Below, piece by piece: positions 1-64,000 of a DNA stretch of 64,000 nt. Each line of letters starts with the position of its first letter. The stretch's first letter is position 1. The notes beneath the pieces were generated by a model. The model made no database searches and had not been told where the DNA came from. It was given only the letters and a program-made list of their open reading frames with translations. Origin of the DNA: Sclerodactyla briareus (Eukaryota > Echinodermata > Holothuroidea > Dendrochirotida > Sclerodactylidae); the NCBI GenBank assembly GCA_026419785.1, contig JAODTK010001776.1, forward strand, positions 124,001 to 188,000. The letters are read 5' to 3'. Both the position numbers and the translations under genes were made by a program.

Positions 1-261
1 GCAATGGAAGTTGGAAAGAAATGTAAAAATATAGGAAGTTTGTTAGGAACGAGGAAGACATCAACAGGAAGAATTGGTATACCAAACAACGCTGTGCAAC
101 ACTCTATCAACATTTCAAGAGCAGCGGAAATAGTAAAAGCATCAAACTCCGGATTTTTGATGCCTTATACCGAGTATTTTTCTGTATAATTGCGAATGGG
201 GGTACAACGAAGAATCTTGATCACAAAATGGACATTTCCAAGAAGGACGAATCCGCAATGT

Positions 262-605
262 TGCTACAACACAGATGGACCAATAACCATGATACCAAAC
301 GACGAACTCTATGATGGACCAATCAAAATCCTTGGTCTTAGTAGTAGCATAGACGTTTGAGATTTTTGGTCACGTTCGCGAGACTCCAAGAAGAAGCTCC
401 AGCGAAGATCGCTCTAAGAGACGCATGAGGCATATACTAAGCCAGTTGGGAAGACCCTGTCACTTACTTGGCCTCGAGAAAAATCAAATCGCAATCGGAG
501 ACATCAACAGTAAACAGTTGAGGAAGCAAAAAACCTTGCCAAGATCGTGATACGTGGAGGAGCTGATCAATGAGCATGTCGGATAGACGAGACTCAACCT
601 ATACT
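262..605 (+). repeat. Dispersed repeat, copy A (unclassified)
   Basis: Shares diverged blocks in the same order with the segment at 2300-3605. Both contain 'gataccaaacgacgaac' followed by 'tatgatg', then an 'actcca..agaagctccagc'-like block, then 'gtgatacgt' and a 'tagacgag..ctcaacct' ending. Copy B is longer because a CpG-rich block lies inside it. No long open frame and no clear terminal repeats were seen, so the element class is unknown. The flanks at 1-261 and 606-2299 show nothing I recognise; the 61-codon ORF at 4-189 has no recognisable motif. Confidence 0.5.
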
Positions 606-2299
606 ATACACTTGAATGACTTTGGAGTAGCACCAAAACAAACAGGTTCTTCTTGTCAATAGACAACCTACATGTCAAATTTCGTAGGCAATTGTGTTGT
701 TCAGATATCGCCGCGTCCACAAGCTTGGGGTGTCACAGACACACAACCACACAAATACACATTCCGCACGCACGCGTGACCGGCATATATTCCTTGCCTC
801 CGGCAAGGTATAGAAAACGTGCGCACCACGTTTCTCTCCTCGCATTATTGGCATCAAGGAGAAAATGCCAGTCGGAAGACAACCGCTACCAGAATAGACA
901 GGTATACTGCCTTGAACCTGGATCTTAGATCGTAGGCATCGGACAAATTCCGACAAATGGACACTTGTTAGAAGCTGACAAAACAAGTCGACTGTGTGTC
1001 GATACCATTCCCATTTACCGGATCGTCAATGATCCAGTAAGACATTTCACCTGTTAACCACTGTTAGATTTGGCTGTCCGGTTTTGACGTGCATTTTTTT
1101 CCTCGGGTAGCCAGTAAAACCGCCCGCCTCCGGTCAAGAACGTCTGCTGTCAGCCCAAACTTTACTCCCTTCTTATGCCTCTAAACTAGTCTGCCTTGTA
1201 CTCTGGTACTACGGAAAGAATCGGGAGACCGGGAGTATTCAGGACAGATAGGGAGAAGATAAATGCAGAATGTCTATTCATGCGGTAGTGTTATTGCATG
1301 GCCGCTTCTTCGTTTAATCATTATCTCGTTTGATCTACTCAGAGAATAAGTACAACGACAACCTGGTTTAGCCAGGACAATTTGTTTGACCGAGATATCG
1401 AAAATTTCGACTAAAACTGGTAGTTAAGATATTTCGCCCCGTCGGGGGGGGCCCCACAAACTGACACGTGGATCTAAATGCATTGAGTGTACAACGGCTT
1501 GAAAAATGGTAGAATTTACACAACCACTACGTTACCTAGCACACATATCCCGTGTTGTGTAAGGAATTACAAAACCATTGTTGGGAGTAGTGTGAAAATA
1601 TAACACAAATTGTGCAGATTATAACAAGGATGTGAAATCCCCTACACAAAACTTGGGATAGGGGTGATAGTTAACAACATTTTTAAGCATGGATACGGCT
1701 GTAGTTGCAAAACAACTCTTACATCATATTTAATGGGCGCTGGTAGTCCATCTTCGTCCATGTAGTCTCACAGAGTTTTGTTGCAGGTAGATCCGAGTGA
1801 TGCAGATATGGAGCCACGATCCAAAAAATAATTCGGGCGAAGATACCGGAAACTGGTATTTCACCTCAATTAAGCCAGCGATGGGGTGGGGGGGGGGGAC
1901 CGTGGTGGTAGACAAACTGTGTGGCGACCATGTCGGCAGCTAAGATATTATAGATAGAAGCTGGCGACGCGTTTTCGGCATATATTTAGTAAAACCGATA
2001 ACTAAAACAACTGACAACCACGGGACAAGCATCTGAAAATTGCGAGCAGCTGGTAAAAAGGGACGAAGTCACCCGATCTTGGTGTCTGTCACCCAGACTT
2101 ACCAAAAAGAATACAAAAAGTTGTTAAGAAAATTCGGTTTGCTATATTATAGTAAATTATTATGTGGTTATATCGGAGAACAATATATTAGGGCCGATCT
2201 CTTTAAAAAATAAATAAATCATGTACCCGAAAAATTGCCTGAAAGCGTCGTTTAGCATGATGTTGAAACTATAGCTTTCTGTTCCAATTCAATCCCATG
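606..2299. other. Unassigned non-coding stretch
   Basis: No gene or repeat family recognised. The longest open frames are about 90-100 codons on opposite strands over the same bases (653-986), as expected by chance in a locally GC-richer patch. Short G runs occur at 1443-1451 and near 1888. Confidence 0.4.
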
Positions 2300-3605
2300 T
2301 GTTTCAACGTCAGAGGACCAGTGAAAATGGATACCAAACGACGAACGGTATGATGAAGCCAACCGAATCCCTTTCAGTGACGTTGCCCAAAACTCCAGGA
2401 GGACGCTCCAGCCGGAATAACCCGTCTAATGCTATGGTCCCAATCCAAAATTCGGGCTGCCTGCTCGGCGGCCCGAGCGGCGAGTTTTTTAGCCAAATTC
2501 GTCCAGGCATCGAGCGGAGTGCAGCCCGGGCACCGCACGTTTTTTAGGCAGTCGCTCGGTCGCCCGCTGAAGTTTTAATCGCGGAGTAAAATTCATCGGG
2601 CCTTCCACTTTTTCCCACTCGCCGTCCAACAATTACGGGCCCGATGACCGGGCGGTCGCCGTCCGGGCACCGACGTAAAATCGAGCAGTCACCGTCGATC
2701 GGTTACAAGGTAAAAACTCGGAAGTTGCCAGATCACAGCTGGCGAGGCAGTCGCCCGATCGTTCGTCCTGGTTCGCCTTCTCGATTTGCCTTGCCCCGGG
2801 CGCTGCCCGGCCATGGCTGGTTTATGAGAACATCCGGCCCCCCCGGAGGAAGGACTTAAGTCTCCGAGTTTTCTCTCCAGCTCACTCATGAGCTGTCGTA
2901 TTGGCCATAGATTGGTCTCCGTGCAATCCACGGCCCCACTCCCACCATCTTTTCTTCTTGCGCAGGAGTTTCACGCATGTCTTTCATATTCTCTGCCACC
3001 AGGGCCCCAGGCAATTTATGATGGTACGGGGCGCAATTCCACCCTCTCCCCGCAAGGCAAGGTGCTGGTTTATGGATCTCCCCGTCGTAGTATCGGCATT
3101 GTAGACCTCGTTGACTTCTTGGGACAGAGATACAAGCATTGTTGTTGATTAGGCTACCCCGTCGCCCGTGCTAACCGCCACCGTCGCCTACGGAACCCGC
3201 AGATGCCTGCTGATCACTGACAAGTGGCCGAGCGATTTCTTGAAAATCGGCCGTTGGCGGTCGGAGACCGCCAGGGAATCGTTTGGGGTCTCGGTCGTCA
3301 CTGCTCAGAGGGCCGCGCGAAGTCGAATCCCCCCGAATTCACTCACCCGTTTGGACCTAAGTCGCCAGCAACCGACAAGAGAAATCTCACAGGGCATATC
3401 GGTCGGGCATCGCTGGGGCTTCACAGCCGCTCAACGTTCGCAAAAGTTTGTTTGCGATTCTACATTTAGCGGGTTGCCCGATCAGGCTACAATCGTCGGT
3501 CGCGCTCTGATTAGTGACCGTGCATAAGTGAAGGCTTGCACCATAAAGTGACGGTGATACGTAGGCGGAGTTTCCCTGATCCATATCGTATAGACGAGCT
3601 CAACC
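2300..3605 (+). repeat. Dispersed repeat, copy B, with CpG-rich interior
   Basis: The ends match copy A at 262-605. The interior (about 2450-3530) is markedly richer in GC and CpG than the flanks and reuses phrases such as 'cagtcgcccg' and 'ggtcgcc' (near 2551, 2648, 2683 and 2746). Open frames up to 119 codons (3168-3527) occur on both strands but carry no domain I recognise. Either a CpG-rich insertion within an older repeat, or the full-length form of an element of which copy A is an internally deleted derivative. Confidence 0.45.
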
Positions 3606-4924
3606 TACTACTCTGGATAATATGTTGAAGTGTGTTGTAAAGTATTGCGTTTAAAGCATTCTCTAATCGTTCATGAGGTGTATCAAATAATACTAATAAT
3701 AAGAATCCAAAATTTAGTTAAGAATGGTTAAACGGTTGCAGAGATATCATCAGTCAAAACAAGCCCACGAATGTGATACACAAGTCCTACGATTGGTTTC
3801 ATGTTGAACAAAGAAAACAGGTTGCAGGTGTATAGGTTTGATGACAGTCCCAGCCTAGCCAACTACATAACAAGTGCACAGCAACCGTGCCGCACCAGGT
3901 GTTGGTTGAGACATGCCATTGTTTTCATTGGCTGTGGCACCTGCAAATTTGCAATGTGGGAACGTGTCAAGAGGATTTTGCTAGTTTTTCCTAATGTATT
4001 GCCCAAATTGTTCTCTTGGTCATTGTTTTTTGTATTCCATCTTACAGAATTCAATCAAATCTACAACTTGTCAAGATTTTTTTGCTGAAAATTAGGATGT
4101 CTAATGATTTAAAAACACTATTTTTTTGATATGCCCATTGCACATATCCTCGATTTCTTCTCGAGTGTCGATAGAGGAATCGTATTCTCTTTCCCTTGTG
4201 GTATGAGTTTATTGGCACTGTTGTTGGCACTATATGGACTGTTTTGGCAAGGATGGGCCTATTTTCCATCCACTTAGACATCGATTCTCACTCTCTCTCA
4301 ATAATAAATCTGAATTTTCCCAAAATATATACAATTCCACGACTTTTATTTCATTTTTATTTTGATGCTATACATATTTTCCAATTCATTTGCGAAACCA
4401 AAAGTGAAGATATGAAATTATGATGATCCTAGTGAACTAGCTCTATGAAGAAAAAAAAAAGACAGCGTGGAATGTCTCTTGCCTCTGGTCGCGTTGTTAG
4501 CGCAATGGCTCATCGTCGGTGTATGAACTGCATCTCCCGATTTATCAGGTCAACATTTCACACCAATAGAAGATACCTCAATGAAACCTGATTCTCCTAC
4601 TCACATAAACGTCAGCTTCTTTGGTTAAAGAACGTAAATATAACAATTACTATTTTAGTTACGTCTCCTTCACTGCACAAGGGCTTTCTGTGGTGTGATT
4701 CAGGTTTGTGTGTAACCATTTCCCGAAATGACTGATGTTTCGGTTCCCTCCGTGATTGAGCGCACAACAAGTATAGTGAGTGTATCATAAGTCGTCAGTA
4801 TCATGCGTCGGTCATTGCCCATACCTAAAATCATTATACCTCAAAGAAATTCACGATGACAGTTCGGTGGCCGACTGAGGTGTGGCCAGTATAGCCACTA
4901 CCACAACGAACCATAGTGTCCAAT
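3606..4924. other. Unassigned AT-rich stretch
   Basis: No gene, repeat family or RNA gene recognised. Open frames below 100 codons have no similarity I can name. Confidence 0.4.
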
Positions 4925-4928
4925 TTAG

Positions 4929-5567
4929 CACTAGGCCTACGGTGAGCCCGCACAAGTCAGTGTTAGGGAACACGACTGCTGAACTGCCCTGACATTTCTC
5001 GTTTGAAAATGAAAAATTGACGGCCAAGATTCACTGCCAGCTATTCAATTTAACTACCACAAGCGACTTTTCCCAGGCAAAGAAATTCTCAGTGCCGCCG
5101 AAACAGTAGCTTGTTTTTCGGCTACTTTCCGTGCAGAGCTTATTAGCCTGTAACCCCGCCTACAGTGTTCTGTCGGGCCCCGGTCCCAAAACTAACACCT
5201 GTTTTGTTAACGTCCAAGTACCGCCGGTGCTCCTTCGTTGAGCAGGCCGTCAACCCATGTGTTATCGTCCGACTTGGTACTGGGCTCGCGTACGAATGCA
5301 CAACGTTTTGTGAACGTCTAACACCCCTCTACAGCGAACAAGCTGTGCTACTCAGATTGTGGTGACAATTCGTGGAAATCAAACGTAAGTCAAGTTTGTA
5401 AGTTTTTTAAGTCGGATGTTCTAAATAAGGGTATTTTCTAGTAGAACTCGACTAGGGTTCGGCTGACTGAGTTGTCCATTTTCATTTTTCAAACGAGAAA
5501 TGTCAGGGCAGTTTCCGCATCGTGTTCCCTAACATTGAATTGTACGGTCTCACCGTAAGGCCTAGTG
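4929..5567. mobile_element. MITE with ~95-bp terminal inverted repeats
   Basis: The left end begins CACTAGGCCTACGGTGAG. The right end, read on the minus strand, begins CACTAGGCCTTACGGTGAG. The inverted match continues inward through 'GTTAGGGAACACGA' and 'CTGCCCTGACATTTCTCG' to about 5022 on the left and 5476 on the right, so each arm is about 95 bp. Total length is 639 bp with no transposase frame. Flanking bases are TTAG (4925-4928) and TTAA (5568-5571), which would fit a mutated TTAA target duplication of piggyBac type. A CACTA terminus is also typical of the CACTA (EnSpm) group, whose 3-bp target duplication is not evident here. A non-autonomous DNA transposon is clear; the superfamily is not settled. 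Confidence 0.85.
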
Positions 5568-5571
5568 TTAA

Positions 5572-6060
5572 CTTTGACCCTATGTTTATGTTGTGGCTAT
5601 GTGCCTATAAATAACACGTTCCATCCCATCAAATTGGTGGAATCTTCTCCCAGCCGATCTGAACGAGTCTGACAACCTGAAAGACTGCAATTTAACTTAG
5701 GAATCGTCCTGGAAGACTTGGCTGAGAAAGCCCCCCCTAAACCTCAGAACCTCTGCGGCCACTGCACATTTATATAGTGCACCAACCGCGTGTTTAGAAA
5801 GCTATCCCAGGCGATTTCATGCAGTATAATTTTCTGAAGGTTCTGAAGGATCATTCATGTTAAGTCTCCCGGGTGGACTGTTCCCGTCCACTGATCAGAG
5901 TCGCAACCTGCACAACTGTACATTTATTGAACGCAGCGGGTGAAAAGTTTCATACCAACTTGCAAAGTCAATGGATCAAGCCGATTAATTCTCATCTTTG
6001 TGAATTGTGGTGATTTGGATTTTTCTACCCCCAATCCTGGCCTCCACTGTATATCAATGA
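5572..6060. other. Unassigned spacer
   Basis: Nothing recognised between the MITE and the SINE. Confidence 0.4.
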
Positions 6061-6320
6061 TCACCAAGTGGCACAATTAGTGGAGTGTCAGCCTTCACAC
6101 CTGGGAGACATGAGTCCGAATCCTAGTTGGGTTCACCAAAAAATACCAAAACATTAAAAATGGTACCTTTTGCCTTCTCGCTGGGTGCCAAGCATAGTGG
6201 ATTGGAGCAGGACAAACAAGGGGTAGCTAGTCCTTGAACAGGCCTGTGTGTTACAGCCGCTACACTCCCCCTCCACATCACAGTCTTGCCCGTGGTGTAC
6301 TAAAACAATTGTACACAGTA
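6061..6320 (+). mobile_element. tRNA-derived SINE, family A, copy 1
   Basis: The tRNA-like head has an A-box-like segment (TGGCACAATTAGTGG, near 6068) and a B-box-like segment (GAGTCCGAATCCTAGTT, near 6111). The body contains 'aaaatggtacc', 'tctcgctggg', 'ggattggagc' and 'aggggta' blocks, which recur in the same order at 37247-37432. Sharing of head and body at two distant sites marks a SINE family. Ends are approximate and no target duplication was identified. Confidence 0.65.
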
Positions 6321-6499
6321 CATATAGTTCTTCAGTTCATTTAGTTCCACAAATAGCACATCATACATATTACAATATAGTGATTGTTTGTAGAGGAGGT
6401 CTATAAAGCAAAGCTTTTCCAGGTAGAACCCCCTATAATAATGCAATTAAGATGTAACCATCTAAAGAAACAATCCCCCTCCCCCTTATTACTAATTGA

Positions 6500-8810
6500 C
6501 TACAATACCCGCACGTTTATATCAAATACCATGGGTTCTCGCTACTTGTACCGATTGCATTTATGTGAATTTCCAGTTTCCAATTGGAATCAATACAGAG
6601 TCCAAGACATGTTACTGACTCATCCTGAGAAATATCTGTTCCATCAATGTAAATTTTCATGTTATGGTGTGCGGTACTGGGACCGGATGGAAAAAGACTC
6701 AAATGTGTTTTAACTCTATTCAATGACAGCCCTATTGGCCTTGAAACCATCTGACACTTTCTGACTTCCCTGGTTGATAATTCTGCCGTTTATGAAGGAT
6801 TATCCGATTTAAAAAGAATGCTAGTATCATCTGCAAAAAGGCAGAATTTCATTTTCTGATATAGTGGAGATCTTTATGTTATTAAAAATAAGAGTGGACC
6901 CAAGACCGAACCTTGCGGAACACCACAAGTAATTCCCTTGTAATGAGATGTACTGCCATTTAATATACAATTGCTTCCATCAGTGCAGGTAACTCATGAA
7001 TCCAATTGTAGGCTAAACCCCGGATACCCATAGTGATGAAGCTTCTCAATAACATTCAGGATTAACAGTGTTGAACGCTTTTGACAAATCCTAGGAATAA
7101 CCCACCGAATACTGCTTTAATTATTAAAACCTTGTAAGATATAGTCGGTCAAGTCAATGGCAGGCATATAGGTAGTATAATTCTTACAAAACCAAACTGA
7201 GATGTGGAAATTCTATCATGCTTATCCATGAAACGCATAAGACATTATAGAATAATTTCTCAGATTTTGAGAAGCTATGAAAATCGTATATCGTCTGTAT
7301 TCGATGGGGCAAATTAGTCTTACCCGATTTAAAAACGGAATGACTTTTGCATTTTTCGTTTCCCGTGACTATTCCAGAAACGACGATTAAAAATATGGCA
7401 AGTGGTGGAGCAAATGTGCTAAAGATGATTTACCGGGGTTTTAACATTGACACAGCCCAATGCGCTCCCACTGGAAGTGGTTGGACAGAGATTATTCATG
7501 ATTTCTATCATCTCCGCCGGGTTCGTGATAGAGAAACAAAAAGAACTTGGGATCTCGTTCTTAGGTAGAACCATCAGAAGTACGTGCCAGTCAGGTAATT
7601 TTTGCTGGCGAAGTTAACCACACTGCCCAGAATACCATTGAATATCAGCAATTGCAAAAGCGGAGTTCGGTATTGTCCCATTATTATATCAATCTATCGT
7701 CAGAATCACTGGGTTTTCTTGACCTAATTAGCGATTACTATTTGTCACACAGCTTTGCGGAATTCGTTTGCACTCATCAAATAAATTGTTGTAATATAGA
7801 TTCTTAGCATTCCTTATAAGTTGTAAGAATGTTCCGTTAAGTTGATAAACTACCCTTATTATGTGCTGTTGGACTTTTGATATACTTATGATAAAGTTTA
7901 TTTTGGTATTGATCGACCTAATGATAACCACGGTAATCCAGGATTACGTTTTGTGTAGTTCTGCGAGTAATAGCTGGAGAGGGAAATGATTATTAAATTC
8001 TGTAGAAATAACATCGACAAACGCTTTATAAGCACAGTTGACATCGGTAATATATATACAAGTCCCAATGATAGGTCGTTAATGTCTGTACGAAATTGTG
8101 TGTGTTTCTGCCTCATTCAACACCTTCTATATTGCGAGGGGTTTTCCTAAAAGGCTAAGCAGAAGAATCTGACCCAGAATACAGGTAAGTGATCACTAAC
8201 ATCAGTTACTACAATACCTTCAGCCAAATGGTGCTTGAAGTCCGTTACTAATATATTATCAATTTAACGTGGAAGCATCCGTCAGTTAACTAGTTGGGTC
8301 TTGAAATAAGGGGCAAGAACGAGCAAGAAAATGCATCCTAGAAAATTAGTTACAGATTATCAGTCCCATAATGAAGTGGTTCAGAGTATACACCCCACTA
8401 AACACCTCTTCCTCTCCCTCACTAGTACATCTAGGTTCATGCTAAAATCTTCAGCAAAATACTTGCAAATGACTTGGCTGGGCGGTATATAACACCCAAA
8501 TCTTAGATGTTTGGTATCAGTAAGTTCCAGACAAGACTTTCATATTATGTTTAATTCAATCTAGGTCCACGTCTGATTCAAAATGACCTCATGCGAATGT
8601 AGAAACCAACCCGCCCCCTCTTTTGATCGTCCCCGATGTTGTTGATGAAATTATAATTGGAAATAGAAACCATTTCCACAGGGTAATCTGTGAACCAGTT
8701 TCAGAATAGCAACAACATTGAACGCATTTAACATAATATAATCCTATGAACGTTTTGAATACTGTTAATGGTTTTTTTCCAAAGACTACGAGCATTAATG
8801 TGGGCTATTT
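6500..8810 (-). mobile_element. Decayed non-LTR retrotransposon (endonuclease-reverse transcriptase)
   Basis: Read on the minus strand, fragments in several frames line up in the order expected of an EN-RT polyprotein. Endonuclease: HINARSL near 8795; a GRSK-like, GFYIR-like block near 8620; a YRPPSQ-like block near 8500; the terminal SDHLPVFW near 8177-8196. Linker: RNAKNLYYNNLFDECK near 7768-7815. Reverse transcriptase: a VFKSGK..LP..YRPI-like start near 7340; KAFNTVN near 7060-7085; GVPQGSVLGPLLF near 6890-6930; FADDTSILF, the catalytic motif, near 6815-6838; and CLGLCIDSNWKLEIHIN near 6549-6600. No frame stays open through a domain, so it is inactive. The layout fits CR1/L2/Jockey-like elements; no RNase H was seen. 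The 3' end is not resolved. Confidence 0.88.
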
Positions 8811-10310
8811 CAAAATCCCATCGTATCTTCCTAGATTATTGCTTATTTACATATCATGTACGGTAATCGTATACGCCAGCATGATCGAATTTTATTAGCA
8901 TCGAGATGGTGTTATTTAACACACTTTCGTAAAACATACGTGGGTTTGCAAAATGTTGAGGTATGCCATCCTCTATATTGCCAGACAATTAACTAGTAAG
9001 AATAAAAACTAAGAGATGAAAAAAAAAAAAAAACTTACGTGCGGTGTGAGCACGAAAAGTGAACGCCTCGCGTGGAATATAATATATACCTTTAATATAT
9101 CCGATGGATCGAGACACCGTCCGATATTTCTGGTATTTTTCGCAGTAGGCCTACGTGCGTTCAAGAACCATATAGGTTATACAAAGACTTGCAGGTCTCG
9201 GTTGCCCATGATCTGCCTCTTGACCTCTGTGCCGTCCACTGCCTTTCACCAGGACGAAGATTCGCATCTACAGGACCACGAGGACATCACTTTTGCTGTG
9301 ATTCTGGCTTGTTATCAATAAGAGCACATACATTGCAGTGCAACTGTGGCATACCAACCAAACCATCATGTTTTAATTTCGATTTGTGCTCTTTTTTTCG
9401 ACAGAGAAAAATATTCCTAACCAGATTGATACGGAGCTTCGCATTTGAGAGTTTGGCTTACTAAGTTTCATGTAAATATTCCTTGTCTCGTGTTCGTAGG
9501 AGGCCCAGGACGCCAGCACTGCCTGGAACCTTGTACAGGCGTGTATAGGATAGGGAAATGAATAATATATGGAGTTGTGCAACTTCCCGGACTATTAGTG
9601 ACGCAGGGCTTCGTTTAATGACGCGGCGGCCAGCGCGAGCGCGCTCCCACCGCGCTCCTTCCTTTGTTTACCATGTCGGATTCACAGCGCTCCTAACAAA
9701 TATCTACGGTGGCATTGCTCTCCTTGTATCCCACGGGAGAGCAACGGGCCGCGCCCCCACAAACCTGACGGTGCGTCAGGATGCCACGTACTGTAAAAAG
9801 TACATGCCAACATCGTATGAGTTTATTTGCTCTGAAACACGTGCAGCGCAGGCCCTCTAGAGCGGTATGTTACGCCTCACGTCTGAGCCACGTGTGGCAA
9901 AGTCACTACTACTGCAACACTACTTCCACATACCTGTACACAAGGCCCTTTCCATTGGCTCGATTTTAACTATAGTCGTCTGATCCTATCGACCGAGACG
10001 AATAGTTTTCTTTCCGGCCACCAGAACTTTTTAAGTTGGTTGCCCAGTACAACCTTTTCTGCTTCAAAATATTTTTTTTGATTCTGCTCCTCCATATATA
10101 CGTTTAATCTCCCACCAGATTGTCTTTTGATTTGACATTATTCACCAAATCAAATTCATTCTAAATTCGTCACTTTTTCACATCGTAACAATTTCTTTAC
10201 ATGATGAACGCTGGGGAGCTAGCGCTGAGCTGGCCGAATCGCTGCATGCCCATATCACAACCATATGCAGTGGAATTTTACTGGTCTGGTTTTTATCGAA
10301 TATACCGGTG
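8811..10310. other. Unassigned stretch with a CpG-rich patch
   Basis: No gene recognised. A run of 16 A lies at 9017-9032. At 9620-9780 the sequence becomes CpG-rich and contains an imperfect hairpin, TTGCTCTCC...GGGAGAGCAA (near 9716-9745). The 100-codon frame there (9558-9860) has no recognisable motif. Confidence 0.35.
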
Positions 10311-10317
10311 GCTGATA

Positions 10318-10790
10318 GGTTCCAGCCCCCGAGACCGAAGGTCCACGAGACCGACCCCGGCCCCGCTACCGATTAAAAGGTTCCACGAGACCGACGTCCT
10401 CGAGACCGAAATTGTAAAAGGGTCCACGAAACCGAACGGCCCACGAGACCGACATTGAAAAGGGTCCAACGAGTCGGAAGGCCTGCGAGACCGAAACTTA
10501 AAAGGTTCCACGAGACCGAAGTCCGCGAGACCGAAATTGAAAAAGGGTCCACGAGACCGAAGGCCGCGAGACCGCGAAATTGAAAAAGGTCCACGGACCG
10601 GGGTCCGCGAGACCGATTGAAAAGGGTCCCCGAGACCGAAGGTCCACGAGACCGAACTTAAAAAGGGTCCATAGACCGAATGTCGAGGACCGAAATTGGA
10701 AAAGGGTCCCCGAGACCGAAATTCCGCGAGACCGAAATTAAAAAGGTTCCACGAGACCGCAAGTGTTCGCGAGACCGAATATAAGATAAA
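10318..10790 (+). repeat. GAGACC minisatellite, forward orientation
   Basis: Irregular tandem array built from 'GGTCCACGAGACCGAA' alternating with a longer version carrying an 'ATTGAAAAAG'-like spacer, giving units of roughly 16 and 27 bp. GAGACC occurs more than twenty times. The same family, reverse-complemented, forms the array at 18005-18485. The array gives long open minus-strand frames (192 codons at 10293-10871) only because its short units lack stops; these are not genes. Confidence 0.85.
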
Positions 10791-11244
10791 TTGCTTAGGA
10801 CCGAGCGGGTGTCTATGAATAACATTAGCGGAGACCCTATAATGAGGAAATATCCGTCTCGGGCAATACACACGCGATAATTTTCGGGTGCCGCGTTTGC
10901 CTTACAAGTTCAAACTTACATTCGAGATTTCAGCCTGTCGAAGAATAATTGGGATAAAAAAAAAATTGCAACGATGTCCATAAATTAGATAGAGATGGGT
11001 GTTTTGTAATCCTCATCCGTGGGTTGGGGTCTGCGACTCAGGTGCATGTCAGGTAGGGGTGGTGTTGTCCGAAGTCCGGGCTATCACCTCACGTGAATGT
11101 TGCGTATCCCCCAGGGCGGGGGTTTTTTGCGCCCGCGGTCACTCGGTCCTATTCAACTACTCTGAATATAACATGCTAAACATGTCCCCCGTGCTATTTT
11201 GCTGCCCCTAAAATTCCACGGTGATCCTCGCAAAACTTAACAGT
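10791..11244. other. Unassigned spacer
   Basis: Nothing recognised; contains a short A run near 10957. Confidence 0.4.
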
Positions 11245-11249
11245 CCTAC

Positions 11250-11332
11250 CCTCATAATAATGATAATGATAATAATAATTTTATATAATAATAATAATAA
11301 TAACAAAATATAATACTAATAATTATCATTTT
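11250..11332. repeat. AAT/ATA microsatellite
   Basis: Interrupted ATA/AAT trinucleotide repeats, including 'ataataataataataataa', in an AT-rich patch. Confidence 0.85.
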
Positions 11333-11339
11333 CTCCGAA

Positions 11340-13690
11340 ACTTGGGGCGGGGAGGTCCTGCCCCAGGGCTTCTGAATTTATTTGATTGAACAAAATGATT
11401 TGAAGCAGTACATCGCATATTCACAACGCTGTAAAAAACGGCCATCTGCTCGACCCCTTGACATTTACAGACTTTTGGCTATTCATTTAAATTCGGGATC
11501 GCAGTAAAAGAACATGGGTATCCTTCCGACTTTCGCCCTAGTGGGGTCCAGATCTTCACCTGGGGGTCCGCACCTGGAATAGTGGACTGAATACAATTAA
11601 TTTTCACCGCGATTATTGTGGTTATAAAAAAAATTTCATCATTTTAGAGTTAGACAATCATCAAAGTATGATTATCACTGTGAACCGCCGCACACCCGCT
11701 ATAATAACATGACTAGGTCAACGGTACAACGTTCACAGGTTTCTAGTTTGGGGCCGTAACTTACCCAGACCCAAAAAGTTAAGTGGCTTTCCATTGCAGT
11801 TTTCTACGCACCACACCGACTTAAATCACGTACTGATGCGCGCGATTTTTTTTTGGTGTGTTTCGGAATATTTAATTAACGAATTTCGGCCATTCACATT
11901 CATAATCAAGAAACTTTTTCATTTTTACTTTGCCCAACAATTTTTTTCCTTTCCTTCGACATTGGGTATTTCCGTTTCGTGTTTTCACCTCAATTCTCCG
12001 CATCAGCCCCCTCCGACCCAGTCTCGATACAATGACGTTTTCCCCAGTTGGTTCTGTTACGCACCCTTTATATACTCACCATTTACTACTTGGGCATATC
12101 GAAATTACTTGTCACCTAACTTGAAAATCCCTCACATGTCCGAGTTGTGTGAATGTTGGTCAATTCGGTCGAAAGGGAGAAATGCTGATAGCTGGATCGG
12201 CGTACGGGCCTCTTCTATTTTAGGGCAGAATGTTCTGCCTGAAGAGAACGTAGAACAGCCCCGCGCGGCGCGGGGCGTGCGGTAAAAATTGCATGCTTTT
12301 CAGGCATTCGATTGAAATTCAGCAGTCTGCAGACATTTGGGGCATTTCCTTACACTTTGGACTTTTTTTTTTCATTTAATTTCTCGAAAAGTATTGTCAT
12401 TTTGCCCGAATTTCTCCTCTCATAAAAACTTTGCCTCTTCAAAGGGCTCTACGCGATTGGTAAGCAGGAATAAAGCAGTTTGGATGACAAATTATTAAGT
12501 GCCTTGTGATTTCATTGTTGCAAAAAAAAAAGAGTAAAACTTGGAATCTGTCACTGAGGTCTAGATTTATGTCACTCTGTCGGCAGCAGCAGGACCCGTT
12601 AAGACATTCTGGACTAGGCGAGGGGCTAACATTCATTAGGGCCTTGGGAGAGGGGTCTCCGGGTGTACCCGTTCCCCTTTGGAAAAGGTTACTAGGCTTA
12701 AGGCAAATCCTTGCTAATGAAATGTGATTTCTTGTGCCCAAAATGTGCTGACCACCCAGGACAGTAAGTTAAGTTTTATTCTCCTGGGTTATTGGTCTGA
12801 ATCCTCTTCCAGGGGACCACCGAAATGTCCTCAGTGGGGTCTAGCTAGGGAAAAGTCCTGGAAGTCAGACGGTATAAAGCCCATTCTAGAGAACCCAGCT
12901 TCATAATTTTTGCCTTCGGACCCGTTTCCTTCACAAAGTTGTTCGAACTGGGTGCAAATCCATGATGGTTAGGAACACACCAAAATAGTCGAAAGGTGCT
13001 AGTTCTGCACTGTTTCCTGGTATAGAGCTATGATTTAAAAAATGCTTTTCATCTTTGCTAGAATCACACATTTCTTTCCCGAGTTTTGGTAATATAACAT
13101 ATTCAATTCCTATATAGCGCATTACAATGCAGTGGAAAGATTTCGACGCGCTCCACAACTTTTTTGCTGTCTCGTCCGAACCTTGGCAAGAGAAAATGTT
13201 TTTTTGTTAAAAATTAGGTGCAAGATATTTTTAAAATTGGAGTGCATGTATATCGAGGGCCTTCAAGCTGCTTAGAAAGCAAGGCCATATTTGTCTAGGG
13301 AAGGTTAGTTTTAGGTAGTTAGGTATTTGTAAAATGCAACAGTCAAGAACCAGACAGATAAAAAATTGCACTCAAAATCGCCCGGAAATCTCATGGGCTA
13401 TCGCGCACGGTGGCGATACCGCGGGGCCAACGGACGACGAAAGTTTTCCTTGCACATACTTGGACATCGATGAAAAAAAAGAGAAAGGAGAGGGTCGGAG
13501 AGAAGGAGAGGACGGGAAGCAAGAAGGGTGAGGGTGGGTCGCTATATTTCCGGCTTGATCTAAGGCCCTTCCTTCTATATTTGTTCTTACTGTGCCTCTT
13601 ATTTTTCTTTATTTTCAGTTTCTTGCGAATATAATAATTTGCGAAATATATTTTTCAACTCTCGAAAAATTAGTAATTATTATTATAGCC
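11340..13690. other. Unassigned stretch
   Basis: No gene recognised. A 163-codon frame at 11794-12285 has no domain, is rich in F, H, P and Y, and shows no splice context. A GC-rich palindrome, CCCCGCGCGGCGCGGGG, lies at about 12260-12276. Purine-rich sequence lies near 13474-13530. Confidence 0.35.
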
Positions 13691-13699
13691 TGATCTTTA

Positions 13700-13843
13700 G
13701 TGGCCGTCCGCCAAAGGGGGGGGGGCACAGCCCAGGGGGGGGCCCACAGGGCCAGGGGGGCCGGAATCAGGGGGACGTACGTGCCCCCCCCTCTCGCCCG
13801 AAAAACCATTGTGCCCCCCCGTCCGCTCCCCCCCCCCCCGTTT

Positions 13844-13883
<40 letters not shown>

Positions 13884-13965
13884 CACCCCCCGTCCGTGTG
13901 CCCCCCCCCACCCCCGTTTATTATCTCGTGTGTTTTTTGTGCCCCCCCCCCCCCCAACTGAGATT
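13700..13965. repeat. Homopolymer-rich low-complexity block
   Basis: Clustered G runs (13717-13765), C runs (13785-13960) and a run of 38 T at 13846-13883. The overlapping 98-117-codon frames here are low-complexity artefacts. Run lengths in such blocks are often unreliable in assemblies. Confidence 0.9.
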
Positions 13966-16079
13966 TGTGATTTTCGAACAAATAGTCTGTAGTCAGTATT
14001 CGACTACCATTTTGATATGAACCTGGCTAATTTGTTGTTTTTTATGCAAGAAAGCCAGTAATTGTGCCAATTTTGCCTCGAATGCACTAAAAATTGTTAC
14101 AAAGTTCGTTCTTCGCGCGTGTTAATAGTGGGGAATTCGTCCCGTTGCTATCTGCCCGTCTCCTACATCATCCCCGCAAGCTCTATGATGTCAATGTCTG
14201 CCTCATGGCCCCCTACCTTATACATATACATATCCGTGAGGGAAAATATACAACAACAGCTCATTTGACCTTAAACTAAAATCAACCTTTTGAATTACCA
14301 AACTCTTTACTGAGCCTCTTGTCTGTTTCTCCCCTCTCACCACTCGCAATTTCGAACTGCAGTAAGCCTAGGCTATCAGACTGCTTCGATTTCGACGCGT
14401 GTTTTCCTTCCATGGTCTTAATATATCCTCCAGGGACTGACGACTCGAATTCCCTATGGCACAAGTTTATATCAGGTTTGGGACGTAAGCTGAAGTTGGC
14501 TACATGTCCTAAATTTTTACTGGGACCTGATTTCTTCAGATGTACCCTGGGAATACGGAAAAATTTTGCGCGCTCGCACTGTGTACGGTCGTAAGGATCA
14601 GTAATTGTTGAACATTCTTGCTAAAAATTCTGGGGCAATGATAGGACCTGATTCCGAAAAATGTCAAAAATTTTCCAAACCCGATTAACAACTTTTGATC
14701 ATAAAATGCCATGTTGCAAGCTTTGTAACCGCAGCCTAACACTCCCGGAAAGGCCACCTGGGGGCTTGCACAACCCCAAATTTCCATAGAAAATTGTCTG
14801 TGCCCCCGTCCCCCCCCCGCCCCAGACCAAAAGTCTGATGAAGCCACTGACCCTAATATAAGAATTATTTTTTTTATTTCTGCAGATTTGTTGTGCAAAA
14901 ATATAAGTTTTCACTGCAAAGTCACATTTTTTCCGCGAGTTAGAGGAGTAGACACCCCCTTATCATATTCGATGCTCCTGGAGTTCCCGTCCGCTATGTC
15001 TAGCAATTAAGTTAGAGTGTGATTTGCCACAGTGCATTGTGGATAATTTCTCTGGAATGTATTCTACTTTCGAAATTCTACAGATATTGGTCTATTTTGA
15101 TATAGTCATAACACATAGGTAAACATGTTTTTGAGGGAGTCATGCAGAACCAACGAAATAAAACTCCTGTTTGAAAGTAATATGGGCGTTTTTTGGGCCG
15201 AACATGGAAAATAATAAGGAAACGAATATTTTTCAGGCAGCGCCCATTACAATTATATATATTGGCCTCTGGAATTTGGACTAAAACCACAAGCGTCCCG
15301 AAACTTGGACCAGATTGACACTTTTGCTGTTCTCGGCTTTTAAACAATAGAACGCCAATCTGTTGACATTGTGGGCAATTTATCCACTTTGGCACTTTGT
15401 CTGTCTGAATTGTGCCTATTAATTTGCCCAACGGTTGTTCCTCGGTCTGCCAACTTGCTTTTACTTTTCCCTACTGTGTCCAGAGCAGGTCCCGAACGCC
15501 TCATCCCCTCGTATGCCAACGCCGCTCCATGTTATTATCACTGGACATTTTATTGTGAACTACCTTTGTTTTAAAAAGAAATGATATGATGCTGTCTCAC
15601 TAGTTTCCCGAGTGAAAAACTTGCATAATGCTTCACATCGCCCATATGTCTTCAAAATGCATTGCTCACCACACTATAGAAACCGCATGACAGTCGTCTG
15701 GAATTTTTTGACAATCTGTGTTCGGAATAAAGGTCACTGTGGTCTTCGTGAGGCTGCTTTCCCAAAATTTTTCATCCCACACAGACCGTTACAGAAAACG
15801 TGCATGTGTTAACGGACATTTAATTCGTCTTCAACGAGTGATCAAAAAGTGTGTGTGTGTGGGGGGGGGGGTGGGGTTACATTTGATATGATGTTCCCCC
15901 ACTCGAAAATTGGATGGGAAGTGTCCCCCTGTCCCCCGCCCCTTACAGGATGTACGCCAAACATATTAGTCCTGAAATGTCATGTTTTTTTTTTCCTGCA
16001 TTCAGCGATATCTATTGACGGATTGATGAGCGCACCAAAACTAACTAATTAGAACTACTTACTGCAGTCTGACTATAAT
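13966..16079. other. Unassigned stretch
   Basis: No gene recognised. A C-rich segment at 14740-14855 and a G-rich segment at 15850-15873 look like pieces of dispersed low-complexity repeats. Open frames up to 120 codons lie on both strands without recognisable motifs. Confidence 0.35.
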
Positions 16080-16352
16080 TTGACGCCATCATCGTGTCTC
16101 CTGTTGCTGATAAACCCAGGAATAGACTTTTTCATCCTGATGAATACATCATCTGACGTTGGCCATTGGGTCAGTATTGGTCTTTCGGGACCCCATGCCA
16201 TGCACATAACAGCTGACCCTGCCCATGTTAATATTTTATACAGTCCGATAAAGCTCGCGCACGACGGAATCCAACAGCTATTTTCACCCAGATCCTTTCA
16301 AACCGTTTCCGGCACCCTTCCGGTTGTGGCAGTTTTTAGTGCGGATGCGTAG
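16080..16352 (+). other. Unassigned ORF, 90 codons
   Basis: Open frame with mixed composition (GHWVSIGLSGPHAMHI near its middle) that looks more protein-like than neighbouring frames. No domain recognised and no neighbouring gene. It could be a fragment of a decayed gene or mobile element, or chance. Listed only because two similar unassigned frames follow at 16910 and 18511. Confidence 0.2.
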
Positions 16353-16909
16353 GTAGGCGACCTAAGTTGAAAAATGGCCTTGCACCTTTTAGGCCTGCGT
16401 TCAAACGGTACGAGCCACATGGGAGGAGAAACTGATTAAACACATATCGCCTGGGCTTCCCAACCTATCAGTTTCAGGCCATAAGGTTTACCAACTCCAG
16501 ACTGACCACTGTGTGTATCATACAGGGTGTATCGTAACAAGAAACAATAGACCTTACCAGATCATCAAAGAGGCCTTTCCCACGCGCAAAATGGATTGAC
16601 GTGTTTTCCTGTTTCAACGCTTCATCAGTGTCACACATACATACCATGGAGGGAGGGGGGGGATTAGGAAATTGTGGAGGCTGGAGCCCATAGCTCCCCC
16701 CGTAAGCCGCGCCTGGACACTTTCTTACCGGGTCATCACTTTATACGAAGAGAGATCTACACAGCTGTGAATCACACTACCCTTCCCCCTCCAACTAATA
16801 CCAATATTATATGTACGTATTCCTCATAACACAGTCGTTCAGGAAACAACATGCAGTATGGTACGCCATCAAATATAATCGTATAATATAACATACAGTC
16901 ATACCCTGC

Positions 16910-17194
16910 ATGAAATTGACACTGAATCAATCATATAGTCCTGATCCTTCATGCCGACTGAACGAAGCCTCAGACAACACACCCAAAGTGACGTCTTTCA
17001 GTAACTGGAAAGTCACAGTACCAGTGATCCTGAATTTGATCATCAATACAGAAGTGCTGTATTTTACCGATATACGAGCCTCACCCTACGATATGACGAC
17101 CCTGCTCTTTTATGTCCCCCCCCCCCCAAGATTGTGTCGGACTGGTAAAACATCTACGATCATGGTACAGTACGACCAGACCACCCAGGCCTAA
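16910..17194 (+). other. Unassigned ORF, 94 codons
   Basis: Open frame with alternating hydrophobic and polar residues (NWKVTVPVILNLIINTEV), interrupted late by a run of C that encodes PPPP. No family recognised, no good splice sites noted, and coding status is doubtful. Confidence 0.2.
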
Positions 17195-18004
17195 CGCATA
17201 TTTCTAGTCAGATTGCCTACATTTTTGTTTAAAAGGCTAGATGCAAAAAAAGTCGTATTGTCATTTCCGGTAAATTGTACTAATACGTATCTTCATGACA
17301 ATAGCTTCGTCAGAGTCTGGCAAATGTGTTATTATAACATGCGTGTCATCTCAAGTGCGTGACACATGAAGCACAATAAAAAAATGAAGTTGGGGCACGA
17401 TTTATTTTTCCCCCACCAATGCTCTAATCCCAAGTGCCATTTCCTAACATTGCACTAATTGCAGCATTATTGCAAATTTTTATGGATGTTGGCTACTTTC
17501 GGGACGGCCCGGGAGTGCCGGTTCCTGCAACCTGGGGGGTCTGGGTAACGAAAACATCCTCTTGTCGCTACGCGCCAACCGCTGGCGCATTCCCCTGGGA
17601 TGGTGGATGACCTCGTATGGCTCCCAATATTCCTCACAATCGCCGCCCCTGATTCATAAAGAAGCTGGAAATCATTATACTGTCAGGGAACAGGCCCTCG
17701 TCCGGAGTGTGAATTTTAGCGTACACATCGGAAAACAATTCCCGACTGGGGGGGGGAGTGGGGGGCGCTCCGGACGGGGGCATTCCCCCACTCCGCAGGA
17801 TGTACCTACAATATCAACAAATGTATACCGACAGACCATCTCAGGACGAAAAGTGGGAGAGACCGCCCGCTCCCCTTCATAGCTAAGTATTGAAGACCCT
17901 AATTATTGACAGATTAGTTTTGCACCATATTTCGCAAAAAAACAAAAAAAACAACAAAAAGACTGAGCGTATCCAGACGGGAATAATACAACTATCCAGG
18001 GTGT
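17195..18004. other. Unassigned spacer
   Basis: No gene recognised. A 106-codon frame at 17562-17882 ends in a G-rich low-complexity segment. An A-rich tract lies at 17935-17960. Confidence 0.35.
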
Positions 18005-18485
18005 TCTCATTTTCGGTCTCGCGAACCTTCGGTCTCGTGACCCTTTACGACTTTCGGTCTCGGGGCGGACCCTTTCTCACTTCCGGTCTCGCGGACCTTC
18101 GGACTCGCGGACCCTTTCTCACTTCCGGTCTCGCGGACCCTTCCGCACTTTCGGTCTCGCGGACCCTTTCTCACTTTCGGTCTCTGGACCCTTTTAAGTT
18201 TCGGTCTCGGGGTGGACCCTTTCTCACTTTTCGTCTCGTGGACCCTTTTTCAAGTTTCGGTCTCGTGGACCCTTTCCTCACACTTTCGGTCTCTGACCCT
18301 TTTAAGTTTCGTCTCGTGGACCCTTTCGCACTTTCGGTCTCGCGGACCCTCCCACTTGCGGTCTCGCGTACCCTTTTTACACTTCGATGCGTCGGCTCTG
18401 GACTCGTCCGGTCTCGTGGGCCGTCGTTCTCGTGGACCTTCGGTCTCGTGGGTCGTCGGTCTGTGACCTTCCCGTCTCGGTGGGG
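18005..18485 (-). repeat. GAGACC minisatellite, inverted orientation
   Basis: Reads 'TTCGGTCTCGTGGACCCTTT' and variants on the plus strand, the reverse complement of the array at 10318-10790. Units again come in a short form and a longer form with a 'TCACT'/'AAGTT' spacer. The 199-codon frame through it (17890-18489) is a repeat artefact rich in S, R, F, L and D. Confidence 0.85.
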
Positions 18486-18510
18486 CTGATCCTCCCGCCC
18501 CCCTGCTGAT

Positions 18511-18702
18511 ATGTTATTGTTGACGGGCGTCGATCATGGCATGCACACGATGATCGATGTTTACAATAACATCGGCACCCCTATCGGGGCATGGAAAACA
18601 ACTGTCCCCAACACTTCCTATGCGCACCATATGGTCATTTTGATTTACCAAAAAGTTCCTAACGTTGATATTTCGCAGAACTGGTACATGTATTGGTTAT
18701 AA
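18511..18702 (+). other. Unassigned ORF, 63 codons
   Basis: Short open frame (GVDHGMHTMIDVYNN near the start) just after the inverted minisatellite. No family recognised; may be chance. Confidence 0.2.
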
Positions 18703-19360
18703 TATAACTGTTTCTGGTACAAATCACTGAAAAATAATGTTAAAACATCAATTGAATTCTTCCAAAAAATCTAAAATGATCTAACAGACATGTAAATGGT
18801 TCATGTCAATGCATTTCACCTAAGTGTGAAGCAACATCTTTCGCATTCTGTCTTCAGACGGTGGATTGATTTTTAAGTCTCAACTGGTCCCTGTAGAAAA
18901 TGATAGCACATTTAACATTATAGGCTTTGTTTCGGTCTGTGGGCAGAACATAGGCCTAGATAGTTTGAGGCCCCCTAAATAGCCCCATGATCTGATCTTT
19001 TCCTACAGATAGAATCATTCCCCAAGATAGAAATTTAATAGATCATAAAAAATTGCAGATCAAAATGTGCTTTCGACGGGATGGGATAACGTTTCATGTT
19101 ACCGACGTTGGAAGTCCCCAAACAAACTTTTATGGGCCTACTTCCCTGTGCCTGTCAATTGTAAGAGATCTCAATGAAGACAGCAGTACCACCGTGAACA
19201 ATGTATTTTTTGTCATACTTTTATCAATTACATACAAGCAAGGATTCAAGCAACCAAATTGCTAGTTCTGTTACAGTATCAATGTGATACATGTACATGT
19301 GCTCTTACGTCAAATGCAGTACCGTTGTTATCAATCGTTTGATTCACTCTAAGTTTTGTG
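18703..19360. other. Unassigned AT-rich stretch
   Basis: Nothing recognised. Confidence 0.4.
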
Positions 19361-19362
19361 TG

Positions 19363-19460
19363 AGGGGGGCGGTGAGGGAGGATACGACATTGAGGGGGGA
19401 ATGAGGGGGAGAGGAAGGGGGTGGGGGTCAGGGGAAGGGAGGGGAAGGCAGGGTGACAGT
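19363..19460 (+). repeat. G-rich tract with G-quadruplex potential
   Basis: Many runs of 3-6 G separated by 1-10 bases over about 100 bp, ending in 'ggggaaggcaggg'. Intramolecular G-quadruplexes are possible; function unknown. A run of 17 A follows near 19583. Confidence 0.7.
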
Positions 19461-19469
19461 GAGCAGGGG

Positions 19470-20780
19470 CTCTCAATAAAGATTTTCCTTCAAAATATGC
19501 CTTAGCAGGAGAAGCAAAAACAAGTAGAATTGGTGGACAAGGGTACGGGTGAGAACAAAAGGGAACAGGACAAAAAAAGGTTAAAAAAAAAAAAAAAAAG
19601 AACGAAGTGGTAGAGGAAGACCTGCAAAAAATAGACATAACAATGTCTGATAAGAATTGGCTATGTGCATGCACCATCCTTAGGTGAAAATTTCTAACAT
19701 AACCAATAGGCCTACTCTGCAAATATTTGAGATATCCAATTGCATCTTCCTTAGACCTCCAGGATAGCAAAATGGCCTAAGTGTTCTGATAAATGCATCT
19801 CGAGAGCAATATAGCCCCCTACAGTCCCCAGGAGAGCATTTCAGTGCATCTCCTGGATTTTCCCAAAATCAGGCCTGGAAAAGATCGATGACTAGGGTAG
19901 CCTATGCCCCCCCGCAATTTGCATGTTACCATCAGCGAGTGATAACCCCCCCCCGTGCCCGGGCCCACATTGAGGTACCCCAAAGAGGCATTGCCTATTC
20001 TGTGTACCTGGTGACGAATTCGCTGCCGACAAAGTGCGTATCAGGTTCACCTTTGCTTAGACTTGAATAGTGTGATCGATCAATCCTCTGCTGGCAAGTA
20101 GATGCCACCATGTTACCATAAAGAAACAGGAAGGATGTTATTTCAGGAGAGAGAGACGGTCAGAGACCAGAAAAACAGCCTCTTTGGGTTATTTAATTGG
20201 CCGATATGGCAATAATCATGTTCCTAGTCTGAACAGTGAATACAAACAAGCAAACATCAAACTTTAACTGATAACCTTGAGACTAGAGAGTGAGTTACAG
20301 ACATCCCCAAAGAATGGTATCCAGGCTAAGGCCAAAAAAGAGATGAAAGTCAAGGGATTTGCGTCGAGAAAAAATGGAAAACACAAGCGTTCCTTCTTAA
20401 GAAAACTCCATTTCGTATTGTTCATATGGTTAAGATATGAGGTTTTATTGTTCCGAATCCTTGTTTGAAAAACATGTAAGAACTCAAACTACTACCTCCG
20501 TAACTTAGTGGCTCTCAGCGACCCTATGAACAATCGTGAAGGTCTAAAGACCATGACACAGGTGTGGAGACGTTGTCTTCAGTACCCATGTACTACTTTA
20601 TAATCAATGTTACGAGGCCATCAACTCAAGAAAACTGCATATCATGTACTGTGTGATAACAAGTTTTGCCTCCGTAAGTTATAGCATGAAGCATCATAAA
20701 GGCCATGAAGCAATAGTAATACTACAGCAATTACTGATTAATTAGTGCATATCTACAGGGGGGCTGGGACAGGAGCAGGC
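19470..20780. other. Unassigned stretch
   Basis: No gene recognised. Short C runs near 19910 and 19947 belong to low-complexity patches. Confidence 0.4.
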
Positions 20781-20859
20781 AGTGGCAGGAGCCGGAGGTG
20801 TGGGGTGCCGTCCAGTGGTGTACCCATTGGGGGAGGGAGGAGGCTTGGACTTGCGGGTC

Positions 20860-21120
20860 AAAACCACCACCCCTCCCTGACTCCGAGTGATAAAATAAAA
20901 ATTTCAACACGAACAAAAAAAAACTTTACGTGTTATTTTGCAGTTCAAAACAGGTTTAGCAGCTGATTATTTAGTTGAAATATAGCAGCAGATGTCATGC
21001 ATGTGTCTAGGGGCCATAAATTTTACTTAATTGCCAATAGGGAGGGGAGGCCATTTATGAGGGTGAACTTCCCTTGGGTTCCAACTGCCCACATCAACCC
21101 CCACCCCCCAAGACAATCTC
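20860..21120 (+). repeat. Dispersed repeat, family C, copy 1
   Basis: Contains 'ggggccataaattttac' then 'gccaatagggaggggagg', 'ccatttatgagggtgaactt' and 'cccttgggttcc'. The same blocks occur in the same order on the minus strand at 56912-57150. Upstream the two also share 'aaaaactttacgtgt..ttttgcagtt' and 'gaaatatagcagcag'-like pieces, so the shared unit is at least 250 bp. Class unknown. Confidence 0.65.
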
Positions 21121-21129
21121 TTGGTACAA

Positions 21130-22970
21130 GCCAGTTCGTAGTTACAGCTCGGGCATTGCGCAATTTGACCTTTTGTGACATTTCTCAACGTGCCGTTACA
21201 AGTCCAAGGTTTAGTGTGTGGCTCCTGAGCTCGCCGAATTATTCAGTACGAAAAAAGCAATAACTTTGTTAGCACCAGCTGATTCCAGCAAATAAATACA
21301 GGGAATCTGTCACAAGTATCCCAGGAAACTATAGGTCTCTAACAAAAACTATGAGAACTTCAGAATACAGTGAATATATCACCACCCCACACTGCAAATT
21401 CGGAGATGCCCAGCCACTCAACACCGCTCTTGCGCCGCCGTGCGTTAAAACAGTTAAGGAGGATTATCCATTCTACGCCAGGTTACAACATAGTAGTTAT
21501 ATCTCGAATGTGTGCGTTATGCCACCATGACGCGTGGATCAGTCATCACATTTCGCGGAATTTCTCTTGTTTTCTCATTTAATTAGCAAACAGTGAACGC
21601 CTTGAAATAATATACAACTGTTTTCTTCATGCAGAAGCCGATTGAAATTATATTGTTGAACAACAAAGGGGATAATAATGTGAAGTTCTCAAAGATCTCA
21701 GTTACTCCAATTGAAATACTGTGGCGGATTGTCCGAGCAGTACAGAATTTGTCACAAATGCCAGCCCGGGGGGACATGACGCATGCGCAAAGACTATCTC
21801 CGAACTGGCTTATGGTGCGGCCTGGTTGTGGCCCTGCTATGCTCGGAGGTCCCCGGACCCTGCCTGGTTCAAATCTGGTGGCGACAATGATACCAATTTT
21901 CACTCTGCTCCCTTCTCTTGTACTGTGGGAGAGAGTTGTTACTTCAGTAAAGTTGCACTCGAGGGCTCGGAGGAGATGGTAAATGGCAGTCCCAGAGTAA
22001 TGTTGAATGTATCACGGTACTGTATTAGAAAGCAGAACAAAGAACACTAATGGGTCTTTAATACACCCATAGACTAGGGAGTACCCTCTGAAAGTCAGTT
22101 AAAAATGTTCTCTTATTATGTGTCTGGATACAGGTGACCTTGCGAATCTAAAATTAGGTGACTGGATGATGCCTATGCTGTAGACTGTAGTAGGCATTTA
22201 TCAGCTAAAACAGGGTTATATAAACACGTTCATTTGTGGAGTTTATTCTTATCAACTGAAAAAAGCCTAGATTTTTGTTCGACTGTTCGAATTCTCACAA
22301 GAACTCCAGAATCCTGACAGGTTTGTTAATTAATTCAAGCAAAAACAAAACTGATTTTTACAACTCTTGTATGTTATATTGAGCCTGAAATTATATTTAA
22401 TAAAGATATTATTAAGAATAGTAATTAACAATCAATGAATGGACATTTATCAGTTTTCTTTATCTTCTCTCTGTACAATAGTTATGATTGACTTAGTACG
22501 ATGGTCTTTGCTGCAATGAAGGAAGGGCGACCGTATGCTATGAATTCTTCGATTTCAAACTGCTGAATCATGTAATCGAAATCGTGGGATTCATTTTGTG
22601 AAACACATTGCCTTCAGGCCGATTTAGACAATAGCCAGAAGCAAATACTATACATCCCTGTAGCAAATACACAGAAGGATTTGGTGGGATATACAATTAT
22701 TGAAAAATGGGTGCTTAAGGGGATGATGTTCCGAATGAATTGCCAATTGGTTTGGTTTGCTTGGGGCTTGTGCAATGTTGATAATAAACTACTGTACCAT
22801 ATTTTCTTCTAAAATACTGCTTGGGGCGCCTTGCTGAACAACTTTTGAGGGGGGCGGATAATGGAGATAGACATAGAACATGGAAGCCCCTAGTATTACC
22901 TATAGTAATACACAAAACAAAGACCAACATTTGATCCTGGGACGGGAGTCCCAAGGCATCTATGCAGTCA
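21130..22970. other. Unassigned stretch
   Basis: No gene recognised. The overlapping 106-117-codon frames at 21583-22050 lie on both strands. The segment near 21840-21920 contains 'ggttcaaatctggtggcgac', which resembles a tRNA B box, but I could not define a SINE around it. Confidence 0.35.
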
Positions 22971-25900
22971 CGCTTGGCTTGTGTGTGGTGTATGTGTTGA
23001 GTGTGTGTATGTGGGTATGTATGTAACACCTACCTTGTTAATCAGGCTAAGTCCAACATGCCTTGTGGGATCAAGTTCAAACTTGGTGGGTGGATTCCAT
23101 GCTGGTACATGAACGCTATTTATGTTTATTGAGTAGGGGGTTCAACTTTGGGACAAAAAGTGAAACTTTGTAAATTCTGGTATTTTGGGCACTTTACATT
23201 GTATAGGCAAGGTCCAACATGCTGGGGATCAAGTTCAAACTGGTGGGGGTGCTCCCATGATGAGTACATGCACGCTATTTATTGTTGTCTGAAATAGGGG
23301 GTCAATTTGGGCAAAAAGTGGAAACTTGTAAAATATGGTATTTTGGGCACGTTTACTTTTGTAATCAGGCAAAGTGAACATGCCTGGGGCTCACTTCACA
23401 CTTGGGCGGTGTGATTCCATGGTAAGTTACATGAACGCTATTCATTGTTGTATAGGTAGGGGGTCATTTGGGGTCACAAAAATGAGAAAACTTGTAAAAT
23501 TATTGGTATTTGGGCAATTTTACCTTGTAATCAGGCAAAGTCAACATGCCTGATGGGATCAAGTTCAAACTTGGTGGTGTGCTTCCCATGATGAGTACAT
23601 GAATGCTAGTAGGTTGTTTATGGTAGGGGGTCAATTTGGGCAAAAAGTGGAAACTTGTAAAATTATGGTATTTTGGGACTTTTACGTGTAATCAGGCCAA
23701 AGTCTCCAACATGCTGGTGGGATCAACTTCAAACTTGGTGCGGTAGTTGTCCCATGGTGAGTACATGAATGCTATTTATTTTGTATGGGGAGGGGGTCAA
23801 TTTTGGAGGCAAAAAGTGGGAAAATGTTTAAAAAATTCTGGATTTTGGGCACTTTTACCTTGTAATCAGGCAAAGTCCAACATGCCTGATGGGATTAAGT
23901 TCAAACTGGTGTTGTGCGTCCCATGATGGAGTACATGGAAGCTATGTATTGTTGTATTGAGTAGGGGGTCAATTTGGGCAAAAAGATCGGAAATCTTGTA
24001 AAATTCTGTATTTTGCGCACTTTGAATTGTAATCAGGGCAGAGTCAAAACATTGCCTGGTGGGATCAACTTCAAAAATTGGGGGGGTGCTTCCCATGGTG
24101 GTACATGAACGCTATTGATGTTGTAGAGTAGGGGTCAATTTGGGCAAAAAGGTGAAAACTTGTAAAAAATTCTGGTATTGGGCCCTTTTACTTGGTAATC
24201 AGGCAAAGCCAACATGCCTGGGGGGATCAAGTTCAACTTGGTGGGTCTGCTTCCCATGATGAGTACATGAAAACAAATTTATTGTGTATATGAGTAGGGG
24301 GTCAATTTTGGGGTAAAAAAAAGGGGAAATTTGTTAAAATTTGTGACAATGTATTATTTTGGGCAATTTTACCTTGTAATCAGGCAAGTCCAACATGCTG
24401 GTGGGATCAACAAAAACCTTTTTTTTCAAACTTAGGTGGGGGGTGCTTCCCATGGTGGTACATGACCGTAGTTAGTTGTATGAGTAGGGTTGTCACTTTT
24501 GGGCAAAAAGTGGAAAATGTAAAAATTTGGTATATTTCTGGGCATTTTACCTTGTAATCAGGCAAAGTCAACATGCATGAGGGATCAAGTTCAAACTTGG
24601 TGGCGTCTGCCTTCCCATGATGAGCTACCTGAACACTATGTAATTGTTGTAGAGTCGGGGCTGTCAATTTTGGGTTAAAAAGTGAAACTTGTAAAAATCT
24701 GTATTTGGGCACTTTTCACTTGTAATCAGGCAAAGTCCACTATGCCTGGTGCCATCAACTTCAAACTGGTGGGTTGTGCTTCCCATGATGAGTACAGAAC
24801 GACTATTATTGTTGTCTGAGTAGGGGCGTCAATTTTGGGCATAAAGGGGAAACTTGTAAACTTCTGTATTATTTTGGGAACTTTGACCTTTGTAAGCAGG
24901 CAAAGTCCAACAGGCTGGTGGATCCAAGTTCAAACTTGGGGGTGTGCTTTCCCTGATTTTGAGTACATGAACGCTATTTATTGTTGTGATGAGAGGGGGT
25001 CAATTTGGGCAAAAAGGTGAAAGAGGAAACGTGTAAATTCTTGGTATTTTGGCACTTTTATCCTTGTAATCAGGCAAGTCCAACAGGCCTGATGGGATCA
25101 AGTTCAAAATTGTGGGGGTGTGTGCTTCATGATGAGTACATGAACGCTATTTTGGTTGTATGAGAGAGGGCGTCATTTTGGCGCAAAAAGTGGACTTGTA
25201 AAAAATTATGGTATTTTGGGACTTTTACCTTGTGTAAACAGGCAATAAGTACCAACTGCCTGATGGAATCAAGTTCAAAAACTGGTGCGGTTGGTGCTTC
25301 TTCCATGATGAGGTACATGACCGCTATTTATTGATTGTATGGAGTAGGGGGGTTAATTTTGGGCAAAAAGTGGAAAACTTGTTAAACTCTGGTATTTTGG
25401 GCACTTTTCCTTTAATCAGGCAAAGCCACATGCCTGAGGCGGTCATCAAGTTCTAAACTGGTGGGTGTTGTCTTCCAATGATGAGACATGAATTGTATTT
25501 ATTGTTGTATGGTAGGGGGTGTCAATTGGGAAAAGTGGAACTTTTGAAAATTTGGGTATTTGGCACTTTTACATTGCTAATCAGCAAAGTCCAACATGCC
25601 AGTGTGGATCAACTTCAAAACTTGGGGGTGTGTTCCCATGGTGAGTACATCAATGCTATTCATTGTATGGGTAGGGGGTTCAATTTTGGGCGCAAAGTGG
25701 AAAATTGGTTAAATGCTGGTTTTTTGGGCCACTTTTACCTTGTAATCAGGCAAAGGTCCAACATGCCTGATGGGATTAAGTTCAAACTGGTGGTTTGTGC
25801 TTCCCATGATGAGACATGAACGCTATTTATGTTGTATGAGTAGGGGGTCCGTTGTGGGCAAAAAGTGTGAAACTGTAAAATCTGGTATTTGGCACTTTTA

Positions 25901-26910
25901 CCTTGTTCAGGCAAAGTCCACATGCTTGATGGGATCGATTCCAAACTGGTGGTTGTGCTTCCCATGATGAGTACATGACCGCCTATTTATTGTTGTATGA
26001 GTGCGGGGTCAATTTTGGGCAAAGGGGAAACTTGTAAATTTGTCTTTGCGGCCAATTTTACCTTGTAATCATTCTAAGTCCAACATGCTGGTGGGATCAC
26101 CTTCCAAAATTGGTGGGTGTGGCTTCCATGCGGGTACATGAACGTATTGTTGTTGTAGTGGGTTAGGGGTCAATTTTGGGCAAAAAGTGGAAACTTTAAA
26201 AATTCTGGTATTGTGGGCACTTTAACCTTGATATCAGGCAAAGTCCAACATGCCTGATGCGGATCAAGTTCAAACTTGGTGGTTGTGCTTCCCATGATGA
26301 GGGTACATGCACGCTATTCTTGTGTATCAGTGGGGTTGAAAATTTGGGCAAAAAGTGGAAACTTGAAAAATCTGGATTGTGGGTCACTTTTACTTGTAAT
26401 CAGGCAAAGGTCCAAAATGCATGGATGGGAACAAAGTTCCAAGCTTGGCTGGGTGTGCTTTCCATGATGAGCTACATGAACGCTATTTATGTTGTCTGAG
26501 TAGGGGGTCAAGGTGGGCAAAAAAAAACTGAAACTGGTGAAAGTCTGGTATTTTGGGCACATTTACCCTTGTAATCCAGGCAAAGTCCACATGCCTGTGT
26601 ATCAAGTCATAAACGTGGTGTTTGCTTCCCACATGATACATGATGCTATTTATGTTTACACCAGTCACAGTTCAAGCTATCTCTCTATTTTTACGTCTTG
26701 TGAAATTCTGGTATTCTTGACAGACTTACTTTTTACCTGTAATCAGGCTATGTCCAACCTTCCTGGCTGGTCTGAAACATGCCCTATACATTATTGCTAT
26801 TTTATCTCATTTCTAAGGCATGAGCTGGTGTTAGGGAATTAAGAACTTGAATCACAACCACATACCGTTGTGCCAGGAAATCACTAAGCTTTTTGGCTTT
26901 CTGGTTTATA
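22935..26910 (+). mobile_element. Satellite-bearing repeat element, locus 1
   Basis: A unit with three parts. The head, 'catctatgcagtcacg' plus a TG-rich microsatellite (22978-23025), ends in 'taccttgttaatcaggc'. About 23 tandem units of ~168 bp follow (23043-26760). The tail, 'aggaaatcactaagctttttggctttctggt' (split here at 26875-26905), contains an AAGC..GCTT hairpin. The same head and tail flank a shorter array at 55336-56670, so the three parts belong to one element. Core repeats of ~160 bp, a microsatellite and a terminal hairpin resemble the pearl/HINE class of non-autonomous Helentrons described in bivalves; that assignment is inference. Confidence 0.65.
23043..26760 (+). repeat. ~168-bp satellite array, about 23 copies
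   Basis: Unit starts ('caggcaaagtccaacatgcc' and variants) are near 23043, 23203, 23366, 23531, 23693, 23866, 24034, 24199, 24380, 24559, 24726, 24896, 25069, 25246, 25416, 25582, 25747, 25907, 26070, 26235, 26400, 26577 and 26744. Each unit has 'gggatcaagttcaaacttgg', 'cttcccatgatgagtacatg', 'gtagggggtcaattttgggc' and 'ttttgggcacttttacctt'. Copies differ mainly by one-base indels in homopolymers rather than substitutions. The 60-110-codon frames here are shadows of the repeat. Confidence 0.93.
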
Positions 26911-27554
26911 TGTAATGTTCATAGTAGTGCTCCGCAAAACACCTCGGACAAGTTGGAGTTGTCTGTAATGAACGGTGGTATGGGGGAATACGGTAGGTTC
27001 AGCCCACACTATGCCACTTATAACTTTGTCTCAACCTCATTTGAAAATTAAATTGATTTCTCTGTACATTCTACTATCAACACAAAGTGTATTCTTACCT
27101 ATATTAACATTTTGTTGGCCTGACTTTCTACATTTGGTAACACCCACTATGTTTTATTTTCATTCTCATGCAGTTCATACCATTTTTTCTCAATCTTCCT
27201 ACACTTGTTGTCATGTATTTTCGTACATTACTTTATTTTGTAATTCAGTACGTTTTGTTATTGATCAAAAGATTTGAAGATTCTTGAATTATTAATATTA
27301 CAATATTAAAAAAAAAAACACTGGATATATAACTCTCCTTTAGATGTAGCGAGGTCGCTAGCCCTGCCATCTCTGAGAATGCATTAATGTGGCTCCTCCA
27401 CTGTATGCCCACTAGATCTCATAGAAAATGCTTTTGTTCTCCACACTCGAATGAATATTTAACATGCCTTTTTGCACCTTAACTTGCTTTCTCGTAGGAT
27501 ACTTAATAGTATCCGAGTGCTGATAAAACCTCTTTCTCCATTCCTGTCATTAAT
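26911..27554. other. Unassigned AT-rich spacer
   Basis: Nothing recognised; a 100-codon AT-rich frame at 26975-27277 has no motif. Confidence 0.4.
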
Positions 27555-29289
27555 GTGGTTCAAAGTGCCCTTACGATACCACTGATTCATAGGAATTGTA
27601 GTTCGCACTCTTCCTCATTCCTGTTCAGTAATGTGTTCAAAGTGCCTTACAGATACCCTTATCATAGGAACGGTAGGTACACACTCTTCCTCATTCCTGT
27701 TCAGTAATGTGTTCAAAGTGTCTTACAGATACCCTGATCATAGGAATGGTAGGTACACACTCTTCCTCATTCCTGTTCAGTAATGTGTTCAAAGTGCCTA
27801 CAGATACCCTGATCATAGGGACGGTAGGTACACACTCTTCCTCATTCCTGTTCAGTAATGTGTTCAAAGTGCCTTACAGATACCCTGATCATAGGAACGG
27901 TAGGTACACACTCTTCCTCATTCCTGTCAGTAATGTGTTCAAAGTGCCTTACAGATACCCTGATCATAGGAACGGTAGGTACACACTCTTCCTCATTCCT
28001 GTCAGTAATGTGTTCAAAGTGTCTTACAGATACCCTGATCATAGGAACGGTAGGTACACACTCTTCCTCATTCCTGTTCAGTAATGTGTTCAAAGTGCCT
28101 TACAGATACCCTGATCATAGGAACGGTAGGTACACACTCTTCCTCATTCCTGTTCAGTAATGTGTTCAAAGTGCCTACAGATACCCTGATCATAGGAATG
28201 GTAGGTTCGCACTCTTCCTCATTCCTGTTCAGTAATGTGTTCAAAGTGTCTTACAGATACCCTGATCATAGGAATGGTAGGTTCGCACTCTTCCTCATTC
28301 CTGTTCAGTAATGTGTTCAAAGTGCCTTACAGATACCCTGATCATAGGAACGGTAGGTACACACTCTTCCTCATTCCTGTTCAGTAATGTGTTCAAAGTG
28401 TCTTACAGATACCCTGATCATAGGAACGGTAGGTACACACTCTTCCTCATTCCTGTTCAGTAATGTGTTCAAAGTGCCTACAGATACCCTGATCATAGGA
28501 ATGGTAGGTTCGCACTCTTCCTCATTCCTGTTCAGTAATGTGTTCAAAGTGCCTACAGATACCCTGATCATAGGAATGGTAGGTTCGCACTCTTCCTCAT
28601 TCCTGTTCAGTAATGTGTTCAAAGTGCCTACAGATACCCTGATCATAGGAACGGTAGGTACACACTCTTCCTCATTCCTGTTCAGTAATGTGTTCAAAGT
28701 GCCTTACAGATACCCTGATCATAGGAACGGTAGGTACACACTCTTCCTCATTCCTGTTCAGTAATGTGTTCAAAGTGTCTTACAGATACCCTGATCATAG
28801 GAACGGTAGGTACACACTCTTCCTCATTCCTGTTCAGTAATGTGTTCAAAGTGTCTTACAGATACCCTGATCATAGGGACGGTAGGTACACACTCTTCCT
28901 CATTCCTGTTCAGTAATGTGTTCAAAGTGTCTTACAGATACCCTGATCATAGGAATGGTAGGTTCGCACTCTTCCTCATTCCTGTTCAGTAATGTGTTCA
29001 AAGTGCCTACAGATACCCTGATCATAGGAACGGTAGGTACACACTCTTCCTCATTCCTGTTCAGTAATGTGTTCAAAGTGTCTTACAGATACCCTGATCA
29101 TAGGGACGGTAGGTACACACTCTTCCTCATTCCTGTTCAGTAATGTGTTCAAAGTGTCTTACAGATACCCTGATCATAGGAATGGTAGGTTCGCACTCTT
29201 CCTCATTCCTGTTCAGTAATGTGTTCAAAGTGTCTTACAGATACCCTGATCATAGGGACGGTAGGTACACACTCTTCCTCATTACTGTA
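27555..29289 (+). repeat. 76-bp minisatellite, 22 copies plus one degenerate
   Basis: The consensus unit begins 'gtgttcaaagtgccttacag' and ends 'cattcctgttcagtaat'. The first full copy starts at 27633 and the last at 29221. Twenty-one intervals total 1588 bases, exactly 21 x 76 minus the eight one-base deletions I count. A degenerate copy precedes at 27555. Three variable sites define alleles: cctta/ccta/tctta, ggaac/ggaat/gggac, and tacacac/ttcgcac. The ggaat and ttcgcac states travel together in copies 8, 9, 12, 13, 18 and 21, showing spread of unit types. Because 76 is not a multiple of three, the 75-125-codon frames across it are artefacts. Confidence 0.97.
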
Positions 29290-30553
29290 GTTGTATGTGA
29301 TAACAATATAGTGAATAAACAGAAGCAGGGTGGCCGGCGATTATTGAGCAAAAAAAAAAACGCCGGATTGCGACCCAAGAAAAACGATAGACCGGCTGCT
29401 AAGGAAAAACACTAAATATGAGTGTTCAGGCTGGATTTTGTAGGATTTTGACTGCGGACATTCGAATTCGGAAAATTTTGGGTACCCTCAGCTTCTTAAA
29501 ATATATTGAAACAAGCCTGCGACCCCACAAGAATTTATTCCACAACCCCATTTGGGGTCGCGACCCCAGGTGGGAAAACCATGATTGGATATAGTGCCAG
29601 CGTTACTCCCAAGTTCCTCACAAAATTTATGCACGTGGGTAGTGGGAAATAGAGCTGATGGCCTCGCTTGCTCAAGGACCAGTCTCACAGAGGTCAAGGT
29701 CATGCCTTTTTTCCAATCAAGTTTATCACTTGACATAGCGTTTAGTACTGCAAAAAAACAACATTCACTGTCACTTAGAAAAAAACATGTAACGTCGGGG
29801 GAGTCACGACTGAGGAATTTTCATCTCTGGAATAGTTGGGTTAGATTTTAAGAGCTGCGTCTGTGTTAGGAGCTGCTAACTAAAGTGTCCTACTTCACCG
29901 ATTTGTAGACTGTCTTGCCACTGGAAACAAATGCCATTGAGAGTCTTTTGAATGAACGATTTAGAATTCAAATTCCATTTTGAATCTTTAGACCATGTCT
30001 TTGTAGCTTAGTAAGTATGTTCGTAGACAATCAGCGGTTTGAAGATGGGGAAACTTTTCAAAGCCCTGTACAAATGATAAAGCTTCCATTCTTGTGACAT
30101 TACAACAAACGTCATTCCAGTGTGCATCATATTGTACTCTTTTGAGTCATAATAGGTTAGGAAATAATCTATAGCAGCTCTCGGTCCCACACCTGTGTGT
30201 CTATTTTATAGACGACTTGTCAGTAACAACCGGAGAATCATGGACGGGCCAGTTTGCTTGATGAAACAATTTTCCACAGAATATGTAATGAATTTTACCA
30301 ACTATCATTATCATCATAGTGACGATTATTCTGTAGCGATCCCAAGACATGGGAACAGAAGAGACTCAGGATTTGGTGTCGTCATCCATGAGCACTTCAA
30401 GAACGTTTGAAGAGTTTTTCATGCATTGTGTCCTCTGTGTGCAAGAGACTTGGTTATGGTAGGCCTACTACATCCCAATTCCCACCATTGTTGTTACTAT
30501 TGTGGCATACGCAGTTATACAGTTTGAATGCAGGTTTTGCTGTTTCTCCACAG
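29290..30553. other. Upstream flank of CC2D2A, nothing assigned
   Basis: No gene recognised between the 76-bp array and the first CC2D2A exon seen. A 71-codon frame at 30195-30410 (DYSVAIPRHGNRRDSG) has no assignable function. A promoter or non-coding first exon may lie here, but I see no decisive signal. Confidence 0.35.
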
Positions 30554-30665
30554 AACCCTCGTGAGGCAAACTCCAGGATCGGAGGCGAGCTATGAGAGAG
30601 TCCACAAGGGAGATGTCAACATCATTACAGGACAGTAACAATGAAGACATCTCTAAAGCACCGAG
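30554..30665 (+). CDS. CC2D2A: CC2D2A exon 1 seen, with start codon
   Basis: Acceptor 'tttctccacag' precedes 30554 and donor gtatca follows 30665. The ATG at 30592 opens [17 protein letters not shown].., a short polar start ending in phase 2 (AG). This joins in phase to a G at 32608, giving R then MEELQQ. Upstream of the ATG the frame is closed (TGA at 30571-30573), supporting the ATG as a genuine start in an exon with 5' untranslated sequence. The N-terminus of this family is poorly conserved, so assignment to CC2D2A rests on position and phase. Confidence 0.5.
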
Positions 30666-33600
30666 GTATCAGAATCCAATCCCAAAAACACAAAAACTGT
30701 GTTGAAAGTCCAGATGTCTGGCTTGTTCAATAGGGGTATTCTGGGTTATTGATATTAGTATTATAATATCATATTCAAACAGGGTCAAAGGGATTGGTTA
30801 GCTGACTAGTTGATTTGATATATAAACCCAAGGCCCTCATTACATAAGTCTATTTGACATTGTTAAAATTACCCCATATTGGCACGCCACCCCACCAATA
30901 AATATCATTGAACATATGGCAACAACACAAAGAACGGATGCCTCCCCATCACTCCCTTTTGCCAGCCTGAAAATCCAACATGAGCATCTTACTTCCAACG
31001 GTCCCAAAATTTCACTCCTCAAATTTTCACCATAATCTTCAGATGTTCAAGGGCGCACATATAGAAATAGTGCATTGCGAGACCAGACAAAGACTTTGAC
31101 AGATTTGGGCATGAGTTGGCCGATTTGATTTTTTGAGTCACAAAATCCGCAGGAATTCAGCTGACCTCGCTTTGTGGGAGACCTTTTACGATCTGTACAT
31201 CATTAGTGGCATTTGTTTCTGAAAATTGGTTGAATACGTTTGCCAACCTGGTCGATCGATTAGGTTCCACAATTGTTTTAAGGTCAATTGATCATAGAAT
31301 TCAACTTCAGCAAAAAGAATTCCAGAGAATGTTGCAATTCAATGTTTAAAAAGTCTTTGTTGGCATCCCTAATGGAGTGTGATAACTGCAAGAATGTGGC
31401 AACTCGGACGTAAAATTCCTGAACCACGGGCGACCATTTGTCTCGTCTTCAAGGCGGAGTGCATAGTTCAGTATGGGCTGGATATTCACAGTGCACAGAA
31501 TTACAGACCAGTTGAGTACGAAACAGGTCAAAAATATTGAATTGAAAAAAAAAATGACCCATGGTGAAAGTGACCAGTGATAATAGTCCCTCATGTGACA
31601 TTACATGTCTTTATTTAGCTGGCAAAATCAAGTGGAACATTTTCAACCACTTGTTGTCAATGTTACTATTATTATAGGGAATATTCTCTCAATTCCTTGG
31701 AGGGTTTGTGTTGCTGCTTGCTGGTTACGTAACCTCCTTTTGGCTGTCCATTTCTGTTGGGGACACACATGTAATCAAAGTGTAATCAAATGAAGTTGTT
31801 TGCACATCAGTAGTATCATGTCTTGTAGTCCAAACACAAACACCTTGCTCTACTTGAAGTGTTTTTTATTCTTGCTGATCTTGGCCTCTCATTCCTTAAT
31901 CTATGGATAAATACAGCCAGCTAGCCTCTGAAGTGAGCAGTCATGCAAATTATGCAACATCTTCCAGCACAGACTTTATCACCAAGTGTTGGCTACTGTA
32001 ATTACACATTACTTGTTCAACTAGCCTAAATGTAACAGTAGGCCTATGCATATACCAGTAAACTACTGAGACATATAACAAAGGTTGCCAACCGTGAAAC
32101 CTGTCATTTACATTGGGGAAGGAATTAGGACACAACGTCTAGAATCAAGGTTTGCAGGCGAGAGAATACTACTTCATATGAGAGCGTGGTGGCCTAATTG
32201 GTCAAGGCATCGAGCTCGTAACCCAGTGGTTGTGTTCAAGTCCACGTTGTACCTTGAGCAAGGTGCTTTATCTCGATTGCTTCACTCCACCCAGGTGTAA
32301 ATGGGTACCCTGTGAGGTAACTTATGAAGCGTTGTGCTGTATGTGGCTGCACCTACGGGAAGTCCCCCAGGGGACACGCTGATGTGGTATAACTGTTCAG
32401 TGTGCCAGGTGCGAACTCAAGGTTGTGCACTATATAGTGTGGGTGTGAAAAGTTCCAATGAGCAGGGGTAATGATTGTGAAGCGCTTTGAGCTGTGGTTG
32501 CCACATATAAGGCTCTATAAAAATCGAAATCATTATTAATTTCATAATTATCATTCTGTCCATTGGTTGTTGTTCTTATCATTGTCATTATTTAACTCTT
32601 TCTAGAGGATGGAGGAGTTGCAGCAGGCAGAGGACTTGATACAGAAACTTACCGTTGGGAGAGAAGAGAAAAGGAGAGAGGTAATCATTTGGAGGTTTCC
32701 CAACGAATGCATAGCATTGGGTCGACTATTTTGCGATCATATTATAGTTGAAAAAATATACATGGTAATTAGTATATGACTATAGTTTTTGGGCTGGAAA
32801 AATACTTCTGAGGTCTCCATTTGTAAACAGTGGGGTGTACAGTACAACTGTTGGATTGGCTGGAATAGAGAGTATACTGTGGTGCATGGAAAACTATATC
32901 TTCAGGTCCAAACCTAATTTCAATATGGTGTTCCTATATGGAGTTACTGTATTGACCTTCAAAGCTTTGGCTATTATGATTATGTAGAGAAATCAGGGAG
33001 AGTTCCTAAAGTACAATGATGGCTGATGTCACAGTTGATTAACACAGAGAATAGCCTATGTACTTTATCATTTTTTGTGCTGAAAGACAAACATTACAAA
33101 TTTTTTTTGGTGTCTTCTCTTAATGTGGACCACCAACTTTGTACAAATACTACCACAATCCCCTCTATTAGACTAATTATTTTTCATGGTGATTAATGTG
33201 TAAATTTCAATAGAAAACAGAATATTCATAGGGGTGTTCAAATATGTCATTATTTATCATTGCATATGGATGCTTTTTGTTCCTGCACTATACAACATGC
33301 ACAACGTCAAAAAGGTTTCCAACTCAGTAACAGAAAGTATGTTTTGATAGCCACATATATTCTTTGTACCATTGAGCTGGACGATTTATCGTACAATTCT
33401 CATCGTTTTTCGATATTACGTCACTTGGGAATGTTTGTCACAAACACGGTGCTTGCCATTTTGTGAGAACGTATTTTTCGGAATGCACATGACTGTTAAC
33501 TATCTTCAAGTCACTCTGAAAACATCACTCTTCACTAAGACGTTTATGTTTTGGTGAGCGTCACAAGACATAATGCTTTGTAATTTGTTTGGCGGTCTAT

Positions 33601-36600
33601 GAAATTCATGTATTGTTATTATTATTGTTATATCAGAGATACTCTTCCACACACTTCCTCCTTTGTCCATGTGGCCCTCGTCACTGACAGTTGGCTAACG
33701 GAAATGGCAGTCACATTGATGATGCCTGGTGGAGTGTGACAAGGTGACAATGCTGGGGAGTTGTGTGCAGGGGTGCCGTTGATCATTACTGCTGGGCAAA
33801 TGCGAGCCTGTCACGCAGTGGGGGGGGGGGGAGGGGGGAGAGGGGGGGGGGGGGGGGGTTTTAAGAGGACAACTGGACAGATACACTTTTAGCATTGGAC
33901 TTTCTATATGCTGTGCAATGTAAGCATATGCACCCTGTAGGAGTGTCTCCTTCTCTTTGGAGGTGGCCAGAATGATTGGCTATGAATAGGGAGAACAGGT
34001 CTCACCTACCATTCCTATCATACCCAACACTACTATGGAGGCAAGTCACACTACAGTGATATTGTGTGTCGTGCTACGATCCAATTTTCTTTGTGTATGC
34101 CAACAAGACTAGGGTCTAATTTGCATAAGTTTCTCTCGATCTCATAAGCCTCCATACTTCACAAGTGCAATATTGCTCATAACTCTCTGTGGAACGGGGC
34201 CTCAGTCCTTCATCTTACGATCTAAACACCCTGCCACAATATTAAAAGACCCGATTTGCTATTTGCCCATACTTACATTGTGATTTCCTTCTTATCCTTG
34301 AGCTGGATTCTTTATCGTACGATTCTCATCATTTTTCGATATGACTGTAGGACTGTGTTTCTTTAGAACACTTCTTGATTTTTGGAGGAAGTTTGGATAT
34401 ACTATACTAGTATCTATGACATTTATCACTAGGACAGCCTACCTTCTTCATTGTTCAGCCTGAAATTGGAAGATTCTGCAGTAGAACAATAAAATAGTGT
34501 TATAATGTGGAAAAGTGCCCTTATTGTGTCATTTTCCTTTGTCCAGTACCGTCGCCCTGAGCCCTTGGAGGAGCCCCTCCTTGCAACACCACACCAAGAA
34601 AGAAGAAGAGGTGGCCAGAACCATTGACTGGGGGATGAGGGGGGTGGAGGGAGGACGGTGTATCCCTACCATCCCAACGATACCAGACACTGATGGGGAA
34701 TCGGACCTGGAAACTGCTCGATCCAGCAGATCAGCTAAAAGTTAGTTTATAGGGTCTTCTCGTCCAGGCCTTCGGTTTTAGGGTTGCTAATTTTATGAAT
34801 ATACCTTCAATTTATACACAACAGAAGGAATATTAATACTGATTCTACAACCCCAAGCAATCCGTTATTGCAAATACAGGATTCTGATTGGCTAATCCCA
34901 ATCACCTAGCCTTTGTTGTTTTTGCAATAACAGTCAGCTCGTTAGAAGTGGTTAGTTTAGAGTAAACAACAACAACCGGATACTTGATAATTTGCTGCCT
35001 CTCAAGTAAACGCAATACTTTTTAATCGCAAATGTTAGGTTGCATGAGCCTGGGAAGTTCATGTTACATGCGCGGTTGGACTTTCAGTATTCGCTCGCTT
35101 CAGAGGGTGTAAATGCCCCAATAGAATACAACAGGCGAAACACCGCGTTGCTGGTTGCATTTGTGAACGTCATGTTCACACGCGCAGAACCCTCTGGTTC
35201 AGCATGCGTGGACTGTGTCTTCGTGGAAGTATGCATAGCACGCACTCTCAATCGTGGTGTTATGGTACGCAATGCAATTTACTTTGATAGAACTAACGCA
35301 ATAGTCACCCGAGCTTAGAGTTGCGCGGTACTGATGATTTGCGATTTTTTTATCACATGTTTAAAAACTAACCAATGACACCACGCGCTGCACGGCCGAA
35401 CATCAATCGCGTCGCTGTCGCTGAACGTTGATGTATATTTTGCAGAAAATCCCATGTCAGTGATAGAAAATACAGTTGTTTAGTATGCCTCAAATTTCGG
35501 AAGATATTTATGGCAAGTTTTTTGTTCCTTATCAATTTTCCCAGTGTTAATGTAAGAGGAATTCATTTTTTATTAAAAATGGAAAATTTCTGTAATGAAA
35601 ACAACCACGTAACTAACGTTGGTCAGTCGGTCCCACAATACTTAAATTAACGGGAATTATCATGCAGTCCTTTGAAATTTTGGTCTCACATTTATTTTCT
35701 GACATTGAAACAAAATGGTTATTTTAGTACTAGAAAAATTTATTTTCATGAAAAGACATTTTGTTAATGGGTAAATTTAATGCTGACAACCACATGTGGT
35801 GGGGCGGCTGCCGAAATTGACACTTCCAACAAGCACCAGTGATTTTAGCCAGTACCGGTAATTTTAGCAGTACCGGTAATAGTACCTGTGCATACAGCCG
35901 TCGGTACTGCGAGTAACGGTGCCGCGAGTACAGGTACTAACGTGAATACGGTTAATACGACCGCAACCGGGCCGAGCTGCTTATTTCCTGTTCAGAGATA
36001 CAAAGATTAAAATCTCTAATCGTTAGGGTGATTCTTAAATTGGGGGTTGTAGATTAGGAATAAACTACAGCGGGTCGACTTTTACTGGTTCATACACAGT
36101 TTTCAAACTCTGAATTTAGCTTATTAACAAACTTGGCTGCGCCTCATCTGTTATTCCACCTAAATTCATAGTCCCGACTGTTTATTTGCCAGTAAAAGTC
36201 TCCTAGTTGCAGTTTATCCCTTAATTCTACAACCCCAAGCAATCCGTTATTGCAAATACAGGATTCTGATTGGCTAATCCCAATCTCGTGGCTGTCCATT
36301 ATTTTTGCAATAACAGTCAGTGTTTTTGCAATAACAGTCACTGGTCAAAGTAACACAACAATCGAATACTTGCTCGATTTGCTGCGTCTTAAGTGTACGC
36401 AGTACTTTTCAAACGCGAATGTAAGGTTGCCTTTGGAAGTTTATGTTTACACGTGCAGATCAGCTTTTGGTGAGCGCTGCAGAGGACGTACTGCCTTAAC
36501 GGAATTACAAACGGGAGAAAAGACACATGTCTTGCATTGGTGTGAATTGCCATTTTCGCACGCGCAGAACCCGCAGGCTTGGCACGCTTGTTTTGTATTG

Positions 36601-39600
36601 CGTCTCCGTGGGAATACGCACAGTACGCACTGCTAATCTTTTGTGTATGGCACGCAATGCAATGTACTTCGATCAAACTAATGCAATAGTTGCCCTAGTT
36701 GCTTATTTACTGTATAGAGATACAAATGTATAGATCTAAAGGTTTAGATATCTCTAATCGTTTGGGTAATTCTCAATTTTGCAGGTTGTAGAATAGGAAT
36801 AAACTACAGCGGGTCGACTTTTACTGGTTCATAAACAGTCTCGACTCTGTATTCAGCTTAAAACAGACTCGGCTGCGCCTATGTTATTGACCTCTAAATT
36901 TCAGAGTCTCAAATGTTTATTCGCCAGTAAAAGTCTCCCGGTTGAAGTTTATTCCCTAATCAAAATCAGAATGTGGAATGTTGCTGTTATGAAATGCTGG
37001 GAACCTATCAACTGCCAAGAGACATATCCTCGAGACACATGTAACACATAAAATAAATGTGTTGTTAAACATTGAATAATTTTCAAACTTTTTTCCGAAG
37101 CCTCGTCCTTTGCTGCAGCTGCCCTCAAGGCCTCTGGGAAGGAAACTGGAACTCTGAATGCATCCATCCAAGAGAGAATAAAGAGAAGAATCCTTGAGGC
37201 TAAGGTAAAACATCCTTGTCATCACCGTAGTAACCTCCAAGGTTGTGCCCATTTCGATTCACCGAGTGGTTGGCACAATTTGCAGAGTTTTAGCATCCCG
37301 GTGGTCATACCAGACTTTAAAATGGTACCTGTTGCCCTCTCGCTGGGCGCTCAGCACAAGGGATTGGAGCGGGACAAAACGAGGGGTAAGAGGGTCTGCA
37401 CCCTTGCTGGGCCTCGAGAATGATTATAATGATAATTGTGTGGTGTCACATATTTGCATGTATTACAGTATGAACAGACTTCCAAATGATCCCAAATGAG
37501 ATACTGGCCGATGCTCCTGCACGAGCAATCGGGAAGACCTCAAATTTCCCGCCTTGACAAAAATTTGCAAATCTCATGTCCTGCTGGTAACTTCTCAACG
37601 GGTTATTTCCTTTGCCAGATTGCCAGTTTGGTTGTCTGCCATTGAAGCATGTTTGTTGACGAAAACATTTCTTATTTTTGGGACAATGGCCCACACCATC
37701 AGTTTTATGCTACATGAACACTATCGTCAACACGTGAGATCCATTAATACATATGTAATTAAATGATAATGCTAATCTACGAAATGCTATCCACTATGAG
37801 AAGTGGTATCAGTGAGACTTTGCAAGCAAATATAGGCTACTGGATTCGAAATACAGCAGTCACTGGACGTTTTTCCATGGGTGGCTGACTTGACCGTTGA
37901 GGGTGAGGTCTTGTTCTTCACTTCATGATTCCGCTGTGATTCATTGAGTTACTGCGGTTTGTTACGTCTGTCGGCTGTGAGCAGTCACATTTAACTTGTG
38001 AATCTGCTCCTTCCAAGAAATTGGTCGGGTCCTAAAGTGCACTGATTGCTCTCTCGAATGAGGAAGTAAAATGGCAGTTTTGGTTACACCTCTGCCTCAA
38101 TATCATCTGAGCACTAGTCAAGGAGAGAAGGTGAGTTATCGCCGGTGCTCATATACGATCAATATGGCCAAGGTTTCTAGATGGCCTTAAACTGACTCGT
38201 GACTGTAGACCATCAAAATCAAATCAAGTGTTGCTGTTTGTTGATTGGCTGCAGAATATGCTGGTGCATAATACAGATGGTCAACTTTTGTATAATGTAG
38301 GGCTATGATTAGCAGGCAAGTATAGTGTGATTTGACTGGCCAGGCAAGTACATGCAATGCGAGATCAAGTGCCACTCTGCTGCGGTAGCGTCGATGTAAC
38401 AAATTACATATTCAAAAGTGTTTTGGCACAAACAGCCTATGTCACAGTCTAGATTAGCCTAGGCTGGTTGGTATTGTTTGCCAGTTATTATCGCCTTCTG
38501 GGAGCCTTACCCTGACTTTTTCAGAAAGGAGGAGTGGGCGGATTATTGACAGGCTTTGCACATTTCACCATATCAGGCACTATGAGAGTTTTGGTAAATG
38601 GGTATACATAATAGTAACATGAATCTTGTTGGTGGGATCATCTGTATACCAGTGCTTTTTGCCACTGTTATGTGGCAGAGGTATTGAAGAGAAGGCAATT
38701 TCTCATGATATCCCATATAGATCTGCGAATGTGTGATTTATCGACCCAGCTTAGACAAACCTTCATTGTTAGATTATATGATGTGACAGTGGATATCGTT
38801 TTGAATCCCTTCCAGCAAAAGGCCGAGCAAACCATAAAAGATGAGGTCCAGAAGGACCCAGACAAGGACCTGCCTGGGAGGCGGCCAGGGGCTGCGGGCC
38901 CGGGACCTAGCTACTAGGTTCGATGAACCCTCATTGGTGAGTGTAGTTACTTTCTCCTATTAATCACACGTGCCCCAACCCCCTTCTTAAGCCTTTCTAG
39001 TTACATTCTGGTGATTTCTACCGCATCACAATCTTCTCACACCATCATCCACTCTAACCCCACAATCTGTTGAAAACAGTCGCATTCTTGGTAGTTTTAC
39101 TTGGAATATTAGTTTAACACACAAGAAGTGTTCAACGTCTCATATTCCATCATATTCATCGATAACTAGTGTGCTAAGGAGAGGCCATATATGTATGCAT
39201 GACATTTGCAAGTTGGAATTGGTATCAAGCTTTCCCATAGGAGTCATAATTGGTTTGTTGTTAGTTAGGATTCATCCGGGGCAAATGGGAAAAAAAAAAA
39301 AATGTGGAAATTGAAAAGTCATAGCTTGGTAATACAATTAACTTAACCTCACATGGAAGATGAAGTCATACTGGTATGGGGGTTCTTCAAAATGAAGTCC
39401 GTGAAGTTGACAGTGCTCCGCTCAGTCAAGGAATCACGAAGGCCTTTGGCTTCCGGTCGCCAAAAGGCTGTCAGTGAAAGATGTGGTCCAGACAGAGACC
39501 CACGTACCTCTTCAAAAGCTCTGCGCACATTGAGACTTTCTTGAACCTCCAAACGTGTTACTCACTGACAATATTTGCCACTATTTTTTTATTGACTTGA

Positions 39601-42600
39601 GGCAGCAAGGTACCTTGCAGGCCTCATCCTTTTTCCAGATGGCATTAATGTCAACTTCTGACAAATCCAGTGTTTAATGCCAACTTCCCATTTTGAATGG
39701 TTGCCATCCCCCACCCCCTCCACCCACCCACACCATTGCTAAACTGGATAACCTAGGTTGTATACCATATTTTAGGATTGATCACATTCCAAAGTCCTAC
39801 TGCTTGCAGTATCCTTGCCTACATCAGGACAACCATCTAAGGTGATCTAAGGCTTGGGCGGCCTTTGCGGGTAAGAAATGAATCAGTGCTCCACACAATT
39901 TCATGAGGCAACATACTACAAGTTTGGTCTAGCCTGTGAATTCGGCATGAATATCGCGCTCTTATCTTCCAATGGAAAAAAATGAGAGTGACTATTGTTT
40001 ATATATTACAACATGTTACCTTCAAAGAGAGCCATGTCAAATTGTATTGACTTAAAAATAAAAAAAACCAGAACATGGAGAAAATAGGGAAGTCTTCTTG
40101 CCGATTGCTGTTGTGTCATTGACCTATTGTGGTACAGTAACATGTGGAAAGGAGAAAACTAATTCGCCACAAAAAAAAAAGTAATCCCAGAGGACAGTGA
40201 CATATACAGGGTTCCCAGCTTTAACCTGGAAAACCTGAAAAAGTCATGGAATTCGAAAGAAGATGCTTAAATCCTGGAAAAATGCATGGAATTTAGTTGG
40301 CCAAAAACAGTCGTATGTTGATAAGAATAAGAATGGACTATGGATAAAAAGGGGTTATTGTAATGGTAATACATAGAAATCATTATTACACAATTGGACA
40401 TTTGACTGTACAAAAAACAGTTCGAAATTCTCAGCAGAATGTTCACATTCGCAGATGTTATCAACTGGTAATTTACATATGAAAACAAAATAACATGCAT
40501 TCCCAATTATTAAGCTTATCATGAATAAACAAAGTAAAGTTCACACAGGCATAAGGGAACCAGTAGACCCCACAGTGATGTCCTTCACTGAAGCATGGGG
40601 ATTTCTGCCTGGTTGGATTGTGATACTCCCCTGAGGTGAGGAATGGATGGCTGTATAGAAAGGGTTGGATAGGGCTGTATCGAAAGGGGGGTCATTTAAT
40701 CCTCATGATACTTTTACATGTTCACAAATAAGTGTAAACACTGCTGTGAACCGGTGTGTTTCTGTAAAAAGTTTTCAGCTTTCAGGGTTCAGTCTGATAC
40801 TGTTCTTTTGTCTGAACTGGGAATATAAGAAATGTTTCATCCTGGAATTTTGAAATAACATCATGGAAAAATCATGGAAATATCACAGAATTTTATCCTT
40901 TTGGAATGCTGAGAACTGTGACATGTACAGGAGCAACTTCAAACCGGCCTATGGTTCACAAGTTAACATTTGAGGTTGTTGACGGTAATTGCTTTGTCTC
41001 GTTTCGTTTCAGCTCACCGAAAGAGGAGCTGGAAGAAGACAAACAGCTGCAAGAATCATCGCTGGCTAAGAGCAAGTGGAAGGCAGCCTTCAAAGCCGTC
41101 AAGAAAAAGGTTCGTCCGTGCACCTCAGGTTGTGATGTGCACCGTAATTGTGGGTATTAGGCAGTGTTGTAATGAGTCACTAAATTTATGTCAGACGCGA
41201 GTCATTGACTTCATTTATGCGACGAGTCGAGTCACTGACTTGAGTCACTGTTTACTTTTCAATGAGGAAAAATTCCACTAAGTGTTCGAGTCAATTCATA
41301 TTTGGAAAGTAGTAACTCGAGTCATGACTCATTACATCACTGGTATTAGGTATTGAATTAGCTTGTAATATTTCGCATTTATAGTGTGATATTGGCAGAA
41401 AGTTAGTCTTGTTATGGGAGCTTGGGGAAGAAAAGGTTAGGATCACCGACTAAAAATGATTCGATACAGAAGCTCATAAAAAATCATAATTTTTTTCCAC
41501 CAATTGGTGACCACAATCTTTTTTGGCAATAATAATGATGAGTAATATCTGGGTACTCATATAGCACCTTTCTACTCTAGTGCTTAAAGCAATTTACAGA
41601 TATTACGTTGATCATGGGATCTGGTGCATACTGAGAGATTCTGGGCATTTCACATCTCTATTTTCATTGCGTCAGTGTTCATGTACATTTGAACCTCATT
41701 CCTTTCTGTCAGGAAATACGATCTCCGACGGCGGAAGAGGCAACGATTTTTCACCGACTGGAGCCGGAAGCCAACCGCAGCCCACAGCTGTGCCATCCAC
41801 CTCTGCAGAAGCCGAGGTGGAGCCAGTCCCACCAGAGGATGAAGAGCGGGGAAGAGCCTGCTGGCTGCCCACTTCATCAATGAGGAGGACTATGTCCTGT
41901 TCCCTGCTGAGATGAAGGGCCCAGAGTACTCCTCTGAGGGTCAGGGAGGAGAACGAGGAGGGGTACTACTTTGATGCCAGCCTCCACCCCTGGTAAGCCC
42001 TATACCTATCTGTTAGGAGCACAGTGGCCTGGTGTCGGGAGCACAGTGGCCTAGTGGTTAAGGCATTGAGGCTTCTGTTCCAGAGGTTATGGGTTCAAGC
42101 CCACATAATACCCTTGGGCAAGGTATTTATCTCTACTTGCTTCTCTCCATCCAGGCGCTATGTGGGAATCTGTTGAGGTAACAGATGGGGGCGCCACAGT
42201 GGGCTCCCACAAGGTGTAGGCTTCCCATGGGGTGTGGGCATGAGATGCTGAGGGTGGTAGGTCTGGTTCCTCCTTTTCATATTGGTAAGGAATGCAACCT
42301 TTGTACTGATTCTTAGCCAATGCATTTAGCAGAATAAGATATTAGCTATGTGCAGCATTATATTGTGAGAGCTGTGTTGTGAGGTGGGGAGGGTGGGGGG
42401 GGGGGGGGAGTTTTGTAGGTAACCATCTCATAAAAGCCTACCTCAAACAGAATATCTTGTATTAAAAAATATCCTTTTGGAACCATTTTTATGTGTATAC
42501 TACTTGCTATTTTCTCTTGTCAAGATTTGAATTACCCTCATTTACCTTGTAGAATCCTTCGTCAGTTTGAACCCTGTGGTGACATGTCAATCAATGTGGC

Positions 42601-45600
42601 ATTTTTAAGTTGTGAATTGGAATACTTTAGCAAAGCAACCTGGTTGAATTCCAAATTTCCTGTGTGGGTTCTTCCGGAAACTAAAGATAAGTGTAAAAAG
42701 TATAGGGAGTTATGAATACTCTCTCATTTTATTAACCATCAGAATCATTACAGTTGAAAGTTTAACGAACCTCGCTGAATGTATCTATCTGTTTTTTAGT
42801 GCCAACCAGTGACAAAGTGCCCGAGGATGTCGAGCCCAGGTATCTGGAAGATGAAGGTTTCTATGTGGGGGTCAAGCCCAGGTCTCGTCAAGGGACCGTA
42901 ACGCCATGGAGAACAGCTGCTCAAACAGCCTGACAAGGTGAGGTATTGACTACAGACAAGTGAACAAACAGTCTGAGCAAGTAGTACCTGTCCTAGCATA
43001 ATTCGAGGGCAAATTTGAATATGTAACAGATTGAAATGCTACCTAATCAATTTATCTATCGCAGATCATTTCCTGAAGAATTAATCAGAGACTCAAGGTA
43101 CATTTACACAACACAGAGTTTTCACCCACATGTTTTCGTTTTATTCTTGCACACCCTAAAATTTGTTTTCCTCTAATGATATTTTGACCACTCCACACAG
43201 GGATCAGCCTGGTTTGGTGAAGATGGCTTCATCAAGGCCTTCCCCTGATCCCCTGAAGGAGACCCCAACCAGACCACAGATACCAAACAACGAGAGCGGG
43301 AAACCGGGGCTGCAGACAATCTTCACAAAGGTAAAGCTTAAGGGCCAGGCATACTTAGAGTGCAATCTCATGGTGGAGTCTAACAAATGAGACCTAGTGC
43401 TGTGGTTGTCCATCAAGCTTACTCATTCGCAAGGGGGGAGGGAATACTATCCAGTCCACTTCGATGGGAGACAGGGCATGGGTACCTATTGGGGAAGGTT
43501 AAAAATTGATGATAATCATTTGGTACACTGCATGCCGAGGGCCCCCAGGTTCCAACAACCCTTTCAATGTGCCTCCCAGCGTTGCCAGTAGTTCACAATT
43601 AATAAACCTTTAGAGGCTGTTTCATTGGTACGAATTTGTGAAGAATGGTGCCAGATTTTCCTAAAATTAACAGGATTGCACTTAGCAAACTTTGTTCAAA
43701 TTGCATGCACTTTCCTATGACGCTGGAACTATGCTTATTTACATACTGCTCCAAGACGTAGCTGTTTTTTCCCCGCCCCTTCAACACAGGATTGGTCGGG
43801 GTTGCAACATTTAGGTGAATTTCCTAAGAATTCTCAAATAATAACGCTTCCATAGTGTTATTCACTGTAAGAGAGATTGATCGGCAATCTTGGCAACTGC
43901 AGGGTTGCCATGATAGAGAGGGAGTGCTCAGAACGGAATTCTGCACAATGCTTGCAAACAATAGTCGTGATGCCATTTGTTAGAGGTAGTGGCAATGTCA
44001 GCTTATGGTTGATATTTATAACTCCAAATGGATTTCCAATGTGCCACCGGGCAACTCCTACGTAGGTTAGTTTGATAGGACGTGCAAAACTGTAATAGTG
44101 CATATACCTGCCATGCAGGTGAGGTCGGAGGATCAGTGGGTCGTTCTTGTGCATTTTGGGGATTCCATGGAGGGGTGTACTACTAACTGAGCGAATAGAG
44201 GGCTTTTGCACTTAGAACCAGTTATTCTTGTATAACAGCCAGCGCAATTGTCTCTGTGTATGATTATTGAAAAGTACCGTAGGCCCGTCACAAAACCGGA
44301 TGTAGTAGCACTGGGCAGTGCGTTGTATTGTGCACTCAGGAAGGGGGTGCACTGTTAGAGAACCTCATGCAGCACTGACGCATGCCAGTAACTAAAGCTA
44401 GTGCATGTGTAACCTTAGGTTCCATATTATTTTATGCAACAAGACTTATGGAAGGCTGTTTACCCAAGTTTGTATGAACCCGAAAAAAAGTGGCCCAACA
44501 TTCGTTTGTGTTTTGACGACCGCATTCGCGTATCGTTAAAAGTTAAATGTGAGATTCTCCAATTTGGAAGGTTGGAAGTTTGTATAGGTTGCCCTGAAAG
44601 CCCATTCTTTAGATTATGATTTACATAGAAGTAAATAGTAGGTGATGGCACTGATCATGTTTTACCTTCTCTAAGGCTAGTGGTACTCTACTTACTGGCT
44701 ATTAATCAGACATGACTGTGTGTGCAGAATGAAGGATAGCTGTGTGACTGAATTAGTCCCTCAGTGTGGAGTATCCCATCAAACCCAGAGTAGGGTTGTA
44801 GATCAGGGGGTTTCATGCCCAATCTCTAACACGGATGGTTCCGTTGTTACGTTTCCTCCAGTATGAACTGATGAAATGCAAATCCTAGAGGAGAAAAAAG
44901 TACATATATTTGAATGATTGGTATGTACATGTATTTTCAAAAAGGTAACTAGTGACTAGGTAGGGGATTATAAAATAGAATTTGCCTGAACAAAAATCTC
45001 CTTTGAGAATAGTGTTGGTTAACATGGATTAGATCATCTAAATGTTGTGTTGAGAAAAATAGATGCCTGTATGGGAAAAAATCTGAAGAGGGGGCTTGGG
45101 TTTTATTAGTTTTGAAAAAAAAAAAAACATCCGAACTTTTTTCGGCTGTTGATGGATATTGTGTGTCCTACCCTATTTCTGAACAAATTACTGTACACAA
45201 CAGCAGTTCATATGTCTTCAATAGTATTCAATTTATGAGAGTGTTGCACATGTCATCCTGTTCTTCTTTTTTCAGGCTGTATTGGTGGATGCGGACCAGG
45301 GCTATTTCCTCGTCGTTGAATTCCCTGGAGGCCTCTTACCAGCTAGACATTGACATCAACACCACCTGGGTTTCCCATCACTCACTGTTCAAGTAAGGAG
45401 CACGTGCTGGCTTCTAGCCTCTCACAGATGTACGACCAGTATCCATCAAAGACAGCAGAGAGACATGGCCGAGTATCTCACAAGAAGGTATTCATAATCA
45501 ATGTGATTGAAAGGTGTACCCCCCTTATTGGGGAAGAAGGGGTGTGGGGGGGTGGTGGTGTTACTACTAACCAGTGTTTTACCCAACACTCCCTGTTCAG

Positions 45601-48600
45601 TAAGGCGTATGTGCTGGCCTCTAGCCTCTCACAGATGTACGATCAGTATCTCAAAATACAGACGATGGACCTGGCTGAGTATCTCACAGAGAAGATAATA
45701 TAATCATGTAGATTTGAGGAGTTACGCCTTATAGAGGGGCAGAAGAGAAGAGGGGGGGGGGGGGGGGGGGGGGGGAGGGTGGTGGATGGTATCTCCATAA
45801 TGTGTTCACCCATCACTCCCCTGGTCAGCACGAGCACATGCTGGCCTCCAGCCTCACAGATGGTAACGACCTGAAAAGGTATCTACCTTTACGTGGATCA
45901 CGGATGGGGGGAGTTTGATGAGGAGGCTCCTCCCATTACGCAGTGTTCACCTATTACTTTTTGTAAGCGGGAACTCCTTGTCACTGCCACCTCAGCCTCT
46001 CACATGTATGACAAGTACCTCAAGATGGACACTGCTGAGCATCTCATAGGAAATGTATTCCATGATGTGATCACTTAGAGCCGAGAAGTGTAAGAGTCGG
46101 GGGGGCTGCTCCCAGTTTCACCACCACTGTTTCAGCAAGAAGCCGGCAAATGGCCTGGCCTCCACCCTCTGATAGGTACGACTAGTTACTCTAGAGATGA
46201 ACGTATGCTTTATATTCACATATTCATGTACATTCCATGAGTGTATAATGGACGTGGGGTCTCTTTAAACTCCATCCTATGGCAGGAATATAACTGCACC
46301 GTCAACCGCCTCAATAGACGAAACAGGGTCCATGGCCAAGCATCTCCACAGAAAAAGATCTCAATTCTTGTTGCTTCAGGCCTTATTCTTCATGGAATCT
46401 TTATCCCATTAGTAGCATGTTTTGTTTGTTTGACCCGGGTGTACATTCTTTCCAACCATTTGGCCATGTGGGTCTATGCTGTTTACACCTCGAGGGAATT
46501 TAGTATTCATGTACTATAAGAGTGGTAATGATGTGTGATCTCTTCCATTGTCCATGGATATCACTATTGTTATCTTTCGATATCTGTATAACAGGGAGCA
46601 TGGACTGTGACTCCCATCCTCTGGAAATATACAACTGCACCCCTCATGAGACACAAAAAAAAACCGGATCATGGCCAGCCAGTATCTCACCAAAAGAGGA
46701 AACTTATTCGATTGTTCAGACTTAATTCGTCCTGGAGCTTAGTTCATTCAGTAGAATTGTAGAATGTGTGATAATTTTGAGCCTGATAAATACTTCGTAG
46801 GTCATATTAAGGTTACGCACTAATAGTTACTGCAGTGGCTGGTGCTAAGAGGGGGTGAAGAGGGATTTCTCATGTCCAATTGGAGAAGTCCCTCTCAAAA
46901 CGGAATTCAAGAGGGGCAAACTTCCCAATCATTTGGACATTGGGGTTGTTGTGGTTGGGTATAAGAGGGTACGGTCCCTCTTTCCATCTGAAATCCCAAA
47001 TCCCTCTTCATAATAAATCAAAGATTGAAAAGCCTAGAGGCCCAGCACTGAGAGTTACTGAGTGGATGTGGGTAATATTGGTGAATTAATTACCACCGCA
47101 TTCCTAAAGGAGTGCCGACTGATGAACAATAACGAATACCACAAGGGAGTATTTATTACTGTAGGATCATACATTATCCTCACACCCCTTTCATCCCAGC
47201 CTATTCTCTGCCGACAACGCTTCCAAAACATTATTTGAATTGCATGACCACACCAAATTCTCTTCTATGCAGCTTGGCGCATTGAAGCAGGCAGCCCACT
47301 CGCTTGAAGCTCAGCTGTTTGATAGGGACTCCAGTGAAGAAATATTGGAGGGCCTCAGACAGTCGATAAAGAGCTTACAAATATGAATACGGTAGGGTGA
47401 TTATAAATTCTGATTCCCCTGAACCACTCGTTTACCATCGAATGCGTCGATGAATAGCCTGTGAATGTTCCAGGACTGCCTGAGCTACAAATATGAACTG
47501 AGTTAGGGGATGTTGAACCCGTGCTGTACAAAATTGTTCCAAAGGCGAGGATGTGACTTCTGTGTACAGCATTGTTGGCAGTTAGTTATGATGCTGCTGA
47601 ATATATGCTTTCCTTATCACTGACCACTTACGTATGGGGGCCGTCTCTAGCGCAGTGTAGACATCAAAATTCTCATTAAACCGGAAGCTGCTGAAAATGG
47701 GGACCATTAAAACTTTTGGGCCCTCTTGTCTTGAGTCCACATAATTGCCAGATATCACAATTTGGCTGCAAATTCTAATATTTCACAGTGGGTACCATCA
47801 ATTATCACATGGGTCCCCGGGTCAACTGAACACAATCAAAGTTTTTAACTCATTTGTACCTGCTGCATTCTTGTGTGGCTAGGACACTCACTGTGGTTCG
47901 GAGACAAGAAACTGGATTTTATTTGCTCAGAAGATACTGTCCTGTTCTGTCAATACGGGACCTAGTGGATTGGACGCACTGGTGTAGCCTGATTGGTAAG
48001 CGCTTTTGGGGTTTGGGTACCGTTAGGGTTGCTTTGAGGAGGCTGTGGTGGATAAGGAGCGGGGGTAGATTGTAAGGCTGGGGGTATCCAAGCATATTTG
48101 TACAGGGAGCGAGTACTGCATTGGTACTAAGCCAAAAGAATCGATCACTATTATCGTAGCGGGAACATGCTTCGAGGTATACTGCAGGCTTGTGCGGAAT
48201 AGTTTTCTCCAGAGGGTGAGCCAGTATTGTCAATACCCAAAAGATAATTTCTAAGGCAAAACTGGAGGATTTCTGGAGTGGCAAGTGAGTCTTCTCAAAA
48301 AGTGAGCCTATGTCAACTGTTTGTGTGTGGTCAACTTAATCATGTTGGTGTATTTCATCTCAGTGCTATGCAGCATAAGGTTAGGTAGTAGTCGTTTGCA
48401 GAGATAAGATGTTCCACAGGGGCCAAACATCTGTCCATATAATATGAAATGTGCACGGAGGTGTCGATATACCATGTGTTTCCATTGATGTGTCATTGTT
48501 GCTGCATCATCTCAAGAAATTCACATGGAACATCGTCTCAAAACCGAGCACCTAGTTAACACGCCTTCCAAGTCATCGAACAAGGGATTTCTTCTTGATG

Positions 48601-51268
48601 AAGCTAATCCTTCTTTGCCCAAACTCGTTTTATTTGCACAATATGTCACATCACTCACATATGGAATCACATACTCTTGATTCAGTGTCAAGTAGAGAAG
48701 TCAAGTTTTACAGTTAGCCATCGGATTCCTATGAAACTAGCAATCTATAGATGTATTTTCAAATTGGAGAGTTCCAACTCTTCCATTCCTTCGTATTCAC
48801 ATTAACGGTTTGGGGTCCATGACCGGCGATGAAAAATGGGCATTGAAAATTAATGTCGCCCTCTAGTTCGCACAATAATTGCTGATTTTTCACTCCTCCA
48901 TAAGTACAAAAAGTGCATGTTTTCTTTTTCTGTAGGAAAAGAATTTTTGCATGACCTTTCATTGAGCGGGTATTCTCCTCCCCCTCCCTGTATGTCATAA
49001 AGACATACAATGATAGTTAGGTATGACAAACCAGTTTGTCAGTTGGGGGAGATGGATTTCATTCCTATTAAAACAAGAGACAGAAAGAACTATAACGTCA
49101 AATAATGTTTTGCACTGCACTTACCTTTATTCTGCCACTTGATGAACGTAACTTCCATCTCTCTGTTCACAGGGAAACGAGGCGACTCCGGGACCATGAG
49201 ATGCTGGAGAGACAGAACACTGTGAAGGAACATCCTCAAGACCTGGCGGGACAGATTCAAAGGCTCTCCGGACTGAGCAGGCATACAACAAACACTCCTC
49301 TCAAGCTCAGTGTCAGGAGTGAGTTCCCACTCTATCTTGCCTCTCTTGCTGTAGGATGACAAACATATGTTCTTCTCTGTGGGAGGAGGGGAATTTTATA
49401 AATCATGCAGTTTGTCGCAACCAGACAGGTCCAAAGTAAGAAGCAATACTTCATCAGAGTGAGGGCAAGTAGGAGCTATTAGTGGAACCCTGGTACCAGA
49501 AAAGAGGTAGCAGGTGATTGAGCTCTGACTGACCTGCCCTCATCTTCAATTCATCAACCTTAGGTCTCCAGCACGTTTGGCCAGAATGTTTGCAAGTCCA
49601 CCTAATCAGATCACATTCTCACCCTTTCGTGATCACTCCTTCTGGTTTCCCTGTTTAGTACATATATATATATATATATATAGATATAGTTTTGTCTTCT
49701 TTCAGGGTATACTTGCCCGGCAGAGGATCACACCTATTCAGCCCAGCAAGGATGCCGAACCTCGATAATGCACCTAATTGTTAGCTGTGAATCCCTCACC
49801 GGATATATGGAATAAAGCAATGGCCTCTTGGCGGTACCTCCTGTGGGCTGGGGGTCTCACACGCAGACGGCAACTTGCAAAATTGCCTACCCTTCGTTAG
49901 TCCCTGTTCCATTCCCTTGTGCTGAGCGTCCATTGAGAAGCCTACAGGTACCATTTCAGTCCATGTGGTATGACACACTGGGAATCCGAGCCCCGGAAGC
50001 GATCCCAGGAATCATGCCCGGTCCTCCTGGGTGGAAAGGCAGACGCTCTACCAATGTTCCAACCACTCGTTTTTTGTAATATAATTCCTCTAACCGTTAT
50101 AGTCTTGCTGTGAATCACCATCCTGTCTGTCTCCACACCTCCTGTCCTTCAAAATCCCAATCTAGCCATCTCGATACCACACCACATCTCCTGGGAGATT
50201 CATATTCCCACTTAGACCTACAGTACTTTGCTCTCCGTATGTTACCATCCCTCCGGGACAGCTCACTCAGCTGACCAACGATCTCTCCATTTTGTAAATG
50301 CCTCCCAAACTAATTTCTATCAGACTATTTTTTTTTTTTATTGCACTTTTGCTCTTTGTCCTGTCGGTGGATTGCACGAAATGAGTTCTGGATTCCACTT
50401 CGTGAGACTTTTTCATATTAGTATGAGAGGGTTCACAGAAGTGAGATTTCAACCACCCCTCATTGAAAAGATGTTTTCCAACCCTCTGGCTTGCGTTGAT
50501 AGCCCCTCTTCCCCTCGGGCATGCTACGTATTCATTTGTGCCTAATTAAAGATAATTGTTATAATTATTAATGGCAGGACGTTCGGTACATGTTTTGCGG
50601 TTTTGTTTAATGTTCCCGACCTGTGGTAAGCCAACATCCATTAGGACAATAAATACATTCAATTCAACTTACCTCACCAATGGAAACATGTCAAGAAATG
50701 TCTATAAGGATACGTATCGCTGGGATCCCCTTTTTCTGAGCTTCGCTTCGCGTTTTGTGGATCTTCAATAAAAGTGTTTTGTCTCACACATTTCAAACTT
50801 GTAGGAGTTGCCTAGGTCTCAGTACCACCCATGTGGAAACTGAGGTTGGGGTAAGCATGCCTCCCCATGAGGAATTCTGCTCCAACAAATCGTCACGATG
50901 AGGTTCTGCAAAAGTGAGGTGAATCTTGCAAACCCCCCTTCTCAGTGCGTACCCCTATTAAGACTCTGACCATTGCACTGCACTCACCACACCACCACAA
51001 AACCATTCAAACCATTGTTTCACGGGCAGGTACCCAGCTACCATCTCGTGGTCCAGGGTAATGATATTTCTGCTCAATGCTTTATGATGTTGGTCTTTAT
51101 TTTTTGTTTTGTTCCAGAGAGGGACCAGCCACTCAGAGGATGGATGCAATGGCAGGAGTTTTGGGAGAAGTAGCTCCGCCGGAATGCGCGAGATTACGAC
51201 GTAGAATCCCACCGACAGCTCAGTTGTACAAAGGCGGCCTGGCAGAATGGAGGACTGAAAAAGCAAAG
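30592..51268 (+). CDS. CC2D2A: CC2D2A homologue (5' part, 13 exons, frame disrupted)
   Basis: CC2D2A is a transition-zone protein of the MKS complex at the base of cilia; human mutations cause Joubert and Meckel syndromes. The homologue is recognised from conserved N-terminal segments in the human order: [71 protein letters not shown] then EYKYE-like; [16 protein letters not shown]. Thirteen exons with AG acceptors and GT donors are proposed. Phases chain cleanly from the start-codon exon into exon 2 (AG|G) and through exons 3, 4 and 5. Most exons from 3 onward need one or two single-base indels to stay open. Intact splice sites and retained family residues argue for sequencing error or a very young pseudogene. 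The C2 domain and C-terminal region are absent from the window. A CC2D2B-type paralogue is possible but less likely. Confidence 0.85.
32183..32545 (+). mobile_element. tRNA-derived SINE, family B, in intron 1
   Basis: The head has an A box (TGGCCTAATTGG, near 32189) and a B box (TGTTCAAGTCC, near 32232). The tRNA-unrelated body includes 'gagcaaggtgctttatctcg', 'tgtaaatgggtaccctgtgagg' and 'ggggacacgctgatgtggt'. The tail, 'gaagcgctttgagctgtggt' then 'ataaggctctataaaaatcg', resembles LINE-mobilised SINE tails and ends in ATT repeats. It lies about 60 bases before the next exon's acceptor. Related heads occur at 42040 and 51390. Confidence 0.85.
32608..32680 (+). CDS. CC2D2A: CC2D2A exon 2
   Basis: 73 bp between acceptor 'ttctagag' and donor gtaatc. 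After one G completing an AG|G codon it reads [18 protein letters not shown].. and ends in phase 0. A charged, coiled-coil-like helix. A second possible acceptor two bases upstream (after 32605) would break the phase with exon 1. Confidence 0.6.
33360..34035 (+). repeat. Diverged duplicate of exon 3 and part of its upstream intron
   Basis: The segment near 33960-34035 resembles exon 3: 'aggtggccagaa', an 'attggct'-like block, then a block encoding PTIPIIPNT, compared with PTIPTIPDT in exon 3. A stop interrupts it. Upstream, 'attgagctgga..tttatcgtac' and 'tttttcgatat' near 33373-33415 recur near 34300-34345 before the real exon. Spacing differs (about 590 versus 310 bases), so the duplicate has since gained or lost sequence. 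A 38-base G-rich tract (33820-33858) lies between. Confidence 0.55.
34547..34740 (+). CDS. CC2D2A: CC2D2A exon 3, one frameshift
   Basis: Acceptor 'ctttgtccag', donor gttagt. Frame 0 from exon 2 gives [18 protein letters not shown].. and hits a TGA near 34626. The alternative frame is open to the end ([20 protein letters not shown]..) and ends in phase 1, which matches the next exon. A small indel around 34600-34630 reconciles them. Confidence 0.6.
34846..36225. mobile_element. Foldback-type element, tandem copy 1
   Basis: Begins TTCTACAACCCCAAGCAATC and shares most of its sequence with the directly following copy at 36226. Two nested inverted repeats are seen. TTCTACAACCCC at the start pairs with GGGGGTTGTAGA near 36043. 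Near the end AGGAATAAACTACAGC (36056) pairs with GCAGTTTATCCCTTA (36210), with inner arms GACTTTTACTGG/CCAGTAAAAGTC. An inner pair, CGTTATTGCAAA/TTTTTGCAATAAC, flanks the left arm. No transposase frame. Superfamily unknown; terminal hairpins could also fit a Helitron-like element. Confidence 0.65.
36226..36957. mobile_element. Foldback-type element, tandem copy 2
   Basis: Restarts at TTCTACAACCCCAAGCAATC, immediately after copy 1. It keeps the same landmarks: 'acacgcgcagaacc'-like, 'acgcaatgcaat', GGTTGTAGAATAGG near 36785, and the AGGAATAAACTACAGC ... AGTTTATTCCCTAA hairpin at the end. It lacks about 650 bases present in copy 1. The matching 62-128-codon frames in the two copies come from shared repeat sequence; coding is doubtful. 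Confidence 0.65.
37101..37204 (+). CDS. CC2D2A: CC2D2A exon 4
   Basis: 104 bp, acceptor 'cttttttccgaag', donor gtaaaa. It takes up the phase left by exon 3 (A+CC) and reads [16 protein letters not shown].. to ..[14 protein letters not shown] without a stop, ending in phase 0. The last part aligns with the RGRMREKLQAAR-type segment of vertebrate CC2D2A. An internal AG at 37117-37118 could be an alternative acceptor, but the phase favours 37101. Confidence 0.75.
37247..37432 (+). mobile_element. SINE family A, copy 2, in intron 4
   Basis: Starts 'accgagtggttggcacaatt' and contains 'aaaatggtacctgttgcc', 'tctcgctgggcgctcagcac', 'ggattggagcgggacaaa' and 'gaggggta', matching the copy at 6061-6320. 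It ends in an A/T-rich tail near 37425. It begins about 45 bases after the exon 4 donor. Confidence 0.7.
37433..38815. other. Intron 4 remainder
   Basis: No gene or repeat family recognised in this intronic stretch. Confidence 0.4.
38816..38936 (+). CDS. CC2D2A: CC2D2A exon 5, one frameshift
   Basis: Acceptor 'tcccttccag', donor gtgagt. Phase 0 gives [18 protein letters not shown].. to a TAG near 38914. A second frame reads [12 protein letters not shown] to the donor, so a small indel near 38890-38905 is implied. [10 protein letters not shown] follows the exon 4 segment as SKAESALLQE follows its counterpart in vertebrates. Confidence 0.7.
39349..39552 (-). other. Unassigned ORF pair inside intron 5
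   Basis: Open for 67 codons on the minus strand ([19 protein letters not shown]..) and for 63 codons on the plus strand over the same bases. The minus frame looks more protein-like. No family recognised; may be a remnant of a mobile element or a nested exon. Confidence 0.2.
40207..40919. mobile_element. hAT-like MITE in intron 5
   Basis: The left end, CAGGGTTCCCAGCTTT, pairs imperfectly with the reverse complement of the right end, ACAGTTCTCAGCATT. Flanking octamers GACATATA (40199-40206) and GACATGTA (40920-40927) agree at 7 of 8 positions, consistent with an 8-bp target duplication. Both inner flanks repeat 'catggaa' and 'cctggaa' words, known from widespread MITEs. No transposase frame inside. 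Confidence 0.6.
41013..41109 (+). CDS. CC2D2A: CC2D2A exon 6
   Basis: 97 bp, acceptor 'gtttcgtttcag', donor gttcgt. After one base it reads [20 protein letters not shown].. ending ..AFKAVKKK, in phase 0. Charged and helical; the SPKEEL start resembles the SPSKKEL segment of vertebrate proteins. Confidence 0.7.
41162..41342. mobile_element. hAT-type MITE with perfect 8-bp target duplication
   Basis: 181-bp near-palindromic element. The left terminus is CAGTGTTGTAATGAGTCAC and the right terminus, reverse-complemented, is CAGTGATGTAATGAGTCATG. It is flanked on both sides by GTATTAGG (41154-41161 and 41343-41350). The interior repeats GAGTCA/TGACTC words. CAGTG ends plus an 8-bp duplication are diagnostic of hAT elements. 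It sits 52 bases after the exon 6 donor. Confidence 0.93.
41713..41992 (+). CDS. CC2D2A: CC2D2A exon 7, frameshifts
   Basis: 280 bp, acceptor 'cctttctgtcag', donor gtaagc. The first part is open as a P/S/E-rich stretch ([20 protein letters not shown]). A frame change near 41852 leads to [20 protein letters not shown] and a second near 41940 to [15 protein letters not shown] at the donor. These correspond to the acidic region and the VADDFVAVRP..LFIP region before the conserved LEDEG motif in vertebrate CC2D2A. Confidence 0.75.
42040..42350 (+). mobile_element. tRNA-derived SINE, family B relative, in intron 7
   Basis: A box TGGCCTAGTGGTTAAGGC (42047) and B box GGTTCAAGCCC (near 42091), then 'cttgggcaaggtatttatct' and 'ctctccatccaggcgctatg'. 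A 16-base piece, 'aggagcacagtggcct', just upstream (42016) partly duplicates the SINE start. It begins less than 50 bases from the exon 7 donor. A G-run lies downstream (42390-42409). Confidence 0.8.
42800..42937 (+). CDS. CC2D2A: CC2D2A exon 8, conserved LEDEG motif
   Basis: 138 bp, acceptor 'ctgttttttag', donor gtgagg. Reads [19 protein letters not shown], the best match in the window to vertebrate CC2D2A ([21 protein letters not shown]-type). RDRNAMEN and LLKQPDK follow in shifted frames, corresponding to the NQNIMENRLLMQDPE segment, so at least one or two indels are implied after position 42880. Confidence 0.9.
43201..43330 (+). CDS. CC2D2A: CC2D2A exon 9, one frameshift
   Basis: 130 bp, acceptor 'ctccacacag', donor gtaaag. 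Reads [12 protein letters not shown] (vertebrate WFGDDGRILALP), then shifts frame to [13 protein letters not shown].. ending LQTIFTK in phase 0, matching the ..PFPSRPP..ELETLYKK segment. The shift is near 43245. Confidence 0.88.
43331..45275. other. Intron 9
   Basis: About 1.9 kb of intron. No gene or repeat family recognised; the 117-codon minus frame at 43858-44211 has no known motif. Confidence 0.5.
45276..45487 (+). CDS. CC2D2A: CC2D2A exon 10, frameshifts
   Basis: Acceptor 'cttcttttttcag', donor gtattc. Starts [14 protein letters not shown].., then a shifted frame gives [18 protein letters not shown]. After one extra A relative to the next copy comes [15 protein letters not shown], then a segment resembling AEYLT in another frame. 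Corresponds to FQLDIDI..THHPCF..EHVLAAKLAQLYDQY of vertebrate CC2D2A. Its 3' half is the parent of the tandem copies that follow. Confidence 0.88.
45582..46700 (+). repeat. Tandem copies of the exon 10 3' half with intron
   Basis: At least six further copies follow exon 10. Copy 2 (45582-45694) is the best: it is open as [20 protein letters not shown] then LAEYLTEK. Copy 3 (45809-45880) is partial. Copy 4 (45949-46050) gives [19 protein letters not shown]. Copy 5 is at 46119-46185. Copies 6 (46288-46357) and 7 (46621-46700) keep mainly the ATGGCC..AG.ATCTCACA end. Spacing is about 200, 225, 140 and 170 bases for the first steps. Intervening sequence also matches weakly, with a G-rich stretch (24 G at 45752-45775). 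Copies decay with distance from exon 10. Confidence 0.75.
46701..47272. other. Intron 10 remainder
   Basis: No further exon copy or repeat family recognised. A pair 'gagggatttct'/'agtccctctcaaa' near 46860-46990 reads as a local imperfect repeat. Confidence 0.4.
47273..47391 (+). CDS. CC2D2A: CC2D2A exon 11, one frameshift near its end
   Basis: 119 bp, acceptor 'ctcttctatgcag', donor gtaggg. Reads [20 protein letters not shown].. and [15 protein letters not shown] shift of frame near 47373 gives YKYE-like codons. Matches the vertebrate segment LQALRNAV..SLDTIQKTINEYKSEIR. Confidence 0.82.
47392..49172. other. Intron 11
   Basis: About 1.8 kb without a recognised gene or repeat. Minus-strand frames up to 121 codons have no known motif. 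Confidence 0.45.
49173..49318 (+). CDS. CC2D2A: CC2D2A exon 12, frameshifts
   Basis: 146 bp, acceptor 'ctctctgttcacag', donor gtgagt. Reads [18 protein letters not shown]; a second frame gives [11 protein letters not shown], a third ALRTEQAY, and the first frame resumes with TNTPLKLSV. Together they follow vertebrate [40 protein letters not shown]. Two or three one-base errors would explain the changes. Confidence 0.85.
49319..51117. other. Intron 12
   Basis: Contains a TA microsatellite (49660-49685). A possible short exon follows 'gtcttctttcag' at 49706 ([20 protein letters not shown] then a stop); with no GT donor at its end it could be a cryptic or terminal exon and is not claimed. The remainder is unassigned. 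Confidence 0.4.
51118..51268 (+). CDS. CC2D2A: Probable CC2D2A exon 13
   Basis: 151 bp, acceptor 'ttttgttccag', donor gtgcaa. Reads [17 protein letters not shown] to a stop; another frame ends AEWRTEKAK at the donor. The latter resembles the EEYRTSLQQWKAWRK segment downstream of the TNTPLKL motif in vertebrates. Weaker than the preceding exons and assigned partly by position. No later exon of the gene (C2 domain and beyond) was found in the window. Confidence 0.5.
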
Positions 51269-51389
51269 GTGCAATATGCCAGAGACTCACCGCCGCTGCG
51301 AGGATCCTTTTAGATGCTCTCCGAGCCGTAGGGTGGCTATCGGTCAGTCCTAGTTTACAGTTGGGCTTTTGTGGGCTACATTTAGGGCA

Positions 51390-51460
51390 TATTGCCGATA
51401 ACAATGCGGTTGTGGGTTCAAGTCCATGTTGTGCCCTATGAGTGAGGTGTCGTGTGCCGA
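51390..51460 (+). mobile_element. SINE family B fragment
   Basis: A B box and following bases ('gggttcaagtccatgttgtg' near 51414) match the head region of the SINE at 32183. No body or tail is recognisable. Confidence 0.5.
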
Positions 51461-53100
51461 CTTGGATCTTTGTTTTTTTTTTTGAGAGGTTCCATGGTAG
51501 GCTCTTATGATACAGAGAGAAGCAACAATCCATTGGTGCAGAACCTGTCTTGATACAACATTCCATGCAAAATTGCGATTAGGGATTCTATGGCGTATTG
51601 CCCAACATCACAAGATTTCCTATTGTGCAATATAATGATAGTATGTAACAACCCCTTGAAAATTCCCTACTTATCCTATTGTTTTTATATTTAAAAACGG
51701 GACTCGCTAACTCCCGACATGGGTTTTTTCTTCCCCGTAAGAATGGCACAACATCTCAACTCATCATATTGGATCTTAGCGGGTGAATTAATATTCAGAT
51801 TTGAAATAGAAATTTACATTCACATTTGAAGGAGAACAAGAAACCTTTCTGGGTCTACTACTTTGATGTTACTTTTTGTTGTGGGATGTTTTATGGTTGC
51901 ACAGTATTGTGTCCATAGACATACAATATCTAGTGAGGGCTTGTGGACATAACTTCTCTCCTCTAAATTATGATCATCAATCTAATCAGATCATTCTACA
52001 CTCCACAGCGCTGTGGTCCAAAGGGCTCGTCAGGTAACATAGCCTAGTTTTTTTCATTGACATCCTTGTTTATATGCCTCTTAGTGCAGCAAAGCTGGAG
52101 CTAGGTTGTGCTATCTCGCCTGTTTTCTTTTTGCAGCAACTTACTGTCAGATGCTTAAGCCATCGAACCCACCAACACAGCTTCTGTCTTTCCCATCTAC
52201 CATCCCCAGAGGAGAGCAAGCATAAACAGATAGATGGTTCCCAGGAGAATCTGACCGGAGGGATATAGGGGACGATTCTCCTGGCCCCAGTTTCCGCAAA
52301 CCAGAGAACCAAACCCGAGTAGAGTTCATGGAGAGATCGCCGCTGAGACAATCAGGCAAAAAGATGAGAACCGGCGGAGACCCTGTTGAGACATCTTTGT
52401 CTTGACTAGATATTTGTTCTAACAACGCATATATAACAAATAATATCGTCACCCTCTTCAATGCGCACCTCCCTCATATTTAGCTACACTATAAATCATA
52501 TCCTAGCTTACCTAAAGTGAAAGCGCTAATGTTTTCATCTTTCTTTTCTGCCTCTTCTTGTCAATTGCATTTTAGTATAAACGTATTTTTTTCTTGACCT
52601 TCACTATACCTTCCTGAGGAAAGTGTCTAAACGTGCCCTAAATTTTTAATTACGGCTAGACCTGATCACGTACATATGAAGAGCGCGAGAGGGGTGCTCT
52701 ATAATGGTTGTATTATCATTTGGATCTAGTCATTAAAAAGAAAAATATTGCAGTTAGTGCTAGATGTGCCAAATTGATGAATGTACTATGCCAGAAAATA
52801 CTTTTATAGCATTTTTTCTGAAAGTGCTCAAAGCGCTCTGCAGAGGTCAACGCCATCATGGCATCAGCTACACACTATGCCATCCTGGAGATGTGTTGCG
52901 CCATTGAATCTGCTCAGGCTTGCTGCAGTCCTCATCATGCCTGGGTGCTGTTGACGCCACGAGGAGACACGCTGGTAGGCTGAATCAGTTTCAAAGAGAT
53001 TCAACCCACCACCTGTTTTGCTCCACAGACAATATCCGAATTGTATATATAATCTCCCTTTTTTTTTACTCGTCCTGAGACTTTGGTTCAAGAGATCATA
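51461..53100. other. Unassigned stretch, possible exon near 52137
   Basis: After 'tttctttttgcag' (52124-52136) a frame stays open for 44 codons and is polar (TIPRGEQ-like in one frame, SQENLTGGI in another). No donor or family match was established. The rest shows nothing recognisable. Confidence 0.25.
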
Positions 53101-53110
53101 GTGGTCACTT

Positions 53111-53225
53111 GTTGTGTGTGGTGTGTCTGTCTGTGTGCCTGTCTGTCTGTCTGTCTGTCTGCCGTCTGTCCGTATGTGCGTTTCGATATCTCCTGAACGT
53201 TGAAAGCCACATTCTGGGACCTTTT
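53111..53225 (+). repeat. (GTCT)n microsatellite with 'gatatctcctgaac' tail
   Basis: GTGT and GTCT repeats (53111-53180) lead into 'gtccgtatgtgcgtttcgat' and 'atctcctgaacg'. This has the look of the head of an internally repetitive element, like the TG-rich heads at 22978 and 55350. Confidence 0.6.
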
Positions 53226-54420
53226 TGTGGACGTGCGCGATGAAGACTTGCCGATGTGCACCACCTGAACCCATACTCATTTGCTACATTTGCATTTTAA
53301 CGAAATTTGGCCCGGGAGCTTGTGTCCAGATATCTCTTGATCGTAGATGCATTGGTGATGCCTTTCGATTATCTAACAACTATCAGCGTACACAATTGAT
53401 TAGGCTTCCTGGCAGATATGCCTAATTAAGTAGTCTATTTGCTCTATCTGCGCTATTTTTTGAGGTAGTTGGATTTCGACAAATCTCGGTGGAGATGGTG
53501 TAGCTATATCCCCGATGAATTTGACAGTAGGGACGAAACCGAAGTCACCGAAGGTCTTTCATGTTTACTATTAATGTTCTACTCCGCATTCACCTAGTCC
53601 ATTTGCATAATTTATGCATTTTTTAAAGTGGTTGAATCCCCCTGACCTTGGTGGAGAGGGTACACCTTTATCCTGATGGAATTTAACAACAGGAAAGTCC
53701 TTAAGGTAAATGTGATAGCGCAGAAATTCTGCAATGGTCGAATTTGTTAAATGGCCAGTAACATGGGACTGAATGCGGTTTTTGGTTCGGGTGCTCGTAG
53801 GAAAAGGATTTTGGCAGTGTAATTTTTGGGAGTGCAGGATCAACACAGCGAAACAAGGTCTAAAGTCAAAGGTTCCAAGTTTAAGAAATGTGCTTATTTA
53901 GAGGATGTAACAGGCCCAGAAATAAAAGCTGTCGATTTTTGGCTATGTGATGTTCTCTGTCTGCTACATAGCCGAAACCACTCCCTCTTCAGATCAATGA
54001 CACCTGGCTTCAAGTTAAAAGGGCCAAAGTGATTTTGATACCTTTTGGGCGATAGCATAGAGATGTGACCTGATTACATAATGCTTTGGGCGTGGTGGAA
54101 TCACATTGAGAGCAAGCAGCATTTTTCATAAAAACCGTATGTCATCAAAGGTCTTCAGGTCAAGAAAACGGCCAAATAATAACATTTCTCTGCAATTCAT
54201 TGCTAGTGACTGTTGTGTTGTGTGATATGGCTGCAAATTTGGAAATGGACATGCTGCATATGATGAGGTACATTTTTCATTAAAAAAACGTTATGTCATC
54301 AAAGGTCATTCAGGTCACTTAAGGACCAAAAAACGTCAACTAATAACATTTCCCTGCAACAACCTCTAGAGAGACTGTATGCTTACATTTTAGAATGGTT
54401 TAGGTCTTGGGGCCACCCTA
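53226..54420 (+). repeat. Degenerate repeats following the GTCT head
   Basis: Two copies of a ~147-bp unit are clear, starting near 54125 and 54272. Each has 'tatgtcatcaaaggtc', 'caggtca', a 'taataacattt' block and 'ctgcaa'. The upstream part (53226-54120) has weaker internal similarity ('tttgcataatttatgcat') and no recognised gene. Confidence 0.5.
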
Positions 54421-55335
54421 GCTGACCAGATGAGCGGAAATCACTATATTAGAGCATTTGTATCAATAACAAAATGTTGCAGATGTTTACTCATTTTGCA
54501 ACCCTCAGGCACATGTTAAGGCATTCAGCTTAAAACTAGTTATTCATATCTGGGAACAAACGAGAGATTTCATCTATTTCAAAACCTGCCTTTTACTTTG
54601 AGGTTCACTCCTGCTGTAATAACCTCTTTGGGCCCCACTACACTGACCATTAAAGTGTAAACACTCAGTCATGTGTTTACTTACTTCCAGGCCCTATTCA
54701 AGAATGAAGGGGGTCAGGTTACACCTGCAGTAGCTCTCGTGTGTGAGATGGGGGGGGGGGGGGAGAGAGAAGTAACTCCGGGGAGCTTCGGCTGGTATTA
54801 AATGGAATCTTATGGGTGACACGTAGGATATACAGAAAACTTAATTAGATGGACTAGCTCCACTATGAGCTGTGGTCTAATGTTAGTCTCGCCAAAATGT
54901 TAACATTGACTCAGGTCACTAGGGGTTAGCAGTGATGTATAGATGCTTCATTCATGCCAGTTTCTTGAATGTTTGTGAGTTCCGATGAACTGATTTGAGT
55001 GTGGTTCACAGTTGGTCCTGAGATAAGTGAAGTGAGGAAAAGGGGTCAACAGAAAAGCTGTGATTATTGCAATTTGCATAATTGAGCAATTCTTAGTCAC
55101 ATTCCACAAAAACCTTATATGGTAGACATTGTCAATAACATTCCTTACGGATTTGAAATGGTCTCACTGAATAGTAGGGCGTTTCTGTCAATTGCTAATA
55201 CCAGAATCTTAAATTAAATCATTAAATGCCTTGTAATTGTTCGCATGGTGGGACTAATAGATGAATGAAAACACTGATTTCGTAACCAGGCGAGACACTG
55301 GGGCGGTCGCCTTGTGATCCTTGATGAAGTCAGAG
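54421..55335. other. Unassigned spacer
   Basis: Nothing recognised apart from a G run at 54750-54763. Confidence 0.4.
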
Positions 55336-56670
55336 GAATCTATGCAGTCATGACAGTGTGTGTGGTGTGTGTGAGGACGCCTAGCCTTGTAACACGATAA
55401 CTCACCCGCACTTGGATGGATCAAAGTTCATTTACTTTTATAGGGGTTCCCCATAATGAGTGCATGATCCCTTTGTTTGGGGTCAGGCTTCGGAAGGTTC
55501 AATGAGGGTCAAGAGAGGTCAAAAAGTTTTGAAAATCTTGTTGACACGATTAAGTCCAGAATGCTTGGTTCAAATCAGGTTGAACTTGGGTATGCAGCTT
55601 TTCTTTGGGAATACATGAAAACCCTATTGGTTTGGGTTGTAAAAATCGGGGGTCAGATTTGGGGGAGGAGAGAAAATGGTGAAATTGATTTTAATTTGCC
55701 AATTTTAGCTTGTAACATGATAACTGACCCCCTGTGATGGGATAAGTTCATAATGGTATGTGGGTTTCCCCATAACGAGTACTTGAAACTCCATTGTTTT
55801 GGGGTCAGGTCAAAAGAGTTCATCTGAGGCAGAAAGAGAGGTCAAAGTCTGGAAACAATTGTTAAACACGATAAGTTCAGGAATTACTGGATGCGATCGG
55901 GTGAAACCGGTATGAAGTTCTTATGAAGCGTACAGGAACCCTATGTTTTGGGGGTAAATCGGGGGACAGATTTGAGGGAAAATTGTGTTGAAAATGATAA
56001 TTTGGGCTAAATTTAGCTTGTTTACACAATAACTCGACACCACTGATTGATCAAGTGCCAGACGGCCGTATTATTGTGTTGTCCGATGATGAGTACATGA
56101 ACCCTATTTGTTTTGGGGTCAGGTCAGTGTCGTATGCGTCACAGTGGTCAATCCAAAGTGTGAAAACCTTGTAAACATGATAAGTCCAGATGGTTTGGTT
56201 GGTATGATCAGGTTGAAATTGGTGTGTCGCTTTTTCATGGGCGATGACTGGATCTTGTTTTTGTTTAGTTCGCGGTGAATTTTGTCCAAATTGAAAATTT
56301 GGTTGAATAGTCCATATTTTGCCAAATGTTGACTTGTAAACATGATAACCCAACCACTTGGATTTGAGGGCCCATACCTGGATGTGTGTTCCCCACAATT
56401 GAGAATTATGAGACCTATTGTTTGGGGTCATGTCAGAGGTCATCTGAGGTCACCCTAGTTAAGTTGAAAATGTGAAATTCAGTTGGTAGCTTTCTTATAA
56501 AGAGATATAGGAACCCTATTGGTTGGTCGATAATGGGAAATTTGTCAGAGTTATGTTGCCCATAATGAGCTGTTGCCAATCTCCGAGTTGTCATTGTGTC
56601 TAGCTATAGGTTGTCAGAAAGAGTCAAGGAAATCACTAAGCCTTTTGGCTTCCTGGTGGGTTCAGTGATA
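55336..56670 (+). mobile_element. Satellite-bearing repeat element, locus 2
   Basis: The head, 'aatctatgcagtcatgac' then 'tgtgtgtggtgtgtgtg' and 'agccttgtaac', matches 22938-23040. The tail, 'ggaaatcactaagccttt' followed by 'tggcttcctggt' (56618-56650), matches 26875-26905. Between them lie about seven half-units of ~158 bp marked by 'gtaa(a)ca.gataa' near 55384, 55540, 55708, 55864, 56017, 56170 and 56330. Alternate half-units differ, giving a ~315-bp higher-order period. Words such as 'ataatgagtacatga' and 'ggggtcaggtc' tie it to the ~168-bp satellite. Confidence 0.65.
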
Positions 56671-56911
56671 ACAAATACCCTTTTCGAAAGATAACAATAG
56701 GCAAGAGCCAGAGATAACAATACATATAGTGGTGATTGTGCCTTTATTCTTGAATAATTTCTGATCCTATATGAAGAATGAGGTCAAGGGTACACAATGA
56801 TTCAACTTGATGTATCAAATATTCCCAACAGACTACAGTCATTAGCTGATAGCACCGCTACCTTGAAAATTAGTCTACATGCTCCGATTATGTTATCTGC
56901 AGTAGCGTACA

Positions 56912-57190
56912 AAGAAAGTGTCATGGGTGGTTTGAGGTCGGAACCAAGGGAGAGTTTGCCCTCATAAATGGCCTCGCCCCCCTCCCTATTGGCGAGTAAG
57001 TACAATTTATGGGCCCCTGGGATGCTGCTGCAATATTCGCAAAAAAACAGCTGCAAAATTCCACTAAACTGCAAAAAACTTTTGTGTGAAAAATTATTGA
57101 TACTTCGGTCATGGGGAGTCCTGAACTCCCCCCCCCTCCCATGCCCTATGCCACTGTCTATTTACCATTGTTTGAATGAAACAGGTGTCT
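56912..57190 (-). repeat. Dispersed repeat, family C, copy 2
   Basis: On the minus strand this reads 'ggggcccataaattgtac', 'gccaatagggaggggg', 'ccatttatgagggcaaact' and 'cccttggttcc', matching 20860-21120 in order. The upstream part shares 'aaaagttttttgcagtt' and 'aatattgcagcag'. Confidence 0.65.
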
Positions 57191-57243
57191 GAAAGAAGGG
57201 GTTTAGCATTTGCTAACATGAACGTCTTGGCGAAGCCCATCTG
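57185..57243 (+). CDS. Possible short plus-strand exon
   Basis: Between 'gaatgaaacag' and a strong donor (gtaagt) the frame reads VSERRGLAFANMNVLAKPIW. The acceptor lacks a pyrimidine tract and no partner exon was found. Weakly supported. Confidence 0.25.
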
Positions 57244-57708
57244 GTAAGTGTTATACACTATTGTGTCAAGTTCATGCTCGCGGCCAAAGCGTATGTAGGC
57301 TCTATTGCCAAAGAATAAATGAGACGTATTAGTTATTGCCCATTATCCTGGGGGGCAGTTATGTTGGGAATTTATTGATGTTGGAAACATGCAACCATTG
57401 CCAAATAGAACAAGGAATGTGAGTTACTCTATCAAAAGATTATAAAAGCCGAATTTCATAAATCAACGAAGGCTTTTTAGGTTGACCATAATGAGTAACA
57501 ATCTAAAAGACAAGAACAAATGAAATATTTTAATAAAATATGGTATGGAATGGTAACAACATTACAATGTTCCCATGTATGATGCATACTGTATTCCATC
57601 TACATACTGCCCCCTTCCTATAAATGCATTATATAACTTTTCTCAAAGATGTGGAGGCACTCTGTGAGCATGACACAATCAGAAACCAACACCAAACATT
57701 AGGCTAAC

Positions 57709-57810
57709 CTTAACAGTGGTGATTCTGTTTCAGTCAGTTCAACGGTGCGAAAGTCTTCAATCACACTCGGCCACAGGGCCATGTCCCTTATTTGTGTCCT
57801 GTCCATACAC
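57709..57810 (-). CDS. Probable second exon of an unrecognised minus-strand gene
   Basis: 102 bp on the minus strand, acceptor 'ttattaccag', donor gttagc. Its first base completes the codon left by the exon at 57975-58252 (AG|G). It then reads CMDRTQIRDMALWPSVIEDF.. without a stop and again ends in phase 2. The acceptor is pyrimidine-poor and the frame is short, so support is moderate. The intron between the two would be 164 bases. Confidence 0.35.
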
Positions 57811-57974
57811 CTGGTAATAACTGGAAACAGACCTACATAAGGATGTTTTTCGCATGGTTGAGCATGTCAACATTACTTCCTATTATTCACATATATAACA
57901 ATGATTGCCGATGATATTACTGTCTCCTGGAAAACTAGAGAAAAAGGATGGCAATTTGTCTGTCCAGTACTCAC

Positions 57975-58252
57975 CTGTTCCTGTCAGTATCCCTTGTCCT
58001 ATCCAGACCCCATGTATAATTGGGGTCATACTTTTCTGCGGGCAGCGTGTTACAGACAAATGATATAACAGTGTTGTTGCTATTTTCATTAGTAGCAAAC
58101 CTATTCATCCAAGTCACTATTATTATATCCCCATCGGGGATATTATGGTTTGGCTCGACGTCGCCGCGGTCCGCATCCGCCGAGTTTATGTTAGCCCACA
58201 ATAACTCATATACACTTTGTCGTTTGAAGCCGAAACTTGCCAACATGTCCGC
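57975..58252 (-). CDS. Probable exon of an unrecognised minus-strand gene
   Basis: 278 bp on the minus strand between acceptor 'ctttcacttcag' and donor gtgagt. Open throughout in a frame that extends to 138 codons with the flanks. It reads ADMLASFGFKRQSVYELLWA.., then IPDGDIIIVTWMNRFATNEN and CNTLPAEKYDPNYTWG. Mixed composition, a long open frame, and strong splice sites at both ends of that frame make a real exon likely. I do not recognise the family. Unlike the CC2D2A exons it needs no indel. The flanking tandem repeats to the right partly copy its edge sequence. Confidence 0.5.
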
Positions 58253-58500
58253 CTGAAGTGAAAGTGAATGAAATCTTGGATGAGTTCCAAAAGTGGGCCT
58301 CGCAACATGAATCGGGTCCGCTAATTTGCATAATTCAAACGATTGGAAGATTTTCCCCGTTAGCGCAGATAAACTCTCCAACAACACATGTTTTTTTTGG
58401 GGTCAACTGAGCCGAAATTGGCAAACATGTCCACCATAGTGGATCTGGAGGGGTTCGAAAGTGGATTTCGCAAACTGCAGGGGTCAGCTTAATTTGAATA
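58226..58500 (+). repeat. Two ~184-bp tandem copies
   Basis: 'gccgaaacttgccaacatgt' (58229) and 'gccgaaattggcaaacatgt' (58410) begin two similar units. Each continues with 'aagtgg', 'tcgcaa', 'gggtc' and 'taatttgcataatt'-like blocks. The first overlaps the edge of the minus-strand exon. Confidence 0.55.
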
Positions 58501-58509
58501 ATTTGCACA

Positions 58510-59000
58510 ATTTTCAAAAGTTGGTCGGATTTTTCGAAACTTGGTACGTGGGGACTCTGTTGATCCGAAAAAAAGGTGAAGGTTCATTCAAGGTCACAGA
58601 GGTCAATCAGCGGTTTCAAAAGTTGGTGCCGAGTCAATGAAACTTTGTAGGTGTGGACGAGTTTGGTCCCGAAAAAGTGAGGACATTTGAGGTGTCAGCA
58701 GAGGTCAAATCACGTAATTCGATAATTTGCGCATTTTTTCAAAAGTTGGGTTTGATTTCAAGAAACTGTAGGTGGGACTATAATTGGTTCTGAAAGAAGT
58801 GAATGAACGTCATTTGAAGGTCACAGAGGGTCAAAAAATTTTACGCTAAATATCGAAAGTTTGTCGGATTTCAACGAAACTGGTTGGTGTGGACGATGTT
58901 GTCCCGAAAAAAGTGGAGGACCTTTCGGGGTCATTAGAGGTCAAAGTCATGCATAATTGCCCAATTGCGAATTTTCGAAAGTTGGTCCGCTTCCACAATC
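58510..59000 (+). repeat. ~115-bp tandem repeat, about five copies
   Basis: 'caaaagttggt'-like starts near 58514, 58616, 58739, 58855 and 58976. Units share 'gaaact..gtaggtg.gga', 'tcccgaaaaaagtg' and 'aggtcacagaggtcaa'. Copies differ mostly by short indels. Confidence 0.75.
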
Positions 59001-59206
59001 CACAAGGCAAACTATATAACCATCTTCAACCCACTGATGCGAAGGGGAGGATATACACGTGGCGGTAAAGCAGCATATGGTCGAGCTCTGATTTTGGATG
59101 TATATTTTTTCTGATCTGTGTTATTTTATAGGGGTTAAAATCATGAAACACACATGTCATGAGGGATAGAATCATACTCCACTGTTCACTATAGAAACCA
59201 TAACTT

Positions 59207-61428
59207 CGAAATGTGTGGCTAAAAGCAAGATTAACCTGACTGTTGCAACAGACTTTACCCTAAAGAGGTTTTTCACCACCCTGTCTCTGATAACTTATTC
59301 CGATTAATTGCTACTACAGGGTACGGACAGCCCACAAAATTGAAATTTTCAAATCCAAGCTTCCTATGCCGAAACCAATTGGTTGTGGTCAGCTCTGTGT
59401 AATGGGTAGTATCCTAATTGCGTCAGTTGTGTGACAGAATATTGACAGATGATTGAATATTTAATGAAAACACCATGAGAATACATTATGTGCGTCCTGT
59501 CCGTACTACGACACAGCAGCAAATTTATCTCTCAAAAAGTTTCTTTAGCCAGAAACAGAAGATATTCAAAAGTATTAGGAATGAACAAGGCCAGGACTTG
59601 CTGGCTTTGATTCATATGACCATATAAAGGCCAGGTGCTCCAACATTAATATATGGCTCCCTTTAATCTACATGGTCTTTATTTTTGCCATGGTAACTAT
59701 AAAGATGCTTAGCTCATGAAACATAAGTCATACTGGGTTTTGAACAACCCATTTTGATTACAATAATTGTCTGTGACACAACATCCCCTAACCATGGTTT
59801 ACAAAGACTACAAGGCAACTGAAAGATATGTGAAGGAAAAGGATTGACAAAATCAGCATATTGATGGTGGAATAGTGTGGAAAACCCCGAACGCATAAAA
59901 TAATGAAAATAATACATCACCACATTGACATGCAATATTCAGATAACTTTCAATGGTAATCTAGTGTTGTGACAATACTGGACAGGTTATTATCAACTAT
60001 GTTCATGTCATTCAGAAATGTACAATGAGCTAATATTAGCAGTCCTCCATTGGTTTGCTACCTTAGAATTTAATTAGAAAATCAAAGATTAGACAAGAAT
60101 GCAGCTATGCATAGTGATTCCTTGCCAAATATCCAACATCCTGTAAAAGAGGAGGCTCCACGATCACCTAAAATTTAACATTTATCAGTCATAGCATGAA
60201 AGTAGCGGAATAATAATTCACCACATACCAAAACACGTCGGATTGTGCTTGTCGAGTGAGTTTGAAGTAACACGTTCCCTTTACTTTGGCCATTATTAAA
60301 TGCAAATAATAACTTGTGCCTATAATACTACTTTTCCCCAAATTGTCGGGGTTGTAAAAATGAGTTAATCACAATACACTGTTTGATATAATACATGACG
60401 TGTGTACAAGTCCAGTGAACTTGCAAATGCTTTTACCTGGAAAAAACACCCATTCCGGGTGGCACATGACGGCTTTTGGCCCGTTGGCGTGATGCGGAGC
60501 GACCATAAATTAGCAGAGTGCCTTGGTTATAAAGATGGCCTAATGTGTGGTCGCGGCATGTGTACTGAGCACAGTCCTCAAATGTAGTAATGAATCGTCT
60601 ATTTAAAAACTTCTTACCCATGATAGCCCAAAACCTTTTATGACTTGTGGGCCTGCTTAACAGGATTTGTGTCAGTTGATGGGTATGGAGCTGTCAAAAT
60701 TAGGTTTTATTGTCCTAGGATCCGTGGAGGGCGAGGCCTGCCCTGAAAATTGGAACTCACCGGACCTGTACACGTAATGTTGACAATGAAAAGCTTGGTT
60801 CACTCCAGGATGGAAAAAACAAATTTGAACAAAAGTTAATGATTGTCAAAGTCCAATACCAGCCATATTTTGACTTGGTACACGAAAAGTTGGGTCCAGC
60901 AGTGGTAGCCACACAGGACGAGTTGGTTGTTACTAATATTACCCAGAAGTCATTAGTCTAAATGAGGTCAAAGGAATGTCAAAGTAGGTCACTAGGTTCA
61001 GTTCGTAAGGAAGAAACAAAAATTCTCCATTACGCCACCCCACCAACCGGTTTTGTTGCGAAGATATATGAAGATTTGAAATATCAGTGTTTAAGAGGCT
61101 GTTTCACCATTTGACAGAACAGAAGACAATAAGTGGAGTCTGGAGGAGATAGCATGTTGCTAGCAGTGTTTCAGTGTATGTCAGTACTATTGATTAGGTT
61201 TGATGAAACTAGACGATCCTGGTCACCACAAGAATGACCTTTGAAGGTCACAAGTCATTAGGTCGAATGAAGTGAAAGTAGGTCACAGATATCGTTTACC
61301 TAGATGACAGACTTTCCCTTCAATGTGCTCTGAATGGTTTCGTGGTCAGTATAGGAGGGATTGCCCTATGGTGATCTTCGATGACCTGACACTAAAACTA
61401 GGGTCATCCTCACCACATACCTAATATG
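59207..61428 (+). repeat. Large tandem duplication, copy 1
   Basis: Matches 61735-64000. From 60848 to 61428 the match to 63420-64000 is exact at a constant offset of 2572 bases. From 59207 to 60847 the two copies are alignable, but differ by frequent one- to few-base indels. No gene recognised inside; the short frames at 60402-60621 occur in both copies only in disrupted form. Confidence 0.92.
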
Positions 61429-61734
61429 AACTTATAGATAATTGCCATCATTAGATATCATGCTGTCAAGGTTTTTAGCTTTGCCCCATTGTGACCTTGA
61501 ACTGGACGATTGGCAAAGTCACATGCCTAATGGAAGTGATACCGTTTGCGTTGTTCTGGCAAGGGGCGTTGTCACACAAAAACAACACAACACGACACAT
61601 GCAGGACCCCCCTCCTCCCCAATCACACACACAGATATGACTGCATAGAATCCTTTTGCGTCCACAAAAAAAAGTAAACCCCTATCAAATCACCTCTGGA
61701 ATCTCAGGGTAACATAGGTGGGATCATATTACAT
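61429..61734. other. Spacer between the duplicated units
   Basis: No gene recognised. Contains an AC-rich segment (61577-61635). Confidence 0.4.
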
Positions 61735-64000
61735 GACAATGCGAAGTGTGGGAAAAAGCAAGATTAACTGACCTGTGGAACAGACTTACCCTAAAGAGGT
61801 TTTTCACACCCATGTCTATGAAAATTCTTCCGATAATTGCGACTACAAAGGGTTACGGACAGGACAAAATTGAAATTTTTCAAATCCAAGCTTCCTATGA
61901 CAGAAACCCAATGGTTGTGGTCGCTCTGTAATGGGTAGCTATCCAGAAGTTGCAGTCAGTGTGACAGAATATTGACCAGATGATTGAATATTTAATTGAA
62001 AACATGGCATAATGTATGTGAGTCCTGGCCGTACTACAACCCAGCAGCAAATTTATCATATCAAAAAGGTCTTTAGCAGACACCAGCATATCTGCAAAAA
62101 AAAAAAATTATTAGGAATAAACAGGGCATGACTTGCTGGCTTCTGTTGATTCATATGACCATATAAGGCCAGCTGCCTCATAACATATATACATGGCTCC
62201 CTAACTACATGGTCTTTTATTTTTGGCATGGTAAACCTATAAAATGCTAGCTCCATGAAAACATAAGTTCATATGGGTTTTTGAAACAACCCATTGCATT
62301 ACAATAATGTGCCTGTGAACAAACATACCCCATAAACATTGTTTACAAAGGGACTACAAGGGACAACTGAAAGATATGTGAAGGAAAAGGATTGACAAAA
62401 TCAGCATATTGATGTGGATGGAAATAGTGGAAAAACCGACACCATAAGAATAATTGAAAATAATACATCACCACATGCATGCAATATTCAGATAACTTTC
62501 AATTGTAATTCTAGTTTGTGACTAAACTGGACTAGTTTCTTATCAAACTATGTTCATATCATAATCAGAAATTGTACATGAGCTAGTAGCATGTTCCTCC
62601 ATTGATTGTCTCACCAGCACTTAATTAGAAATCACGATTAGACAAGAATGCAGCTATGCATAGTGATTCCTGCCAAATATCCAAATCTGTAACAGAGGAG
62701 GCTTCCAAGATCACCTAAAATCTTAACATTTATTCATTTCATAGCGGATAGTAGCGGAATAATGTTTTTTTACCAAAAAAAAAAAAACAACAACCCAATT
62801 CAACACATACCAACACGTCCGGATCATTGTGCTTTGTCGAGGTGGAGTTTGAAGTAAAACGTCCTTCCTTTGGCCATTAATACATGCAAATAAACCTGTG
62901 CATATAATACTTACTTTCCCAAATTAGTAGGGGTTTGTAAAAATGAGTAATCACATACACTGGTTGAGATCATACATGACGTGTACAAGTCCAGTGAACT
63001 TGCAAATGCTTTTACCTGGAAACAACACCAATTGCGCGGTGCCATGAACCGGCTGTGCACGGGCGTGAGCGACCAGAAATTTAGCAGCGTCCCTTGGTTA
63101 TAAAGATGGCCTTGTGTGGTTGCGGCAGTGTTGTACATTGAGCACAGTCCTCACATGTAGTAATGAATCAGTCTATTTAAACTCGTACCCATGACTCAGC
63201 CCAAACCCCGTTTCAGCTTGGGCCTTGTTAACAGTATTGGTTGTTCAGTTATGGGTAGGGAGATGTCAAATATTAGGTTTTATTGTCCCTAGGATCCGTG
63301 GAGGGCGAGGCCCTGGCCCTTAAATTGGAACTCACCGGACCTGTACACGTTAATGTATGCATAATGAAAAGCTTGGTTCCTCCAGGATTGGAAAATATGA
63401 ACAAAAGTTAATGATGGTCAAAGTCCAATACCAGCCATATTTTGACTTGGTACACGAAAAGTTGGGTCCAGCAGTGGTAGCCACACAGGACGAGTTGGTT
63501 GTTACTAATATTACCCAGAAGTCATTAGTCTAAATGAGGTCAAAGGAATGTCAAAGTAGGTCACTAGGTTCAGTTCGTAAGGAAGAAACAAAAATTCTCC
63601 ATTACGCCACCCCACCAACCGGTTTTGTTGCGAAGATATATGAAGATTTGAAATATCAGTGTTTAAGAGGCTGTTTCACCATTTGACAGAACAGAAGACA
63701 ATAAGTGGAGTCTGGAGGAGATAGCATGTTGCTAGCAGTGTTTCAGTGTATGTCAGTACTATTGATTAGGTTTGATGAAACTAGACGATCCTGGTCACCA
63801 CAAGAATGACCTTTGAAGGTCACAAGTCATTAGGTCGAATGAAGTGAAAGTAGGTCACAGATATCGTTTACCTAGATGACAGACTTTCCCTTCAATGTGC
63901 TCTGAATGGTTTCGTGGTCAGTATAGGAGGGATTGCCCTATGGTGATCTTCGATGACCTGACACTAAAACTAGGGTCATCCTCACCACATACCTAATATG
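61735..64000 (+). repeat. Large tandem duplication, copy 2 (cut by window end)
   Basis: Second copy of 59207-61428. The left half is noisy relative to copy 1, with homopolymer-length changes such as a run of 13 A near 62096 and of 12 A near 62776. The right 581 bases are identical to copy 1. The copy continues past the window edge. Confidence 0.92.

Follow-up and report, generated by a model that had tools for sequence, protein, structure and literature searches.

A decayed tandem array of a partial exon beside a conserved exon in a candidate CC2D2A gene of Sclerodactyla briareus

When part of an exon is followed, head to tail, by a series of copies of itself, the question arises whether the copies are alternative coding material, the beginnings of a new intron, a product of the assembly, or the remains of past duplications. 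We consider this question for a locus of the holothuroid Sclerodactyla briareus within a window of 64,000 nucleotides (assembly GCA_026419785.1, contig JAODTK010001776.1, positions 124,001 to 188,000); positions below are those of this window, and the exons and copies lie on its plus strand.

The best clue to the host gene is an exon at 42799..42937, about 2.4 kb upstream of the arrayed exon on the same strand, which matches DUF5523 (PF17661), a family that we take to be part of CC2D2A; its 5' limit is approximate, as the match begins at about 42757. This exon scores 44.5 bits as printed (profile positions 165–192) and 67.1 bits over 45 residues (profile positions 165–209) once both breaks are bridged with X, a gain indicating that it carries two frame-changing indels as printed. 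Its donor, a GT at 42938, ranks fourth among 4056 GT sites; this and all other splice-site ranks given here rest on approximate weights. Further CC2D2A-type domains were absent from the three plus-strand frames between 42.5 kb and the end of the window, and may lie beyond it. The host gene looks like an animal ciliary gene; the name CC2D2A, proposed in a preliminary description of the locus, gains from the DUF5523 exon but is unproven, as searches with the arrayed exon itself hit neither a Pfam model nor a PDB chain. Relatives of the exon peptide were confirmed neither among 28 pattern matches in viral contigs nor among 65 in prokaryote genome contigs, which is expected for an animal gene. We found no literature on DUF5523 and none tying CC2D2A to exon duplication, tandem or otherwise.

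The repeated unit measures about 206 bp and extends from the middle of the exon, before residues HHSLF, to about 80 bp into the next intron, ending in a G-rich sequence. The arrayed exon (45276..45487, defined from sequence and translation) consists of an unduplicated 5' half and the 3' half that belongs to copy 1. It is preceded by the best acceptor of the window, an AG ending at 45275 after TTTTTTCAG (rank 1 of 3613 AG sites), and is followed by a weak donor at 45488 (AAG|GTATTC; rank 527 of 4056). A probable next exon at 47273..47391, inferred from translation and lacking a Pfam match above the cut-off, shares phase 0 with the end of the arrayed exon and contains, close to its own end, what looks like one 1-base indel; its acceptor at 47272 ranks 201 of 3613, and an alternative ending at 47199 scores higher (rank 102). 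The end of this probable exon also recurs downstream, with 47367–47396 resembling 47482–47513 (GAGCTTACAAATATGAA against GAGCTACAAATATGAA). We considered a broader rule, that every exon end of the gene is repeated downstream, and rejected it: among 3000 random positions drawn outside tandem arrays, only 1 scores as high as the repeat of the arrayed-exon end, whereas the other two ends are equalled by 427 and 65 controls, the latter figure being that for 47367–47396.

Seven head-to-tail copies are recognizable between 45364 and 46757, one in the exon and six after it. In a self-blastn comparison, 45364–45637 pairs with 45570–45862 at 71% identity (E 4e-34), and TRF reports a 207-bp period at 45374–45759. 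Copy 1, comprising the 3' half of the exon and the start of the intron, spans 45364..45569 (nhmmer E 3.9e-65, against a model built from this copy), and copy 2, 71% identical to it, spans 45570..45799, with a long run of G toward its end. Copies 1 and 2 were made into a profile, which was run on both strands of the whole window; it matched three segments directly downstream, namely copy 3 (45800..45926; E 8e-7), which is decayed and shortened, and the decayed copies 4 (45927..46108; E 2.5e-8) and 5 (46109..46215; E 2e-4), and gave no other match at E < 1. Pairwise alignment scores were compared with those of 1000 dinucleotide shuffles, using boundaries between copies that were chosen by eye, as they were for the copy count. 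No shuffle reached the score of copy 3 against copy 1 or 2, of copy 4 against copy 1 or 2, or of copy 5 against any of copies 1–4, and 9 of 1000 reached that of copy 4 against copy 3.

The strongly decayed copies 6 (46216..46418) and 7 (46561..46757) are recognized only by these pairwise alignments: a fragment of copy 6 (46317–46388) has a profile E-value of only 1.1, and copy 7 is absent from the profile matches in the window. They are closest to one another, being alignable over about 200 bp, 46216–46418 with 46561–46757. The scores of copy 2 with copy 6, copy 1 with copy 7, and copy 6 with copy 7 were each reached by 0 of 1000 shuffles; support is weaker for copies 1 and 6 (8 of 1000), 5 and 7 (13), and 2 and 7 (35), and there is none for copy 6 with copies 3, 4, and 5 (987, 369, and 540 of 1000) or for copy 7 with copies 3 and 4 (937 and 512). 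Together, self-blastn, the profile search, and the shuffle-tested alignments confirm the six copies after the exon that had been described earlier. The alignment of copies 6 and 7 carries the array a little past 46700, where its end had been placed, to 46757. The proposed decay with distance holds roughly but not in strict order, since the identity of copy 1 is 0.58 to copy 3, 0.50 to copy 4, and 0.58 to copy 5.

Divergence between copies 1 and 2 is greater in the intronic than in the exonic part. The exon part shows 15 differences in 113 aligned bases (98 identical), compared with 22 in 71 for the intron part (49 identical; Fisher p 0.005); over the whole alignment there are 14 transitions, 18 transversions, and 9 gaps in 179 positions. 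Neither read errors nor gap filling would yield such a contrast, which argues that the array is real and old. Coding constraint acted on at least one of the two copies once the duplication had occurred, and the contrast does not tell which.

The copies are poor candidates for the ready alternative exons that had been envisaged. Given that the unit consists of half an exon and the start of an intron, copies 2–7 lack the original acceptor. Copy 1, which had been called intact, is frame-broken as printed by three net 1-base differences from copy 2: an extra A in TTCAAGTAAGG relative to TTCAGTAAGG of copy 2, one net extra base past the DQY codons, and one base missing before the exon end. Copy 2 does keep an open frame through the motif, as the preliminary description stated, but it has lost the GT at the exon end and meets a TAA at 45701, two codons past that end. 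In copy 4 an open stretch precedes GTATTC at 46055, which is a poor donor (rank 1946 of 4056), and the translations of copies 3 and 5–7 show no frame that keeps the motif. As printed, and with base-level accuracy uncertain, fewer than two copies combine an open frame with both splice sites. We are nonetheless cautious about all arguments from single-base features of the array, including those on splicing, which are not trustworthy in either direction because other exons carry indels as well and because some repeats elsewhere in the window look like unpolished reads.

How far the assembly can be trusted at this scale is indicated by the repeats of the window. A hand count puts the frame-changing indels at about six within about 495 bp of sequence presumed to be coding; the share that falls in copy 1, 3 of the 6 in 113 of the 495 bp, is not significant (p 0.14). 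A 166-bp satellite of about 21 units (23031–26607) has many 1-base indels between adjacent units; ten sampled pairs of units sum to 58 transitions, 130 transversions, and 131 gaps in 1480 aligned positions. A 2.5-kb tandem pair, 59213–61428 and 61746–64000, could represent a single locus that entered the assembly twice because of noisy reads. Its halves differ by 14 transitions, 86 transversions, and 137 gaps in 2127 aligned positions, by 139 mismatches and 106 gaps or 86 mismatches and 144 gaps with two other gap settings, and by 289 mismatches (104 transitions, 185 transversions) and 58 gaps when aligned by MAFFT; the noise signal of this pair depends on the aligner, and it is under permissive gap costs that most of the differences are 1-base indels and transversions. 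Differences between repeats that are rich in indels and transversions suggest assembly noise of the kind left by uncorrected long reads. In the other direction, a very regular 76-bp satellite of about 23 units (27530–29288), whose variants recur between units, showed no singleton indel when 22 units (1664 bases) were read by eye, only eight recurrent indel events of two kinds; this clean array speaks against noise spread evenly over the assembly and in favor of frame breaks that are real. A pair at 34.8 and 36.2 kb has more transitions (56) than transversions (36); this pair and that of copies 1 and 2 look like ordinary evolution or a mixture. Five further pairs and five inverted pairs are intermediate or small. 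Assembly accuracy may vary along the window, and we slightly favor the view that copy 1 and the neighboring exons owe their broken frames to indel errors of a locally noisy assembly rather than to the dying of the locus.

These observations bear on two less favorable readings of the locus. That the array itself is an assembly artefact, arising from gap filling or from false duplication by noisy reads, is very improbable in our judgment: the probable noisy double assembly at 59.2–64.0 kb in this window speaks for it, but the divergence among the copies is far above read noise and unequal between exon and intron parts, and copies 3–5 are only about 0.47–0.58 identical to the others. The earlier preference for a real, old array over gap filling is upheld on these grounds. 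A decayed gene copy, in which both copies of the exon are dead and an intact gene resides elsewhere, is a more serious contender, and we regard it as unlikely without dismissing it. The number of frame-changing indels, the cleanness of the 76-bp array, and the lack of later CC2D2A-type domains in the plus-strand frames up to the window end all speak for a pseudogene; yet no nonsense substitution was seen once the indels were bridged, the GT and AG dinucleotides flanking the exons are kept, the bridged DUF5523 exon retains its 67.1-bit match, noisy stretches do seem to be present in the window, and the later domains may fall outside it.

A further possibility, to which we give little credence, is that the duplication created an intron. 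The exon sequence TTCAGTAAGG would provide both splice sites, a donor in copy 1 (TTCAA|GTAAGG, with GT at 45393), where the frame is preserved by one added A, and in copy 2 an acceptor (CTGTTCAG|TAAGG, with AG ending at 45600). The second half of copy 1 would now be intronic and free to break, copy 2 would code, and the further copies would be fossils of earlier rounds of duplication. With the approximate weights used here, the donor-like site is strong (rank 35 of 4056) and the acceptor ranks 327 of 3613. The branch-point-like heptamer TACTAAC, which occurs three times on both strands of the window, lies at 45565 across the start of copy 2, about 30 nt before the AG. Joining 45276–45392 to 45601–45703 gives one open frame, a result that depends on the extra A, and the exon-part frame is unbroken in copy 2 and broken three times in copy 1. 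Chance alone, however, would keep the frame one third of the time, and copy 2 would need an onward donor in place of its lost exon-end GT: the GT sites before its stop score at most 3.0, apart from the internal one at 45600 (4.4), and the best after the stop scores 3.3. A new intron also leaves the indels in the other exons unexplained, and the concentration of indels in copy 1 is, as noted, not significant. In the potato new-intron case, as its source outlines it, a duplication likewise crossed an exon–intron boundary and a donor-like site lies in the formerly exonic upstream copy; there, however, the new intron was detected, whereas here there are seven copies, copy 2 lacks an onward donor, and the junction is only predicted. 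According to PMC4974935, proven recent examples of intron birth by tandem duplication are few; if the junction between copies 1 and 2 were spliced, this locus would be such a case.

We consider it probable, on balance, that copy 1 was kept as the coding copy of a serial tandem duplication and that copies 2–7 are now intronic debris. Replication slippage or unequal crossing-over would have duplicated a segment of about 206 bp in tandem, several times over, and the G-rich tract toward the end of the unit may have helped. Still attached to the 5' half of the exon and to the original donor, copy 1 would have remained the coding copy, and copies 2–7, having landed in an intron where no splicing is required of them, would have decayed, the farther ones more. 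Support for this debris reading comes from the unduplicated 5' half, the top-ranked acceptor, and the exon-end GT that copy 1 has and copy 2 lost; against it stand the clean exon-part frame in copy 2 rather than copy 1 and the weakness of the exon-end donor of copy 1 beside its strong internal donor-like site. The copies, the unit they share, their positions, and the better conservation of the exon part between copies 1 and 2 are directly shown, whereas which copy is spliced, in what order the events occurred, and what part the G tract played are inferences.

The surroundings of the array do not set it apart. Outside four satellite stretches, ten direct duplicate pairs with closely spaced members were listed in the window, a figure that counts the array and contains some overlap, so that tandem duplication on a local scale is common in this region and the array is not exceptional. 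About 8 kb apart and in opposite orientation, GTCCACGAGACCGAAG-like repeat arrays at 10326–10779 and 18004–18484, which share about 69% identity when aligned in inverted orientation, may mark the two ends of a transposon-like element; between them, at 11.7 kb, lies an ORF of 190 aa that had neither a Pfam nor a phage match. Rfam and ARAGORN each returned 0 matches in the window, and in a Pfam search that covered its six frames in part, ten further ORFs or frames elsewhere gave no match above the cut-off and one sub-threshold MHYT.

The array resembles tandem exon duplication as outlined in PMC9013439 in that copies of exon sequence lie head to tail within one gene, and differs from it in that half an exon and the start of an intron make up the unit, in that most copies are decayed, and in that it is known from sequence alone. 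We conclude that it is real, old, and probably non-functional debris, of an already known kind, beside a conserved exon. If copies 2–7 are indeed dead, they would document on a small scale how duplications of part of an exon accumulate and fade beside a conserved exon.
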